Assembly (NCBI GenBank): GCA_947494675.1
Contig: CANLVP010000001.1
Location: 1-64,000 of the forward strand
Reading direction: 5' to 3'
DNA from: an uncultured Paracoccaceae bacterium
GTDB taxonomy: Bacteria; Pseudomonadota; Alphaproteobacteria; Rhodobacterales; Rhodobacteraceae
Length of the DNA: 64,000 nt
In this document: positions 1 through 64,000 of the stretch, piece by piece
Position numbering within the stretch: position 1 is the stretch's first letter
Layout of the letters: the number at the start of each line of letters is the position of its first letter
Position numbers and translations under genes: made by a program
Notes under the pieces: model-generated
What the model saw: the letters and a program-made list of their open reading frames with translations, nothing else
Told to the model about the DNA's origin: nothing
Databases searched by the model: none

Positions 1-76
1 TGAGGCTGAGGCTGAGGCTGAGGCTGAGGCTGAGGCTGAGGCTGAGGCTGAGGCTGAGGCTGAGGCTGAGGCTGAG
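1..76 (+). repeat. GAGGCT hexanucleotide tandem repeat
   Basis: The first 76 bases are about 12.5 perfect copies of the 6-bp unit GAGGCT, encoding alternating Glu and Ala. Copies are identical at the third codon position, which points to recent slippage expansion and not to selection on protein composition alone. The repeat continues past the left edge. Confidence 0.95.
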
Positions 77-1567
77 GAAGTTGCTGTCGCGGACGATGCA
101 AGTGAAGAGATTGCTGACGCAGATGTTGCAGCTGATGTTTCGGATGCATTTGATGAAACTGCCACGCAGGACATCGATCTGGATGACATGTCATTCGAAG
201 AAGAGGCCGAAGAAGAAGCACAGGATATCAGTGCAGACATCGCAGCCTTCCTGTCGGACAATGACCTGACAGAAGACGCCCCTGCCGCCGTGGCCGAAGA
301 TGCTGACGACGCTGAAGCGGACGTCGCAGAAGAGCCGTCCGACGAAACCGACGCGCAAATCTCTGCCGTTCTGCGCAATCTGGAACGTGCAGGTGCTTCG
401 ATCCCTGATGACGTGACCATCACGCCCATCGCACAGGATGACGAAGAGATCGCGCAAGACGAAGACGCTGAAGTTGCTGAAGCCGAAGAAGAAGTCGCGC
501 CAAAGCCAACGCTGCGTGCGCGCATTCTGCGCGTCGCCAAACGTGTCACCCCGGCTGAGGCACAGCCCGAAGTGGCTGAGGCTGACGACGAGGTCGCAGA
601 AGATACATCCGACGACAGCACCGATCTGATGGCCGACGTCATGTCCGATATTGCAATGGCCGAAGAAGAGGACAGCGCGTCCGAAGATATGTCCGAAGAA
701 GCGTCGACCGACGAAGACTTCGGCGAGGAAAATGTCGACGCAGCAGATGACCTTGCTGCCGAGGCAGAAGCCGACCTGCAACGCGCCTTGGAAGATACCC
801 CAATGGACGCGGCAGAAGATGAAGCCGAGGCCGAAGCAAGCGCCGAAGACGACATGGACGAAGCAGAGGCGGCTGAGGCCCCAATGCAGCGTCGCAACCT
901 CTTGCCCGAAAATGATGACGCGGCCATGTCGCGGATCATGGAACAAGCGGACGAGGAACTGTCCGACCCCGACAGCAGCCGTCGTCGTGCCGCGATCGCA
1001 CAGCTCAAGGCAGCGGTCGCAGCCACCGAAGCAGCCCGCCAATTGGGTGACACGTCGCAAGACAGCAAGCCGCAAGAGGATGCGTTCCGCGACGATCTTA
1101 ACCAGGTTGTGCGCCCGCGCCGTGCCGCCCGCCCTGCCAGCGCCGAGGCCCGCAGCGAACGCCCACGCCCAGCACCGCTGAAACTGGTGGCCTCACAGCG
1201 CGTCGATGCAGCACCTGCCGCCACCGACGGCCCTGTGCAGCCACGCCGCGTCGCGATGACCAAGCCGGTCACCGAAACCGACGCTGGCAACTTTGCAGAA
1301 TTCGCCGAAGACATGGGTGCGGTTGATCTGCCCGATCTGCTGGAAGCAGCGGCGGCATATACCGCATATGTGGAAGGCTCGACCGACTTCTCGCGCCCCC
1401 AGATCATGAAAAAGGTGCAATCCACGACAGACCTTGCGTTCAGCCGCGAAGATGGCCTGCGGTCTTTCGGCACCTTGCTGCGCCAAGGCCGGATCAACAA
1501 AGCTGGCAACGGCCGCTTCCAAATTTCGGAAGAAACGCGCTTTAAGCCAGAGCAAAAGGCGGGCTGA
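2..1567 (+). CDS. Acidic Glu/Ala/Asp-rich repeat protein, C-terminal part (5' end outside window)
   Basis: Reading frame 2 is open from the left edge, so the gene starts outside the window; 521 residues are visible. It opens with a pure Glu-Ala dipeptide run encoded by a GAGGCT hexanucleotide repeat. A long highly acidic, low-complexity stretch follows, with dense Asp, Glu and Ala and very few hydrophobic residues. The last ~100 residues (about 420-521) are more ordinary and include a basic proline-rich linker and a compact terminal segment (QIMKKVQSTTDLAF, then SFGTLLRQGRI) that looks folded. I recognise no catalytic motif, signal peptide or membrane segment in the visible part. Similar acidic proteins occur in Rhodobacterales genomes as hypothetical proteins. 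A strong terminator follows directly. Function unknown; the C-terminal block is probably the functional domain. Confidence 0.8.
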   Translation, partial: EAEAEAEAEAEAEAEAEAEAEAEAEEVAVADDASEEIADADVAADVSDAFDETATQDIDLDDMSFEEEAEEEAQDISADIAAFLSDNDLTEDAPAAVAEDADDAEADVAEEPSDETDAQISAVLRNLERAGASIPDDVTITPIAQDDEEIAQDEDAEVAEAEEEVAPKPTLRARILRVAKRVTPAEAQPEVAEADDEVAEDTSDDSTDLMADVMSDIAMAEEEDSASEDMSEEASTDEDFGEENVDAADDLAAEAEADLQRALEDTPMDAAEDEAEAEASAEDDMDEAEAAEAPMQRRNLLPENDDAAMSRIMEQADEELSDPDSSRRRAAIAQLKAAVAATEAARQLGDTSQDSKPQEDAFRDDLNQVVRPRRAARPASAEARSERPRPAPLKLVASQRVDAAPAATDGPVQPRRVAMTKPVTETDAGNFAEFAEDMGAVDLPDLLEAAAAYTAYVEGSTDFSRPQIMKKVQSTTDLAFSREDGLRSFGTLLRQGRINKAGNGRFQISEETRFKPEQKAG

Positions 1568-1593
1568 TCGGACGATCACAAATCCCACCAAGG

Positions 1594-1624
1594 AAAAGGC
1601 AAAGGGCAACCTTTGCCTTTTTTG
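1594..1624 (+). terminator. Rho-independent terminator after the acidic protein gene
   Basis: Perfect 12-bp stem: left arm 1594-1605, GCAA loop 1606-1609, right arm 1610-1621. The 3' arm ends in a run of T. It lies 27 nt after the stop codon. Confidence 0.9.
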
Positions 1625-1691
1625 TTTGCATCACAAATCGCGCAACCGTTTATCGAGATTGTCTTGCCGCAGCCCACACCAAAAATGTCGT

Positions 1692-1710
1692 GCAGCCCCG
1701 AAGGGGCTGC
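1692..1710 (-). terminator. Possible terminator of the purA-DUF2842 transcript
   Basis: GCAGCCCC and GGGGCTGC form an 8-bp stem around a 3-nt loop, 10 nt downstream of the DUF2842 stop on the minus strand. A five-T run (minus strand) follows after a 6-nt gap, so it is a plausible but not textbook terminator. Confidence 0.5.
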
Positions 1711-1719
1711 GCCTTTGGG

Positions 1720-1977
1720 TCAAACGTCGTCGTGGGGGGCGTCGGGGTCAGGTTGGCCGATGCCTTTGAACAAACCCCGGAACGGCAGAGTCCATAGGAT
1801 GCCCAACCCGATGTAGATCCCAAGCTCTACCCAGAGCGAAACCTTCTGGGTCGGATCGGGGTAGATCCAGTTGATCGCACTCACCACCGCAACCACGTAA
1901 GTTGGCAAGCCCACCACAAGCACCACAAGCGCCCAGCGCTTGCGGGATTTGTAAGGGAGGCGCGAAAGGTCAAACAT
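1720..1977 (-). CDS. DUF2842 family membrane protein
   Basis: An 85-residue protein with two predicted membrane helices: about residues 15-37 and a second at 48-68 with GIYIGLGILWTLPF. A basic N-terminus (RLPYKSRKRW) suggests cytoplasmic N and C termini. Size and sequence pattern match DUF2842, a small alphaproteobacterial family of unknown function. Its ATG overlaps the purA stop (ATGA), so it is probably translated by coupling to purA. No catalytic residues are evident. Confidence 0.8.
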   Translation of the reverse strand: MFDLSRLPYKSRKRWALVVLVVGLPTYVVAVVSAINWIYPDPTQKVSLWVELGIYIGLGILWTLPFRGLFKGIGQPDPDAPHDDV

Positions 1978-3272
1978 CAGTCAGCAAAGGGGTCCGTCAC
2001 AAGGATTGTGTCGTCGCGTTCAGGTGATGTGGATACGAGTGCGACGGGACATTGGATCAGCTCTTCGATCCGGCGCACGTATTTGATCGCCTGCGCAGGC
2101 AAATCCGCCCAGGACCGCGCACCTTCGGTGGATTCCGACCAGCCCGCGATCTCTTCATAGATCGGTGTGCAGCGCGCCTGCTGGTCCGCAGCCGTCGGCA
2201 GATAATCGAGCGCCTCGCCGTCCAGCATATAGCCGGTGCAAATCTTGAGCGTCTCAAACCCGTCCAGCACGTCAAGCTTCGTCAGGGAAATGCCGTTCAC
2301 GCCCGATGTCGCGCAGGTCTGGCGCACGAGGGCCGCATCAAACCAGCCACAGCGGCGTTTCCGGCCGGTCGTGGTGCCAAATTCATGGCCCCGTTCGCCG
2401 AGGCGCTGGCCGTCGGCATCTTCCAACTCGGTCGGGAACGGGCCTTCGCCGACGCGGGTGGTGTAAGCCTTCACGATGCCCAACACGAAGTCGATGGAAC
2501 CGGGGCCGATTCCTGTGCCCGTTGCCGCCTGCCCCGCAATCACGTTGGAGGATGTGACAAAGGGATAGGTGCCAAAGTCGATGTCCAGCAATGCGCCTTG
2601 TGCGCCTTCAAACAAGATGCGTTTGCCTGCTTTGCGCTTCTCGTTAAGCACCTTCCAGACGGGGGCGGCGTAGGCCAGAATCTGCGGTGCAATCTCGCGC
2701 AGCGCGGCCAAGACGGCATCCCGGTCAACGGGCGCAATGCCGAGCCCTTTGCGCAGCGGATCATGGTGCTGCAAGGCGCGATCAACGCGGGCCTCAAGCG
2801 TTGCGGGGTCAGCGAGATCAGCGACGCGGACAGAGCGACGGCCAACTTTGTCTTCATAGGCCGGGCCAATGCCGCGACCGGTGGTGCCGATTTTGGTGCC
2901 CTGAGAGGCGGCCTCTTCCCGGGCGCGATCAAGCTCTCCGTGGATAGGCAGGATCAGCGGGGTGTTTTCGGCGATCATCAGGTTCTCGGGCGAGATATCG
3001 ACGCCTTGGCTGCGGATGCCTTCGATCTCTTTCAGCAGGTGCCAGGGGTCCAGCACAACGCCGTTGCCGATCACCGACAGCTTGCCGCCGCGCACCACGC
3101 CAGAGGGCAAGGCGTGCAATTTATAGACAGCCTCGCCGATCACCAGCGTGTGGCCTGCGTTATGCCCGCCTTGGAACCGCGCGATCACGTCGGCGCGTTC
3201 TGACAGCCAATCCACGATCTTGCCTTTACCCTCGTCGCCCCATTGCGCGCCGACGACTACCACGTTTGCCAT
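1977..3272 (-). CDS. purA: Adenylosuccinate synthetase
   Basis: PurA joins IMP and aspartate at the expense of GTP to make adenylosuccinate, the first committed step to AMP. The 431-residue length is standard. The N-terminus has the GTP-binding loop QWGDEGKGK with the catalytic Asp and Lys; an IMP-contacting segment GGHNAGHT and the later [12 protein letters not shown] and STSPERDD segments are also typical. The ATG at 3272 is chosen because AAGGGCAG lies just upstream and the family starts here; the in-frame extension to 3497 would add unrelated sequence. It forms an operon with the DUF2842 gene through an ATGA overlap. Confidence 0.97.
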
Positions 3273-3402
3273 GTCACTGCCCTTTGATCCTTGGGAAACC
3301 CGCGCCTCTATAGTCGCAGTGCCCGCAAGGGGAAACCGCAAAAAGCAGGTGGACAGCCCCCGCCTGCCCCGGTCAAATGCACAAAACACAAAGAGGTGGC
3401 AG

Positions 3403-3798
3403 ATGGGGTTCGTAATCAGGTGGGTGTGCGCGTTGGCGTTGCTGGCGGCCACATATAACCCAACGCAGTGGAATTTCACCCGGTGGAGCATGGCCAACTG
3501 GGACAGCCAATTGCCGCTGACGGTGCTTTTTGGGTTGGTCCTGCTGATCGGCTACATCATCTATCTGCGCGCCACGTTGCGGTCGATTGGTCTGTTTGGG
3601 ATGCTGCTGATTCTGGCGGTCGTCGGCACGTTATTGTGGGTGCTTTACGATTTTGGCTGGCTCAATCTGCAGAACCCAAGCGTGAATACATGGATCGCCA
3701 TTCTGGCCTTGTCGCTGGTGCTGGCCGTGGGTCTGTCGTGGTCGATTGTCCGGCGGCGTTTGTCGGGTCAGGCGGATGTCGACGACATTGATGAATAG
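3403..3798 (+). CDS. DUF6524-like small integral membrane protein
   Basis: A 131-residue membrane protein with about four hydrophobic helices: near residues 5-17, 34-52, 57-80 and 93-112. The N-terminal signature [13 protein letters not shown] resembles the DUF6524 family of Rhodobacterales. It ends in a short acidic tail (DVDDIDE) after a basic RRR stop-transfer segment. Start 3403 follows a purine-rich AAGAGGTGG ribosome site; an in-frame extension upstream would run into the purA promoter. It is divergent from purA. Function unknown. Confidence 0.75.
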
Positions 3799-3876
3799 CG
3801 ATCCGTTTTGAGGGTTGCGACAAACCGCGCTGGCCATTAGATACCCATCGTTCCCGCAAGCCCTGAAAGGCCGCCC

Positions 3877-4227
3877 ATGGAAAACGTTGTTCTTGTCGTT
3901 CACCTTATTCTGGCGCTCAGCCTGATCGGTGCTGTGTTGTTGCAGCGCTCTGAAGGCGGCGGTTTGGGCATTGGCGGTGGCGGCGGTGCGGCGGGCGCAC
4001 GGCCTGCATCCACGGCCATGGGCAAGTTCACATGGATTTTGGCCATCGGGTTCATCGCGACATCCATCGCGCTGACGATCATCGCGGCAGAGAAATCGGC
4101 GGGTGCTTCGGTGCTGGATCGCTTGCAGGACGCGCCGGCCTCTGCGCCAGCAGCCACCCCTGATCTGGGTGAAAACCTGTTGCCGCCTTCAAGCGATGAC
4201 GCGCCGCTGGTGCCGTCGGGCAACTAA
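3877..4227 (+). CDS. secG: Preprotein translocase subunit SecG
   Basis: SecG is the small non-essential subunit of the SecYEG channel in the inner membrane and helps SecA-driven translocation. The 116-residue protein has two helices (about 3-20 and 50-70) joined by the diagnostic cytoplasmic loop [18 protein letters not shown] variable Ala/Pro-rich tail ends it. It sits directly upstream of pyrG, a common alphaproteobacterial arrangement. SecG loops are often Gly-rich, so the low-complexity run is normal here. Confidence 0.95.
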
Positions 4228-4394
4228 GCCCTTCAAAAGACACAAGTTGTGGCCGTAGACGCGTTTGCGGCCACAGGATGTTGCGTTCACGGGTTGCGCA
4301 GCAGGGCCGAATCCGGCTATTCTTAAATCCCGTGGAGATGCGCACCGATAGGCGTGCAAACCAAGAATATTTTGGCACGGGAGCCCCAAGAGCA

Positions 4395-6038
4395 ATGGCG
4401 CGTTTTATCTTTATCACCGGTGGTGTTGTGTCTTCGCTTGGCAAGGGGCTGGCCTCTGCCGCGTTGGGGGCGCTGTTGCAGGCGCGGGGCTATTCGGTGC
4501 GCTTGCGCAAGCTTGACCCCTATCTGAACGTCGACCCCGGCACGATGTCGCCCTTTGAACATGGTGAGGTGTTTGTGACTGATGATGGCGCAGAGACCGA
4601 TCTGGATCTGGGCCATTACGAGCGGTTTACCGGCGTGCCTGCGTCCAAGACGGATTCGGTATCCTCGGGGCGGATTTATTCCGACGTGCTCGAAAAAGAG
4701 CGGCGCGGCGATTATCTGGGCAAGACCATTCAGGTGGTTCCCCATGTGACCAACCAGATCAAGGATTTCATCCGGATTGGCGAAGATGACGTGGATTTCA
4801 TGCTGTGTGAAATTGGCGGCACCGTGGGCGATATCGAAGGCCTGCCGTTCTTTGAGGCGATCCGGCAATTCAGCCATGACAAGCCGCGCGGCCAATGCAT
4901 TTTCATGCATCTGACTTTGCTGCCCTATCTAGCGGCCTCTGGCGAGCTCAAGACAAAGCCGACGCAGCACTCGGTCAAGGAATTGCAGTCCATCGGGATC
5001 GCGCCCGATATTCTGGTTTGCCGATCAGAGCAGCCGATCCCGGAGAAAGAGCGCGAGAAGATCGCACTGTTCTGTAATGTCCGCAAAGAGGCGGTTGTGG
5101 CGGCCTATGATCTGAAATCGATCTATGAGGCGCCGCTGGCGTACCACGATCAGGGATTGGATCAGGCCGTGTTGGATGCGTTCCAGATCAACCCCGCGCC
5201 GCAGCCAAAGCTTGAGATTTGGCACGACGTGTTTGACCGTATTCACAACCCCGAAGGCAAAGTGAAGGTCGCCATTGTTGGCAAGTATACCCAACTTGAG
5301 GACGCCTATAAATCCATCGCAGAGGCGCTGACCCATGGCGGCATGGCCAACCGGGTCAAGGTCAAGATTGAATGGGTCGATGCAGAGCTATTCGACAAGG
5401 AAGATGCCGCCCCCTATCTGGAAGGGTTCCACGCCATTCTGGTCCCCGGCGGCTTTGGCGAGCGTGGCACCGAAGGCAAGATCAAGGCGGCACAATTCGC
5501 CCGCGAAAAGAATGTCCCCTACCTTGGGATTTGCCTTGGCATGCAGATGGCCGTGATCGAGGCCGCCCGCAATGTCGCCGGGATCAAGGATGCCGGGTCA
5601 GAGGAATTTGACCATGAAGCGGGGAAAAAGCGTTTTGAACCCGTGGTTTATCACCTGAAGGAATGGGTGCAGGGCAACCATCTGGTGGCGCGCAAGGCTG
5701 ATGACGACAAGGGCGGGACCATGCGTTTGGGGGCCTATGATGCGACCCTTGCCGAAGGGTCCAAGGTGGCCGAGGTTTACGACAGCACCACCATCGAAGA
5801 GCGGCACCGCCACCGCTATGAGGTGGACATCAAGTATCGCGACAAGCTGGAAAAAGCTGGTTTGCAGTTTTCGGGCATGTCGCCGGATGGCAAGCTGCCC
5901 GAGATCGTGGAATGGTCCGACCATCCGTGGTTCATCGGCGTGCAGTTCCACCCCGAGCTGAAGTCAAAACCCTTTGCACCGCATCCGCTGTTTGACGGAT
6001 TTGTCAAAGCGGCGGTGGAGAATTCGCGGCTGGTCTAG
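4395..6038 (+). CDS. pyrG: CTP synthase
   Basis: PyrG converts UTP to CTP using ATP and glutamine. The 547-residue protein has the N-terminal synthetase domain ([19 protein letters not shown]-loop, [23 protein letters not shown]) and a C-terminal class I amidotransferase domain with nucleophile motif GICLGMQ and the His/Glu pair in VQFHPELKS. The start at 4395 matches the invariant family N-terminus; the 39 codons available upstream are not typical. It is about 170 nt after secG and may be cotranscribed with it. Confidence 0.98.
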
Positions 6039-6140
6039 GATTGCGCCTGCGGCGCCCCTGCGGGGCGGGGCGCGCAGACCTTATGTCGCGCTTTTGACCA
6101 GCGTCGTGTCTTGGATATTTTTGAACCAAAAAGCCGGGGG

Positions 6141-6881
6141 TTAGAACCCGAAGGAGAAGTCGCGCGTCACCACAAGGCCGACCGTGACCTGGTCGGTGGA
6201 TTGGGTGATCGGACTTCTCGCGGCGTCGCCCAGCAATTCGTCATAGCGCAGCGTGCCGGTCAGGCCCCAATCCGGGGTCAGATCGTATGCGGCGCTGATC
6301 TCAAACCCGCGAGAGAGGACCCCACTTGAAGGCGTGAAGGCGGTGAAACTGCTCGCCGCGGCCTCTGCTGCTGTAACGCCGAAATAGGTGCCGGCGTAGT
6401 CTTCGTCACCCGCCAAAAGGCGTGGACCTGCGCGCAGGGTCAGCACGTCGGAGGGGTAAAAGATCAGGTCGCCGCCGATTTCGCCCACGTAGCCTTCGTG
6501 CCCGCCAAGACCGCGCCGCGCGACAGCATAGACGTCAAAATTGCTGCCGGTGTAGGTGACGCCGCCGCCGACCTCGATCGCGGGATCAATGTCTGCAAGG
6601 CCGGTCAGTTCTGCGTAATCGTCCGCGCTGCGCGGGCCGATGTAGCGAAAGGAGCCGGTAAACCCAAGGCCCAGGCTTTCCTCATTACTTGTGCCAAGCG
6701 AGCCAAGCTTAAAACGTTGCAGTTTGAAGCTGCCCGTGGGCCCGGTGACATTGCCGTCTGCGCCGAAGTAGCCCGGAGAGGATTGGGCGCCCAGGCCAAG
6801 GTTAAAGGCGATGCCTGCGGCCCCGTCCTGCGCGAAGGCAGGTGTGGTCGTCAGCAGAAGAGCAATGATCGCGGTGCGCAT
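6141..6881 (-). CDS. MipA/OmpV family outer-membrane protein
   Basis: A 246-residue protein with a signal peptide cleaved near TPAFA-QD (residue ~17) followed by alternating beta-strand sequence ending in a terminal Phe (RDFSFGF), typical of an outer-membrane barrel. The opening YFGADGNVTGP and the repeated GLTGTLRYDELLGDAA pattern resemble MipA/OmpV proteins (MltA-interacting or osmo/peptide-responsive porin-like barrels). It is monocistronic and convergent with pyrG. Actual role unknown. Confidence 0.8.
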   Translation of the reverse strand: MRTAIIALLLTTTPAFAQDGAAGIAFNLGLGAQSSPGYFGADGNVTGPTGSFKLQRFKLGSLGTSNEESLGLGFTGSFRYIGPRSADDYAELTGLADIDPAIEVGGGVTYTGSNFDVYAVARRGLGGHEGYVGEIGGDLIFYPSDVLTLRAGPRLLAGDEDYAGTYFGVTAAEAAASSFTAFTPSSGVLSRGFEISAAYDLTPDWGLTGTLRYDELLGDAARSPITQSTDQVTVGLVVTRDFSFGF

Positions 6882-6971
6882 GGCGGAATCCTTTGTCTGC
6901 GGATCAAACTAGTTGGTTCAACAGTGACTGCAAGGGTTGGCGCGCCCGGATATTCCCCCTAAAGCAAGATC

Positions 6972-7751
6972 ATGCTGTCCTACCAACATCTTTATCACGC
7001 AGGCAATTTGGCTGACGTTCACAAGCACGCGATGCTGGCGTGGATGCTGGCCTATCTGACGCGCAAGGATAAGCCGCTCAGCTATCTTGAGACCCATGCA
7101 GGGCGCGCGCTTTATGATTTGGGAGCGGATGAGGCGATCAAAACAGGTGAAGCGGCACAGGGCATCGAAAAGGTGGCTGGCTGGTTTGCGGAGGATCACC
7201 CCTATGCGCAGGCGCTGGCAAAGGTGCGGGCCGCACATGGGGCAAGAGCCTATCCCGGATCACCGCTGCTGGCCGCAGAATTGTTGCGGTTTGAGGACAG
7301 CCTGACATTGGCAGAGCTGCATCCGCAGGAATGCGCCGCATTGACCACGGCCATGGCCCCCTACCCCGCGACGGTCGTGCAGCGGGATGGATTTGCCGAA
7401 GCACTGAGCCGCACGCCGCCTGACCCGCGCCGGGGATTGTTGCTGTGTGATCCCTCGTTTGAGGTGAAGACCGATTACCAGACGATTCCCGACTTTTTAG
7501 CCAAGCTGCACCGGCGCTGGAACGTTGGCATTCTTGTGCTGTGGTATCCAGTACTGACCAGTGCACCCCACAAACCGATGGTGCAGGCCTTGCAAGCCGC
7601 GATCCCCACTGGGCTGACCCATGAAGTTGGGTTTCCGCCCGCGCGGGAAGGTCATGGGATGATCGGTTCGGGGCTCTTTGTCGTCAACGCGCCCTACGGT
7701 TTTGCAGAAGAGGCCGCCGCATTAGGCCAAAAGTTCGCACAATTACGCTGA
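6972..7751 (+). CDS. rlmJ: 23S rRNA (adenine2030-N6)-methyltransferase RlmJ
   Basis: RlmJ methylates A2030 of 23S rRNA with S-adenosylmethionine. The N-terminus MLSYQHLYHAGNLADVHKH is the family hallmark and LSYLETHAGRALYDL matches the SAM-binding region. The usual catalytic DPPY motif appears as DPSF (LLCDPSFEVK, about residues 161-170). The 259-residue length is close to the family norm. It is transcribed divergently from the porin gene and followed closely by an exported hypothetical protein. Confidence 0.93.
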   Translation: MLSYQHLYHAGNLADVHKHAMLAWMLAYLTRKDKPLSYLETHAGRALYDLGADEAIKTGEAAQGIEKVAGWFAEDHPYAQALAKVRAAHGARAYPGSPLLAAELLRFEDSLTLAELHPQECAALTTAMAPYPATVVQRDGFAEALSRTPPDPRRGLLLCDPSFEVKTDYQTIPDFLAKLHRRWNVGILVLWYPVLTSAPHKPMVQALQAAIPTGLTHEVGFPPAREGHGMIGSGLFVVNAPYGFAEEAAALGQKFAQLR

Positions 7752-7771
7752 AACCGTGCTAGATTGCGCCC

Positions 7772-8413
7772 ATGTGGCGTTTGATCTTGCTGTTCCTGCC
7801 CCTGCCCGTGCTGGCCTGCGACCGGCCGGTGTGCCTGATCCCGGCGGAGGATCAGTTTTTTGCACGCGAAATCACCTTTGACGATCAGCCTTCTGGCTTT
7901 GGGGCCGGGCGGATGGTGAGCGGCGTGATGATGCTGGATGGGGCGCAAATCGGCGAGCGGTTTGCCGGGCAATATGTGCGCGATGACGCGGGCTTTGACC
8001 GGGTTGAGGGTGCGCCACTGGCCCCTTTGCAGGTGGTGGCCGGGGAAGAGACGCAGAATATGACGGTGATCCGTCTGGCAGATACCGCCGTTTTGTCGGG
8101 CGATGGATCGGCAGGATACCCCAAGCGCGAAGCGACGGGCGAAGGTGCTTTGGCGGTGCTGTTTGATCGCGACCAGGTGGCGCTGCGGTTCGATCTGCGT
8201 GGTGGTGAAGACGGTGCGGCGACCGTGCTGTTTTTGCGCCGCGATGGCAGCCTGATCGATACCGCGCAGTTGGAGCCGCTGTCAGAGGCAGTCTATGCCT
8301 TTACCCGCCAAGATGGCGCGCGCGATATCGCCGGGATTGTTTTGACCAATGCGGACCCTGACGGCATCGCGCTGGACACGCTGTTGTTTGATGGTGTGGA
8401 TCAGCTCAGTTGA
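7772..8413 (+). CDS. Exported hypothetical protein
   Basis: A 213-residue protein with a very short hydrophobic signal (MWRLILLFLPLPVLAC). The VLAC could be a lipobox with Cys16 lipidated, or Cys16 could pair with Cys21 after normal cleavage. The rest is beta-rich (ITFDDQPSGFGAGR, VIRLADTAVLSGDG), reminiscent of exported carbohydrate-binding or PEP-CTERM-like domains, but I do not recognise a family with certainty. It begins 20 nt after rlmJ and may be cotranscribed. Confidence 0.65.
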   Translation: MWRLILLFLPLPVLACDRPVCLIPAEDQFFAREITFDDQPSGFGAGRMVSGVMMLDGAQIGERFAGQYVRDDAGFDRVEGAPLAPLQVVAGEETQNMTVIRLADTAVLSGDGSAGYPKREATGEGALAVLFDRDQVALRFDLRGGEDGAATVLFLRRDGSLIDTAQLEPLSEAVYAFTRQDGARDIAGIVLTNADPDGIALDTLLFDGVDQLS

Positions 8414-8461
8414 TGAAGACTTGGGCTGGATCAACGCAGCGCCGCGTCCTATATCGTGCTC

Positions 8462-8896
8462 ATGTTTGGTGATTTCCTAAAGCGGCTGACCGCCCCGACC
8501 CCTGAACCCATGGTTGATAGTGACGCACGGCTGGCGCTTGGCGCTTTGCTGGTTCGACTTGCGCGCGCGGATGGCCATTTTGATGCGGACGAAAAGGCGC
8601 GGATCAAGGCGATCCTTGAACAGCGCTATAGCCTTGCAGACGCCAGTGACCTGCTGGCTGACTGCGAAGTGCTAGAGGCCGAAGCCCCTGATACGGTGCG
8701 GTTTACCCGCGCGATCAAGGATGCTGTGGCTTACGAGGACCGCCTTGGTGTGATCGCCGCCATGTGGGAGGTCGTGCTGGCTGATGGCAAGCGCGATGCT
8801 GAAGAGAACAGCCTAATGCGGATGGTCGCCCCGATGCTCGGGGTTGAGGATCAGGACAGCAACGCCGCCCGCCGCCGGATCGAAGCCCGGCAATGA
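8462..8896 (+). CDS. TerB/DjlA-like helical domain protein
   Basis: A 144-residue all-helical protein with the duplicated acidic pattern of TerB-like domains: LVRLARADGHFDADEKARI near residue 30-48 and MWEVVLADGKRDAEENSLM near 100-118. These Asp-rich turns are predicted metal sites in the family, which is linked to tellurite resistance and stress but mostly uncharacterised. ATG 8462 is preferred over the GTG two codons upstream. It overlaps the next gene by ATGA. Confidence 0.85.
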   Translation: MFGDFLKRLTAPTPEPMVDSDARLALGALLVRLARADGHFDADEKARIKAILEQRYSLADASDLLADCEVLEAEAPDTVRFTRAIKDAVAYEDRLGVIAAMWEVVLADGKRDAEENSLMRMVAPMLGVEDQDSNAARRRIEARQ

Positions 8897-9645
8897 TCGC
8901 AAGTCTGCCGATGTATGACCGCCCGGCGAACGCCGCGGCGCATGACCGGCTTTGGGCAGGGATCAGGAACCGGCTGCGTGATGCGGGCGTGAAGGCGCCC
9001 GAGGCGTTGGACCGCGAGGTGCTTTATCGTGACAGCTGGAGCCGTGATGATCTGGTGCTGGGCCAGATTTGTGTGCTGCCATGGCAGCAGTGGTTCAAGG
9101 GCAAGCTGACGTTGATTGGGGCCAGTGATTATGGCGTAGAGGGCTGCCCGCCGGGGTTCTTTAACGCCGTCATGGTGGCCCGTGCCGATGATCCGCGCGA
9201 CGCGAAAACCCTCGTCAAAGGGCGCTTTGCTGCCAATGCGCGGCATTCGCAATCGGGCTACGGGGCAGCAATGAACTTTGCCACCCGCATGGGGCTGGTG
9301 CTGCCTGACCCCGTGATCACCGGGGCGCATGATGCCAGTGTCGCAATGGTGGCACAGGGTAAGGCTGACTTTAGCTTTATCGATGCCCATACGTTTTGGA
9401 TGCAGCAACGCGATTTGCCTGCCGCGCAGGCCTGCCGGATCGTGCATCGCACGCGGCCCGTGCCGGGGCAAAGCTTTGTCACTAAGCTGGGAAACGATGC
9501 TGATCTCTACTTTGCCGCGATCAACGACGCGATTGCAGGGCTGGATCAGGCGGATCGCGACACGCTGGGCCTACGCGGGATCATCCGGCTCGCGCCCGAG
9601 GCCTATGACATCGCGATTGCGCCGGGCGTTGCATTTCCCGGCTAA
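8893..9645 (+). CDS. PhnD-like phosphate/phosphonate-type substrate-binding domain protein without signal peptide
   Basis: A 250-residue protein resembling the PhnD family of periplasmic binding proteins: ASLPMYDRP at the start, GRFAANARHSQSGYGA in the ligand-cleft region and GKADFSFIDAHTF near residue 157-169. Unlike transport PhnD it has no hydrophobic signal peptide. Such soluble forms occur in Rhodobacterales. Its ATG overlaps the TerB-like stop, and an ABC ATPase follows 33 nt later, but the ATPase is of the amino-acid type, so a functional link is uncertain. Confidence 0.75.
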   Translation: MIASLPMYDRPANAAAHDRLWAGIRNRLRDAGVKAPEALDREVLYRDSWSRDDLVLGQICVLPWQQWFKGKLTLIGASDYGVEGCPPGFFNAVMVARADDPRDAKTLVKGRFAANARHSQSGYGAAMNFATRMGLVLPDPVITGAHDASVAMVAQGKADFSFIDAHTFWMQQRDLPAAQACRIVHRTRPVPGQSFVTKLGNDADLYFAAINDAIAGLDQADRDTLGLRGIIRLAPEAYDIAIAPGVAFPG

Positions 9646-9678
9646 CTCAGCCCAAAGTGGCACAGCAAAGGGGACCGC

Positions 9679-10449
9679 ATGAGCCAGCCTGTCATTGAAA
9701 TCCGCAATCTGCACAAAGCCTATGGGTCGCTTGAGGTGCTCAAGGGGGTCGATATCACTGCGGCTGAGGGCAAGGTAGTCTCGCTCATCGGCTCATCAGG
9801 GTCTGGGAAATCGACGCTGCTGCGCTGTGCCAATCTGCTTGAGGATAGCCAGCAGGGTGATGTGATCTTCTGCGGTGAGCCCGTTGTCTGGAAAGGGTCC
9901 GGTGCCAGCCGCCAGCCTGCCGACAAGGCGCAGATGATCCGCATCCGAACCAATCTGTCGATGGTATTCCAGCAGTTTAACCTTTGGGCGCATATGACGA
10001 TCCTGCAAAACGTGATGGAGGCACCTGTGACGGTGCTGGGCCGTGACAAGGCCGAGGTTGAGGAAAAGGCACGCGGCTATCTGGCGAAGGTTGGGATTGG
10101 CGACAAATGCGACGTCTATCCTGCACAACTCTCCGGCGGGCAACAGCAGCGGGCGGCGATTGCGCGGGCGCTTTGCATGGAACCCAAGGCGCTGTTGTTT
10201 GATGAACCGACCAGCGCACTGGATCCTGAGTTGGAACAAGAAGTGGTCAAGGTCATCAAGGCGCTGGCCGAGGAAGGCCGCACCATGCTGATCGTGACCC
10301 ATGACATGCGCATGGCTCATGATGTCAGCGATCACGTGGTGTTCCTGCACCAAGGCAAGATCGAAGAAGAAGGCGCGCCAGCGGAGCTGTTTGGCAATCC
10401 CAAGACCGACCGTCTGCGTGGGTTCCTGTCGGCCACTGTGCCCGCCTGA
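9679..10449 (+). CDS. Amino-acid (HisP/GlnQ-type) ABC transporter ATP-binding protein
   Basis: The 256-residue protein carries Walker A GSSGSGKST (~38-46), Q-loop VFQQFNLW, signature LSGGQQQR, Walker B ALLFDEPTSALDPE and the switch His in IVTHDM, all in the order and spacing of polar amino-acid importers. It most likely powers the two permeases encoded at 12.4-14.1 kb with the binding protein at 11.7 kb; an RNA methyltransferase gene sits between. It acts on the cytoplasmic face of the inner membrane. Confidence 0.93.
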   Translation: MSQPVIEIRNLHKAYGSLEVLKGVDITAAEGKVVSLIGSSGSGKSTLLRCANLLEDSQQGDVIFCGEPVVWKGSGASRQPADKAQMIRIRTNLSMVFQQFNLWAHMTILQNVMEAPVTVLGRDKAEVEEKARGYLAKVGIGDKCDVYPAQLSGGQQQRAAIARALCMEPKALLFDEPTSALDPELEQEVVKVIKALAEEGRTMLIVTHDMRMAHDVSDHVVFLHQGKIEEEGAPAELFGNPKTDRLRGFLSATVPA

Positions 10450-10450
10450 G

Positions 10451-11551
10451 ATGGACACTTTTGAGGTCTTTCTGATCGGCACGCCGGGGCTTGATGATGC
10501 GCTTTTGGCTGAGGCGTTGGAGCTTGGCTTTGATGCCAGCGCCGTGCCTGGCGGTGTCGCCTTTCAGGGCGGCTGGCCGGATGTCTGGCGCGCGAACCTG
10601 CAATGTCGGGGGGCGACGCGCGTGCTGGCACGGATCGGTAGCTTTATGGCGTTTCACCTCGCGCAGCTTGATAAGCGTGCAACCAAGTTTGATTGGGGCG
10701 CTGTGCTGCGCAGCGACGTGCCCGTGCGGGTCGAAGTCACAAGCCGGAAATCCAAGATTTATCATGCGGGCGCGGCGAGCCAGCGGATCGAAAAAGCGTT
10801 GCAGGACAATGGGTTTTCGGTTGAAGCTGATGCGCCTGTGCAGGTCAAAGTGCGTATTGACGACAACCGTGTCACCCTGTCGGTCGATACCAGCGGCGAG
10901 AGCCTGCACAAACGCGGGCACAAAGTCGCGGTATGCAAAGCGCCCATGCGCGAGACGCTCGCCGCACTGATGCTGCGGCGCTGTGGCTATGACGGGCAAG
11001 AACCTGTTGTGGACCCAATGTGCGGCTCTGGCACCTTTGTGATCGAAGCTGCTGAGATCGCGCAGGGGCGGTGGCCCGGACGGTCGCGCGACTTTGCTTT
11101 CATGCAACTGGCAAGCTTTGACACGGCGGCCTTTGACAAGCTTCGCGCGGATATGGCCCCTCGCCCGACCGAGCTGATGTTTCACGGATCGGACCGCGAT
11201 CAAGGCGCGATTGGTATGGCGGGCAAGAATGCGGAGCGTGCGGGCGTTGCCGCCGTCACCCAGTTCGCCTGCCATCCGTTCAGCGACTTGCAACCGCCGC
11301 CAGGGCCAAAGGGGTTGGTCATTATCAACCCGCCCTATGGCGGGCGCATCGGTAAGAAACACATGCTTTATGGGCTTTATGCGGCACTCGGCACGGTGCT
11401 GAAGGACCAGTTTTCGGGCTGGCGCGTTGGCGTTGTCACCAGTGAGCCGGGGCTGGCCCATGCGATGGGGCTGCCCTTTGGCGAAACCGGCCCGGTAATT
11501 GCGCATGGCGGGCTGAAAGTGCGGCTTTTTCAGACAAAAGCTTTGCCGTGA
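10451..11551 (+). CDS. THUMP-domain class I RNA methyltransferase (RlmL N-domain/TrmN-like)
   Basis: A 366-residue protein with an N-terminal ferredoxin-like/THUMP region (to ~residue 160) and a C-terminal Rossmann methyltransferase with PMCGSGTFVIEAAEIA (SAM loop) and catalytic IINPPYGGRIG, matching N2-guanine RNA methyltransferases such as RlmL/YpsC. The target base cannot be read from sequence. It begins 1 nt after the ATPase stop, so it is probably cotranscribed with transporter genes although functionally unrelated. ATG 10451 fits the family; the longer frame reads back through the ATPase. Confidence 0.88.
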   Translation: MDTFEVFLIGTPGLDDALLAEALELGFDASAVPGGVAFQGGWPDVWRANLQCRGATRVLARIGSFMAFHLAQLDKRATKFDWGAVLRSDVPVRVEVTSRKSKIYHAGAASQRIEKALQDNGFSVEADAPVQVKVRIDDNRVTLSVDTSGESLHKRGHKVAVCKAPMRETLAALMLRRCGYDGQEPVVDPMCGSGTFVIEAAEIAQGRWPGRSRDFAFMQLASFDTAAFDKLRADMAPRPTELMFHGSDRDQGAIGMAGKNAERAGVAAVTQFACHPFSDLQPPPGPKGLVIINPPYGGRIGKKHMLYGLYAALGTVLKDQFSGWRVGVVTSEPGLAHAMGLPFGETGPVIAHGGLKVRLFQTKALP

Positions 11552-11659
11552 CGTAAGGGCAGCCTCAACGCAGCTCGCCCCTTGCCAAATGCGTGGAATC
11601 ACACGACCTTACCCTATCGAAAAATGGGCAAAGCCCACGGATGAAACGGGAGAATCATC

Positions 11660-12388
11660 ATGAAAACGACACTTCTGGCAGGCCTGACGCTTGCCCTGAC
11701 CGCTGGCGCGGCATTTGCAGATGGCCACAGCGTTGTGCGCATGGGCACCGAAGGCGCCTACCCTCCGTACAACTTTCTGAATGACGACGGTGAAGTTGAC
11801 GGGTTCGAGCGTGAGCTCGGCGATGAGCTTTGCGCGCGCGCTGAACTGACCTGCGAGTGGGTCACAAACGAGTGGGACAGCATCATCCCCAACCTCGTGT
11901 CCGGCAACTATGACGTCATCATCGCGGGCATGTCCGTGACAGACGAACGCGACGAAGTCATTGATTTCTCCGAGCAATACACCCTGCCTGATCCATCAGC
12001 CTACATGGTGATGAACGACGCGACCGACCTGACCACCGGCGTGATCGCCGCACAAGCAGGCACCATTCAGGCGTCTTACATCGCCTCCACCGGTGCCACG
12101 CTGCTGGAATTCGCAACACCTGACGAAACCGTTGCAGCCGTCAAAAACGGCGAAGCGGACGCGGTTTTGGCCGACAAAGCCTTCTTGCTGCCCATCGCAG
12201 GCGCGGATGCAGAGCTTTCGCTTGTTGAGCAGGACGTTCTGATCGGCGGCGGCATCGGTCTTGGCCTGCGCGAAAGCGACGGCGAGCTGAAAGCCAAGTT
12301 TGACGCGGCCATCGTCTCCATGAAGGAAGATGGGTCATTGAACGCGCTGATCACAAAATGGCTGCCTGAGTCCGGCCTTTTTGAGTAA
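11660..12388 (+). CDS. Polar amino-acid/amine ABC transporter substrate-binding protein
   Basis: A 242-residue periplasmic binding protein. Signal peptide to about residue 20 (AGAAFA-DG), then the family start VRMGTEGAYPPYNFLNDDGEVDGFE, with WDSIIPNLVSGNYDVIIAGMS and the closing KAKFDAAIVSMKEDGSLNALITKW. The purine-rich CGGGAGAATCATC precedes the start. With the ATPase upstream and permeases downstream it completes an importer. The neighbouring gamma-glutamylation enzymes suggest a basic amino acid or polyamine ligand. Confidence 0.93.
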   Translation: MKTTLLAGLTLALTAGAAFADGHSVVRMGTEGAYPPYNFLNDDGEVDGFERELGDELCARAELTCEWVTNEWDSIIPNLVSGNYDVIIAGMSVTDERDEVIDFSEQYTLPDPSAYMVMNDATDLTTGVIAAQAGTIQASYIASTGATLLEFATPDETVAAVKNGEADAVLADKAFLLPIAGADAELSLVEQDVLIGGGIGLGLRESDGELKAKFDAAIVSMKEDGSLNALITKWLPESGLFE

Positions 12389-12430
12389 ACACAAGCGGGG
12401 GTCGCGGCGACGCGGCCCCTTCCCTTTGGG

Positions 12431-13324
12431 GTGATACCGATTTTTTCCTTTTGCGCCGATCCTGCTGCCCTTGAAGGGTTCCAATGGCTCAGTTGCTACC
12501 TGACCACAGGTAAGCACATGAATTTCTACTATTCTTTCGGCACGGTCCTTTTATTGCTGGCGATCACCGCGCCCACGGCCCTGGCCTTTGGCTTTGGTGG
12601 CGCAACGGCCGCCCGCAGCCAGATCCCACCGCTGCGCTGGTTTGGCAAAGGCTATATCTCAATCGTGCGCGGCGTGCCGGATATCGCGTTTTTCCTGTTC
12701 TTTGTCATCGCGTTGGATCAGGCGTTTGAATACCTGCGGCACCGGGTCAAATGCCCCGATTGGGACGAACCCGTGCGGCAAGGCAGTGATTTTGTCGTCT
12801 GTCAGGCCGCGAAACTGCCCTTGGGCAACGCGCCGCAATGGGTGCATGAAACATACGGTTTTGCCCTAGCGGTGCTGACCTTTGCCATCGTCTTTGGCGC
12901 CTTTGCCGCCAACGTCCTCTACGGCGCGATGCGGGCCGTGCCCAAGCCGCAACTTGAAACGGCAGAGGCCTACGGCATGACCCGCCGCCAAGTCACCCGC
13001 CGCGTGTTGATCCCGCAGATGTGGGTCTATGCCCTGCCCGGCCTGTCGAACCTGTGGATGGTGCTGATCAAGGCCACGCCGCTGCTGTTCTTGCTGGGGG
13101 TCGAGGACATCGTCTATTGGGCGCGTGAATTGGGCGGCACCAAAACCCCGCAATTCACCGACTATCCGCATGGCGACTGGCGGATGTGGTATTTCTTTTT
13201 CCTGCTGGTTTTCTACCTCTGCTTCACCAAAGTGAGCGAGGTCGTGCTGGACCGGATCATGGCGCGTCTGACGCGGGGACAGGCCACAGCAGGCGGCGAA
13301 GCGCAGCGAAAGGCCGCTGCATGA
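12431..13324 (+). CDS. Amino-acid ABC transporter permease (HisQ/M-type), first
   Basis: A 297-residue inner-membrane permease starting at GTG. It has about five membrane helices and the EAA loop ETAEAYGMTRRQVTRRVLIPQMW that docks the ATPase. An unusually long periplasmic insert after the second helix (about residues 105-140, with three Cys) separates it from short HisQ proteins, as is common in roseobacter homologs. Its stop overlaps the start of the second permease (ATGA), implying coupled synthesis of a heterodimer. Confidence 0.9.
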   Translation: MIPIFSFCADPAALEGFQWLSCYLTTGKHMNFYYSFGTVLLLLAITAPTALAFGFGGATAARSQIPPLRWFGKGYISIVRGVPDIAFFLFFVIALDQAFEYLRHRVKCPDWDEPVRQGSDFVVCQAAKLPLGNAPQWVHETYGFALAVLTFAIVFGAFAANVLYGAMRAVPKPQLETAEAYGMTRRQVTRRVLIPQMWVYALPGLSNLWMVLIKATPLLFLLGVEDIVYWARELGGTKTPQFTDYPHGDWRMWYFFFLLVFYLCFTKVSEVVLDRIMARLTRGQATAGGEAQRKAAA

Positions 13325-14127
13325 GTTGTGCACAGACCCTCACCGACTATGCCTTTCGGTCCATCGGCTATGGCGAGCGTTTGCTGCCGCGCGGGGATTT
13401 CACCCTGTGCCAGCAGTTTACGCTGATCGGGTCGGGCATGATCTGGAACGTCTATTTCGGGTTTTGCGCCCTGATCATCGGCTTTGTGCTGGCGACCGCT
13501 GTGGCCATGGGCAAGGCCAGCCGCAACCGCGCGATCCGCAAAGTGTCTGAGTGGTTCATCTTTATCTTCCGTGGCTCGCCGCTCTTCATCCAGTTCTTCT
13601 TTGCCTACTTCCTGTTCCTGTCGCTCAAGGGCGTTTGGCCGTTCTTTGGCCCGCTGACTTCGGCCGCTTATGGCGCGCTGACGGTGCTGATCCTGAACAC
13701 CGCCGCTTATTCGGCTGAGATTTTCTATGGCGCGCTGTTGTCGATCCCCAAGGGTGACACCGAAGCGGCGGATGCCTATGGCATGTCTGGCTGGTCACGC
13801 TTTCGTCGAGTGATCTGGCCCACGATGCTGCGGCTGGGCTGGCCTGCCTATACCAACGAGGCGATCTTTCTGTTCCACGCCACAACGCTGGTCTATTTCA
13901 GCGGCTTTCCAGCGACGCAGCAGCGGGGCGACGCGCTTTATTACGCCAACTATTTTGCCGACAAGACGTTTAACCCTTTCATCCCCTACCCGATCCTTGC
14001 GGGCTATTTCATTTTGCTGACGCTGGTGGTGATTGGGGTGTTTGGGGTGATCAATGGCCGGTTGAACAGACATCTGCCGCAAGAGGCGCGTCCAAGGCTC
14101 AAGGTCCGCCCCAACCTGATCCGCTGA
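13321..14127 (+). CDS. Amino-acid ABC transporter permease (HisQ/M-type), second
   Basis: A 268-residue permease with helices near residues 38-62, 74-100, 115-140, 178-195 and 225-250, the conserved FRGSPLFIQFFF segment and EAA loop DTEAADAYGMSGWSRFRRVIWP. It partners the preceding permease (4-nt overlap). The start at the overlapping ATG removes an in-frame extension that would lie inside the first permease gene. Confidence 0.93.
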   Translation: MSCAQTLTDYAFRSIGYGERLLPRGDFTLCQQFTLIGSGMIWNVYFGFCALIIGFVLATAVAMGKASRNRAIRKVSEWFIFIFRGSPLFIQFFFAYFLFLSLKGVWPFFGPLTSAAYGALTVLILNTAAYSAEIFYGALLSIPKGDTEAADAYGMSGWSRFRRVIWPTMLRLGWPAYTNEAIFLFHATTLVYFSGFPATQQRGDALYYANYFADKTFNPFIPYPILAGYFILLTLVVIGVFGVINGRLNRHLPQEARPRLKVRPNLIR

Positions 14128-14189
14128 ATGTTCTGGCTAAGTCGCATGGAAACGGGCAAGAGACAGCGAACATTCGCGAAAGACAGATC

Positions 14190-15521
14190 ATGAGTTGGCT
14201 CGACGATTATCCCGATGTGCGCAACATCCGCTGCGGTGCCGCTGACCTGAACGGACAGGCCCGTGGCAAGCGCGTGCCGCGTCGTTTTGCAGGCAAGGTT
14301 GAGGCAGAAGGCACACGGTTTCCGCTGTCGGTGCTGAACCTTGATATCTGGGGCGAGGATATCGACGACAGCCCGCTGGTCTATGAAACCGGCGACCCTG
14401 ACGGCGTGCTGATGCCCACCGAACGCGGCTATGTGCCGATGCCGTGGCTTGATACACCGTCGGTCCTGTTGCCGCTTTGGATGTATTACGAAAGCGGAGA
14501 GGTCTTTCCCGGCGATCCCCGCCATGCGCTGGCGAGCGTCGTGGCGCGTTATAAGGAACGCGGGCTCACACCGGTTGTTGCGACGGAGATGGAGTTCTAC
14601 TTGATCGACGATTCAGGCCGCGAAATCCGCCAGCCGCGAAGCCCACGTTCGGGCAAGCGCAGGCCAGGTGCTGAGATCCTGAGCCTCCGCGCGCTTGACG
14701 CCTTTGATAACTTTTTCAACGACCTCTATGACGCTTGCGAGCAGATGGATATCCCGGCAGAGGCCGCGATTTCCGAGGTTGGTCTTGGTCAGTTTGAGAT
14801 CAATATCGAACACGTGCCGGATGCGCTGAAGGCCGCGGACGATGCGTGGTTCTTCAAGATGCTGGTGCGTGGCCTTGCGCGCAAACATGGGATGGCCGCG
14901 AGTTTCATGGCGAAACCCTATGAGGATCACGCGGGCAACGGGCTGCACACGCACTTTTCCGTGGTCGATGCGGATGGCAACAATCTGATGGCCAATGGCA
15001 CGCATGAAGGCACGCCGATGCTGCACAATGCGATTGCCGGATGCCTTGCGGGTATCCCCGATCTGGCGCTGATTTTTGCCCCTCACGGCAACAGCTATGA
15101 CCGTCTTGTGCCCGACAGCCATGCGCCCACCGGCATTTGCTGGGCCTATGAAAACCGCACCGCCTCTGTGCGTGTTCCCGGTGGCAGCTATGCCGCGCGG
15201 CGGGTTGAACATCGCGTGGCGGGCGGTGACGTGAACCCCTATCTGTTTCTGGCCGCCGTGCTGGGTTCGGCGCTAGTGGGGATCGAGGATGGCCTGACCC
15301 CGCCGCCGCCGATCACAGGCAATGCCTATGACCAAAAAGTTCCGCAAATTCCCGGCACATGGGAAGGGTCCATCGACGCGTTTGAGGCCAGCAAGATGGC
15401 GCCGCGCATCTTTCCACAAATGCTGATCGACAATCTGGTCATGACCAAGCGGCAAGAGCTGCAATACCTCAAGGAACTGAGCCCCGAGCAGCAGCTCGAG
15501 CTCTATCTCGATACGGTCTGA
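14190..15521 (+). CDS. Glutamine synthetase family ligase (gamma-glutamylputrescine synthetase-like), first copy
   Basis: A 443-residue protein of the GlnA-type III/PuuA branch. Visible hallmarks are VVATEMEFYLID (metal-binding Glu), GQFEINIEHVPDALKAADD, the His-containing GNGLHTHFSVVD, and PTGICWAYENRTASVRVPG. It is predicted to join glutamate to an amine at ATP cost. It is not the housekeeping GlnA: the N-terminus (DLNGQARGKRVP) is of the PuuA type. It sits in a run with a class I amidotransferase and a second paralog, consistent with amine catabolism. Confidence 0.9.
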   Translation: MSWLDDYPDVRNIRCGAADLNGQARGKRVPRRFAGKVEAEGTRFPLSVLNLDIWGEDIDDSPLVYETGDPDGVLMPTERGYVPMPWLDTPSVLLPLWMYYESGEVFPGDPRHALASVVARYKERGLTPVVATEMEFYLIDDSGREIRQPRSPRSGKRRPGAEILSLRALDAFDNFFNDLYDACEQMDIPAEAAISEVGLGQFEINIEHVPDALKAADDAWFFKMLVRGLARKHGMAASFMAKPYEDHAGNGLHTHFSVVDADGNNLMANGTHEGTPMLHNAIAGCLAGIPDLALIFAPHGNSYDRLVPDSHAPTGICWAYENRTASVRVPGGSYAARRVEHRVAGGDVNPYLFLAAVLGSALVGIEDGLTPPPPITGNAYDQKVPQIPGTWEGSIDAFEASKMAPRIFPQMLIDNLVMTKRQELQYLKELSPEQQLELYLDTV

Positions 15522-15579
15522 GCCCGCTTGCGCGGCGTCAAATGCCGCCCTAGATTGGCGCAAACGACTTTGGTGACTT

Positions 15580-16263
15580 ATGAAAATCGGCATTCTGCAA
15601 TGCGGCCACACGCCTGACGCGATCCGTCCGGTGCTGGGGGGTTATGGGCAGCTTTATCCCGCGATGCTGCACGGGCACGGCTTTACGTTCGAGACCTTTA
15701 GCGTGGTCGATATGGAATTTCCGTCCGGCGTGAATGACGCCGATGGCTGGCTGGTCTCGGGGTCGAAGCACGGCGCTTACGAAGACCTGCCCTTTATCCC
15801 GCCACTAATGGATTTCATCCGCGCGGTCTATGCTGCCGACCTGCCGCTGGTAGGCATCTGCTTTGGTCACCAGATCATCGCGCAGGCGATGGGTGGCGAG
15901 TGTGTGAAGTTCCCCGACGGCTGGGCCGTTGGGCGGCAGACCTATGATGTGCAGGGTGAGGAAATGGCCCTGAATGCCTGGCACCAGGATCAGGTCGTGA
16001 CGTTGCCGAAAGACGCGAAAGTCGTTGGCACGAATGACTTTTGCAAGAACGCGGCTCTGGTCTATGGGCGCACTGCGTTTTCCGTCCAGCCGCACCCCGA
16101 ATTCCAGAGCGCATTTATCGAAGGCCTTGCCACCCATGTGGGCGACGACAAGCTGGCACCCGAGGTGATGGCAGAGGTCCGCGCCAAGCTGCCCCTGCCC
16201 AATGACAACGCCCGCATGGCCGCCATGATCGCGCGGTTTTTCAAAGAACGGATTGCAGCATGA
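15580..16263 (+). CDS. Class I glutamine amidotransferase-like hydrolase
   Basis: A 227-residue protein with nucleophile elbow GICFGHQ (Cys94) and catalytic His172/Glu174 in VQPHPEF, so the triad is intact. No synthetase domain is attached. Located between two PuuA-like ligases, it likely hydrolyses gamma-glutamyl amides, analogous in role to PuuD but of the GMP-synthase-like GATase subfamily. Its stop overlaps the next start (ATGA). Confidence 0.88.
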   Translation: MKIGILQCGHTPDAIRPVLGGYGQLYPAMLHGHGFTFETFSVVDMEFPSGVNDADGWLVSGSKHGAYEDLPFIPPLMDFIRAVYAADLPLVGICFGHQIIAQAMGGECVKFPDGWAVGRQTYDVQGEEMALNAWHQDQVVTLPKDAKVVGTNDFCKNAALVYGRTAFSVQPHPEFQSAFIEGLATHVGDDKLAPEVMAEVRAKLPLPNDNARMAAMIARFFKERIAA

Positions 16264-17612
16264 GCTGGATCGACAAAGTCCCCGACGCCGCACGAGCCTA
16301 TCTGGACAGCACCCGGCTGGATGAGGTCGAATGCCTGATCCCCGACCTGCCTGGCATCGCCCGTGGCAAGGCCGTGCCTGCGGGCAAATGGGAAAAGCAG
16401 ACCCATTTCCACCTGCCCAATTCTATCTTTTTCCAAACGATTACAGGCGACTGGGGTGAGGCTGCGGGCCCTGATGGGTTCCTGGAACCTGACATGATCC
16501 TCAAACCGGATCTGTCCACCGCGACGGCAGCCCCCTGGGCCAGCGATGGCACCTTGCAAGTGATCCACGACGCCTATGACCAGAAAGGCGCGCGGGTCGG
16601 CCCCTCACCCCGCAATGTGCTGCACAGGGTGTGTGAGCTTTACGCCAAAGAAGGCTGGAAACCGGTCGTGGCCCCGGAAATGGAATTCTATCTGGTCGCC
16701 CGCAACGTCGACCCCGCCAAACCGATCGAGCCGATGATGGGACGCACGGGCCGTGCCGCCGCCGGGCGGCAGGCCTATTCGATGACCGCCGTGGACGACT
16801 ATGGCCCGGTGATCGACGACATCTACGAATTCGCGGAAATCCAGGGGTTTGAAATCGATGGCATCACGCAGGAAGGCGGCGCAGGTCAGCTTGAGATTAA
16901 CCTGCGCCACGGCAACCCGATCAAACTGGCGGACGAGGTGTTTTTCTTCAAACGCCTGATCCGCGAGGCCGCGCTGAAGCACGATTGCTTTGCCACATTC
17001 ATGGCGAAACCGATTGAAGGCGAGCCGGGCAGCGCCATGCACGTCCACCATTCGGTGCTGGATGGCAAAGGTCAGAACATCTTTACCGGCCCGCAAGGCG
17101 GTGAGACGGATGCGTTTTTCCATTTTATCGGTGGCCTGCAAGAATACATGCCTGCCGCCATTGCGCTGATCGCGCCATATGTGAACAGCTACCGCCGCTA
17201 CGTGCCGGATTCAGCCGCGCCCGTGAACCTTGAATGGGGCCGCGACAACCGCACCACGGGCATCCGCATCCCGATCTCTGACCCGGCTGCGCGGCGGATC
17301 GAGAACCGCCTGCCCGGCATGGATTGCAATCCCTATCTGTGCATCGCCGCGTCTTTGGCTTGCGGCTATCTGGGCATGAAGAACGAGATCCGCCCCGACA
17401 AACGCTGGCGCGGGGAGGCATACGAGTCCGAGGCAGAAATTGCAGGGTCACTCTGGGAAGCGCTGGAGCTTTTTGACGCCTGCGCACCGTTGCATGACGT
17501 GCTGGGAGAGGACTTTGCCCGTGTCTATTCCATCGTCAAACGGGCCGAATATGCGGAATTTCTGCAAGTTATCTCTCCTTGGGAGCGCGAACATCTGCTA
17601 TTGAACGTCTGA
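16260..17612 (+). CDS. Glutamine synthetase family ligase (gamma-glutamylputrescine synthetase-like), second copy
   Basis: A 450-residue paralog of the gene at 14190. It has VVAPEMEFYLVA, GGAGQLEINLRHGNP, GSAMHVHHSVLDGKGQN and NLEWGRDNRTTGIRIP, and a compact N-terminal domain with DLPGIARGKAVPAGKW. Differences in the amine-side loops from the first copy suggest different substrates. It overlaps the amidotransferase by 4 nt and is followed by an overlapping 37-codon reading frame. Confidence 0.9.
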   Translation: MSWIDKVPDAARAYLDSTRLDEVECLIPDLPGIARGKAVPAGKWEKQTHFHLPNSIFFQTITGDWGEAAGPDGFLEPDMILKPDLSTATAAPWASDGTLQVIHDAYDQKGARVGPSPRNVLHRVCELYAKEGWKPVVAPEMEFYLVARNVDPAKPIEPMMGRTGRAAAGRQAYSMTAVDDYGPVIDDIYEFAEIQGFEIDGITQEGGAGQLEINLRHGNPIKLADEVFFFKRLIREAALKHDCFATFMAKPIEGEPGSAMHVHHSVLDGKGQNIFTGPQGGETDAFFHFIGGLQEYMPAAIALIAPYVNSYRRYVPDSAAPVNLEWGRDNRTTGIRIPISDPAARRIENRLPGMDCNPYLCIAASLACGYLGMKNEIRPDKRWRGEAYESEAEIAGSLWEALELFDACAPLHDVLGEDFARVYSIVKRAEYAEFLQVISPWEREHLLLNV

Positions 17613-17725
17613 TGAGAAACCAAACGACATTCTGGCTGGTCATGTTAGTCGCCGCGATCCTGTGCTGGTATCTGGCCGCGCAATTCGCCGGGTCCATGTC
17701 CGAGGCCGTGACTGGCGGTAGCTAA
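17612..17725 (+). CDS. Possible 37-residue single-pass membrane microprotein
   Basis: An ATG overlaps the stop of the second ligase (TGATG). The frame runs 37 codons: a short polar N-terminus MRNQTTFW, a hydrophobic helix of about 17 residues (LVMLVAAILCWYLAAQF) and a Ser/Gly/Thr tail ending VTGGS. The overlap would allow translational coupling. Many alphaproteobacterial transport operons carry such small TM peptides, but nothing proves it is translated. Confidence 0.45.
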   Translation: MRNQTTFWLVMLVAAILCWYLAAQFAGSMSEAVTGGS

Positions 17726-17800
17726 GGTCTGGGTTTCCTGACTTTCACAACCTGAACATCGTTCATACATTGTCAGTGGGGGCGCTTTGAGGGCGCTGAT

Positions 17801-18415
17801 ATGTTGCGTTACATCTTTGGGCTAATGGCCTTTGCTTTGGCACTTTGGGCCGCCTCGGCGCAGGCGCAAGCGTTCGTTTATTCCGAGGACGCCGTGATCA
17901 CACACGAACCGCGCCCATTCGTGTCAGACGACGCCAATCTGGCGCTTCATCTGCATCAAGGTGCCGCCAATGCTGCCACCCGCGCGCGTTATGTCAGGGC
18001 AGAGGCGCAATATCCTGACGTTCGGTCTTGTTTGAAACCTGACGGATATCCCCAAGGTGCCCTTGACCTCACTCAGGTAAATTGGGCTGCACTTAACACC
18101 AATGAAAGCGTTGAAGTCTGCATGTTCAGGCTGCTGAACTTTGTCGGAACCGATGAACTTGTCCCCTATTTTGAAGGGCTTGGCTTCACCGTGACCGCGA
18201 CCCCACCCTATGCGCAGATCATATCCTACGATCCTATCCAGCGCCGCATGGTGACAAGCTATTCCGCCGGGCTAAAGCGTGACCGATCATTGTTTGGCAA
18301 AGCCGAAGCTCAAGTGTTGTTTAATGGGACCGTCTTGCCGCATAGCGCATCAATCGGTCTTGTGGTCTTTGAAGGCGCGCTGGTGGAGATTCACTTCAGC
18401 CTCAACACCCTCTGA
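17801..18415 (+). CDS. Exported hypothetical protein
   Basis: A 204-residue protein with a clear signal peptide (FGLMAFALALWAASAQAQA, cleavage near residue 23). The mature part has two Cys (in RSCLKPDGYPQG and VEVCMFRLL), possibly a disulfide, and no motif I recognise. It lies between polyamine-type genes and an amine oxidase-like gene in the same orientation, but a link is only positional. Confidence 0.6.
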   Translation: MLRYIFGLMAFALALWAASAQAQAFVYSEDAVITHEPRPFVSDDANLALHLHQGAANAATRARYVRAEAQYPDVRSCLKPDGYPQGALDLTQVNWAALNTNESVEVCMFRLLNFVGTDELVPYFEGLGFTVTATPPYAQIISYDPIQRRMVTSYSAGLKRDRSLFGKAEAQVLFNGTVLPHSASIGLVVFEGALVEIHFSLNTL

Positions 18416-18453
18416 TCTGGCGCGGCCCCGGCGAAGGCAGTAACACTGCCCCC

Positions 18454-19758
18454 ATGAACCCGCTTTATCGTAATGACACCCCCGGCACGTTTCCCGATAG
18501 CTGGTATGCCGCGACGACCGATCTGCCACCGCAACGCCCAGAGCTGCGCGGCCAGATGCGCGCGGATGTGTGCATTATCGGTGCAGGTTACACCGGGCTG
18601 ACGGCGGCGCGGCATCTGGCGCGACGCGGGCTGAGCGTTGTGGTGCTTGAGGCGCATCGCGCAGGCTTTGGCGCGTCTGGGCGCAATGGCGGTCAGGTCG
18701 GCACGGGCTACAATTGGTCCCAGCAGGACCTTGCTGCAAAGATGGGCGACGGCCCCGCCCACGCGGTTTGGGATCTAGCCGAAGACGCTAAGTCCGACTT
18801 GCGCCGTTTTGTCGCCAATCACGCACCAGGGGCTGCCTATCGCCCCGGTGTCGCCTATGGGGTCTACGGCCAAAGCAGCGTCAAGAAGACCCACCAAGAG
18901 GCTGAATACCTTCATAAAACCTATGGCTACGATCAGATCACGCCGCTTGACCGGGCGAGGTTTCACGACATCGTCCGCTCACCCCTTTACGCCGGTGGCA
19001 CGCTGGACATGGGCGCGGGACACATCCACCCGCTGCGCTATGCGGTGGCGCTTGCCAAGGCGGCAGAGGAGGCCGGTGCCACGATCTATGAGCGCTCAGA
19101 GGTGCATCAGATCACCCATGGGCAGCCCGCCAAAGTACAAACCGGGCGCGGCCATGTGGTGGCCGATCATGTGATTATTGCAGGCAACGGATATTTGCCT
19201 GGCATTGAACGCAAGGTGGCCGCCCGCGTCATGCCGATCAATTCGTTCATCTGCGCCACGGCCCCGCTGGGCGACAAGGCGGCAGAAGTATTGACCCGCG
19301 ACATCGCGGTCGCGGACGAGAAATTCGTGGTGAATTACTACCGGATCACAGAAGACAAGCGGCTCTTGTTTGGCGGGCGCGAAAGCTATTCGATTGGGTT
19401 CCCCAAGGATATCTCAACCGCGCTGATCGCCCGGATGGAGAATATGTTCCCTCAGATCAAAGGCGTCGGCATCGACTATGTCTGGGGCGGCACATTGGGG
19501 ATCACCATGACCCGCCTGCCGGCTTTGCAGCGGATCGCGCCGAATGTGCTCTCGGGCGCCGGGTTTTCGGGCCACGGTGTGGCGCTTGCCGGGCTTTCGG
19601 GGCGCATCATGGCAGAGGCCGTCGCGGGCCAGGCAGAACGGTTCGACGCCATGGCCGCCCTGCCCGTCCCTAACTTTCCGGGCGGCGCAATCGCCCGCGC
19701 GCCGCTGCTGACGCTGGCCATGACCTGGTATGCGCTGCGTGACCGATTGGGCGTCTGA
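18454..19758 (+). CDS. FAD-dependent amine oxidoreductase (PuuB/DadA-like)
   Basis: A 434-residue DAO-superfamily flavoprotein: the Rossmann FAD loop CIIGAGYTGLTAARHLARRG starts near residue 41, followed by FGASGRNGGQVGTGYNW as in gamma-glutamylputrescine oxidase PuuB and related enzymes. The C-terminal GFSGHGVALAGLSGRIMAEAV closes the FAD site. The N-terminus YRNDTPGTFPDSWYAAT is also PuuB-like. It would oxidise a gamma-glutamylated or free amine to the aldehyde, fitting between the ligases and the aminotransferase. Confidence 0.9.
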   Translation: MNPLYRNDTPGTFPDSWYAATTDLPPQRPELRGQMRADVCIIGAGYTGLTAARHLARRGLSVVVLEAHRAGFGASGRNGGQVGTGYNWSQQDLAAKMGDGPAHAVWDLAEDAKSDLRRFVANHAPGAAYRPGVAYGVYGQSSVKKTHQEAEYLHKTYGYDQITPLDRARFHDIVRSPLYAGGTLDMGAGHIHPLRYAVALAKAAEEAGATIYERSEVHQITHGQPAKVQTGRGHVVADHVIIAGNGYLPGIERKVAARVMPINSFICATAPLGDKAAEVLTRDIAVADEKFVVNYYRITEDKRLLFGGRESYSIGFPKDISTALIARMENMFPQIKGVGIDYVWGGTLGITMTRLPALQRIAPNVLSGAGFSGHGVALAGLSGRIMAEAVAGQAERFDAMAALPVPNFPGGAIARAPLLTLAMTWYALRDRLGV

Positions 19759-19843
19759 CCGCTGAATTTCCCCGCCGCGGCCCCATTCCGACCACAAATC
19801 ACAGGCATTTTCATCCCAAATGGACCCAAAAGAGGTTTTAAGG

Positions 19844-20791
19844 ATGAGCAGGCTCGACCCCCTTTACCGCCCGGCATTCCTGCCAGGAGAGATTATTTTG
19901 CTGGTTTTGACCGCGCTGATCGCCCTTGCGGCCATCGGATCAAGCGTGGTCGGCGGGCAAGCGGTGGACTGGCTGGCCTTTGCGCCGCCAATGATCGGCG
20001 GGATGATCCTGGTGGTTGTCGGTGCCTACGTGCGGCAATCGCGCGGCATGGAGCGGCTGGCGCTTTTGCTCATTGGTATCTCGATCTACCTGACCTTTGG
20101 GGCCTTCGTGGCGATCTTTATCTTCATGTTCTTTCCCATCAGCGGTGTCCCGATTGACCCTTATCTGATGCAAATCGACGGCTTTGTCGGCTATTCGTGG
20201 CCCGATGCGGTGCGCTGGATGGCGCAATATCCGACCCTGAGTAAAGCATTGGCGTTGGTCTATAACTCCTCGCTCTGGCAGCTTTTGGGCGTGATTGCCC
20301 TGCTTGCGATCTTGCGCCGCGAGGCTGATCTGCACCGCTTTATCCTGACCGGCGCCCTCGCGCTTTTGGGCACGCTGGGCATCTGGGTCTTTGCACCCTC
20401 GTTTGGGCCAGCAGCGTTCTTTCAGGTCGGACCAGAGGTTGAATCCGCCGCAAGCCTTGTCGTCAACGAAGCTTATGGCGCGCGCTTGATGCAGTTGGCC
20501 AACCACGGCGTTGGCGTAATCACGCCGGACACGATCATCGGGTCCATCGCATTCCCGTCCTATCACACGCTGATGATGTGCCTGACCGTCTGGTTTGTCC
20601 GCAAGACGCCGCTCTTCCTGCCGGTGGCCCTGATCAATATACCGATGGTGCCTGCGATCTTGATCCACGGCGGTCACCATATGATCGATATGGCCGGTGG
20701 TGTGGCGATGTTTGCCGCCGCCATGGTGCTGTCACGCTGGGTGGTAAACCCCGCTCGTCGCAGCCCCGCCTTCCGCCACCGCCCGGTCTAA
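19844..20791 (+). CDS. PAP2-superfamily membrane phosphatase
   Basis: A 315-residue inner-membrane protein with about seven to eight helices. It contains the late PAP2 motifs: IAFPSYHTLMM (PSxH) and GGHHMIDMAGG (HxxxD), with the nucleophile-relay His/Asp in the second. The first PAP2 Lys/Arg motif is not obvious, so it may belong to the Ipt1/Aur1-like group. Start 19844 has AGAGG upstream; the ATG eight codons earlier has none. Substrate is probably a lipid phosphate. It interrupts the amine cluster. Confidence 0.75.
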   Translation: MSRLDPLYRPAFLPGEIILLVLTALIALAAIGSSVVGGQAVDWLAFAPPMIGGMILVVVGAYVRQSRGMERLALLLIGISIYLTFGAFVAIFIFMFFPISGVPIDPYLMQIDGFVGYSWPDAVRWMAQYPTLSKALALVYNSSLWQLLGVIALLAILRREADLHRFILTGALALLGTLGIWVFAPSFGPAAFFQVGPEVESAASLVVNEAYGARLMQLANHGVGVITPDTIIGSIAFPSYHTLMMCLTVWFVRKTPLFLPVALINIPMVPAILIHGGHHMIDMAGGVAMFAAAMVLSRWVVNPARRSPAFRHRPV

Positions 20792-20865
20792 ACGCACCCT
20801 GATTTGCCCCATTGCCCGCGCTTCGGCGCGGGCCTAACGTGGGTGCAAATCAAGATAGGTGCGAC

Positions 20866-22233
20866 ATGACCAAACACCCCGCCAATTCATGGGAAGCCCG
20901 CGCCGACGCGCATTCATTCTACGGGTTCACCGACCTGCCAACCGTCGCGGACCGCGGCACGATTGTGCTGACCCACGGCAAGGGGCCATATGTCTTTGAC
21001 GTGCATGGACGGTCCTATCTGGATGGCAATTCCGGGCTTTGGAACATGGTCGCGGGCTTTGACCACCCGGGCCTGATCGCCGCGGCCAAGGCGCAATATG
21101 ATACGTTTCCCGGCTATCACGCCTTTTTTGGCCGCATGTCCGACCAGACGGTGATGCTGTCAGAAAAACTGGCCGAAGTTTCACCCTTTGAGCGGGCCAA
21201 GGTGTTCTACACAAACTCGGGGTCAGAGGCGAATGACACCATGGTCAAGATGCTTTGGTTTCTCGCGGGGGCCGAGGGCAAGCCAGAGCGGCGCAAGATC
21301 CTGACGCGCAAGAACGGCTATCACGGCGTCACGGCGGTCAGCGCCTCGATGACGGGCAAGCCTTATAACAGCGTCTTTGGTCTGCCGCTGGATGGCTTTA
21401 TCCACCTGACCTGCCCGCATTACTGGCGCGAGGGGCAAGAGGGCGAGAGCGAGGCGGACTTCACCGCCCGTATGGCGCAAGAGCTTGAGGATACGATCCA
21501 ACGCGAAGGGGCCGACACGATCGCGGGGTTCTTTGCAGAACCCGTCATGGGTGCGGGCGGCGTGATCCCCCCATCCGAGGGGTATTTTCAGGCGATCCAG
21601 CCGATCTTGCAGAAACACGGAATTCCCTTGATCGCGGATGAGGTCATCACCGGCTTTGGCCGCACCGGCAACACATGGGGCTGCGACACCTACGGATTTT
21701 TGCCGGATGCGATCATCTCCTCCAAGAACCTCACGGCGGGCTTCTTTCCCATGGGCGCCGTGATCCTTGGCCCCGATCTGGCCGACAGGTTGCAGGCAGC
21801 GTCAGAAGCGATTGAAGAGTTCCCCCACGGCTTTACCGCCTCTGGCCACCCCGTTGGCTGCGCCATCGCACTGAAAGCCATCGACGTGGTGATGAACGAG
21901 GGTTTGATTGAAAATGTGCAAGCCTTGACCCCGATGTTTGAGGCTGGACTGGCTCGTATCGCAGAAAAAGCCAACATTGGTGAGTGGCGCGGGAAGGGCC
22001 TGATGGGCGCGGTTGAAGCGGTGAAGGACAAAGACACCAAAACGCCATTTGACGGATCGCTCTCTGTCAGCGAACGCATTGCCAACGCCTGCACCGATCA
22101 GGGCCTGATCTGTCGCCCGCTTGGGCAGGCGGTTGTGCTCTGCCCGACCTTCATCATGACGGAACTGCAGATAGAAGAAATGTTCGACAAGCTGAACCGC
22201 GCATTGGATGGGGTGTTTGCGGAGGTGGGGTGA
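20866..22233 (+). CDS. Class III omega-aminotransferase (putrescine/taurine-type)
   Basis: A 455-residue PLP enzyme. FYTNSGSEANDTMVK binds PLP phosphate, IADEVITGFGRTG carries the PLP-ring Asp, and SSKNLTAGFFPMGAV has the Schiff-base Lys. SpuC/taurine-pyruvate-type enzymes share this pattern. In this cluster a role in deaminating putrescine or a diamine is likely, but a beta-alanine or taurine role cannot be excluded. AGGT precedes the ATG at 20866; upstream in-frame codons are not family-like. Confidence 0.9.
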   Translation: MTKHPANSWEARADAHSFYGFTDLPTVADRGTIVLTHGKGPYVFDVHGRSYLDGNSGLWNMVAGFDHPGLIAAAKAQYDTFPGYHAFFGRMSDQTVMLSEKLAEVSPFERAKVFYTNSGSEANDTMVKMLWFLAGAEGKPERRKILTRKNGYHGVTAVSASMTGKPYNSVFGLPLDGFIHLTCPHYWREGQEGESEADFTARMAQELEDTIQREGADTIAGFFAEPVMGAGGVIPPSEGYFQAIQPILQKHGIPLIADEVITGFGRTGNTWGCDTYGFLPDAIISSKNLTAGFFPMGAVILGPDLADRLQAASEAIEEFPHGFTASGHPVGCAIALKAIDVVMNEGLIENVQALTPMFEAGLARIAEKANIGEWRGKGLMGAVEAVKDKDTKTPFDGSLSVSERIANACTDQGLICRPLGQAVVLCPTFIMTELQIEEMFDKLNRALDGVFAEVG

Positions 22234-22287
22234 ATGCCCGGTCTGAGCCCAAACTGCCTTTTAGACTTGGAGTGACCAATGTCTGCT

Positions 22288-23088
22288 TTACTGAGAGGGC
22301 GCTTTGCCAGTTTCATTAAGGTTCTCTTCTGGACTAGAGCGAACATTAGCAACAAGGTTCGCGACAATTCCCTTAAGTTGTAGGAGGTCGACTCCTGCAA
22401 CGATCCGGTACCCACGGACGAACAGTGCGTCGACCTCTGATTTGGTTGACGCAAAGGGGCCCCCAAGCGGCATCCCGGCGCGCTTTGCTGCTCTTTCGAT
22501 CTTATCAACGGCTTCCAGAACCTTGGGATGTTGAAATTGACCAGAGACCCCAAGCGTCGTGGACAAATCGAAGAGTGCAACAACTGCCATATCAACCCCT
22601 TTTGTGGCGAAAATTGCGTCGATGTTTTCTACCGCTTCCGGGGTCTCTATCAACAAACAACAAACAGTTTTATCGCCATACTCCGGCAAGTATTCGGGAA
22701 CTGAAGTGCCCCACCGTGAATGCGCGACGAATGCACCCCAACCACGAACACCCTCGGGCGGATAACGCATTGTAGCCACGCAATGAGCGGCCTCTTCCGG
22801 CGTTCGGACCAGTGGAAACACAATACCCTCTGCTCCGAGATCGAGAGCAAGTTTTACGTTTGCAGGGTTGTGATCAATGACCCGTACCAATGGTGCGCAA
22901 TCGGTGCCCTGAGTGGCAGCAATCATGGCATGTAACGTTTCTGGGTTTGTTGCGGCGTGCTCCTGATCAATGATTATGCTGTCGATGCCGGTGGAGGCGA
23001 GAGCTTGGGTAACGGTGGCGGACGGGATGACACAAAGTTCCGAACATATCTTGTAAGTCGGGTTTGCAAGCTTTTCCTTAAGTTTCAT
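22288..23088 (-). CDS. HpcH/HpaI aldolase family protein
   Basis: A 266-residue class II (metal-dependent) aldolase of the HpaI/2-keto-3-deoxy acid type: DSIIIDQEHAATN, APLVRVIDHNPANVKLALDLGAEGIVFPLVRT, MRYPPEGVRGWG and CCLLIETPEAVENID (metal-binding Glu). These cleave 4-hydroxy-2-keto acids to pyruvate or glyoxylate and an aldehyde. ATG 23088 has AGGAG 8 nt upstream; a TTG two codons earlier is less likely. It is isolated, runs against its neighbour, and has lower GC and different codon use than surrounding genes, suggesting transfer. Confidence 0.88.
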   Translation of the reverse strand: MKLKEKLANPTYKICSELCVIPSATVTQALASTGIDSIIIDQEHAATNPETLHAMIAATQGTDCAPLVRVIDHNPANVKLALDLGAEGIVFPLVRTPEEAAHCVATMRYPPEGVRGWGAFVAHSRWGTSVPEYLPEYGDKTVCCLLIETPEAVENIDAIFATKGVDMAVVALFDLSTTLGVSGQFQHPKVLEAVDKIERAAKRAGMPLGGPFASTKSEVDALFVRGYRIVAGVDLLQLKGIVANLVANVRSSPEENLNETGKAPSQ

Positions 23089-23340
23089 TTCCAAGCTCCT
23101 TTTCGTATTGCCTAGGCTTGTGTACGAGGATCGGATGTCTCCACCTAACGAAATTGCATGGACACAAGTTTTCCATGCGAGACCTTGGGTCTAAGAGACC
23201 GTTTTGCCGATGCTCGCGATGAAAGGTGTAGCTGGAAAAGTTGGACTGCGACGTTCCGAAGTCACGATATGCTCGGAAGCAGTTATTAGCGCAAATGCAG
23301 AGAAGGTCGGCTTTGTCCGCAACGCCGCCATTCCCGCGTC

Positions 23341-23895
23341 CTACTTCCCCATCTTATTCAGCTTGTCCTGCATCGCCTTCAGCTGGGCCTTGATGTCGTC
23401 CAGATCGCCATCGTCATCCTCAGCGGCCTCTTCCTTGGCGGGGCCTGAAGAGCCGGGCATCATACCGCCGGTCATTGCCTTGAAGAACGCCTCTTGCTGC
23501 GCGCGCATTGCGTCGAATCCGGGCATGGCGGACATCGGGCTGGCTTTGGTCATGTTCTCCATCGCCTTGCTTTGCCCCTCGCGGAGCATCTCAAAGCTGG
23601 CTTGCAGGAACGATGGCACCACAGATGCGGCCTGCGTGGTGTAGCTGCGCACAAGGTCGGTCAGGATGTCCGTTCCCAGCACGCTTTCCCCGCGGCTTTC
23701 GTGTTCTGCAATGATCTGCAGCAGGTATTGCCGCGTCAAATCATCGCCTGACTTGAGATCGACGATCTGCACCTCGCGCCCTTCACGGATGAAGGCGGCG
23801 ATGTCTTCAAGCGTCACATAGTCGCTCGTCTCGGTGTTATAGAGCCGCCGGCTCGCATAACGCTTAATCAGCAGAGGTTTATCAGTCGCAGCCAC
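23341..23895 (-). CDS. phaR: Polyhydroxyalkanoate synthesis repressor PhaR
   Basis: PhaR represses phasin and its own gene and is released when PHB granules form. The 184-residue protein has the conserved DNA-binding N-domain LIKRYASRRLYNTETSDYVTLEDIAAFIREG, the second accumulation-regulator domain DDLTRQYLLQIIAEHESRG, and an acidic, helical tail ending in a coiled segment (DIKAQLKAMQDKLNKMGK). GTG 23895 is chosen: GGGAGG lies 6 nt upstream and the family begins here. It is 181 nt downstream of the phasin gene, same strand. Confidence 0.95.
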   Translation of the reverse strand: MAATDKPLLIKRYASRRLYNTETSDYVTLEDIAAFIREGREVQIVDLKSGDDLTRQYLLQIIAEHESRGESVLGTDILTDLVRSYTTQAASVVPSFLQASFEMLREGQSKAMENMTKASPMSAMPGFDAMRAQQEAFFKAMTGGMMPGSSGPAKEEAAEDDDGDLDDIKAQLKAMQDKLNKMGK

Positions 23896-24001
23896 AGGTG
23901 TCCCTCCCAAGACATGTTGCAGTGCAGAGAAGCCTAAGCGGCGTTGCAGCAAAAAGAAAGCATTTGTCGCGCGGCACCGTTAATGTTGCGAGATCGCCAA
24001 G

Positions 24002-24034
24002 AAAAAAGGCGCACCCCTTATGGGATGCGCCTTA
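24002..24034 (-). terminator. Rho-independent terminator of the phasin gene
   Basis: On the minus strand AAGGCGCATCCC and GGGGTGCGCCTT form a long stem around ATAA, with a run of six T on the 3' side. It lies between phasin and phaR, so phaR likely needs readthrough or its own promoter. Confidence 0.88.
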
Positions 24035-24076
24035 TTCTTGCCGAGACCGCAGGGAGGGTCGGCCCGACAGGGAGGA

Positions 24077-24520
24077 TTACTTTGCAGTTGCCTTCTTGGC
24101 AGCAGCAGTCATCTCGTCAGTTGCTTTTTTCGCAGCAGCAGTCAGGTCCTCGGACGCGTCTTTGCCAGCAGCCATCATCAGTTCCATCGTCTTGGTCTGA
24201 ACGGACTTGGCGATCTCAGCGAAAGCAGCCATGTGCTCGGCCGCAGATTCAGCAGACGCAGAAGCGAAGTCAGTCATCGACTTGGCGTAGTCGGCTGGCT
24301 CTTTCTTGGCTTTGGTCAGGTCCTGCATTTTCGCCAGTGTGTCGGCAGCCCACTTTGCGGACAGTTCAGTCGACTTGGAAGCGGCGTCGATGTTCACAGC
24401 AGACAGCTTTTCAGCGAGCGAAGTCTGCGATTTGAACGCATCTTCCATTGCTTTTGTGTCAACTGGGAATGCACCCATCATGTCTTTGAAAACAGCGGTG
24501 AAGTCTTGTGTCTTAGCCAT
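24077..24520 (-). CDS. phaP: Phasin (PHB granule-associated protein)
   Basis: A 147-residue Ala/Lys/Met-rich, almost entirely helical protein (SAESAAEHMAAFAEIAK, ending in AAAKKATDEMTAAAKKATAK), typical of alphaproteobacterial phasins. It coats PHB granules. The GAAAGGT upstream provides the ribosome site. Two exact PhaR-type operators lie 69-106 nt upstream of its start, so its expression should follow PHB accumulation. Confidence 0.93.
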   Translation of the reverse strand: MAKTQDFTAVFKDMMGAFPVDTKAMEDAFKSQTSLAEKLSAVNIDAASKSTELSAKWAADTLAKMQDLTKAKKEPADYAKSMTDFASASAESAAEHMAAFAEIAKSVQTKTMELMMAAGKDASEDLTAAAKKATDEMTAAAKKATAK

Positions 24521-24588
24521 CGGTTTGAACCTTTCGGGTTTGTCTGCGGCGGGAGAACCGCGTTAATTCGATGAGGAATAGATACGCG

Positions 24589-24599
24589 CTGCAGCGCAG
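24589..24599. promoter_or_regulatory. PhaR-type operator 1 upstream of phasin
   Basis: Exact CTGC-N3-GCAG (CTGCAGCGCAG), the binding motif described for PhaR of Rhodobacter sphaeroides. It is 69 bp upstream of the phasin start. Location and motif fit; binding is inferred. Confidence 0.75.
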
Positions 24600-24615
24600 C
24601 ATTTCAAGGTTTTTT

Positions 24616-24642
24616 CTGCGCCGCAGCATAAAAAAATGCTGC
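24616..24642. promoter_or_regulatory. PhaR-type operator 2 and adjoining inverted repeat
   Basis: A second exact CTGC-N3-GCAG at 24616-24626, followed immediately by GCAGCAT-N6-ATGCTGC (24623-24642), an inverted repeat sharing the GCAG half-site. Centres of operators 1 and 2 are 27 bp apart, allowing cooperative binding. Confidence 0.7.
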
Positions 24643-24695
24643 AATTGCACAATGACTTGAAAACCCTTTGTTTTTTGGGCTTTTTGACCGTTTAA

Positions 24696-25091
24696 TCAAA
24701 AGGTTTGGGGGTCTATTTCGGCAAAAATCTCAAGCAGATTGCCGTCTGGATCACGGAAAAACAGGGTACGATGGCCAAATGGCTGGTCAGTCGGCGGGGC
24801 CAGAATATCCACCCCGGCCTGCATAAGGGCAGCGTGGCAGGCATCGACCTGCGCGGGCGACACTTTGAACGCCAATTGCAGGGATGCGGCCCCGTCAGGC
24901 ATGGGCGCATCGTCCCGCGTCAGTCCGGGCCGCGCCAATGCAAGTGTGGTCACCCCTTTGGTATATTCGATCCAATTTTCCGACAGCTCCCGGGTCGCGG
25001 CAAAGCGCATCACGTCTTCGTAAAAGGAGCGCATCGCCGCCATGTCCCGTACGAAAATCACGGAATAATCGACGCAGGCAATGGCCTCCAT
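24696..25091 (-). CDS. VOC-superfamily (glyoxalase/dioxygenase-like) protein
   Basis: A 131-residue protein with two paired beta-alpha-beta modules of the VOC fold: VDYSVIFVRDMAAMRSFYEDVM and the C-terminal FFRDPDGNLLEIFAE with its likely metal Glu. The first module lacks a clear metal His (VDYSVIF), so it may not be a standard glyoxalase. Start 25091 is chosen; sequence upstream in frame overlaps phaC. It is 20 nt downstream of phaC and may be cotranscribed. Confidence 0.8.
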   Translation of the reverse strand: MEAIACVDYSVIFVRDMAAMRSFYEDVMRFAATRELSENWIEYTKGVTTLALARPGLTRDDAPMPDGAASLQLAFKVSPAQVDACHAALMQAGVDILAPPTDQPFGHRTLFFRDPDGNLLEIFAEIDPQTF

Positions 25092-25111
25092 CGGCGAAGA
25101 TGGCGGATTGT

Positions 25112-26914
25112 TCACGCGTCTTTGCGTTTCACGTTGCTGCCCGGGGCCGGTTCCAACACCGGGTGTGTTGCGTCGCCGGGCACACGCGCTGCGATCTTCT
25201 TGCCGGACTTCTTGGACAACCACTTTTCCCACAGCGGCCACCACGACCCTTCGTGTTGATCGGCATCAGCCTGCCAGTCTTCGGGCGTCAGGTTCAGGTC
25301 CGGGTTGGTCCAATGTCCGTATTTGTTCTTGGCGGGTGGGTTCACGATCCCCGCGATATGGCCAGAACCTGCGAGGATAAACGTCTTGTCCTTGGACCCC
25401 ATCTTTTGAATACCGCGATAACTGCTTTTCCACGCGGCGATGTGGTCGGTTTCGCAGGCAATGGCGCAAAGCGGCACGTCGACGTCCGAGATATGCGCGC
25501 GGTCGCCTGCCACCTCAAACCCGGTCGTGGCGAATTCATCGCGTTGGCAGAGCCCGCGCAGATATTCCTTGGCCATGGTCGCAGGCAGGTTTGTGCCGTC
25601 GCCATTCCAATAGAGCAGATCAAAGGCGGGCGGCGCCTGCCCCATCATGTAGCTTTTGATCGCAGGCCCATAGATCAAGTCATTGGACCGCAGATAGCTG
25701 AACGTCCGCGACATGTAGAAACTGTCCAACACGCCCGCCTCGTTCACCTCATCCTCGATGCCCTGCACGAAATCCTCGTCCAGGAACACGCCAACCTCAC
25801 CCTGATCCGAAAAGTCGGTGAGCGTGGTAAAGAAGGTAGCGGAATTGACCGATTTGTCGCCCCGGTGCTTCATCAGGGACAGGGTCAGCGACAGCGTGGT
25901 GCCCGCGATGCAATAGCCCACGGTGTTGATCTTTTTGACGCCGCAGATGTCCTTCACTTCGGCGATCGCGCGCATATAGCCGTCTTCGATGTAGTCCGAC
26001 ATCGACGTATCGCGGTAGCTGGCGTCGGGGTTGACCCAGGACACCACAAACAGCGTGTAGCCCTGATCGACGATCCATTTAATCAATGAATTCTGTGCCT
26101 TAAGGTCCAGAATGTAGAATTTGTTGATCCAGGGCGGAAAGATCAGCAGCGGCGTTGTGTGCACTTTTTCGGTGCTTGGCGCGTATTGGATCAGCTCGAA
26201 CATGTGGTTGCGAAAGATCACCGAGCCTTCGGTGGTCGCAAGGTTCTCGCCCACCTTGAACGCGTCCTTGTCGGCCAGTGTCACCACCAGATCGCCATTG
26301 TTCGCCTCAAGATCGCGGACAAGGTTTTCAAGCCCCCGCACAAGGCTTTCGCCTTCGGTCTCAACGGCGAGCGACAGCGCCTCTGGGTTGGTGGCCAGAA
26401 AATTGGTGGGGCTGAAAAGGTCAACAATCTGCTGGCTGAAGTATTCCAGCCGCTTTTTCTCGCCCGCATCTAGGTCGGTGACATCCGCAACCGCCTGCTG
26501 CACCGCAGCGGCATTGATCAGATATTGCTGCTTGATGAAGTTGAAATAGGGGTTGGTGTCCCAAAGCTCGCTTTTGAAACGACGGTCCTTGGGGCCTTTG
26601 TCAGCGGGCGCTTCCAGCTTGCCTTGGGCCAGAACATGCTGTGCTTCGACAAAATGTTTCACAGATTGTGACCAATAGCCCATCTGATGCTCGATCAGCT
26701 TGGCGGGGTTTTGCATCATTTCGGTCCAATAGGCCCCGGCGGCCTTCATATAAAGGTCCTGGCTTGGCCCTTGCAGCGCTGGCGGCACCGCCCGCCCCTG
26801 CCCGATTGCGCCTAACAGACGCTGCGTCAACTCCTCGACCCGCGCTAGATTTGCTTCAAGATTGTCAAGATTTTTACCAGATGTTGCGTCTTCGGTGACA
26901 TCTTTGGTTGTCAT
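25112..26914 (-). CDS. phaC: Class I poly(3-hydroxyalkanoate) synthase
   Basis: PhaC polymerises 3-hydroxybutyryl-CoA to PHB at the granule surface. The 600-residue length is typical of class I enzymes. The lipase-like box is GYCIAG with catalytic Cys335; Asp490 (CETDHIAAW) and His519 (GSGHIAGI) complete the triad. It is transcribed divergently from phaZ across a 69-bp region rich in TGC/GCA words, probably a shared control region. Confidence 0.97.
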   Translation of the reverse strand: MTTKDVTEDATSGKNLDNLEANLARVEELTQRLLGAIGQGRAVPPALQGPSQDLYMKAAGAYWTEMMQNPAKLIEHQMGYWSQSVKHFVEAQHVLAQGKLEAPADKGPKDRRFKSELWDTNPYFNFIKQQYLINAAAVQQAVADVTDLDAGEKKRLEYFSQQIVDLFSPTNFLATNPEALSLAVETEGESLVRGLENLVRDLEANNGDLVVTLADKDAFKVGENLATTEGSVIFRNHMFELIQYAPSTEKVHTTPLLIFPPWINKFYILDLKAQNSLIKWIVDQGYTLFVVSWVNPDASYRDTSMSDYIEDGYMRAIAEVKDICGVKKINTVGYCIAGTTLSLTLSLMKHRGDKSVNSATFFTTLTDFSDQGEVGVFLDEDFVQGIEDEVNEAGVLDSFYMSRTFSYLRSNDLIYGPAIKSYMMGQAPPAFDLLYWNGDGTNLPATMAKEYLRGLCQRDEFATTGFEVAGDRAHISDVDVPLCAIACETDHIAAWKSSYRGIQKMGSKDKTFILAGSGHIAGIVNPPAKNKYGHWTNPDLNLTPEDWQADADQHEGSWWPLWEKWLSKKSGKKIAARVPGDATHPVLEPAPGSNVKRKDA

Positions 26915-26983
26915 AATGTATTCCCAAGCCTAGTTTGCAGGTGCAGCATTGCTTTTGCAGTGCAACATCAGGAGCGTTTCACG
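26915..26983. promoter_or_regulatory. phaC-phaZ divergent control region with TGC/GCA-rich repeats
   Basis: The 69-bp gap holds a cluster of TGCA-type words between 26935 and 26966, including the perfect palindrome TTGCAGTGCAA (26956-26966). No exact CTGC-N3-GCAG occurs, but the composition matches PhaR target regions, so PhaR or a second regulator may act here. Confidence 0.45.
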
Positions 26984-28270
26984 ATGAAGTATATGTTGAC
27001 CTATGACCTGATGGAAGCCACGCGCAACACCAATCAATGGTTGGGCGCGACGGCCCGCGCATTTGCAAGCTATCCTGCCATGGCTGTCACGGCCAATCCG
27101 TTCATGGATTGGCTGGGCGCATGGGGCGAGGTGACAGAGCGGACATTTGCCCGCATGGTGGTCAAACCCGACTGGAATATCCCGACCATTTCGATGGACG
27201 ACGGCCAAGACCACGTGGTCGAGGTTGAGACGGTTCTGAGCCGTCCCTTTGGCGATCTGGTCCACTTTAGCGTCGTCGGTCGCAAGCCGATGGCCCGCCG
27301 GGTTTTGCTGGTGGCCCCGATGTCCGGCCACTACGCCACGCTGCTGCGCAAAACCGTGATCAGCCTGCTGCCCGATTGCGAGGTCTACATCACTGACTGG
27401 CACAATGCCCGCGACATTCCCGTGAGTGCAGGCAAGTTCGACGTGGAAGATTACACGCTCTACCTCGTTGATTTCATGAAAGAGCTTGGCGACGACATTC
27501 ACATCATCGCCGTCTGTCAGCCCGCCCCGCTGGCGCTCGCTGCCACCGCCTATCTGGCCGAGGAAGACCCCAAAGCGCAGCCCCGCAGCCTGACCCTGAT
27601 CGGCGGTCCCATCGACCCAGAGGCGAACCATACCGAAGTCACCGATTTTGGCCGCTCTGTCACCATGGGCCAGTTGGAAGAGACGATGATCCAGCGGGTC
27701 GGGTTCAAATACGCAGGCGTCGGCCGCATGGTTTATCCCGGTCTGTTGCAGCTCGCCTCTTTCATCTCGATGAATGGTCAAATGCACGCGACGGCCTTCC
27801 GTGACCAGATCATGAAGGTCGCCAGCGGTGACGCGTCAGAACATGATAAGCACAACGCCTTCTACGACGAATACCTCGCCGTGATGGACATGACAGCAGA
27901 GTTCTATCTGTCCACCGTGCAGCGCATCTTTAAGAACCGCGACATCGCCCGCAATGAATTTGAGGTTGCTGGCCGCATGGTCGACATCGGCAAGATCACC
28001 ACCGTTGCTGTGAAGATTGTCGAAGGTGAGAACGACGATATCTCGGCCCCCGGCCAATGCCTTGCCGCCCTGCCCCTGTTGACGGGCCTGCCTGACAGCA
28101 AAAAGGCGAGCCATCTGGAACCCGGTGCAGGCCACTACGGGATCTTTGCCGGTGGCAAGTGGCGGCGCAATATCCGCCCGCTGGTGCTGGATTTTATCGA
28201 CGCCAACGCGGATGCCCCCGGTGCCAAGAAACGCGCCAAACCGGCGGGCAAGGTCGTCAACCTCAAGTGA
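26984..28270 (+). CDS. phaZ: Intracellular polyhydroxyalkanoate depolymerase
   Basis: PhaZ mobilises native PHB granules. The 428-residue protein matches the intracellular depolymerase family: N-terminal MKYMLTYDLMEATR, VLLVAPMSGHYATLLRKTV, VYITDWHNARDIPVSAGKFD, catalytic Cys in VCQPAPLALAA, and late His in EPGAGHYGIFAG. CAGGAG precedes ATG 26984; an upstream GTG has weaker context. Divergent from phaC. Confidence 0.95.
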   Translation: MKYMLTYDLMEATRNTNQWLGATARAFASYPAMAVTANPFMDWLGAWGEVTERTFARMVVKPDWNIPTISMDDGQDHVVEVETVLSRPFGDLVHFSVVGRKPMARRVLLVAPMSGHYATLLRKTVISLLPDCEVYITDWHNARDIPVSAGKFDVEDYTLYLVDFMKELGDDIHIIAVCQPAPLALAATAYLAEEDPKAQPRSLTLIGGPIDPEANHTEVTDFGRSVTMGQLEETMIQRVGFKYAGVGRMVYPGLLQLASFISMNGQMHATAFRDQIMKVASGDASEHDKHNAFYDEYLAVMDMTAEFYLSTVQRIFKNRDIARNEFEVAGRMVDIGKITTVAVKIVEGENDDISAPGQCLAALPLLTGLPDSKKASHLEPGAGHYGIFAGGKWRRNIRPLVLDFIDANADAPGAKKRAKPAGKVVNLK

Positions 28271-28379
28271 GTCTCGCAAGGCACAGTTGACCGTTACGTC
28301 AGTGGCCCCGCGAAAAATCGCGACGCAGCGCCCTTCCCTATGTTAACTTAGCGTTAACGCGTTTTGTGACCGAGGGACC

Positions 28380-28955
28380 ATGGCCGACAGCACCACATTT
28401 TCTTGCTCTTGTGGCGAGATACATGGCGTCTTGACGGATGTGTCCGAAAAGACCGGGACCGGTATCATCTGCCATTGTTCCCAATGTCGTGCGGCCGAGG
28501 TCTATCTTGATCAGCCGGACCCCGAGGATGACGGCGTCGCGATCTTTCAAACGACCTGCGATCACGTCACCTTTCACACAGGTGCTGACAAGATGTTCGC
28601 CTTTAGCTTTGAAGAGGGCAAGCTGATCCGCTGGTATGCAAGCTGTTGTAAAGTCCCGCTTTTTAACACCACGGCCGAACCCAAGGGCGGCTTTGTCGGT
28701 GTGATTGTCGAACGGATCGGCGACAAGGCACCTTTGGGGCGCATTCGCGCGATGCTGTATCAGACGGGCGAAAACGGCAAGCAATCCCACACGGGCCTGC
28801 GCCATGTGATTGCGGGCGGCACAAAGCGTGCGGCTAAGATGCGAATGTCGGGAAAATGGAAGCAGAGCCCATTTTTCGGCCGTTCTGGTAAGCCGATCAA
28901 AAAGGTGCATGTCCTTAGCAAGATTGAAAAACATCAGCTGCCACTGACGGATTGA
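28380..28955 (+). CDS. GFA-like cysteine-rich protein (DUF6151-type)
   Basis: A 191-residue protein with a zinc-type CSCGEIHG at residue 9-16, CHCSQC at ~31-36 and an ASCCKVPLFN segment, the arrangement of glutathione-dependent formaldehyde-activating (GFA)-like domains. It is longer than catalytic Gfa and closest in layout to the DUF6151 family. A basic C-terminus (KRAAKMRMSGKWK) is unusual. Single gene; function unproven. Confidence 0.75.
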   Translation: MADSTTFSCSCGEIHGVLTDVSEKTGTGIICHCSQCRAAEVYLDQPDPEDDGVAIFQTTCDHVTFHTGADKMFAFSFEEGKLIRWYASCCKVPLFNTTAEPKGGFVGVIVERIGDKAPLGRIRAMLYQTGENGKQSHTGLRHVIAGGTKRAAKMRMSGKWKQSPFFGRSGKPIKKVHVLSKIEKHQLPLTD

Positions 28956-28988
28956 CGCGGGGCCGTTGCCAGCCCCGCGCCCTTTTTC

Positions 28989-31272
<2,284 letters not shown>

Positions 31273-32196
31273 ATGAAAAACCTTACGCTTAAGCAGTTCC
31301 GCTACTTTGAAGCACTGGCCCAAACCGGTCACTTTGGCCGGGCGGCGGATATTTGCGGTATCTCGCAACCTGCCCTGTCGATGCAGATCAAAGAGTTGGA
31401 AACATCCCTTGGCGCGATCCTGTTTGAACGCGGCCCAAGGCAGGTGCAGCTGTCACATTTTGGCGAGGCCTTTCGCACCCGCGCCCGCGACATCCTGCGC
31501 GCGGTGGATGAGCTGGGCGATTTGGCGCGCGCGTCCCGGGACGGCATGGTCGGGCGCATCCGCATCGGCGTGATCCCCACCATCGCGCCCTACCTTTTGC
31601 CGCGATTGATCGGGCAATTGCAGGACAGTCACGCGGGCCTCGATATCCACATCCGCGAAACGCTGACCCCGCGCCTGATCGAAGAGCTATCGGACGGCCG
31701 CATCGACACCGCAATCGTGGCGCTGCCCGTCTCGGAACCCGCATTTACCGAAGTGGCACTCTTCGACGAAAACTTTGTCCTGATCCGGCCAGAGGCGGAG
31801 GCGGGCCGCCCGGTGCCCAGCGCTGAGGCCCTGCGCGAGATGCGGCTTTTACTGCTGGAAGAAGGCCATTGTTTTCGCGATCAGGCCCTGTCGTTTTGCA
31901 GCCTCCCCACCGTGCGTCCGCATGAAGGGCTCGATGGCAGTTCCCTGTCCACATTGGTGCAAATGGTCGGCGCGGGCCTTGGCGTAACACTTTTGCCGGA
32001 TATGGCCGTGGGGGTCGAAACGCGGTCGGCAGATGTCACCGTTGCACGGTTTCCTTCGCCACAACCCAGCCGGACTATCGGGATGATCTGGCGCAAATCC
32101 AGCCCGTTGGCCGATCAGCTCCACGTCATCGCGCAGGTGGTGAAATCCGCAGCTAGCGCAGCACCAAAGGCTGGGTCATCCAATCGCGCAGGATGA
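31273..32196 (+). CDS. oxyR: Hydrogen-peroxide sensing LysR regulator OxyR
   Basis: A 307-residue LysR-type regulator: N-terminal wHTH (LKQFRYFEALAQTGHFGRAADICGISQPALSMQIKELE spans residues 6-43) and a C-terminal sensor domain. The redox pair is present as EEGHC (Cys200) and SFC (Cys209), the spacing of E. coli OxyR Cys199/Cys208, identifying it as OxyR and not a generic LysR. Its 3' end overlaps the convergent hydrolase gene by 44 nt. Confidence 0.95.
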   Translation: MKNLTLKQFRYFEALAQTGHFGRAADICGISQPALSMQIKELETSLGAILFERGPRQVQLSHFGEAFRTRARDILRAVDELGDLARASRDGMVGRIRIGVIPTIAPYLLPRLIGQLQDSHAGLDIHIRETLTPRLIEELSDGRIDTAIVALPVSEPAFTEVALFDENFVLIRPEAEAGRPVPSAEALREMRLLLLEEGHCFRDQALSFCSLPTVRPHEGLDGSSLSTLVQMVGAGLGVTLLPDMAVGVETRSADVTVARFPSPQPSRTIGMIWRKSSPLADQLHVIAQVVKSAASAAPKAGSSNRAG

Positions 32197-32866
32197 TGTT
32201 GGTGGCGACGGGTTCCTCTAGCGTCGGCAGATGCCCGGCCCCTGCGATCACCTCTAGCTTGCCCCATGGGATCAGCTCTGACATGAACTCGTGCCGCCGC
32301 ACCGGCAACAGCGTGTCCTCTTGCCCGCAAATGACGACAGCGGGCTGCTTGATCTTGCGCAGCGTCATCTGCTGATCACGGCGGCGCTGCATGGCGCGGG
32401 CCTGTTTGACATAGGCCTCTGCCCCGTTGGAATGAGCCATGTCGCTGACCATCTGATGCACGGCCATGCGCAAGGGACCGGGGGCCAGATATTCGGGGTT
32501 CATCTCTGCGCCAATCACATCGTTGAACCGGCCAGAGCGTGCAGCCACGATCAGTGGCTCGCGGGCCGAGGCCGCCTCTGGCGTGTCGGATTGTGCCGTG
32601 GTGCTGATCAGCGCGATGCGGTTCACGCGTTCGGGCGCACGGCGCAAGACCTCGAGCGCCACAGCGCCGCCCATCCCCATGCCGGCCAGCGCGAATTTTG
32701 GCGGTGCCCAGTCAAGTACCTGGCCTGCAATTTCCTCCATCCGTTCGCCAAAATGCGTGGGGGCGTAGAGGATCGGATAATCTTTGGACAGGCCGTCGAT
32801 TTGCGGGCTGAAAACCCGTGCATCGCACAGCATCGGTGGCACCAGCACCAGTGGTTCGCGTGTCAT
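32153..32866 (-). CDS. Alpha/beta-hydrolase-fold protein lacking the nucleophile Ser
   Basis: A 237-residue alpha/beta hydrolase fold protein. The nucleophile elbow that normally reads GxSxG is AGMGMGG: residue 64 is Gly (GGG codon at 32675-32677). The acid/His region is intact (VICGQEDTLLP, AGAGHLPTLEEP). Thus it is either non-hydrolytic, like some ligand-binding members, or a recent loss of function. It is otherwise full length, with no frameshift. Overlaps oxyR convergently. Confidence 0.85.
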   Translation of the reverse strand: MTREPLVLVPPMLCDARVFSPQIDGLSKDYPILYAPTHFGERMEEIAGQVLDWAPPKFALAGMGMGGAVALEVLRRAPERVNRIALISTTAQSDTPEAASAREPLIVAARSGRFNDVIGAEMNPEYLAPGPLRMAVHQMVSDMAHSNGAEAYVKQARAMQRRRDQQMTLRKIKQPAVVICGQEDTLLPVRRHEFMSELIPWGKLEVIAGAGHLPTLEEPVATNIILRDWMTQPLVLR

Positions 32867-32935
32867 AACTGCCCTATGTCCCGTTCTTTTGCCGCAGTGT
32901 GCCGTGCGCGGGCAACACGGGCAAGGGCAAACGGC

Positions 32936-34285
32936 CTAGCCGTGGGACGCGACGTGCCGGGCAGCGGGCCGGTAGATGGTCAAGAGCAGCAGGATCGACA
33001 GCACAAAGATCGCCGCAGGCACCAGCGTCAGCGCAAGTTTCAACGCGCCCAGAGCCGCGGGCGTCTGATCCACAACCCCGGTCGATGACGACACCCAGCC
33101 TGCCGCCGACAGGATCAGCCCCAACACCAGTGGGGCCACCGCATTGGCAACCTTTTGCCCGAAAAGCCAGACCGCGCTGAACGCGCCCTCAATGGCCTCG
33201 CCCGTCTCGGACCGGGTCACATCCATCAGGTCGGGATACATCGCCCAAGGAATTTGCTGGTAGGCCCCATTGGTGAACCCAGCGCAGAGGAACAGCAGCG
33301 CCATCACCGTCACCCCTATCGCGGGCAGCGACAGCCAGATCACCACCAGAACCGCCACATAAAGCGCAATACCAAGGATCAGCGCCGTGGTCTTGCCAAG
33401 GGCGGCAGAGGTCTTGACCCAGACCACCTGAGAGATCACCGACCCCACAATGAACATCGCAAAGAGCGTCGAAAAGATGCCCAAAGCTCCGGCCAGCCCG
33501 GACAGTGGGCTGCCGCCATCGTCGGCCATCAAGTAAAGCGCGGCAAGCTGTAGCCCTGCCGCGATCATCGCCACGGCCATGGTCAGCAGGCCATAGAGCA
33601 GCACCAAGATCACAAAGGCGCGGTTCGACATCACAAGGCGCAGCACGGACATGAAATTACCCGCCGCCGCCTCATCAATCGTGGGGGCCTTGCGCGTGAA
33701 CCACAGCATCCCCCAGATCGTCAGCACCACCACGGGCGAGACCATCAGCACGGCGGTAAAATACCCCGCACGCGTGTCCCCGGCCAAGGCTGGCACCAAG
33801 GCCCCCGCCGTCAACAACCCGAGCGAGGCGAAGGTCATCCGAAAGGCCATCATCGTGGACCGTTCTTTTGGGTCCTGCGTCATCTCACCCGCCATTGCGC
33901 CATAAGGGATCGCCACAAAGGTAAAGCCAATCGTCGCCATGCCGAAAAAGGCGATGACCCAGAGGGCATTGGACTGCCACGCCATGCCCTCTGGCACCGC
34001 AAACATGCCGATGATCCCCCCGGCGAGGACCAGCGCCCCGATGAGGATCCAAGGCGCGCGGCGGCCCCAGCGGCTCTTGGTGCGGTCCGAAAAGAACCCC
34101 ACAATCGGGTCGGTCACAACGTCAAAGGCCAGCACCGCAAAGGTTACCAGCCCCGCGATATTGGCGGGCACCCCAAGGAAGGTCGTCAGATAAGTGAAGA
34201 CCAAAAGCTGCTTGACCACGACAAAGACGTTCACGCCCATATCGGCTAGTCCCCAGCCCGCCTTTTGTCCCAATGATAATGCCAT
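32936..34285 (-). CDS. GPH-family (glycoside-pentoside-hexuronide-type) MFS transporter
   Basis: A 449-residue inner-membrane protein with about 12 helices. GLADMGVNVFVVV at the start, DPIVGFFSDRTKSRWGRRAPWILIGA (the diagnostic cation-symport loop) and the second-half loop around YPDLMDVTRSETGEAIEG are characteristic of GPH cation-sugar symporters. Substrate is unknown and no sugar enzymes are adjacent. Confidence 0.88.
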   Translation of the reverse strand: MALSLGQKAGWGLADMGVNVFVVVKQLLVFTYLTTFLGVPANIAGLVTFAVLAFDVVTDPIVGFFSDRTKSRWGRRAPWILIGALVLAGGIIGMFAVPEGMAWQSNALWVIAFFGMATIGFTFVAIPYGAMAGEMTQDPKERSTMMAFRMTFASLGLLTAGALVPALAGDTRAGYFTAVLMVSPVVVLTIWGMLWFTRKAPTIDEAAAGNFMSVLRLVMSNRAFVILVLLYGLLTMAVAMIAAGLQLAALYLMADDGGSPLSGLAGALGIFSTLFAMFIVGSVISQVVWVKTSAALGKTTALILGIALYVAVLVVIWLSLPAIGVTVMALLFLCAGFTNGAYQQIPWAMYPDLMDVTRSETGEAIEGAFSAVWLFGQKVANAVAPLVLGLILSAAGWVSSSTGVVDQTPAALGALKLALTLVPAAIFVLSILLLLTIYRPAARHVASHG

Positions 34286-34353
34286 GTTGCCCCTCCCAAG
34301 GTTGCAGGCACCCTAGGGCCGGGTTGGCCCTGCGCCTAGCAGGACGTGGCGTC

Positions 34354-34737
34354 CTAGTTTTCGGTCGCGTTCACCGCCGCAATCAACCCGTGCAGCCCAA
34401 GGTCCGATGCAGGTTGCCCCGAAAAGCGGCAAATGACATGCAGATGGGCGTGCATGACGTGTTGTCCCGCCACGGCACCCACGTTCCAGCCAATGCTGAA
34501 CCCGTCGGGCGCCTGTGGCTGCAGATGTCCGCGCGCAAACTGCAGCGCATCTTCCATGGCCGACCATTCTTGCGCCGCCAGTTTAAATGGCGTCTCAACA
34601 TGCCGCAAGGGGATCACCATCACGCTGGCCTGTCGTGCTGCCGTCAACTGGCCCAGTACGTAGAACGCCTCGTTTTGGTAGAGCGGCGCATCGGTCAGCA
34701 GATTGTTCGCAAGGCAGAACCGGCAGGCATCGGACAT
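34354..34737 (-). CDS. HIT-family nucleotide hydrolase/transferase
   Basis: A 127-residue HIT protein. The histidine triad is H96-A-H98-L-H100-V-I, with NVGAVAGQHVMHAH before it. An N-terminal CRFC may bind zinc. HIT proteins hydrolyse nucleoside phosphoramidates or dinucleoside polyphosphates. It lies 9 nt downstream of a hydrolase gene on the same strand. Confidence 0.92.
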   Translation of the reverse strand: MSDACRFCLANNLLTDAPLYQNEAFYVLGQLTAARQASVMVIPLRHVETPFKLAAQEWSAMEDALQFARGHLQPQAPDGFSIGWNVGAVAGQHVMHAHLHVICRFSGQPASDLGLHGLIAAVNATEN

Positions 34738-34746
34738 CCTGACCGC

Positions 34747-35508
34747 CTACCCGGCTGCGGCGGTCAGCACATCCTCGACCGAGGTTGTGATCAGTGCCAG
34801 ACAGCTGTCATCTGAAAACCGGTGATCGGCCCCGTCTACGAGCGTCAGGCGCATATCCGGCCCGGTCGCATGGTCCAGCAAGCGCAGAGCCACGGACATT
34901 TCCACGTCCGCATCCGCCGTGCCCTGCAAGAACCGCGTGGGGAACGGCAAAGGCAACGGGTCGCGCAGCACCAACCGGTCGCGCCCCTCTTCAATCAATC
35001 GCCGGGTGATGATGTAGGGATCGCCGTAGTCCGACGGCAGAGCAACCTGTCCGGTTTCCGTAAGTGCTGTCTTTTGCGCCGCATCAAACCCCGCCCACAT
35101 GCTGTCTTCGGTGAAATCGGGTGCTGCGGCGATCGTGACCAACCCGGCCACACGCTCTTGCATCGCGCGGGCCAGCAGCAGACTGATCCAGCCACCCATG
35201 GACGAGCCGACCAGCACCACCTGCCCCGCGATCAGCCCCAATGCCGCTTGCGCATCTTCGAACCAATCGCCGATGCAGCCGTCGGTAAACGCCTCAGAGC
35301 TTTCGCCGTGGCCGGAATAATCGAACCGCAGGAATGCGCGGCCCGACTTGCGCGCCCAATCTTCCAGATGCACAGCCTTGGTGCCGCCCATGTCGGATTT
35401 GAACCCGCCGAGGAACACAACGGCAGGGCCGGTTCCATCTGTCAGGTGATAGGCGATACGACGCCCTTGCGGCGTCACGAATGTCGGGGTGTCAATGTGG
35501 TCTTCCAT
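34747..35508 (-). CDS. Alpha/beta hydrolase (serine)
   Basis: A 253-residue alpha/beta hydrolase with an intact elbow LVGSSMGGWISLLLAR, oxyanion-type FLGGFKSDMGG, FRFDYSGHGES and late VDGADHRFSDDSC carrying the His. It resembles the short serine hydrolases near human ABHD10/acyl-protein thioesterases. ATG 35508 preferred over the TTG ten codons upstream. Confidence 0.87.
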   Translation of the reverse strand: MEDHIDTPTFVTPQGRRIAYHLTDGTGPAVVFLGGFKSDMGGTKAVHLEDWARKSGRAFLRFDYSGHGESSEAFTDGCIGDWFEDAQAALGLIAGQVVLVGSSMGGWISLLLARAMQERVAGLVTIAAAPDFTEDSMWAGFDAAQKTALTETGQVALPSDYGDPYIITRRLIEEGRDRLVLRDPLPLPFPTRFLQGTADADVEMSVALRLLDHATGPDMRLTLVDGADHRFSDDSCLALITTSVEDVLTAAAG

Positions 35509-35553
35509 AGGCCGAAGGCACCACAGCGGATGCCGCAAGACAAGCCAAGAAAA

Positions 35554-35796
35554 TCAGCCGCCGACGTAGACACCTGATTTGGGCCGGTAGAAGACCTTTT
35601 GTGCATGCAAGCGGCCCAGCAGCTCTTCGCCAGACTTCATATCCGCCTCAATCACCTTGATCGATTCCAGATGGGCCGGGTTTTCGTCCGTCAACGCGCG
35701 GCGCATGTTGCACAATTCGCGGCCACGGGCGCGCAGGGCCTCCTCAATCAGATCAACGTCGGCGATGGTCAGGTCGAAAGTGCGGTTATAAGACAT
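35554..35796 (-). CDS. Small conserved hypothetical protein
   Basis: An 80-residue soluble protein, helical in the middle (DVDLIEEALRARGRELCNMRRAL) with a second helix IEADMKSGEELLGRLH. No known motif seen. Start 35796 is preceded by GGGGAAAACGC. Related short proteins seem to occur in other Rhodobacterales, but I cannot name the family. Confidence 0.6.
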   Translation of the reverse strand: MSYNRTFDLTIADVDLIEEALRARGRELCNMRRALTDENPAHLESIKVIEADMKSGEELLGRLHAQKVFYRPKSGVYVGG

Positions 35797-35894
35797 GCGT
35801 TTTCCCCAGTTTGTGTTTCCGATTGGAAACCTTGCGTCGTATTTAACCCCTGAACTGTCGCAGTCAACGTATATCTGGGTATACCAACGCGCCG

Positions 35895-36509
35895 CTAATT
35901 TACCACGAAAACGGCCCCCGCAGAGGTTGAACGATTTCCAGTGGTCCCTTGACCTTCACCGAAGGCAAGCATCGCATCCGCTTGGTCACCCAAGAATATA
36001 CCGACAACATCCAGATCATAATTTGTCGCCGCACCAGACGTTTTGATCAATCGACCTTCCATCTCGCCTTCGACCAGCCCACTGTTGATCGCGGCATCCA
36101 GCGTCAAGGTTCCGGCGATTTGGCCAGCAGACTGCAACTGACCAACCGAGGCCGCATTTGGGTTGCGGACTTCATAGAAGTTGCTTGCAGACCCCGAGAC
36201 CGCGCCATTTCGAAAGTTGGCTGTCACCGCCATCTCGCCCACAGTCGAATAGCTGAACCGGTCAGCGTCCAACGCGCTTGGCCCCGCCGCTTCGAAGACG
36301 GAAATCACGCCATTATATCGCGCTGTACCCGACGTCGGAATTTGGTTCACTCGGGTTGGGTTAGTCTCTTCCAAAAAATCTTCTGCTTGACCCAATTCCG
36401 AAGTCAACGACCTGAAGGACGCTGCACCAACCGCATTTCCAGAACTACCGCCACCACATGCCACCAACGAAAAAACCGAGAGCGACGCCGCCAAACATTT
36501 GAAGTACAT
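35895..36509 (-). CDS. TbpB-like (transferrin-binding-protein-type beta-barrel) lipoprotein
   Basis: A 204-residue lipoprotein: signal with lipobox SLVAC (Cys18) followed by GGGSSGN. The mature domain contains GTARYNGVISVFE, TVGEMAVTANFRNGAVSGSASNFY and a final AGAVFVVN, the eight-strand barrel pattern of TbpB/HphA-type C-lobes (compare GTANFSNGSVSG...). This fold is widely used by Slam-exported surface lipoproteins. No Slam gene is adjacent; one lies at 46.3 kb. ATG 36509 begins the signal; frame extends upstream without one. Confidence 0.72.
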   Translation of the reverse strand: MYFKCLAASLSVFSLVACGGGSSGNAVGAASFRSLTSELGQAEDFLEETNPTRVNQIPTSGTARYNGVISVFEAAGPSALDADRFSYSTVGEMAVTANFRNGAVSGSASNFYEVRNPNAASVGQLQSAGQIAGTLTLDAAINSGLVEGEMEGRLIKTSGAATNYDLDVVGIFLGDQADAMLAFGEGQGTTGNRSTSAGAVFVVN

Positions 36510-36727
36510 AAAGATTCCCAACCCAAAAAGATGAACACATCCAATCACCTGACGCCCAGGAGAACAAGAGGAGTCCAAAACGTTTCAGAATGGGCCAATC
36601 AATTGCAGCGATACGACACCTCAGGCCGTGCGAAATGTTGACACCGCCGATCCCGCACGGCATTGAACGCCCACCATAACCCGCAACCGGGCGTTCCGTG
36701 GGCGCCAAACTGACGAGGAGAGCCGAT

Positions 36728-38731
36728 ATGGCCCAAATCTCTCTGACATTTCCTGACGGCAACAAACGTGACTACGAAGCAGGCGTGACCCCTGCTGATG
36801 TTGCTGCCGATATCTCATCCTCTTTGCGCAAAAAGGCGATCTCTGCGACCGTGAACGGCCAGCATTGGGACCTGCAATGGCCAATTGATGCGGACGCCGA
36901 CATCGCCCTGCACACGATGAAGGACGAAGATCAGGCGCTTGAGCTTGTCCGCCACGACCTTGCCCACATCATGGCCCGCGCCGTGCAAGAGATTTGGCCT
37001 GACGTGCAGGTGACAATCGGGCCAGTGATCAAGGACGGCTGGTATTACGACTTTGACCGGACCGAGCCCTTCGTGCCCGAAGACCTCGCGCTGATCGAAA
37101 AGAAGATGAAAGAGATCATCAACAAGCGTGATGAGGTCCGGACTGAGATTTGGGACCGCGACCGCGCGATCCAGCATTATCAGGACAAGGGCGAGCCCTA
37201 TAAGGTCGAACTGATCGAGGCGATCCCCGGCGATGAGCCGCTGCGCATGTATTGGCATGGCGATTGGCAAGACCTCTGCCGTGGTCCGCATTTGCAAAAC
37301 ACCGGCCAGGTCCCGGGCGATTGCTTTAAGCTGATGTCGATTGCCGGGGCCTATTGGCGTGGGGATTCAAACCGCCCGATGCTGCAACGCATCTATGGCG
37401 CGGCCTTCACCAACAAAGAAGGCCTCAAGCAGCACATGCACCGGCTGGAAGAGGCCGCCAAACGCGACCACCGCAAGTTGGGCCGCGAGATGGGTCTGTT
37501 CCACATGCAGGAAGAGGCCCCCGGTCAGGTCTTCTGGCACCCCAACGGCTGGACGATCTACACCGAGCTGCAGGACTTCGTCCGCCGTAAGCAACGCGCT
37601 GGCGGCTATGTTGAGGTGAACACACCGCAGGTGGTGGACCGCAAGCTTTGGGAAGCCTCCGGCCATTGGGAGAAATTCCAGGAGTCGATGTTTATCGTCG
37701 AAGTGGACGAGAGCCGCACGGAAGATGGCGACAACGCGCAGAACTTTGACGAGCGTGTGAATGACCCCAAGCATACGCGGGTCAATGCACTGAAGCCGAT
37801 GAACTGCCCCTGTCACGTGCAGATTTTCAATCAGGGCCTGAAATCCTACCGCGACCTGCCGCTGCGCATGGCCGAGTTTGGGTCCTGTGCGCGTTACGAA
37901 CCCTCAGGTGCCTTGCACGGCATCATGCGTGTGCGTGGCTTTACGCAGGACGATGGGCATATCTTCTGCCGCGAGGATCAGATAGAATCCGAGACAGCTG
38001 TCTATATCGACTTTTTGTCATCCATGTATCGCGACCTTGGCTTTACCGACTTCAAGGTGAAATTCTCGGACCGCCCTGAAAAGCGGGCAGGCACGGATGA
38101 GACATGGGATAAGGCCGAGAACGCGCTGCTTTCTGCGACCCGCGCTGCGGGGATTGAGCCAGAGCTGAACCCAGGCGAAGGCGCGTTCTACGGACCAAAG
38201 CTGGAATTTGTGCTGACCGACGCCATTGGCCGCGACTGGCAATGCGGCACCCATCAGGTAGATTTCGTGCTGCCTGAACGGCTGGGTGCGGATTACATTG
38301 GCGAGGACGGCAACAAACACCGCCCCGTCATGCTGCACCGTGCGACGCTAGGGTCGTTCGAACGCTTCATCGGCATCCTGATCGAAGAACACGCAGGCAA
38401 ATTGCCCTTCTGGCTGGCCCCGCGTCAGGTTGTCGTGGCGACGATTGTGTCGGATGCGGATGATTATGCGCTGGAAGTGGTTGAGATGCTCAAGGCTGCT
38501 GGCATCCGGGCCGAGGCTGATCTGCGCAATGAGAAGATCAACTATAAAGTCCGCGAGCATTCGGTCGGCAAAGTCCCTGTGATCCTGGCCATCGGCGCGC
38601 GCGAGGTGGAAGAACGCACCGTTTCGATGCGCCGCTTGGGCGAAAAGCAATCCAGCGTACAGGCGATTGCCGATGTTGTCACCACGCTGAGCGGCGAAGC
38701 AACGCCACCCGATCTGCGCGCGACGGCGTGA
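36728..38731 (+). CDS. thrS: Threonyl-tRNA synthetase
   Basis: The 667-residue class II synthetase has a TGS domain (~1-62), the HxxxH/Cys editing domain ([11 protein letters not shown]..., [12 protein letters not shown]), the catalytic core (class II motif 2 around [25 protein letters not shown]; zinc ligands in MNCPCHV and neighbours) and C-terminal anticodon domain ([11 protein letters not shown]...). ATG 36728 has GAGGAGAG upstream. A strong hairpin follows at 38803. Confidence 0.98.
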
Positions 38732-38802
38732 AACTGTAACATTCCGTGAATGCCCGAAACGGACCGGGCCGGAGTGTAACAATTGCAGAGATGAAACTGA
38801 AA

Positions 38803-38830
38803 CAAACCCGCCGGAGCCACGGCGGGTTTG
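38803..38830 (+). terminator. Terminator-like hairpin after thrS
   Basis: Perfect 11-bp stem CAAACCCGCCG / CGGCGGGTTTG with a 6-nt loop, 71 nt after the thrS stop. The T tract is short, as often in high-GC alphaproteobacteria. Confidence 0.7.
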
Positions 38831-39013
38831 TCGATTCTGGGGCCGAAAACCGCCTGTGACCGGGTGTCGCAGGCCAAAATCGGCCCAAATGACCTCACCG
38901 TCCCGTGACCCACGCCTCTGTGAGTGGATTGCATTCCGCCCCCCGCTTACCTTCTGTTCATCCCCTGCTGGGATACGAATTGAACTGAACACCGTGCAAA
39001 AGGAAGAACCCAC
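38831..39013 (+). promoter_or_regulatory. Leader/promoter region of the bufferin operon
   Basis: This 183-bp stretch precedes bufA1. AAAAGGAAGAACC just upstream of the ATG is the ribosome site. I see no confident sigma-70 or ECF-type promoter; none is claimed. Bufferin operons elsewhere can be under ECF-sigma control, so this is where to look. Confidence 0.35.
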
Positions 39014-39316
39014 ATGTCTAAGATGACCAACACTCTGCTCGTCGCATCCGCAGTCGCAACTGCTGTTGCTGGTATCGCCACGAATGCTGCCGCTCAGGAA
39101 AACGAAAAGTGCTACGGCGTTTCGCTGGCTGGCGAAAACGACTGTGCAGCCGGCCCCGGCACCACATGCGCCGGCACCTCTTCTGTCGACTATCAGGGCA
39201 ACGCTTGGACATTGGTCCCCGCTGGCACCTGCGCCGACATGGAACTGCCTGCACAGGCTGACGGCTCTGCACGTATGGGCTCGCTGGAAGAGCTGGACCG
39301 CGACCTGCCAGCATAA
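39014..39316 (+). CDS. bufA1: Bufferin-1-type RiPP precursor (DUF2282)
   Basis: A 100-residue exported protein: N-terminal signal-like helix (~1-27, ending NAAAQ) then a mature part with four Cys at 33, 44, 52 and 73 in the DUF2282 arrangement ([28 protein letters not shown]). The adjacent DUF692 (MNIO) and DUF2063 genes identify a bufferin operon. In characterised bufferins the enzyme installs Cys-derived thiooxazole rings and the peptide binds copper in the periplasm. A 9-bp hairpin follows. Confidence 0.9.
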
Positions 39317-39326
39317 ATCTGCTAAG

Positions 39327-39348
39327 GGGTGGGCAGTATTGCCCACCC
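39327..39348 (+). terminator. Intra-operon hairpin between bufA1 and bufB
   Basis: Perfect 9-bp stem GGGTGGGCA / TGCCCACCC around GTAT, 10 nt after the bufA1 stop. It lacks a T tract and lies inside the operon, so a partial terminator or 3'-end stabiliser that raises precursor over enzyme mRNA is more likely than full termination. Confidence 0.65.
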
Positions 39349-39375
39349 TACCCTTCGACCAAAGGCCCTGATCCG

Positions 39376-40227
39376 ATGCTTGACGCTACGCAAAATACAC
39401 TGCCCGCCAAACCCGGCGTCGGATATAAACCCCAACACTACAGTGACATCACGGCAAATCCCGGGCCCTTGGGCTGGCTTGAGGTGCATGCCGAAAACTA
39501 CATGGGTGATGGTGGCCGCCCGCTGGCGCAACTGCGCCATCTGTCCGAACAATTCCCCATTTCCGTGCATGGTGTTGGCCTGTCGATCGGCGGCGAGGGC
39601 CGCCTTGATCCAGACCACCTTGCACGCCTCAAGCACCTTTGCGGATGGCTAAACCCCGCCAGCTTTTCCGAGCATCTGGCTTGGTCCACCCATGACAGCC
39701 ATTTTCTAAATGATCTGCTGCCGCTGCCCTATACGCAGGCCACCGTGGCCCGTGTGTCGGACCATATTGACGAGGTGCAAAATGCCCTTGGTCGCCAGAT
39801 GCTGCTGGAAAATCCGTCAAGCTATCTTGCCTTCGCTGAAAGCGACATGTCCGAGACCGATTTCCTGAAGGCCGTAGTTGCGCGCACAGGCTGCGGCCTG
39901 CTTTTGGATGTGAACAATGTCTTTGTCAGCGCCACCAATCTTGGCTTTACACCGCAGGGATATATCGACGCCTTCCCCCTTGATAAGGTTGGCGAAATTC
40001 ATCTGGGCGGCCATGACGAAGATCACGATGACCACGGCGCGCCGCTGCTGATCGACAGCCACGGACGCGAGGTCGCGGACCCGGTTTGGGCGCTGCTTGA
40101 CTACACCTTGGCCCGCTCTGGCACCAAGCCATTGCTGGTGGAATGGGACACCGATGTGCCGGATTGGCCCGTCCTTGCCGCCGAAGTGGCCCGCGCCGCA
40201 GCCGCACTGGAAATGGTGCCCGCATGA
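39376..40227 (+). CDS. bufB: MNIO-family (DUF692) bufferin maturase
   Basis: A 283-residue TIM-barrel multinuclear iron oxidase. Iron-ligand motifs are present in order: [51 protein letters not shown] and IDSHGREV. MNIOs modify precursor Cys residues, here those of the DUF2282 peptide upstream. It overlaps bufC by ATGA, implying coupled expression of a two-protein enzyme. Confidence 0.93.
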
Positions 40228-40961
40228 TCGTCACACAATCGGAATTCACTGCGGGGATTTTGGACCCCAAGCGCCCTGCACCCGAAGGACTGCAAGACGG
40301 CACAGGCGCGCCCACAACCAAGCGGTTCGACGTCTACCGCAACAACGTGGCCGTCAGCTTGACCGACGCATTGGTCAACGCCTTCCCTGTGATTCACAAG
40401 CTCGTCGGAGACGAATTTTTCCGTGCAATGGCGGGGGTTTACCTGCGCACGCACCTGCCTGACACCGCGCTGATGATGTTCTATGGCAATGAGATGCCAA
40501 AGTTCCTCAAACGCTTTGGCCCGGCGCAATCGCTTCATTATTTGCCCGATGTCGCACGCCTCGAAATCGCGATGCGCAAAAGCTATCACGCCGCCGACGC
40601 GGCCCCCGTATCAGCCGATGCCTTAGGCCAGATCGCGCCCGATGCATTGATGGCCGCCAAACTCACTTTGGCCCCTGCGGTCCAGATCCTGCAGTCCAGT
40701 CACCCGATCCATGGTCTCTGGCAGGCCAATATGGTTGCGGACGCACCAAAGCCGGTGAAACAGGCCGAGAATGTCCTGATCACCCGACCACAATTTGACC
40801 CGGTTCAGCATCTGATTTCGGACGCTGATCTGACGTTTTTGACCGCACTGCAGGACGGACACGCCTTGGGCGTCGCCATGTCCAAAGCGGGTCCTGGTTT
40901 TGATTTGGGGACCATTCTGGGCCTCTTGCTGCGCCAAGGCGCACTGACTGAAATATCCTGA
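40224..40961 (+). CDS. bufC: DUF2063 bufferin maturase partner
   Basis: A 245-residue protein. The N-terminal DUF2063 helical domain ([52 protein letters not shown]) is the precursor-recognition partner of DUF692 enzymes; the C-terminal half is beta-rich winged-helix-like and less conserved. Start at the ATGA overlap with bufB. Followed 11 nt later by a DoxX gene. Confidence 0.92.
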
Positions 40962-40972
40962 AAGGCCCTGAA

Positions 40973-41506
40973 ATGATTGCACTATTTAACCGCACATATA
41001 CATCCCTGAACCGCTTGGGCGACGACCTTTTGCCGCTTTTGTCCCGGCTGGTTTTTGCGGGCGTCCTGTTCATGTATTACATCAACTCGGGCCTGACGAA
41101 GATCGGCGACAGCCTGTTTTCGCCATCCCTGGGCGCCTACGCGCAAATCTTCCCCAAGCAGATGGAAGCCGTGAGCTATGACGTCAGCCAGATGTCAGGC
41201 TTTCACACGTTGGTGGTGCTTGCAGGGACCTGGGCGGAATTTATCCTGCCAGTTCTGATCGTTATCGGACTTTTGGCCCGTCCTGCGGCCCTTGGTATGA
41301 TCGGGTTTATCATCGTGCAAAGCCTGACCGACATCGTGGCGCATGGGGCCGATGGTGGGACTTGGTTTGATGGGGCGTCCGATGGGATCATCGCCGACCA
41401 GCGGGCCTTTTGGATCCTGGGCCTGCTGATCGTGCTGTTCAAAGGTGCGGGTTGGCTGTCGATTGACCGCTTTTTCAGTGGGCCTTCGGCTGATCCGGCT
41501 GCCTAG
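40973..41506 (+). CDS. DoxX-family membrane protein of the bufferin operon
   Basis: A 177-residue inner-membrane protein with about four helices: LLSRLVFAGVLFMYYINSGLTKI opens the DoxX fold, then HTLVVLAGTWAEFILPVLIVIGLLARPAALGMIGFIIVQ. DoxX genes end many bufferin operons and are proposed to act in redox or in maturation, but their role is not settled. It overlaps the opposing downstream gene by 32 nt. Confidence 0.88.
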   Translation: MIALFNRTYTSLNRLGDDLLPLLSRLVFAGVLFMYYINSGLTKIGDSLFSPSLGAYAQIFPKQMEAVSYDVSQMSGFHTLVVLAGTWAEFILPVLIVIGLLARPAALGMIGFIIVQSLTDIVAHGADGGTWFDGASDGIIADQRAFWILGLLIVLFKGAGWLSIDRFFSGPSADPAA

Positions 41507-41840
41507 AGAGGATCGCAAGAACGCCACCTAAGCCCGCGAAACCAATGGGAAACATTGTGCCGACGTTGAAACCAAAGGCGGAATAGAACGCGGCACAAGA
41601 CAGCAGCATTGCGATGCCGCCCCACAAGGCGCGGTCTTTGGCCATGGCCCCACCGGCGATGGCCAGCAAAGGGGCCATGAAACTCGCGAAGCGAATAAAT
41701 GCAGGGTTTTCAAAGAGATCAAAGGCGTCGGCCAGTTCAGGGGCGCGCGCGGCGAGTTCGGTCGCACCATAGCCAAAGAGGCCTACGATGATCCCGATGA
41801 GGCCTGCGATAAGGCCCAAGACAGAAGCTGCGTTTCTCAT
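41475..41840 (-). CDS. Small hypothetical membrane protein
   Basis: A 121-residue protein with four predicted helices (GLIAGLIGIIVGLFGYGA, IRFASFMAPLLAIAGGAMA, ALWGGIAMLLSCAAFYSAF, MFPIGFAGLGGVLAIL) and Gly-rich packing, resembling DUF4064-like proteins. A hydrophilic segment AARAPELADAFDLFENP lies between helices 1 and 2. Convergent with and overlapping the DoxX gene. Confidence 0.6.
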   Translation of the reverse strand: MRNAASVLGLIAGLIGIIVGLFGYGATELAARAPELADAFDLFENPAFIRFASFMAPLLAIAGGAMAKDRALWGGIAMLLSCAAFYSAFGFNVGTMFPIGFAGLGGVLAILSRQPDQPKAH

Positions 41841-41865
41841 GATTTTCTATATATGTCCCAGTGGG

Positions 41866-42192
41866 TTAGGTTCCAAGGTGCTGTGACTGGACGTCAGGTT
41901 TCCAGCCCATGGTCCAGCCCTGATTGTCGATCACGGGGCGTTTCATCAATGTCGGATGCGCACGCAACAAGTCACTGGGATCATTCGCTTTTTCGGAATC
42001 GTTAAGATTTCGCCACGTGGTCGAAGACTTGTTAATAATTGCATCGCCAAAGGCGTTCACAATTGCGGTGATGTCATCATCCGTTAACCCGTCGGCCCGC
42101 ACGTCGATGACCTGCGGCGCGATGCCTGCGGCCCGCAATGATTTCAGCGCTTTACGGCACCTATCGCAGCTTTTCAGCCCAAAAAATCGCAC
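41866..42192 (-). CDS. ArsC/Spx-type thioredoxin-fold reductase, copy 1
   Basis: A 108-residue ArsC-family protein with redox-type Cys pair SCDRCRKALKSL and the family end KRPVIDNQGWTMGWKPD. YffB/Spx-like proteins usually act on glutathione or bind partners; arsenate reductase activity is not shown. GTG 42192 has AAAAAGGGGG upstream and begins at the family position (VRFFGLKSC). It is divergent from the cold-shock gene, and a paralog lies on its other side. Confidence 0.82.
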   Translation of the reverse strand: MRFFGLKSCDRCRKALKSLRAAGIAPQVIDVRADGLTDDDITAIVNAFGDAIINKSSTTWRNLNDSEKANDPSDLLRAHPTLMKRPVIDNQGWTMGWKPDVQSQHLGT

Positions 42193-42317
42193 AACTGCCC
42201 CCTTTTTAAGCATTTGCAGCAAAGTGACCCGACCCCACGCCGATGTCATTTGCCTTTTGCATAAATGCCCTAATGTTGAAGGGACCGCAATTCGGTCGGG
42301 ACGAAGGAGAAGTGAAG

Positions 42318-42524
42318 ATGCCGACGGGCACAGTAAAATGGTTTAACACCACAAAAGGCTTTGGTTTTATAGCCCCAGACGAAGGCGGACCGGATGTGTT
42401 CGTGCACATTTCGGCCGTGGAACAGGCGGGCATGACCGGCCTCGCGGACGATCAAAAGGTCGCATACGAGCTGGTCGAAGGTCGCGATGGCCGCAAAATG
42501 GCCGGTAACCTTTCAGCCGAATAA
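42318..42524 (+). CDS. CspA-type cold-shock/RNA chaperone protein
   Basis: A 68-residue OB-fold protein with RNP1 KGFGFIAP and RNP2 VFVHISAV, and the opening [14 protein letters not shown]. It binds single-stranded RNA or DNA. GAAGGAGAAGTGAAG supplies a strong ribosome site. A highly structured noncoding stretch follows (42525-42714). Confidence 0.95.
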
Positions 42525-42592
42525 CAAGGTTAATGTGGTGCGTGAAAACGGGGATATGAAACCCGTGCACAAACCATACACGACCGATGCAC

Positions 42593-42624
42593 AACCCGTG
42601 CAGACGAAAGTCTGAACACGGGTT
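42593..42624 (+). terminator. Structured hairpin with GAAA tetraloop downstream of the cold-shock gene
   Basis: AACCCGTG CAGAC-GAAA-GTCTG AA CACGGGTT forms an 8+5 bp stem with a 2-nt bulge and GNRA loop. A second ACCCGTGCA copy at 42571-42579 could pair with the same 3' arm. Followed by a T-rich stretch (AAGGTTTTGCCGTTTT). Confidence 0.6.
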
Positions 42625-42648
42625 AAGGTTTTGCCGTTTTGTAACAAT

Positions 42649-42669
42649 CGCCCCGTTTTGGGGCGGTTT
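42649..42669 (+). terminator. Short terminator-like hairpin
   Basis: CGCCCC / GGGGCG stem with GTTTT loop followed by GTTTT. Possible terminator of the cold-shock transcript, 125 nt after the stop. Confidence 0.55.
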
Positions 42670-42682
42670 TCGATCACGGAGG

Positions 42683-42700
42683 GGTTAAGGCGTCTTAACC
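42683..42700. repeat. GGTTAAG/CTTAACC hairpin
   Basis: Seven-bp inverted repeat around GCGT, just before the end of the convergent ArsC-like gene. It could work as a bidirectional terminator. Confidence 0.5.
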
Positions 42701-42714
42701 TTTGCCCCCGCGCC

Positions 42715-43074
42715 CTACCCCAGCCAGACCGCCTGCGCGGCATCATCCCAGCCCAAGGTGAACCTGGTGCCGTCGGTAATCACGGGTCGCGCCATGAGCG
42801 CAGGTTGATCGTTGAGCTGCGCATCGGTTTCGGACTCGCGCATCCAGGCGTTGAGGTTGCGGTAGGCTTGTGATTTTCGGTCCACGAGGTTGGAGCCGAA
42901 TTCAGCGATGAGCGGGGCCCATTCATCGTCGGTCAGACGATCAGCGCGGACATCGCGAAAGGTCACGTCAATGCCCGCAGCGTCGAGCGCTTTGAGGGCC
43001 GCTTTGCAGTCGGAACAGGTGGGCAGACCGTAGAGGATCATATCAGGGGCTTTCGGTTCGGGTTCAGATAGCAT
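42715..43074 (-). CDS. ArsC/Spx-type thioredoxin-fold reductase, copy 2
   Basis: A 119-residue paralog of the gene at 41866: TCSDCKAALKALDAAGIDV and ARPVITDGTRFTLGWDD. It keeps the CxxC pair. The start is uncertain: ATG 43074 (GGGG nearby) or ATG 43041, where the family usually begins (MILYGLPTCSDC). Convergent with the cold-shock gene. Confidence 0.82.
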   Translation of the reverse strand: MLSEPEPKAPDMILYGLPTCSDCKAALKALDAAGIDVTFRDVRADRLTDDEWAPLIAEFGSNLVDRKSQAYRNLNAWMRESETDAQLNDQPALMARPVITDGTRFTLGWDDAAQAVWLG

Positions 43075-43100
43075 TAACCCCGATTTGGCAGGGTTTGGCC

Positions 43101-43646
43101 ATGTCGAATTATGTCAGACCACGGGTTCATGGGGCCACGATATTCGTAACCGCGACATTGGCGGAGCGCGGAAGTGCCACGTTGGTCGATCATGTCAGCG
43201 ATTTGCGCGATGCGGTCCGGGCGACAATAGCGGAGCGTCCGTTTGCCATTGATGCGTGGGTCGTGTTGCCGGACCATTTCCACGCGGTGTGGTCGTTGCC
43301 CGAAGGGGATCGGGATTTTTCGACGCGGATGGGGGCGATCAAGGCAAGGTTCACGCGCAACATACGTAGGGCGGGCTTTAGACCGCCGCCCCCCGGTCCA
43401 ATGAAGAATGGGGTTGTCGCAGGGCGGGTGCGCAATGGTTTGCCGTGGAAGGATGCCGGTCTGAAGCCCGGCCTACGCGGGAATGAACAGACGGTCTGGC
43501 AGCGGCGATTTTGGGAGCATCACATTCGGGATCAATCGGATTGGGAGAACCATGTCGCGTATTATTGGCACAATCCGATCAAACATGGATTTGTCACCAA
43601 TGTCCGCGATTGGCCATATTCGTCATGGCATCGCGATCATCCGTAG
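43101..43646 (+). CDS. REP-associated tyrosine transposase (RayT, Y1 family)
   Basis: A 181-residue Y1 HUH nuclease. The HUH motif is VVLPDHFHAVWSLPEG (~50-65); the catalytic Tyr is expected in the C-terminal AYYWHNPIKHG region (residues ~157-167). RayTs are domesticated transposases that spread REP hairpins. The region after RFTRNIRRAGF is a proline-rich insert (PPPPGPMKNG...) whose DNA carries an inverted repeat. The stop lies within the first of a pair of downstream REP hairpins. ATG 43101 chosen over a TTG two codons earlier. Confidence 0.9.
   Translation: MSNYVRPRVHGATIFVTATLAERGSATLVDHVSDLRDAVRATIAERPFAIDAWVVLPDHFHAVWSLPEGDRDFSTRMGAIKARFTRNIRRAGFRPPPPGPMKNGVVAGRVRNGLPWKDAGLKPGLRGNEQTVWQRRFWEHHIRDQSDWENHVAYYWHNPIKHGFVTNVRDWPYSSWHRDHP
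43365..43477. repeat. REP-like inverted repeat inside the RayT coding sequence
   Basis: Positions 43365-43386 and 43456-43477 are an inverted pair matching at 19 of 22 positions, each with CGTAGG, CGGGCTT and AGACCG blocks. The pair is read in frame within rayT and bounds its Pro-rich insert. Confidence 0.75.
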
Positions 43647-43727
43647 GGTGCGTGATTTCACGCACCGTTGTTTGCGGGGAGGTTTGTTGAGAGGGCGGAA
43701 TGGTGCGTGTGAACACGCACCCTACGG
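43641..43727. repeat. REP doublet (two hairpins in 14-bp terminal inverted repeats) after rayT
   Basis: Two hairpins, 43647-43666 and 43702-43721, share the GGTGCGTG/CACGCACC stem. The whole 87-bp unit is bounded by the perfect 14-bp inverted repeat CCGTAGGGTGCGTG / CACGCACCCTACGG. The first copy contains the rayT stop codon. This is the usual layout of a RayT-mobilised REP/BIME. Confidence 0.85.
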
Positions 43728-43731
43728 CTGG

Positions 43732-44283
43732 CTAGGTTTTTTTCGTGATCAACTTTGTTCCCGAAAGGCTGAGTTTTGATTGAGGCAGGTCAGTGACTTT
43801 GCCGACCAGTTCATCACACCTTCCCTCTAGCCACTCGAGCATTTCGATAGATTTTCCAATTTCATGTTCTTCCCTAAGCTGCTCAGTAAGAAACTGCCCG
43901 TTATCCGTTCGAAAGAAATTATTGAATTCCAAATAGTCTCTCATTCGGTCGGAGCCTAAGAAGAGATAGAAGTATCCGGCATTCATCAGAGGAGCGATAG
44001 CTGAATAGTCAAATCGGTGCATAGGTAGGAATAATTGATCGTTATCAACTTGTCGGGCAGAAATTCTACCTTTCAGTTTGAGAATATGCTTCTTAAAGTA
44101 ATCAACCTCTTGCAGATTGTAAGACAGCTCTGTTTGAAGGACCCTAAGCGCATTTTTTGACTGCCGGATCGCAGTCAAGCGATTGAGAAGATGTTGGATC
44201 GCCGCGCCAGCAACGATTCCCACGAACAGCCAGAAACCGTTCAAAAATGGGCTACTTGATACGAGTTCCGCAAACCAATTCAC
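43732..44283 (-). CDS. Membrane-anchored hypothetical protein, AT-richer than neighbours
   Basis: A 183-residue protein with one N-terminal helix ([21 protein letters not shown]) and a long soluble helical domain rich in aromatic residues ([27 protein letters not shown]). No family recognised. It starts at GTG 44283 overlapping the thyX stop (GTGA). GC content and codon use are lower than in thyX, suggesting horizontal acquisition next to a REP/RayT site. Confidence 0.65.
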
Positions 44284-45185
44284 CCAATCATCCCCTCAAA
44301 CTCCCGCCATTCGCCCTTGCTCATCCCTGAGGTCTCTTGCGTGACGGTCTCTCCGGCCAGCATCCGCCGCAAGCACTGCAAGCCCTTTTCAGACAGGACG
44401 GCGCCGCCCAGACGGTAGTCCTCGAACGCGGCATAGGCGGCGGGGACCCAGTCGGCGACGATTTTGCACATGGCTTCGGCGTAGACTCGGATTTCGTATT
44501 GGGCATGGGCGTCGGCGCGCAGGCGTAGGAAGTGGAAGAGGTTGTGCAGGTCCACCTTCCAATACCATTGGGTGTAGATATTGGCGGGCAAGTTCATGCG
44601 GGCGAGTTCGCGGGCGAGGCCTTGTTGCCCCTCGTCCGAGATCATTTCCTCATAGTGGTCATAGGCGGTCGCTGAATCATCCTTGAGGTAGCGCAGCACG
44701 CGGGCGGCTTCTTCGCCCGAGAGGGCTTCGCCCCGGCCCTGATTGTTGACGACTGATTGCGCGGCGAGGTGTTCGGGCGCGGGGATGTAGAATTCGCGGT
44801 CAAGGATGGAGTAGCGGGCGGAGTATTCGTTGACGTTGGCGGTGCGGTGGCGGATCCACTGGCGGGCGACAAAGACCGGGAGTTTGACGTGGAGTTTGAC
44901 CTCGCACATCTCAAACGGGGTGGAGTGCCAGTGGCGCATCAGGTAGCGGATCAGCCCTTCGTCGTTTTGGACGGATTTGGTGCCCTTGCCATAGGAGACG
45001 CGGGCGGCCTGACAGATGGCGGCATCGTCGCCCATGTAATCGATGACCCGAACGAATCCGTGGTCGAGAACCTGATGCGCCAGATAGAGGTGCTTTTCCA
45101 TGCCTTCGGACACCGCGCGCAGGGTCGGTTTGGACTGTTGGCGCAAAAGATCAATTTCGGCCTGTTGCGTGTCGGTGACGGGCAT
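44280..45185 (-). CDS. thyX: FAD-dependent thymidylate synthase ThyX
   Basis: ThyX methylates dUMP to dTMP using methylene-tetrahydrofolate and NADPH via FAD. The 301-residue protein has the signature RHR-x7-S (R112-H113-R114 ... S122) within [12 protein letters not shown], plus [26 protein letters not shown]. Start 45185 follows a GGAGTAG. A NrdR-like box lies about 30 bp upstream. It overlaps the next minus-strand gene (GTGA). Confidence 0.97.
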
Positions 45186-45216
45186 GGGCTACTCCTGTGG
45201 GGTGCTGAGTCGTGGG

Positions 45217-45232
45217 ACACTATATCTAGACG
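45217..45232. promoter_or_regulatory. NrdR-box-like site upstream of thyX
   Basis: ACACTATATCTAGACG resembles the NrdR 16-bp box (ACACWATATMTWGTGT) in its 5' ten bases, but its 3' half is degenerate. Only one copy is visible; NrdR sites usually come in pairs. Confidence 0.4.
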
Positions 45233-45359
45233 CAGGGCGCGGCAAAACCTCCATATGCGGAAAAGAATATGGGGGTGGTTTGGTCTTGGCGATTGACTCG
45301 GGTTTGTGGGGCTAGGATGATGATGTTGATTTTTTGAACCCACGACAGGTATCCGCCCT

Positions 45360-46310
45360 ATGACCCGCCTTTTGACCACGGCCGCGCTGATGGCATTGTT
45401 GGCCGCTTGTGACAACGCACAGCCATTTACGTTTCAACCCGTCGGTGACGAGGAGCCGGTCGTCGATGAAGATGCGGAGGAAGAACCGGTATCCGAGGCG
45501 GGCATCCCCGAGAGCGTTGGGAACAACCTTGAAACGGCGACATATCGGCCCGGCGGGAACTTCTTGTCGGTGCAGATCACATCGCTCGACTCGACCCCTG
45601 TGAACGCGATTTATGAGCGCAACACCGCACTTGATGTGCCGGGCTATCGCGCATTCAGCCAGCAAGAAGATCCATTGGATCGTATCTTTATCGGGATGGC
45701 ACAGCAAAGTGCCGATGGCGCGACGACCGGTGTACTGGTCATGGATGGCGGCCAGTTCAACAAGTTCTTTGGCGGCGTCTACTATGAACAGACGGGCGCC
45801 TATTCCGCGCATACACCGTCGCAGCGGAACAACGGACTGGTGTCTTATGCCGGGAACTACGTGGGTCTGCTCAACATTGACGCGCCGCGCCCGAACGAGG
45901 CGCTGACTGTGCCAGGCGGCATTGATCCGTCGCTTGTGCCGGGCCAGCCGTCGCGCGTGACAGGACAGGTTTTCATCAACGCGGACTTTGCCGACAACAC
46001 GGTGAACGGCGCGATTTACGATCGCCAGATTGTCGACTACGGCAACTTTGATCTGGCCGATGTGGCGCTGATCGTGACGGAGATCGACGAAAACGGGCGG
46101 TTCACGGGCGATGTTGAAGACCCCGCGCAGGACGTTATCGGGAGTTGGGCCGGCACCTTTGGTGGCGTCCAAGCCTCTGGCATTGCGGGCGGTATCAGCA
46201 TCGAAGAGTTCATGGATGAAGTTGAAAACGAAGCAGAATTCGGGCTTTTCGTGCTGAACAAATGTGGCACCCGTGGCGACGCCGCGATCTGCGATGAAGT
46301 TAATCCGTAA
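45360..46310 (+). CDS. Slam-linked surface lipoprotein candidate
   Basis: A 316-residue lipoprotein: signal MTRLLTTAALMALLAAC with lipobox LAAC (Cys17), then an acidic linker (EEPVVDEDAEEEP) and beta-rich TbpB-like passages (MAQQSADGATTGVLVMDGGQF, TGQVFINADFADNTVNGAIYDRQ, SWAGTFGGVQASGIAGG). The last is close to the strand-turn motif of TbpB-type barrels. The next gene encodes a Slam-like outer-membrane protein overlapping by 17 nt, so this is probably its surface-displayed client. Confidence 0.78.
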   Translation: MTRLLTTAALMALLAACDNAQPFTFQPVGDEEPVVDEDAEEEPVSEAGIPESVGNNLETATYRPGGNFLSVQITSLDSTPVNAIYERNTALDVPGYRAFSQQEDPLDRIFIGMAQQSADGATTGVLVMDGGQFNKFFGGVYYEQTGAYSAHTPSQRNNGLVSYAGNYVGLLNIDAPRPNEALTVPGGIDPSLVPGQPSRVTGQVFINADFADNTVNGAIYDRQIVDYGNFDLADVALIVTEIDENGRFTGDVEDPAQDVIGSWAGTFGGVQASGIAGGISIEEFMDEVENEAEFGLFVLNKCGTRGDAAICDEVNP

Positions 46311-47661
46311 CGCGGCGGCGCTGCTCTGTGCGCTTTTTTGGGCGACCGCACCGGCAGCCCAAACCGTTGATATCCCCCTTGACCAAGCGCGCCTGATTGG
46401 CGCGCAGGCCGCACAAACTGGTAACCCGCAGCTGGCGATCGATATCGCGCGGGCGCTGTTGCAGGCCGATCCCAATGACCGTGGCGCGCTGCTGATCCTG
46501 GCGAGCGCCCTGCCCCAGATTGGTCAGGCAAAAGCTGGTCGGGAAGCAGGTCAACGGGCCTTTGCCCTGTCGACAACCCAGCTGCAACGTTACGGCGCGG
46601 CGCGTCAGGTTGCCTTGGCAGCCGCCAACGAGCGACGGTTTACGCTCGCAACGCTGTGGCTGCGCCGCGCGCTGATCCACGCCCCAAATGAGGTTGAAAC
46701 CCAGCGCACGCTTGAAGACGCGCGTTCGGTCGCGCGAGTGAACCCCTGGTCCACGAGCCTGAACTTTTCGCTCAGCCCATCTGGCAATGTGAACGGTGGC
46801 GCGAAGAGCGCCCTGCTCACCTTTGACGACTTGCCGGTTTTTGGTGTGAACTCCCCCGATGCGCGTGCGCTTTCGGGGATCGTGCTGCGCTATGGGTTCA
46901 AGACGAGCTACCGGCTGCGGCAAACGCAAACGGACCGTCTGTCATTGGCGTTTTCCTACGATGCGACGCGTGTGCGCCTCTCGCAAGAGGCGCAGGAGCA
47001 GGCCCCGGACAGCCGCAATGATGACTTTTCGTCCGACGTCGCGGAGGTCTCCTTAAGCTATAACCGTCTGCTGGGTCAGGGCCTGGCCTCGGCTGATCTG
47101 TCGATTGGGCAGGTACGGTTTTCCGGCGATCCCTATTACAACTTTGGTCGGGTGACCCTGTCATATATCCGGCCGCTTGAGAACGGGCGCAGGTTGCAAT
47201 TCACCGGGTTCCTTGAGCAACAGGACAACGCCCTGACCCCTTTTCAGGACGTAACCCGCAAAGGGTTGCGCGCGACCTATGGTCTGCGGATTGGTGATGC
47301 GGGTGGGGCTAGCGCGACGCTGGGCTTTACCGACAACAGCAGCGACACCATTAACCAAACCTCGACCGAATGGTCGCTTGAAGGGCGCTGGACCCCTGAC
47401 CGACGGATTGGCCCTGCGCAGGTCAGCCTGACGGCGGGCCTGTCCAAGGTGGATTATCCGCAATATGCGATCTTTTTCGCAGTTCCCGGCGGGCGGCAAG
47501 ACACGACCCATACGATTGGCATGGATGTGACCTTTCCCGACTTGCAATTTGCCGGGTTCAGCCCTGTGGTCAGCCTGTCGCGTGACGTGTCCAAGAGCAA
47601 TATCAGCCGGTTTACGCGGGACACCAACAGCATTGGTTTCAATTTCAGATCCTCGTTCTGA
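46294..47661 (+). CDS. Slam-like surface lipoprotein assembly modifier (TPR + beta-barrel)
   Basis: A 455-residue outer-membrane protein: signal to ~22 (WATAPAAQ), an N-terminal TPR-like region (QAAQTGNPQLAIDIARALLQADPNDRGALLIL, residues ~35-65; again near 75-140) and a C-terminal barrel of alternating strands ending in Phe (FNFRSSF). This TPR-plus-14-strand layout is that of Slam (DUF560), which exports surface lipoproteins. ATG 46294 is inside the previous gene, giving a 17-nt overlap that implies coupled expression. Confidence 0.82.
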   Translation: MKLIRNAAALLCALFWATAPAAQTVDIPLDQARLIGAQAAQTGNPQLAIDIARALLQADPNDRGALLILASALPQIGQAKAGREAGQRAFALSTTQLQRYGAARQVALAAANERRFTLATLWLRRALIHAPNEVETQRTLEDARSVARVNPWSTSLNFSLSPSGNVNGGAKSALLTFDDLPVFGVNSPDARALSGIVLRYGFKTSYRLRQTQTDRLSLAFSYDATRVRLSQEAQEQAPDSRNDDFSSDVAEVSLSYNRLLGQGLASADLSIGQVRFSGDPYYNFGRVTLSYIRPLENGRRLQFTGFLEQQDNALTPFQDVTRKGLRATYGLRIGDAGGASATLGFTDNSSDTINQTSTEWSLEGRWTPDRRIGPAQVSLTAGLSKVDYPQYAIFFAVPGGRQDTTHTIGMDVTFPDLQFAGFSPVVSLSRDVSKSNISRFTRDTNSIGFNFRSSF

Positions 47662-47719
47662 TCGCTTGGCGTGACGGCTGGCTGTGCTAGGTTCCGAAGC
47701 GACAAGCAAAGGAACCGAG

Positions 47720-48148
47720 ATGTCATTGAAATATCTGCACACGATGATCCGCGTGAAAGACCTTGAAGCCACGCAAGCGTTTTTCAGGCTGTTGGGCATG
47801 GAAGAAACCCGTCGCCATGACAATGAAGGCGGGCGCTTTTCGTTGATCTTTATGGCCGCGCCGGGGGATGAGGATTGCCCGGTTGAGCTGACTTATAACT
47901 GGGATGGCGATGACGGGCTGCCATCGGATAGTCGCCACTTTGGCCATCTGGCCTATGAATGCGATGACATCTACGGGCTGTGCCAGCACCTGATGGACAA
48001 TGGCGTGACGATCAATCGCCCGCCACGCGATGGACGCATGGCGTTTGTCCGATCACCGGACAATGTCTCGGTCGAGCTTTTGCAAAAAGGCGAGAGCCTG
48101 CCCCCGGCAGAGCCATGGGCCAGCATGGAAAACACCGGGCATTGGTAA
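47720..48148 (+). CDS. gloA: Lactoylglutathione lyase (glyoxalase I)
   Basis: A 142-residue VOC enzyme with all four expected metal ligands: His in YLHTMIRV, Glu in CPVELTYNW, His in FGHLAYEC and Glu in SVELLQKGE. It isomerises the methylglyoxal-glutathione hemithioacetal. AAAGGAACC upstream; start 47720 fits the family. The following gene overlaps its 3' end. Confidence 0.95.
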   Translation: MSLKYLHTMIRVKDLEATQAFFRLLGMEETRRHDNEGGRFSLIFMAAPGDEDCPVELTYNWDGDDGLPSDSRHFGHLAYECDDIYGLCQHLMDNGVTINRPPRDGRMAFVRSPDNVSVELLQKGESLPPAEPWASMENTGHW

Positions 48149-48852
48149 GGGCCGCTGCCCTCTTGGCGCTTTGGCCCGGCGGGGCCGAAGCCTGCCGCTT
48201 GGCGCTGATCCTCGCGATGGATGTTTCCTCTTCGGTGGATGCCAAGGAAGACGCGCTGCAACGCGGTGGATTGGCAGCAGCGATGATGACCCCTGCGGTG
48301 CAGGCGGCTTTTTTTGCAAGCCCCGATCCGGTGGCCCTGTCGGTTTTTGAATGGTCGGGACGCTACAATCAACAGGATCTGCTGCCCTGGACGGTGATTG
48401 AAACGCCTGCGGATTTGGCCAGCGCTGCGGCGCAGATCGGCGGATCAAGCCGCAGTCACAACGACTTTCCAACCGCAATGGGCCATGCCTTGGGCCATGC
48501 CGCGGTGCGTCTGGGGGATGCCCCGGCCTGTCTGTTTCGCACAGTGGATATGGCGGGGGATGGAGAAAACAACGACGGATTTGGCCCGGCAGAGGCTTAT
48601 GCTGCCTTTGATTTTGATGGCGTGACGGTCAACGGTCTGGTCGTGAACGCGGGCGAATTCGAGGCAGAGGTGAACCTGATCGCCTATTACAGGGCACAGG
48701 TCCTATACGGCCCCGGCGCCTTCTTGGAAATTGCCAATGGATTTGAAGACTACGCCACAACCATGGAACGCAAACTGCTGCGCGAGCTAGGGTCGCTCGC
48801 CACGTCGCAAGGCCCCAGCACAATGACCCGCATGGCCAAAGCGACACCATAG
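48115..48852 (+). CDS. Exported DUF1194 protein with von Willebrand A-like fold
   Basis: A 245-residue protein. A signal (VRAAALLALWPGGAEA) precedes LALILAMDVSSSVDAKEDALQ, a MIDAS-like DxSxS; AGDGENNDG and GLVVNAG complete a VWA-like domain, as in DUF1194. Start is uncertain: ATG 48115 gives a charged n-region, TTG 48142 overlaps the gloA stop. No function known for DUF1194. Confidence 0.8.
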   Translation: MGQHGKHRALVRAAALLALWPGGAEACRLALILAMDVSSSVDAKEDALQRGGLAAAMMTPAVQAAFFASPDPVALSVFEWSGRYNQQDLLPWTVIETPADLASAAAQIGGSSRSHNDFPTAMGHALGHAAVRLGDAPACLFRTVDMAGDGENNDGFGPAEAYAAFDFDGVTVNGLVVNAGEFEAEVNLIAYYRAQVLYGPGAFLEIANGFEDYATTMERKLLRELGSLATSQGPSTMTRMAKATP

Positions 48853-48984
48853 CCCCACGGCACAGGCTTTTTGGGTTCGTAAATATCCCCGCCGGAGGCT
48901 CCGCCCTATCAACCAGTGCGTCGCCCACAGCCCTTTGTACCCGTCGCCACAGGCACCAGAATGAAGCGCGGCGAGCCGCACCTT

Positions 48985-49506
48985 TTAATAGATATAGCGG
49001 ATCTGTTCGGTCCAATAGCGTTCCATCCGACGCAGAGATGAAATGATATCGTCGATCCCCGTTTGGTCCATCACGCCACGGGTCACCAGACCATCGGCAT
49101 GGGTTGCAAAGAGTTTGCCCACGATCAGCCGGATTTCGCGCCCTTTTGCCGTCAGGCTGACGCGGACGGACCGGCGGTCCACCTCACTGCGTTGATGGTG
49201 CATATAGCCGCTATCCACCAGTTTTTTCAGGTTATAGCTGACGTTGCTGCCCTGATAATAGCCGCGCGACTTCAACTCGCCCGCCGTCACTTCGTTTTCG
49301 CCCACATTGAACAGCAACAGCGCCTGCACGGGATTGATTTCAAGAACGCCGACGCGTTCGAATTCATCCTTGATCACGTCCAGCAAAAGCCGGTGCAATC
49401 GTTCCACCAGGGTCAGGCTATCCAGATAGCTGGACATGAACGCTGTATTGGCCGCTGACAGCTCGGCCTCCGCCGGTATCTGTTTTAAGTTCGCATGCAA
49501 GCTCAT
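48985..49506 (-). CDS. MarR-family regulator (LdtR/PetP-like)
   Basis: A 173-residue MarR wHTH protein: INPVQALLLFNVGENEVTAGELKSRGYYQGSNVSYNLKKLVDSGYMHHQRSEVDRRSVRVSLTAKG covers the winged helix. It resembles the LdtR/PetP branch found near sdhE-type genes in alphaproteobacteria. ATG 49506 has GGAG upstream at 6 nt; in-frame ATGs lie earlier. Divergently unrelated neighbours; targets unknown. Confidence 0.85.
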   Translation of the reverse strand: MSLHANLKQIPAEAELSAANTAFMSSYLDSLTLVERLHRLLLDVIKDEFERVGVLEINPVQALLLFNVGENEVTAGELKSRGYYQGSNVSYNLKKLVDSGYMHHQRSEVDRRSVRVSLTAKGREIRLIVGKLFATHADGLVTRGVMDQTGIDDIISSLRRMERYWTEQIRYIY

Positions 49507-49560
49507 CTTCATCTCCGAATCCACTGATCTTCGGAATGAAGGAAAAACCCCAAGGAATCG

Positions 49561-49839
49561 TTAAACTTGATCCGATCTTGCGACACCTGCCGCGCCCGCC
49601 GTGATCACGGCCATCAGCGGCGCAAATAGGTCGGGAACCGGCGCTTTACCCAAGACCCAGGCAAAGATATCGTGGTCATTCTCGGCCAAGAGCTGGTCAT
49701 AGATCACAAGCTCTGCATCCGACAGATCGGCGAGGTGTTTGTCGGCGAAGTCCATCAGGATCAGGTCCATTTCCTTGATCCCGCGCCGCATTGACCGCAT
49801 GCGCAGCCGCTTGATCTTTACGTCGCGCGCTTCGGTCAT
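49561..49839 (-). CDS. sdhE: FAD assembly factor SdhE
   Basis: A 92-residue SdhE homolog with the RGxxE motif (R19-G20-I21-K22-E23 in MRRGIKEMDLIL) and DLSDAELVIYDQLLAENDHDIFAW. SdhE helps attach FAD covalently to SdhA. It overlaps the upstream regulator gene by ATGA. Notably the SdhA-like protein at 57-58.7 kb lacks the His that SdhE serves. Confidence 0.92.
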   Translation of the reverse strand: MTEARDVKIKRLRMRSMRRGIKEMDLILMDFADKHLADLSDAELVIYDQLLAENDHDIFAWVLGKAPVPDLFAPLMAVITAGAAGVARSDQV

Positions 49840-50234
49840 GCTTGGTCCTGCAACGCCTTGCGGAGCTGTTTTTCAAGCCGCGCCAAGGTCTCGGCTGCTT
49901 GCGTCATCTGGCTGCGCACCACGCGCATTTGGGTCAGGATCTCGCCCACTTCAGGCGTGATCGCAACGTCTTCGCCGCCGTCCGGCCCCTCGCCCTTGCC
50001 GGTCATCAGCCATTGCAAGCTGATCCCCAACATCCCCGACAACATGGTCAAACGGTTGGCGCGGGGTTCCTTGCGGTCCTCTTCCCATCCCGTAATCACG
50101 CTGGGTTTGACGCCCAGCCGCACCGCGAGCTCGCGCTGGGTCAGGCCTGCGTCCTCGCGCGCGGCGGCAAGGCGGTCACCAAAGGTTGCGGCATCTTCTG
50201 AATACCAACCGCTGTCTGGGTCCGTTTCGGACAT
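49836..50234 (-). CDS. XRE-family DNA-binding regulator
   Basis: A 132-residue protein with an HTH: FGDRLAAAREDAGLTQRELAVRLGVKPSVITGWEEDRKEPRANRLTMLSGMLGISLQWL (residues ~18-75), and a C-terminal helix pair. Start 50234 has AGGAGG at 8 nt. Its stop overlaps the sdhE start, so the two are coexpressed; autoregulation of sdhE expression is possible. Confidence 0.88.
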   Translation of the reverse strand: MSETDPDSGWYSEDAATFGDRLAAAREDAGLTQRELAVRLGVKPSVITGWEEDRKEPRANRLTMLSGMLGISLQWLMTGKGEGPDGGEDVAITPEVGEILTQMRVVRSQMTQAAETLARLEKQLRKALQDQA

Positions 50235-50281
50235 CTTGATCCTCCTTGTCGCTTGCATGGGGGTGTTGATGCCACCTATGA

Positions 50282-51520
<1,239 letters not shown>

Positions 51521-51553
51521 GGCGCAGGCCAACGTGGCAGGCATTGATTGAGC

Positions 51554-51600
51554 TGCAAAGTGCGGGCGTGAAACCAATGTGTTGAATGCCGCGCTTTGCA
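51554..51600. repeat. Inverted repeat between aspartate aminotransferase and hxlR genes
   Basis: Arms 51554-51565 and 51589-51600 pair with one G-T wobble and a 23-nt loop. It lies between convergent genes and may stop transcription in both directions; no T tract. Confidence 0.4.
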
Positions 51601-51662
51601 AAAATGCCATGCCCGTCTTAGGGGGCTAGCTGCTGCCACTGCGTTCCTGTTTCTCAAATCAT

Positions 51663-52340
51663 TTAAGCTGGGCGTGGGATCTGAGACGCGGATGAGAGCG
51701 GAAACCACTTCGTAAACCGACCGCATATCAAACTGTCGCCAAGGACCGTAATACGCTCGGTCAGCATCGCGTCTGACAGCGAGACATCACCCATCCAGAT
51801 TTTGACAAGCTCATGCGAGGTCGTGGAGATATAGGCAGAGACGTCCTTACCGGGATCTTCGTAGCATAAGTCGCGGGAATTGCCGTCACAGACAATCCAC
51901 CACTTTTTGTATTCGTCCAAGTCGGAGAACTGAAAGCAAAGCACCGATTCACCGCCCGGGAGCTCTTCTGTTTTGATGTTGCGTTCGACGTCAAACATCA
52001 GAAAGGCAACATCCATTTCATCGCTTCGCAATTCATCGCGCGCCCACCGCATCCCCCAAACGACAAGCGATTCAATAACCGGTGCGAGCTCTTTTCCGGC
52101 GGGGGTCAGATGGTATTCGTTGCCGCGTTGACCGCTGATCGGGCGTTTGACGATGACCCCGTTTGCCTCAAGTTCTTTCAGACGCGTATTCAGAACAGTC
52201 GGCGAAATTTTCGGCATGCCCTTTTGCAACCGTGAAAACCGGTTACTGCCCAGCAAAAGTTCTCTGATGATGAGTAAGGACCAGGTGTTTCCCAGAATCT
52301 CCGCGGATTTTGCCACGGGGCAAAACTGACCATATTGCAT
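51663..52340 (-). CDS. HxlR-family transcriptional regulator with SCP2-like C-domain
   Basis: A 225-residue protein. Residues 1-100 are an HxlR wHTH (FCPVAKSAEILGNTWSLLIIRELLLGSNRFSRLQKGMPKISPTVLNTRLKELEANG), the remainder resembles the SCP2-like domain of roseobacter HxlR proteins. GGAGGGTACG precedes its ATG. It is divergent from a membrane protein gene, with an operator-like inverted repeat between. Confidence 0.9.
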   Translation of the reverse strand: MQYGQFCPVAKSAEILGNTWSLLIIRELLLGSNRFSRLQKGMPKISPTVLNTRLKELEANGVIVKRPISGQRGNEYHLTPAGKELAPVIESLVVWGMRWARDELRSDEMDVAFLMFDVERNIKTEELPGGESVLCFQFSDLDEYKKWWIVCDGNSRDLCYEDPGKDVSAYISTTSHELVKIWMGDVSLSDAMLTERITVLGDSLICGRFTKWFPLSSASQIPRPA

Positions 52341-52352
52341 CGTACCCTCCCT

Positions 52353-52381
52353 AACTACGCGAAACGTAGTTCATTACTACG
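52353..52381. promoter_or_regulatory. Candidate HxlR operator
   Basis: Perfect inverted repeat AACTACG-N5-CGTAGTT (52353-52371) with a further ACTACG half-site at 52376-52381, 22 bp from the first. It is 13 bp upstream of the hxlR start in the divergent gap. The ACT/AGT ends resemble HxlR/YodB-type sites. Confidence 0.6.
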
Positions 52382-52453
52382 TGTGTCGAAGTATCTGGGC
52401 AAGCAAGGTCCGCGCTACCCACCCTTCATCAATGCATATGAAGGAGAGAAGCG

Positions 52454-52867
52454 ATGATGAAATTTGTAACAGACGTCTTGAAGGTCTTTGGGATCGTGTT
52501 TCTGCGGTTCCGCCCAATGCCACGGATCTGGGTTGTTTGGTTGGTGGGCGTCAATCTGATGAGCCTGTATTTTATTGGTCATCTTGAGGCGCAGGTCGTT
52601 TTGGGAACAACCTTGGTGTCGGTGGTCCTGCAGGCGATGATCTATGGCCGCATTGGGTTCACACGGGTGCTTGGGATCGTCCATCTGATGTGGGTGCCGA
52701 TGTTTGCCTGGATCGCAACGCGCGCAGATGACATCGCGGCCCATTCGGACCTTGAGACTTGGATCGTCGTGTTGGCACTGACGAACGCCGGGTCTTTCGC
52801 CATTGATTTCATCGATGTGACCCGCTTCGCTAAAGGCGAACGCGCGCCGCATTATCGTTGGAGTTAG
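52454..52867 (+). CDS. Hypothetical four-helix membrane protein
   Basis: A 137-residue protein with helices near residues 25-43, 48-64, 70-90 and 100-120 (WIVVLALTNAGSFAIDFIDVTR). No family recognised. Transcribed away from the HxlR gene and 4 nt upstream of a SemiSWEET-like gene, so probably in the same HxlR-controlled operon. GGAGAGAAGCG is upstream. Confidence 0.7.
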   Translation: MMKFVTDVLKVFGIVFLRFRPMPRIWVVWLVGVNLMSLYFIGHLEAQVVLGTTLVSVVLQAMIYGRIGFTRVLGIVHLMWVPMFAWIATRADDIAAHSDLETWIVVLALTNAGSFAIDFIDVTRFAKGERAPHYRWS

Positions 52868-52871
52868 CGCG

Positions 52872-53186
52872 GTGGAGCCTATTTTTATTGAAGCCTTGGG
52901 ATTTGCGGCTGGCGCAACGACCCTTGTCAGTTCAGTCCCGCAGTTGATTGCCAATCTCATGGATCAAGACCTTGCACGCGGCCAAAGCCTTTCCCGCAAC
53001 TGCCTGCAGGCAACAGGAAATGCCTTGTGGTTTGCCTATGGCACCTCGGTCGGTTCCACCTCGATGATGATCTTTGCGGGCCTGGGCTGTTTGATGGCAA
53101 GTTGTTTGGCGTTCCAGACTTGTCGTGTCCAATTGAGATCGCGCGAGGTTGTGGGTGAAACGGAGTTGGATGCTCTATTCGCTTGA
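52872..53186 (+). CDS. SemiSWEET/PQ-loop small transporter
   Basis: A 104-residue protein with three helices and the PQ-loop motif in TTLVSSVPQLIANLM, then GQSLSRNCLQATGNALWFAYG. SemiSWEETs dimerise to move sugars or other small solutes. GTG start; 4 nt after the previous gene. Confidence 0.85.
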   Translation: MEPIFIEALGFAAGATTLVSSVPQLIANLMDQDLARGQSLSRNCLQATGNALWFAYGTSVGSTSMMIFAGLGCLMASCLAFQTCRVQLRSREVVGETELDALFA

Positions 53187-53236
53187 CCGTCCACGAATTT
53201 GGTCGACGCAGGGTAATTGCGTCAATGATCAGACAC

Positions 53237-53265
53237 TGCCGTTTGCCAACACTTGGCAAACGGCA
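53237..53265. terminator. Bidirectional terminator hairpin
   Basis: Perfect 12-bp stem TGCCGTTTGCCA / TGGCAAACGGCA with a 5-nt loop, between convergent genes (SemiSWEET and the hydratase beta subunit). T tracts are absent, but placement and stability favour termination in both directions. Confidence 0.65.
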
Positions 53266-53280
53266 ACCTTGTCTGCCCCG

Positions 53281-53946
53281 CTAGATCACCTCATCCGTGC
53301 GGTCGTCGCTTTCGCCGTAGCGTTTGAGGACGGCGGGTTTGGTGCCCTCGTAGACCCGCGCGACGTTTTCGGCGATTTTCGCGTTCTCGCGTTCAAAAAG
53401 GCAATCGCCGTTGAGGTCAGAGGCCAGAATGAACGGCCCCATGCGGTTGCATTTGATCACCCACATGGCTTGGGCGAGGCCAAGCTCTTCGTTCCAGTGC
53501 ACAGCCTCGACGCTTTCCACGCCCCGCCCGAGCAAAGCGCCGGTACCATAGCCGACGGTGGACAGATAGACCGCGCCGTTTGGGACGAAGTAGTCCTTGT
53601 AATCCTTGGACGTCATGCCGCCCTTGCCCACGATCAGCCGCGCCCCTGTCTTGGCCATCCATTCAGGCAACCACTTGGCAAAGCGGAAAGAAGCCGTGGC
53701 GGTGACCGCGCCCATATCAAAGGAGCCATCGGGGTTAATCCGCGCAGCAGGCGAGCAGTGAAAATTGGCGGCCGACTGGCTTGGCAAGTCCATCGGGATA
53801 TTGGCGCGGTCTTCGAGCGCGCGCATATAGACGCCCTCGCGGGCGGTATACATCAGCCCGGTGAGGTAGACGATGTCGCCAAGGCGCAGCTCTGCAATGG
53901 CCTCAGCCGTGGGGGTGGTGGAGAGGGTGATTTCGCGCAAGCTCAT
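53281..53946 (-). CDS. Class I fumarase/tartrate-dehydratase-type beta subunit
   Basis: A 221-residue beta subunit: DIVYLTGLMYTAREGVYMRAL, MAKTGARLIVGKGGMTSKDY and YLSTVGYGTGALLGRGV match the swivelling C-terminal domain of class I fumarases. The usual GPTTS region reads GAVTATASFRFA, a sign that the substrate may not be fumarate. It ends the eight-gene operon and overlaps the upstream methyltransferase gene (ATGA). The alpha subunit is at 55818, two genes away. Confidence 0.88.
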   Translation of the reverse strand: MSLREITLSTTPTAEAIAELRLGDIVYLTGLMYTAREGVYMRALEDRANIPMDLPSQSAANFHCSPAARINPDGSFDMGAVTATASFRFAKWLPEWMAKTGARLIVGKGGMTSKDYKDYFVPNGAVYLSTVGYGTGALLGRGVESVEAVHWNEELGLAQAMWVIKCNRMGPFILASDLNGDCLFERENAKIAENVARVYEGTKPAVLKRYGESDDRTDEVI

Positions 53947-54860
53947 GCGGTGATCCTTTGCGCCATCGCCCGCATATGGCGCATGTCTGTGCCACAGCAG
54001 CCGCCCACGACGGTCAGGTCAGGGAAACGCGCAACGAGGGCTGCGATTTGGGTGGCGAGTTCGGCTGGGTCGCCGTCGTCGAGTGTGGTGGCCTCGTCCA
54101 GTTCAGCGTGAGAGCAGCGGGAGGCGTTGACGACGATGCCTTTGAGGCGCGGATTATCGGTGAGCGCGGTGTCAAAATGGGTGGGATGGGCGCAGTTGAC
54201 CATGAAATAGGCCGCTGCACCGTCTGTGAGGTCATCGATCTGTGAAAGCGCGTCTTGCAGCGGCGTGCCATTGTGCAGACAGCCATCGGTTTCGACCACC
54301 AGCGACACGGCGACTGGCACGCCCGTGTCCTGTGCGGCGAGGGCAACGCCCGCCGCCTCTTGCACCTGATTGAAGGTATAGGCGTTCACAAGATCGATCC
54401 CAGCATCACGTGCGGTTTCGATCTGGTGGCGGTGATACCTGCGGGCGGCAGCGACGCTGAGCGGGTCTTCCGCGCCGTAGGGGTCGCGCGCAGGACCAAG
54501 ACACAGCGCCAGCACAACATCATCGCCCCCGACCCCATTGCGCAGATCGCGCATCATGCCCACGGCCTGTTGGTTGATCCGGGTCAGTTGGTCGGGCGTG
54601 TAGCCCAGTTTCGCCGCCCGGTCGGGGTTCGCCATCCATGTGGGCGTGTCGATCACGGCGCCCAGTCCAGCCTCGCGCGCCACGTCAATCAGCGCGCGCA
54701 TCTGTTCCACGAGGATGGGTCGCGCCTTGGGATCATCCACCAGCGGGAAAGAGGCAAAACCCGGCAAGTCGATGCCACGGTTGAATATCAGGTCCGTGCC
54801 GGTGCCCGCATGGGCAAGAAAGCGCCGGTCGGTTTGGTGAGGCAACAGTCTTTGGGTCAA
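53943..54860 (-). CDS. Homocysteine S-methyltransferase-family protein, copy 1
   Basis: A 305-residue BHMT/MmuM-type barrel protein with the three-Cys zinc site: MVNCAHP (Cys1) and VVGGCCGTD (Cys2-Cys3). PHQTDRRFLAHAGTGTDLIFNRGIDLPGFASFPLV is shared with copy 2. Methyl donor and acceptor are unknown. Start is TTG 54860, supported by GGAGGTGAT just upstream and by alignment with copy 2. Overlaps the hydratase beta gene (ATGA). Confidence 0.87.
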   Translation of the reverse strand: MTQRLLPHQTDRRFLAHAGTGTDLIFNRGIDLPGFASFPLVDDPKARPILVEQMRALIDVAREAGLGAVIDTPTWMANPDRAAKLGYTPDQLTRINQQAVGMMRDLRNGVGGDDVVLALCLGPARDPYGAEDPLSVAAARRYHRHQIETARDAGIDLVNAYTFNQVQEAAGVALAAQDTGVPVAVSLVVETDGCLHNGTPLQDALSQIDDLTDGAAAYFMVNCAHPTHFDTALTDNPRLKGIVVNASRCSHAELDEATTLDDGDPAELATQIAALVARFPDLTVVGGCCGTDMRHMRAMAQRITA

Positions 54861-54906
54861 AATATCACCTCCGTCAAAGGGGCGCCTTCTGGCTGTGGTC
54901 TGTTCC

Positions 54907-55821
54907 TCATCCTGCGCCAACCTTTTGTGCCATTTGTTCCATATGCCGCAAATCGGTGCCGCAGCACCCGCCGATGACGCGGATATGGGGGTGGCGCGCA
55001 ACGAGGGACGCGATTTGGGTGCCAAGTTCGACGGGGTCGCCGTCATCAAGTTCTGCAGCTTCGTCGAGTTCGGCGTGTGAACAGCGCGAGGCGTTCGCGA
55101 CCACGCCCATGATCCGGGGGTTGCCTGTCAGCGTTGTGGCAAAGTGGTCCGGGTGGGCGCAATTGATCATGTAGTAGGCCGGGCTTGCGCCGGTTTGGGC
55201 GTCAGTTTCGGCGATGGCATCATCAAGGGTTTGACCGCTGGGCAAGCGCCCGTCGGTTTCTACGGTGAAGGAGATCACGCAAGGCATGTTCTGTCGTGCA
55301 GCGGCGCGGGCAATGCCGATGGCCTCGCCTGCATTGCTGAGGGTATAGGCGCTGACGAGATCGAGCGAAGTGCCAGCAAGACTGTTGATTTGCAGGGCGT
55401 GGTAGGCCTCTGCCTCTTCCGGGGTCATGGTGGTGCCGGGGGCGTAGGCGTCATCACGCGGGCCGATGTTGACGCTGATGAGCATGTCAGTGCCGGAGTG
55501 TGCGGCCCGGACTGCGTCCAGAAAGCCCACGGCGTCGCGGTTAATGGCAGCGAGTTGTGCATCGTCATAGCCCAGATCGCGCGCCCGGTCGCGGTTGGCC
55601 ATCCAGGTTGGCGTCTCAAGGATCAGACCGCAGCCCTGGGTGGAGGCGAGCGCGATTTGATCGGTCATATAGTCCGTCAACAAGGCGCGGGTGTCAGGCT
55701 TTTCCAGAAGCGGAAAGCTCGCAAAGCCGGGCAGATCGATGCCCTTGTTGAAGATCAAATCCGTCTCCATCCCGACCCAAGCGAGGTAGATGCGGTCAGT
55801 TTGATGTGGCAAGCGGGTCAT
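54907..55821 (-). CDS. Homocysteine S-methyltransferase-family protein, copy 2
   Basis: A 304-residue tandem paralog of copy 1 with the same zinc triad (MINCAHP and VIGGCCGTD). The two share TDLIFNKGIDLPGFASFPLL and the SRCSHAELDEA segment, so they arose by duplication and diverged. Overlaps the hydratase alpha gene by ATGA, confirming it belongs to this operon. Confidence 0.88.
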   Translation of the reverse strand: MTRLPHQTDRIYLAWVGMETDLIFNKGIDLPGFASFPLLEKPDTRALLTDYMTDQIALASTQGCGLILETPTWMANRDRARDLGYDDAQLAAINRDAVGFLDAVRAAHSGTDMLISVNIGPRDDAYAPGTTMTPEEAEAYHALQINSLAGTSLDLVSAYTLSNAGEAIGIARAAARQNMPCVISFTVETDGRLPSGQTLDDAIAETDAQTGASPAYYMINCAHPDHFATTLTGNPRIMGVVANASRCSHAELDEAAELDDGDPVELGTQIASLVARHPHIRVIGGCCGTDLRHMEQMAQKVGAG

Positions 55822-56774
55822 TCAGCAGCCTCCTGTTGCGGTTCCCAATCCACCGTTTCGCGCCGTTGGTATGGCGTGAACCAATCGGGGTCAGTGCGGT
55901 GTTCGACGCGGCCGTCGGCGTGGATGCGGGCAACGGCACGGCGGGAGGACAGGCAGAAGGCGTGGACTGACATAGGCATGCCGCCGGTGTGGCAGTAGCC
56001 TACTTCAATATTGCAATCTATCACCATGTTTTTGCCGACAAATCCCATGGCCCCCATGCCGATGGAATTGCCAAGCTCTTTGAACTCATCCTCCATCTCG
56101 GCAATGCGCGGGTCGCTGTTGCGGCTGCCCACGACGCGCAGAGTTGAGGCGCGTTTGCCGAGGGTCATGCAGATGTCTTTTGACCCGCCAAGCCCGATGC
56201 CGATGATGGCGGGCTGGCAGGCGAGGCCGCGCTTGCCAAAGGCCATCAGGCTATCGAGGTAGAACCGTTTGATCCCCTGCACACCGTCCGAGGGGAAGAG
56301 CATCCGGTAATCGGTGCCAAAGAGCCCGCCCTTGTGCACGGTGATCAGGTCGATCCAGGCGCCGTCGGGTTCAAAGCCATACTCAATCTCGGGCGCGCCG
56401 ATGCCGACGTTGTTGTCGTGATCCGTGCGCCAGAGCGGGTGGACACGATTGGGGCGCAGAGGCACGCCGTTGGTGGCATTGGCGGTGGCGCGTCTGAGCG
56501 CGGCTTCGAGCGCGCACATCCCGCCCTCAACCCGTGCGTCATTGCCCAGTTTGACGAACCAGCGCGGCACACCGGTATCGCCGCACATAGCGCGGCGGTC
56601 TTCCTTGGCGGCCTGATAGTTGTCCAGCATCGCCTTGAGGACAAACGAGGACAAATCGCCATCCTCAGTCTTGGCCGCCTGTTGCAGCCCGTTGAGGTAG
56701 TCCTGCGGGATCTCGATGGCGGCCTTGTCCATGAGCGTCTCGGCGGTGGACTGGATGAGGGAGATGGGGATCAT
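55818..56774 (-). CDS. Class I fumarase/tartrate-dehydratase-type alpha subunit
   Basis: A 318-residue iron-sulfur hydratase subunit: RAMCGDTGVPRWFV, NGVPLRPNRVHP, HDNNVGIGAPEIEYGFEP, ACQPAIIGIGLGGSKD and VGYCHTGGMPM supply the [4Fe-4S] Cys and active-site elements. It hydrates or dehydrates a C4-type hydroxyacid. Partner beta lies beyond two inserted methyltransferase genes. Starts 178 nt after the flavoprotein gene, a gap with a long inverted repeat. Confidence 0.9.
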   Translation of the reverse strand: MIPISLIQSTAETLMDKAAIEIPQDYLNGLQQAAKTEDGDLSSFVLKAMLDNYQAAKEDRRAMCGDTGVPRWFVKLGNDARVEGGMCALEAALRRATANATNGVPLRPNRVHPLWRTDHDNNVGIGAPEIEYGFEPDGAWIDLITVHKGGLFGTDYRMLFPSDGVQGIKRFYLDSLMAFGKRGLACQPAIIGIGLGGSKDICMTLGKRASTLRVVGSRNSDPRIAEMEDEFKELGNSIGMGAMGFVGKNMVIDCNIEVGYCHTGGMPMSVHAFCLSSRRAVARIHADGRVEHRTDPDWFTPYQRRETVDWEPQQEAAE

Positions 56775-56806
56775 CGGATGCTTCCTGCTTGCGAGCGCAG
56801 GCGGCT

Positions 56807-56917
56807 ACCCCGACCTCGGGAGGGGGTTGATCTGCGCGGATCGGGGCGTGCGTGACGGCCGGATGAACGGCGTGTTGCAGGGGATGCAAGAACCCCTCCC
56901 GGGGGGGAGGTCGGGGT
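56807..56917. repeat. Long imperfect inverted repeat between flavoprotein and hydratase alpha genes
   Basis: Arm 56807-56828 pairs with 56891-56917 (ACCCCGACCTC / GAGGTCGGGGT, then GGGAGGGGGTT / AACCCCTCCC) with a small internal bulge and a ~62-nt loop. It is GC rich and noncoding, so it may separate two segments of the operon transcript. Confidence 0.65.
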
Positions 56918-56918
56918 T

Positions 56919-56932
56919 GGCGCATGCGCGCC
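56919..56932. repeat. GGCGCATGCGCGCC hairpin repeat, copy 1
   Basis: GGCGC-ATGC-GCGCC, next to the stop of the flavoprotein gene. The same 14-mer (with flanking TT/C) recurs at 58720 upstream of that gene. Confidence 0.6.
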
Positions 56933-56952
56933 GGGTTGTGTGGATTGACAGG

Positions 56953-58704
56953 TCATGGCACCGCTACCAGTGTTTCAGGCGCACCGTCCGGCAGCACCGA
57001 TTCACCGGGGCGAACGATACTGAAATCAACGGGTTGGCGGGTGACGTTCAACTGGTTGTCCTTCATCTGCACCACGGTAAAGTCGCTGTCTTCCATTGCC
57101 CCGGCATCTGGGAAATCCTCTCGGAAATGTGCCCCGCGCGAGTTCTCGCGGGCCAGCCCGGCCCGTGCGATCACGTCCGATATATCACAAAGCGAGCGCA
57201 GGTTCAGCCAGTCGTGCCATGTGAGGTTGAAGGCCAGATTGCTTGCGTCGACGCCTGCATCCATCAGTGCGTCGGAAACCTCCGCGATGCCCGCAAGCCC
57301 GCGGGTCATGCCTGCCGCATCGCGCATCACGCCGACGTCGTCCCACATGCGATCCTGAAGCGCTTTGCGCAGGGGTTGGATCAGGGCGGGCTTGCGATTG
57401 AACGGGTGGCAGGCGCGGTCGATCTCGGCGGTCAGGACGGTTTCATCCGGGTCACGCAGGGCCATGCCTGTCACGTCGCGGCCCATCGTGTCGCCTGCGA
57501 TGCCGCCGTAAACGGTGGAATTGGCGACGCCATTGCCGCCCAGCCGGTTGGAGCCGTGCGCGCCGCCTGCATCCTCGCCCGCCACATAAAGCCCGTGCAG
57601 TGCCGTGCGGGTTTCGACGTCCACCACAACACCGCCCATAAAGTAATGCGCGGTTGGCACGACCTCGACCTGCCCGCCCGCCAGATCGAAGCCGCTGTCG
57701 GCGCAGCGTTTGACCATGCCTTTGAACTTTTCAGCGACCCAGTCAGGGCCGAGGTGCGACATGGAGATGAACACACCCTCTTGCCCGGGATCGTTGGCTT
57801 TGCGCATCTCGGCATAGATGCCGCGGCTGACGACGTCGCGGGTGGCGCGTTCGCCCTTCGCGTCATAGTCGAACATAAAGCGCGCGCCTGCGTGGTTGAG
57901 GAGCTGCCCGCCTGCCCCGCGCAGACCTTCTTCGAGCACGGTGCCGGTCATCCTTGTGTGATCGCCTGCGAGCAGCCCCGTGGGGTGGAATTGCACCATT
58001 TCCATGTCGCGCATCGGGAGGCCTGCGCGCAGGGCCATGGCGAGACCGTCCATCGTCTTATCGCCGCTTGGCGTGTGGTATTTGTACATGCTGGGCCCGC
58101 CGCCGGTGGCCATCAGCACGCATTTGGCGCGAACCAGACGAAAGCGGCCCGTGCGCATGTCGATCATCAGCACCCCGGCCAGAGCGCTGCCGTCCTTGGT
58201 CGGGATCAATCCGATAGCGCGGTGTTCTTGCAGCTTTTCAATGCCCGCGGCGAGGACCTTTTCCATCAGGCGATTGATGATCTCGATCCCCGTGAGATCG
58301 CCCTTATGGACGGTGCGGTCGGCGGTTTGGCCCGCAAAGGCCTTTTGATGCAGGGTGCCGTCAGGGTTGCGATCGAAGAAGCAGCCCACCTCATTCTCCA
58401 GCTCGCGGATACGCACGACGGCCTGTTCGCAAAGCCGCCAGGCCATGTCCTGATTGGGCAGCCATTTGCCGCCCTGGATCGTGTCCATGAAGTGCCGTTC
58501 CACCGTGTCGCCGCCGCCGAGGGCCACGTTGTAGCCACCCTGCACCATCCGCGTGCAGCCGCTTTTGCCGATGAGGCCTTTGACGGCCATGGTGATCTTG
58601 GTGCCGGGTGGTGCGGTTTGCTGCGCGTGGAGTGCGGCAAAGAGCCCGGCGCCGCCGGAGCCGAGGATCAGGATATCGGTGTCGTGACGGTCGATCTGGG
58701 TCAT
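56953..58704 (-). CDS. SdhA/FrdA-like flavoprotein with Cys at the covalent-FAD His position
   Basis: A 583-residue flavoprotein of the succinate dehydrogenase/fumarate reductase/aspartate oxidase family. GSGGAGL binds FAD; dicarboxylate residues are intact in VQFHPTG, EEGLRGAGGQLLN, ATRDVVSRG, TAHYFMGGV and GSNRLGGNG. In SHTVxAQGG, where canonical SdhA/FrdA bind FAD covalently through His, this protein has GCTRMVQGG: Cys50. So FAD is probably non-covalent. The B, D and C genes upstream complete a membrane complex. ATG 58704 chosen over GTG three codons earlier. Confidence 0.9.
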   Translation of the reverse strand: MTQIDRHDTDILILGSGGAGLFAALHAQQTAPPGTKITMAVKGLIGKSGCTRMVQGGYNVALGGGDTVERHFMDTIQGGKWLPNQDMAWRLCEQAVVRIRELENEVGCFFDRNPDGTLHQKAFAGQTADRTVHKGDLTGIEIINRLMEKVLAAGIEKLQEHRAIGLIPTKDGSALAGVLMIDMRTGRFRLVRAKCVLMATGGGPSMYKYHTPSGDKTMDGLAMALRAGLPMRDMEMVQFHPTGLLAGDHTRMTGTVLEEGLRGAGGQLLNHAGARFMFDYDAKGERATRDVVSRGIYAEMRKANDPGQEGVFISMSHLGPDWVAEKFKGMVKRCADSGFDLAGGQVEVVPTAHYFMGGVVVDVETRTALHGLYVAGEDAGGAHGSNRLGGNGVANSTVYGGIAGDTMGRDVTGMALRDPDETVLTAEIDRACHPFNRKPALIQPLRKALQDRMWDDVGVMRDAAGMTRGLAGIAEVSDALMDAGVDASNLAFNLTWHDWLNLRSLCDISDVIARAGLARENSRGAHFREDFPDAGAMEDSDFTVVQMKDNQLNVTRQPVDFSIVRPGESVLPDGAPETLVAVP

Positions 58705-58719
58705 GGGCGCCACTCGGCT

Positions 58720-58733
58720 GGCGCATGCGCGCC
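58720..58733. repeat. GGCGCATGCGCGCC hairpin repeat, copy 2
   Basis: Second copy of the repeat at 56919, in the gap between the cytochrome b-type subunit gene and the flavoprotein gene. Confidence 0.6.
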
Positions 58734-58753
58734 GGTTGGGGATTGGTGTTCCA

Positions 58754-59089
58754 TCAGAGCGCCCCCAGCAGGAACAGACAGGCGACGAGGAATGACAGGG
58801 CTGTAGCGACGGCGGCCAGCGTTTTTTGTGCAGGCGTCCATGGCAGCCAGTCCAGTGCCAGCAGGCGTAGGCCGCCGAACATATGAACGGCGAGCAGGAA
58901 GACGAGGCCGAATTCTGCCAGTTTGACCACGCCCGCTTCTGTCATGTGCAAGAACCCGTCGAGCTCTGCGGGGTCGGTCAACGCAAGGGCCAACACCCAG
59001 AAGTGCACCGGAAGGAACAGGGCCAGTGCCAGCCCTGAGAGTCGGTGCAGCAGATAGGCGAGCCGCAGGGGATGTGCGCGGGCGATCAT
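58754..59089 (-). CDS. SdhC-like membrane anchor subunit
   Basis: A 111-residue protein with three helices. LLHRLSGLALALFLPVHFWVLAL matches the SdhC HRxSG start and LLAVHMFGGLRLLALD gives a heme-ligand His. It anchors the enzyme and likely passes electrons to quinone. Overlaps the next gene by ATGA; upstream in-frame codons belong to that gene. Confidence 0.85.
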   Translation of the reverse strand: MIARAHPLRLAYLLHRLSGLALALFLPVHFWVLALALTDPAELDGFLHMTEAGVVKLAEFGLVFLLAVHMFGGLRLLALDWLPWTPAQKTLAAVATALSFLVACLFLLGAL

Positions 59090-59418
59090 GCGAAGGTCAC
59101 CGCCCAGACGGCCCGTGCGCCTAGGGCGAACAGCCCGGCACCTGTGGCCCAAGTGAAGAGCGCCAGTGCGACGCCCGACAGCCCGCCCCATTCATGCGCA
59201 ATCACCCGCAGGCCGATGGCCCCATGGATTGCCACGGCCACAACAAAGCTGCCGTAGAACAGGAACCAAAGGGCGGAGCCTTGGGTGCGGCCAAGGATTT
59301 CTGCCGCGGACAGCCCGTCTTGGACCGCGTAGATCATCACGCCCAGATGCACCAAGACGAAAGGGGCCATCAAAAGCGCTGTGATCCGTTGCAGCATGTA
59401 AAGGCGCAGGGTCAGCAT
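59086..59418 (-). CDS. SdhD-like membrane anchor subunit
   Basis: A 110-residue three-helix protein: LQRITALLMAPFVLVHLGVMIY, then SALWFLFYGSFVVAVAIHGAIGLRVIAHEW, where His-containing segments could bind heme or quinone. It pairs with the SdhC-like subunit through a 4-nt overlap. Confidence 0.82.
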   Translation of the reverse strand: MLTLRLYMLQRITALLMAPFVLVHLGVMIYAVQDGLSAAEILGRTQGSALWFLFYGSFVVAVAIHGAIGLRVIAHEWGGLSGVALALFTWATGAGLFALGARAVWAVTFA

Positions 59419-60135
59419 TTAGCGTCCCCGACTGAAAAAGGATTTGGCGGTTTCGCGTTTGAGACCTGCGATGGCGGACATCGGGTCAAGGTCATTGGGG
59501 CAATAGGCCGTGCAGGACCCGATGGCGTGGCAGTTGTGGCAGCCCCCCGCCCCCGACACGGCGTCTAAGATATCGTCGCGGCCTGTGTCCTTGTCGTCTT
59601 GCAGCAGCGTCCAGGCCCGTTGCAGGGCGGCGGGGCCTAGGTAGGCGTCATTGCCCGTCACGGTGTCACAGGCGGCGTAGCAGACGGCGCAGTTGATGCA
59701 TTCGATCCCCGCGTCAGCCGCGACGCGCGCGGGCGTGGCAGCGTCAATCGGGGCAATTGGGTCGTGGCGGGTTTGGCCGCTGTGATGTACGCCTTCGGCG
59801 GCGATCCATTTGTCAAAGAACGGGTCCATATCAACGGCCAAGTCCTTGATCACAGGCAGGTTCTTGAGCGGACCGATGGTCACCGCCCCATCCTTGACCA
59901 CCTTGGAGATATGCGTCCGGCAGGTCCAGCGCGGCACGCCGCCTACGGTCATGGCGCAAGACCCGCACATGCCCACACGGCAGGCAAACCGGTAACTGAG
60001 CGTGGGATCGGCGTTTTGCTGGATCCAAGACACCACGTCCAGCACGGTTTGATTTTCATAGGCCGGAACGGCAAAGGTCTCGGCCCCCGCAGGCCCGCGT
60101 TCGATGGTGACGGTAAGAGTGTCGGTTGGCGTCAC
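59419..60135 (-). CDS. SdhB/FrdB-like iron-sulfur subunit
   Basis: A 238-residue protein with the three clusters in order: [2Fe-2S] (FACRVGMCGSCAMTVGG and TCRTHI), [4Fe-4S] (CINCAVCYAAC) and a [3Fe-4S]-type set (CHAIGSCTAYCPNDLDP). It transfers electrons between the flavoprotein and the membrane anchor. Start is GTG 60135; it is the first gene of the operon, divergent from a nitroreductase gene. Confidence 0.92.
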   Translation of the reverse strand: MTPTDTLTVTIERGPAGAETFAVPAYENQTVLDVVSWIQQNADPTLSYRFACRVGMCGSCAMTVGGVPRWTCRTHISKVVKDGAVTIGPLKNLPVIKDLAVDMDPFFDKWIAAEGVHHSGQTRHDPIAPIDAATPARVAADAGIECINCAVCYAACDTVTGNDAYLGPAALQRAWTLLQDDKDTGRDDILDAVSGAGGCHNCHAIGSCTAYCPNDLDPMSAIAGLKRETAKSFFSRGR

Positions 60136-60240
60136 GGCGGTTGGCGGCTTTCCTATCGGGCATTTGGTATGCCAGACTATAGCGGACGAATTTGCGAAAT
60201 AGATACGCTAAATTCACGCGCGTATCTGGAAGGGGTTGGC

Positions 60241-61062
60241 ATGGCGGGACGTGATCAAGAGGGCCTTGCAGCGGCGCTGACGGCCCGCTTTGTGGATGCG
60301 CCTAAGGTGGTGCCGGATCACGCGGGGCTTTTGGCGATGGCGCAGCGGGGGTCGTGCCGGAGCTTTGACGACCGCCCGGTGCCGGATGCCTTGATTGATG
60401 TGCTCTGCGCCGTGGCGCTGGCGTCGCCCACCAAAAGCGACCTTCAGCAGCGCGATATCATCCTGCTGCGCGCGCCAGAGGTGCGGGCGGACGTGGGTGC
60501 GCTGGTGGCCGGGCAGGCTTGGGTGGCCGACGCCCCGCTGATCGCGATCTTTTGCGGCAATAACCGCAGGCAAAGGTTGCTGCATGGCTGGCGCGGGGTG
60601 CCTTTTGCCAATGATCATCTGGATGCGTTTTTCAATGCCACGGCAGATGCGGCGATTGCATTGGGAGCCTTTGTCACGGCGGCGGAGGCGGTTGGGCTGG
60701 GCTGTTGCCCGATCAGTGCGGTACGCAATGAGGCGGCTGCTTTGTCCACGTTGCTCGCTTTGCCGAACCATGTGTTTCCCCTGGCGGGCCTGGCGATTGG
60801 CTATCCCGCGGCCCCGCCACAGATTGCCCCGCGCCTGCCCCTGTCGGTGACCTGCCATGTGGATCGCTATCAAGAGGATGGGTTGAAACAGGCGGTGCAG
60901 GCCTATGACCCCACGCGGGTCTATGCGGGCCAGCGGTTGACCGAGACCTTTGGGGAAAGTGCCGCCTATGGCTGGTCCGAAGACAAGGTGCGGCAGTATT
61001 CGGTGCCGGAACGTGCGGATTTTGGGGCCTATGTCAGGGCGCGCGGGTTCAAGCTGGACTAG
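60241..61062 (+). CDS. Nitroreductase-family flavoprotein
   Basis: A 273-residue FMN nitroreductase-family protein: RGSCRSFDDRPVPDALIDVLCAVALASPTKSDLQQRDIILL at the start and AADAAIALGAFVTAAEAVGLGCCPISAVRNE (FMN region). NfsA-like layout. GGAAGGGG precedes ATG 60241. It ends by overlapping the convergent alcohol dehydrogenase gene by 4 nt. Confidence 0.88.
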   Translation: MAGRDQEGLAAALTARFVDAPKVVPDHAGLLAMAQRGSCRSFDDRPVPDALIDVLCAVALASPTKSDLQQRDIILLRAPEVRADVGALVAGQAWVADAPLIAIFCGNNRRQRLLHGWRGVPFANDHLDAFFNATADAAIALGAFVTAAEAVGLGCCPISAVRNEAAALSTLLALPNHVFPLAGLAIGYPAAPPQIAPRLPLSVTCHVDRYQEDGLKQAVQAYDPTRVYAGQRLTETFGESAAYGWSEDKVRQYSVPERADFGAYVRARGFKLD

Positions 61063-62093
61063 GCGGAAAAGTCGGTGATCACGGCGGTGCCGGGTGCCGT
61101 GGGGCCGCCCATGGCGCGTAGTTCGGCACTTGCGCCTGACAGGCCGATTTCGCGGGCGACCATGGGGGAGAGGTCCACCGCGCCGCGTGCGATCATGTCC
61201 AAAAGCTGCGGGTATTTCCACGCGGGCATGCCGCGGGTGCCAAAGAATGACAGCTGTTTGGCGTAGATCGCGCGCATGTTGACCGTCATCATGCCGTCGC
61301 CTGCGGGCATACCGACATGGACGTGGCGGCCCAGTGTCGCGAGGCATTCCACCGAGGCGTTGGTGGTTTGTGCAATGCCCAGCGCCTCAACCGAGACATG
61401 GGCGCCGCCGCCTGTCAGGTCGCGGATGGCAGTGGCGGCATCACCATCGGCGGCGTTGACGGCAGCGTCGGCGCCAAGGCTGCGCGCGTGGGCGAGCTTT
61501 TCGGCGACCACATCCACGACGACCACCCGCGCGCCCAGCATTTTCGCGAGCAGCAGCGTCGCGAGGCCAATGCCGCCGGTGCCGTGGACCGCGACCCATT
61601 CACCGGCCCGCACCTGCGCGCGGTCGGTCAGCGCGTGCCATGCGGTTGTGACCCGGCAGCCCAGCCCAGCGGCAAGGGCGGGCGACATCGTTTCGGGCAG
61701 ATGCACGAGGTTATGGTCAAAAGGCACGGCGACATATTCCGCATAGGCGCCCGGTGCGCCAAACCCCGGCACAATCGCGTTTTCGCAAGCGTTGGACACG
61801 CCGGTCTGGCACTCGGGGCAAGCACCGCAAGACAGGATGAAAGGCGCGATCAGCTTGTCGCCCAAGGCATATTTGGCGCGCGGCCCTGCGGCGACCACGG
61901 TGCCGCAATATTCATGACCCAGAATATCGCCCGGACCCACTTTGGGATGCTCGCCCGTCCAGCCGTGATAGTCAGACCGGCAGACGCCGCAGGCCGCGAC
62001 TTGCAAGACGACGCCATTGTCCGGGCAGTCGGGGTCCGGGACGGTGTCGAGCGTCAGGTCTTGGTTGAAGGCGTGGATCACGGCGGCGCGCAT
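61059..62093 (-). CDS. Zinc-dependent alcohol dehydrogenase (MDR)
   Basis: A 344-residue medium-chain dehydrogenase. Catalytic zinc ligands: Cys in ACGVCRSDYHG and His/Glu in GHEYCG; the structural zinc set CGACPECQTGVSNAC is complete. VHGTGGIGLATLLLAK is the NAD-binding Rossmann loop and VVVVDV ends with the NAD-type Asp. Substrate unknown. Confidence 0.92.
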   Translation of the reverse strand: MRAAVIHAFNQDLTLDTVPDPDCPDNGVVLQVAACGVCRSDYHGWTGEHPKVGPGDILGHEYCGTVVAAGPRAKYALGDKLIAPFILSCGACPECQTGVSNACENAIVPGFGAPGAYAEYVAVPFDHNLVHLPETMSPALAAGLGCRVTTAWHALTDRAQVRAGEWVAVHGTGGIGLATLLLAKMLGARVVVVDVVAEKLAHARSLGADAAVNAADGDAATAIRDLTGGGAHVSVEALGIAQTTNASVECLATLGRHVHVGMPAGDGMMTVNMRAIYAKQLSFFGTRGMPAWKYPQLLDMIARGAVDLSPMVAREIGLSGASAELRAMGGPTAPGTAVITDFSA

Positions 62094-62239
62094 GGGGTGG
62101 CCTTTGCAAATGGGTTTCGCAAATTGGTAGGGGCGCGGGGGGCTGAAATCAAAAGAAATCCGCGCGGGCAGGTATGCGCGATCAACGCTAGCGCCATGCA
62201 GCCCCCCCTGCTACCTTGCTGCAAAAGACTGAGGCGCAG

Positions 62240-62656
62240 ATGACCCAAGACCTGCCAGAGTATTACTTTCGCATCCGTGAAAACGGCGCGGCTGTGTTCC
62301 GCGTGGACACCGAAAACCGCCAGCGCCGGATTGAGCTGGATCAGGTGGCGATGGTCAACGTCAAAAACGGCGAGGTGAAGCCGCATGGCGATCATGTGCT
62401 GACCGAAGCCGATATTGCCGCCATTCAGGACTGGTTGGACAAACGGGTGGCGCTGCTGGCACAGCGCGACATGGACGACATTCACCGGGCGGTGGATTAT
62501 CTGAACCTGACGACCCATTGGGTGCAGTCCAAGGCGACGGATGACCAGTTGGAGGATGTCACGGACAGGCTTTTGCTTGCGATGCATGATCTGCGCACGC
62601 TGCTGGTGCGCAAGAAATCCGAACGCCTGCTGGCAGATGACGACGCTGGCAGCTAG
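62240..62656 (+). CDS. Conserved hypothetical protein
   Basis: A 138-residue soluble protein: N-terminal beta-rich YYFRIRENGAAVFRVDTENRQRRIELDQVAMVNVKNGEVKPHG followed by helices (EADIAAIQDWLDKRVALLAQRDMDDIHRAVDYLN). No motif recognised. ATG 62240 is preceded by GAGGCGCAG. Likely a Rhodobacterales-specific family. Confidence 0.65.
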   Translation: MTQDLPEYYFRIRENGAAVFRVDTENRQRRIELDQVAMVNVKNGEVKPHGDHVLTEADIAAIQDWLDKRVALLAQRDMDDIHRAVDYLNLTTHWVQSKATDDQLEDVTDRLLLAMHDLRTLLVRKKSERLLADDDAGS

Positions 62657-62686
62657 CGAAAAATATTCGACGAATATTTTTGGGCG

Positions 62687-64000
62687 CTAAGCGGCAGCCG
62701 TCGCGATATGGCTTGAGCCGCGCCAGAACCGCCAGGACATCAGCACACCCGCCACGGTCAGCCCGACCACCAGCCCCAACCAAAGCCCCACAGGGCCCAT
62801 GCCAAGGGTAAAGGCCAGCACATAGCTGCATGGCAGGCCGATGATCCAATAGCTGACCACCGCCATCACCATGGGCACCGCAGTATCCTGCACCCCGCGC
62901 AAGAGGCCCAGCGCCATGACCTGCAGCGCATCCACGGCCTGAAAGAGCGCGGCCACGGCGACGAGGGCCACGCCAATGCGCAAGAGCGCATCGCGTTGTG
63001 GCTCATCCGGATCGATGAAGGCGCTGACCAGCACCTCTGGCAGGGTCAGGAAGATGATCACCGTAAAAACGACAAAGCCGCCTGACAGCGCGATGGCGGT
63101 CAGCCCGCCCCGGCGCAGGCCCGGTTCATCGCGGCGGCCCAGTGCACGGCCCGCCCGGATCGTGGCCGCCTGAGACAAGCCGATATGGACCATGAACATG
63201 ATGCTGGCCCATTGGATCGCGATGCCGTGGGCGGCCAGCTCCAGCGCGCCGATCCAGCCCATCATGACGGCGGAGGCGGCAAAAAGTCCGCCTTCGGCCA
63301 GTGACGTCAGGCCGATTGGCACGCCGAGTTTGAAGACGCGGGCCATGACCTCGGGGTCCGGGCGCAGGGCGTTGCGAAAGATCTCAAACGCGGGCAAACG
63401 GCGCAGGATATAGACCACCAGCACGATCACATTGGCGACCTGCACCAGCACAGAGGCGATGGCCGCGCCGCGCAGGCCCAGTTCGGGCGCACCGAAGTTG
63501 CCAAAGATCAGCAGGTAGTTGACCACAACATTCACAAGCGCCGCGAGGATCGTCGACCACAGGATGATCGCGGTGTGTTCCAGCCCCGCAAGGAAGGATT
63601 TGAACGCCATCACAATGAGCGCGGGCACCATACCGAGCACGGCGATATGCAGATAGTCTTGTGCGGCAGCGGCCACCACAGGCTCTTGCCCGATGGCGAG
63701 CATGATGCGTTCCGAAAAGATGAACGGGATCGACACAATGAGGCCGTAGAACACCGACAGCCAAACGGCCATGCGCGTGGCACGGCGGGCGGTCTGGATG
63801 TCGTCCGCCTCAGCCGCCGCCGCCACCAAGGGCGTCACGGCAAAGCCGAAGCCAGCGCCCACGATAAAGAGCACAAAGAACATGGTGCTGGCGATGGTGA
63901 CGGCGGCGAGTGCTGTCACATCATACCAGCCCAGCATGATCGTGTCGGTCATATGAATCGCGAATTGCGCCAGATTGGAGGCAATCAGCGGCAGGCCCAG
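62687..64000 (-). CDS. MATE-family multidrug/metabolite exporter (5' end outside window)
   Basis: A membrane protein with about 12 helices. Visible from NLAQFAIHMTDTIMLGWYDVTALAA, the typical MATE N-terminal region, to the C-terminal helix VVGLTVAGVLMSWRFWRG. The frame stays open to the right edge, so the first residues lie outside. MATE proteins export cationic compounds by Na+ or H+ antiport. Homologous to NorM-type members; substrate unknown. Confidence 0.9.
   Translation of the reverse strand: MGLPLIASNLAQFAIHMTDTIMLGWYDVTALAAVTIASTMFFVLFIVGAGFGFAVTPLVAAAAEADDIQTARRATRMAVWLSVFYGLIVSIPFIFSERIMLAIGQEPVVAAAAQDYLHIAVLGMVPALIVMAFKSFLAGLEHTAIILWSTILAALVNVVVNYLLIFGNFGAPELGLRGAAIASVLVQVANVIVLVVYILRRLPAFEIFRNALRPDPEVMARVFKLGVPIGLTSLAEGGLFAASAVMMGWIGALELAAHGIAIQWASIMFMVHIGLSQAATIRAGRALGRRDEPGLRRGGLTAIALSGGFVVFTVIIFLTLPEVLVSAFIDPDEPQRDALLRIGVALVAVAALFQAVDALQVMALGLLRGVQDTAVPMVMAVVSYWIIGLPCSYVLAFTLGMGPVGLWLGLVVGLTVAGVLMSWRFWRGSSHIATAAA

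Follow-up and report, generated by a model that had tools for sequence, protein, structure and literature searches.

Bufferins and their kin have been called one of the largest groups of modified peptides in bacteria (PMC12668002). In Caulobacter, the Buf1 operon CC3254-CC3257 encodes DUF2282, DUF692, DUF2063 and DoxX proteins in this order, and sigma-F together with its antagonist NrsF drives the buf genes from the promoter GTAACC-N16-CGAA; this module, which responds to chromium and cadmium, is the control found described for Buf1 (PMC3511200). In Buf1 peptides, the central Cys residues are reported to be modified, with the first and last Cys forming a disulphide (PMC12452194). The oxazolin/fontiphorin clusters, which belong to the HvfA-type captophorins, likewise possess an MNIO enzyme with a DUF2063 partner and use 5-thiooxazole chemistry (PMC12668002). 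In Buf2, an exported Cys-containing precursor (BufA2) is likewise encoded before an MNIO gene.

The window studied here is a stretch of 64,000 nucleotides (contig CANLVP010000001.1, positions 1 to 64,000) from an uncultured Paracoccaceae bacterium. It contained genes for BufA, BufB, BufC and a DoxX-family protein in the same order as in Caulobacter (Table 1). The first-pass annotation had read these four ORFs as a complete bufferin operon, and all four products scored above the Pfam cut-offs, with 86 bits for DUF2282 (cut-off 22.4) in the bufA product, and with 345.8 bits for MbnB_TglH_ChrH in the bufB product and 83.9 bits for PF09836 (DUF2063) in the bufC product, both above the curated values. 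Its coordinates, its four-Cys precursor and its 4-nt overlap between the enzyme gene and the recognition-partner gene, here bufB and bufC, were also confirmed. Among the NCBIfam models, BufB scored 370.9 bits with NF050167 (MNIO_BufB, cut-off 310) and stayed below the cut-offs of HvfB, ApyH, MbnB and ChrH. The locus is unlike the HvfA type, since BufA lacked the EGKCG repeats of that type and the scores were 237.4 bits for HvfB (cut-off 360), 45.3 for HvfC (cut-off 142) and 19.3 for HvfX (cut-off 80), the HvfC and HvfX models describing a sister family below whose cut-offs BufC and the DoxX protein fell. It is also unlike Buf2, as the 18.7 bits of BufA fell short of the BufA2 cut-off (60) and BufA had four Cys, not six or twelve. 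Thus, the locus is a complete Buf1 bufferin operon with the ordinary four-gene set and, by its genes, one more member of a known family.

Table 1. Positions of the buf genes and of the associated features in the window
Feature	Position	Strand	Basis or remark
Hairpin 3' of thrS, likely thrS transcript end	38804..38829	+	Read in sequence
buf box, two tandem palindromes TSACG-N4-CGTGA	38888..38930	+	PWM; candidate activator site
-10 element TACCTT, 28 nt after box GTGA	38948..38953	+	Spacing kept in relatives
Hairpin ATCCC-CTGCT-GGGAT at predicted mRNA 5' end	38960..38974	+	Stem kept in relatives
bufA, DUF2282 bufferin precursor, 100 aa, Cys33/44/52/73	39014..39316	+	Pfam, alignment
BufA C-terminal tail, residues 87-100	39272..39313	+	Conserved columns
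bufA-bufB intergenic hairpin, REP-like palindrome, GTAG foot on - strand	39326..39349	+	10-pair stem
bufB, MNIO bufferin maturase	39376..40227	+	Pfam, NCBIfam, structure matches
bufC, DUF2063 partner with C-terminal RRE-like domain	40224..40961	+	Pfam, predicted model
DoxX-family membrane protein gene	40973..41506	+	DoxX 31.2 bits (cut-off 23.6)

Most of the BufB sequence could be aligned both with the MNIO structure 3BWW and with the DUF692 chain in 8HCI. A sequence search with BufC returned no solved relative at E<=1; its predicted model (pLDDT 94.1), with C-terminal strands and helices, matched chain A of the TglHI entries (E 1e-5), presumably the partner TglI, and the DUF2063-type protein 3DEE (E 5.9e-5). 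The predicted structure of BufA was poor (pLDDT 59.3); by eye, its N-terminus had a K, a hydrophobic stretch and AAA-Q near residue 27, an apparent Sec signal peptide. The 3.9 Mb genome to which the window belongs had a single MNIO match and a single DUF2282 match, namely bufB and bufA, and no known RNA family was found at the locus, the only match being a chance one below its gathering score. In the family, an MNIO match was present in 105 of the 149 genomes sampled, this genome included. For comparison of loci, 80 relatives were taken as the best by BufB similarity, a choice biased towards near kin; bufA and bufB were matched in all 80, bufC in 79 and doxX in 77, the relatives without a bufC or doxX match being short loci. 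The joint presence of bufA and bufB in every one of the 80 relatives puts the operon far beyond chance. Exactly four Cys were present in the aligned part of all 81 precursors (window plus 80 relatives).

By analogy with the characterised bufferins and captophorins (PMC12452194; PMC12668002), the product is likely an exported periplasmic peptide in which Cys44 and Cys52 form copper-binding thiooxazoles. BufC, with its DUF2063 and RRE-like domains, would hand the precursor over to BufB, an iron enzyme that would convert Cys44 and Cys52; after export by Sec, the peptide, closed by a disulphide between Cys33 and Cys73, would hold excess copper in the periplasm. Mass shifts are thus expected on Cys44 and Cys52 and not on all four Cys, because it is the central Cys that are reported as modified in Buf1.

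The new part is the control region, where a conserved candidate box takes the place of the described sigma-F/NrsF promoter. The gene thrS (TIGR00418, 641.7 bits) ends at 38731, upstream of bufA, and is followed by a hairpin that was absent from the list of the terminator scan, which requires a T run. This hairpin likely ends the thrS transcript, in which case buf transcription would start from a promoter of its own. No standard sigma-70 promoter before bufA was listed by the promoter scan. The box, with a consensus taken over the relatives, has its palindrome centres at about 38901.5 and 38916.5, that is, 15 bp apart (centres 14.5 and 29.5 of the box) with a third symmetric centre in between, and overlaps the presumed -35 region. 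The PWM exceeded the best shuffled score in 78 of 81 upstream regions, a count to be read with the facts that it started from a motif picked by eye and was fitted to the same sequences, with no refit on the shuffles. Regions scoring at least 15, a threshold chosen by the authors, were called box loci. In 47 of the 73 box loci, a TANNNT element lay 28 or 29 nt after GTGA (shuffled sequences, counted at 27-30 nt, gave 3.5 on average and 10 at most); the other 26 had none at this distance. When near copies were removed from these 47 loci, 34 remained, and a stem of four or more pairs began 4-8 nt after the -10 element in 27 of them, against 8.9 on average and at most 16 in shuffles; in 18, the stem had at least five pairs (shuffles: 3.6 on average, at most 9). 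Chance values were obtained with three other ranges of offset, and the stem sequences varied among loci with the pairing conserved. The comparison shows that a tandem-palindrome box, mostly with a putative -10 element at a fixed distance, is a conserved architecture of buf promoters among these relatives. A DNA-binding protein, probably two dimers of a dedicated activator answering a signal of its own, may bind the box over the -35 region and recruit RNA polymerase to TACCTT, the transcript probably beginning with the small hairpin.

NrsF had no match in the genome, and the sigma-F promoter pattern GTAAC-N16..18-CGAA was absent from the 200 nt before bufA. Among the 80 relatives, 72 had the box without nrsF in the stretch searched, five had a sigma-F promoter, three had neither at the thresholds used and none had both; the two promoter types are therefore mutually exclusive within this set. 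In all five sigma-F-promoter loci, sigF and nrsF adjoined buf, and in L048, the one of them submitted to Pfam, NrsF (183.4 bits) and the sigma factor were confirmed. Two loci that are not among these 80, L105 and L106, passed the box threshold only narrowly, with scores of 15.5 and 15.1. In 28 further family loci typed by PWM, which overlap partly with the 80 relatives (three pairs with identical BufB), 15 box, six sigma-F and seven loci with neither were counted, so the box is frequent and not universal; outside the family, 30 loci of the same class all stayed below the box threshold (best 9.6), eight of them having a sigma-F promoter. On a quick BufB tree with 133 rows, the box required 12 changes, where shuffling gave 37.8 on average, and the sigma-F groups L048/L075, L049 and L064/L066 sat among box rows; how many promoter switches occurred is unsure, because the tree carries no bootstrap and 48 of its 127 inner branches are open. 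Among the literature matches listed, none dealt with the promoter of a bufferin operon from Rhodobacteraceae, and neither "promoter" nor "hairpin" is used in the main text of PMC12452194.

The first-pass annotation had proposed that the inducer and the metal could differ, arguing from the position beside thrS and from the lack of visible copper genes. A different control is supported by the results given above, with no NrsF, no sigma-F promoter and the box instead, but they give no sign of another metal; the argument itself is weak, since thrS is common to the relatives and CueR scored above its cut-off on contig 3 of the same genome. A thrS gene was upstream on the same strand in 76 of the 80 related loci (median distance 232.5 nt; less than 400 nt in 64), hence the position beside thrS is inherited, and a linkage peculiar to this genome was rejected.

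Genomes were searched with a sequence-only box model for which 50 of the 73 loci with a box had been used; as it was trained on buf promoters, its sensitivity at buf is partly built in, and genomes sharing species with training loci may inflate sensitivity, though not specificity. In the genome of the window, the buf promoter was found with E=1.3e-5 and the next-best site only with E=1.8, leaving a larger box regulon there unsupported. A pattern search of this genome gave one exact match, the buf site, and nine other matches versus seven for the reversed pattern. Across the 149 family genomes, and after removal of six rows in which a site was read again from the opposite strand, 53 sites were found at E<=0.001, one per genome, and each of the 53 preceded an MNIO domain in the same orientation. 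Such a site was present in none of the 44 genomes lacking MNIO (Fisher p=4.6e-11, the test being chosen post hoc), and 52 of the 105 MNIO genomes were without one. With all E values up to 0.05 included, the 64 sites close to an MNIO domain were 93-908 nt from it, with a median of 498. Of the 62 sites at E<=0.01, 4 were away from MNIO (two in genomes lacking MNIO), and of the 81 at E<=0.05, 17 were. Seven of these 17, comprising all four at E<=0.01 and three weaker ones, were inspected by eye and had no common gene, several lying inside ORFs. A known peptide is thus placed under a new candidate switch that apparently has a single target. Since the strong sites in the 149 genomes are all at MNIO operons, the box could serve as a DNA bait for the missing regulator, and a regulator caught in this way would lead to the true inducer in an abundant marine family.

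A regulator with more than one target would fit these counts if the box were made up of several weak sites for a well-known regulator, global or copper-related, such as CueR or a response regulator, with single half-sites bound elsewhere that are too degenerate to score. Two tandem palindromes at 15-bp spacing would indeed give single-dimer sites a low score, the genome has CueR above cut-off, and weak box sites do exist away from MNIO; however, no second target recurred among the seven inspected sites, and the box is placed over the presumed -35 or further upstream, unlike MerR-type sites, which sit between -35 and -10. A compound of this kind is possible, and is considered rather unlikely. 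That the operon answers another metal or an oxidative or sulphur signal, copper buffering not being its main role here, is improbable: the chromium- and cadmium-responsive sigma-F/NrsF module of Caulobacter is replaced, but a changed regulator need not mean a changed ligand, and the four Cys are kept within a core of 90% mean identity in the 81 sequences. In Sulfitobacter strains, DUF692 genes were expressed in marine biofilms and no RiPP product was detected in laboratory culture (PMC11278168), which has no bearing on the identity of the inducer. The explanation preferred as a whole, that is, a chromosomal Buf1 operon of a Rhodobacteraceae bacterium outside sigma-F/NrsF control, with a dedicated activator acting at the box and a peptide that would hold copper, is put forward as quite probable.

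A strong buf box was also observed between bufA and bufB in one relative (L205, positions 1133-1310), and the region before bufA, in what is presumably the same genome (L084), had a PWM score of only 12.4. The two genes look as if they were separately promoted, as would be expected of a movable promoter element.

Besides the Cys core, the precursors shared a C-terminal tail, R-x-G-S-L-x-x-L-x-R-D-L-P, behind a variable linker. Mean identity over the 81 sequences was 90% in the core, 85% in the tail, 65% in the signal peptide and 63% in the linker. The strict tail stood at the end of 73 of the 81 precursors (relatives and window), of 22 of the 30 from additional loci of the family and of 4 of the 30 from the class outside the family; the looser RD part was present in 80, 25 and 6, respectively, and a loose GSL-like match after the last Cys in 81, 29 and 30. 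Promoter type as an explanation for the tail was rejected, as 7 of 18 sigma-F loci also carried it. In L045, L104 and L110, BufA had an extra stretch inside and behind the tail (e.g. ASLEADGYNGLARDLPEGTSEEG in L045), which gives the impression of a lengthened tail.

How the enzyme complex recognises precursors with a signal peptide is treated as an open question in PMC12452194, and the tail, conserved behind its variable linker with the RD part in 80 of 81, might be a follower peptide, GSLxxLxRDLP, recognised by BufBC beside or instead of the signal peptide. Against this, preliminary evidence in the same paper makes the signal peptide part of the recognised sequence, and the RD part is missing from 5 of the 30 further family precursors and from 24 of the 30 of other families, a BufB-like gene nonetheless being beside 24 of the 30 other-family loci. 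The BufA model is poor (pLDDT 59.3), a role of the tail in folding or binding by the mature peptide would fit just as well, and the follower function is regarded as doubtful. The conserved tail provides a direct handle on the recognition of the exported precursor, the point treated as open in PMC12452194. The joint claim that an undescribed, dedicated, single-target regulator has replaced sigma-F/NrsF and brought the same copper peptide under a different signal, and that BufBC also recognises a C-terminal follower, is offered tentatively and would more probably fail than hold.

The gap between bufA and bufB contained a further conserved structure. In 72 of 81 loci, a perfect stem of eight or more pairs (G-U allowed) was contained in the 65 nt that follow the stop codon of bufA, compared with 149 of 1620 and 169 of 1620 shuffles, 6 of 80 stretches inside bufB and 9 of 77 after doxX. 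There were 79 distinct gap hairpins in the 81 loci, the nine failures being counted by their best stem, and most of them were unlike classical terminators, as a T-rich end followed in only 14 of 81. The hairpin probably raises the level of precursor mRNA over that of enzyme mRNA, which would yield much peptide and little enzyme. Strong hairpins follow the gene of an excess product in the lantibiotic nisA-nisB and in Rhodobacter pufBA-pufLM; the buf hairpin has the same position and differs in being, in the window, a REP-like palindrome.

The foot of this hairpin resembled that of known GTAG-tagged repeats (PMC3733652). REPs usually have more than 100 copies (PMC2817692); the pattern of the window's gap palindrome was found at 4 places in its genome at up to 2 mismatches. 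A REP-associated tyrosine transposase (RAYT) was encoded at 43095-43646 (+), 3.7 kb downstream of the hairpin, with 156.3 bits against a cut-off of 80. A GTAG or CTAC foot was present at the gap hairpin in five loci by a scan that misses interrupted stems, so recruitment of repeats would explain a few of the gap hairpins and not all. Behind the RAYT gene, palindromes with GTAG or CTAC at the foot were observed at 43647-43666 and 43695-43728, with arms GGTGCGTGA/TCACGCACC and GTGCGTGT/ACACGCAC. A RAYT-like gene was also seen further downstream of buf in L043 and L056, and a short piece of one in L007.

Some further observations concern the surroundings of the operon. Two ArsC/Spx-like genes, at 41866-42249 (-) and 42715-43074 (-), flanked a cold-shock gene at 42318-42524 (+); in most relatives, both ArsC queries matched one gene downstream of buf that adjoined a cold-shock gene. 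On contig 3 of the same genome (L204), positions 613000-631000 formed a metal island with CueR and two further CueR-like MerR regulators, in which ORFs for a multicopper oxidase, CopD and a cytochrome c were recognised by eye (family resemblance only), along with a small Cys-rich protein ending in GDCCVYCSYATVPCPPIQEGKSCCG. Two bufA-like ORFs stood in tandem in L109 and L116; in L116 the second copy was diverged, and the MNIO match there contained one internal TAA by the count of the search.
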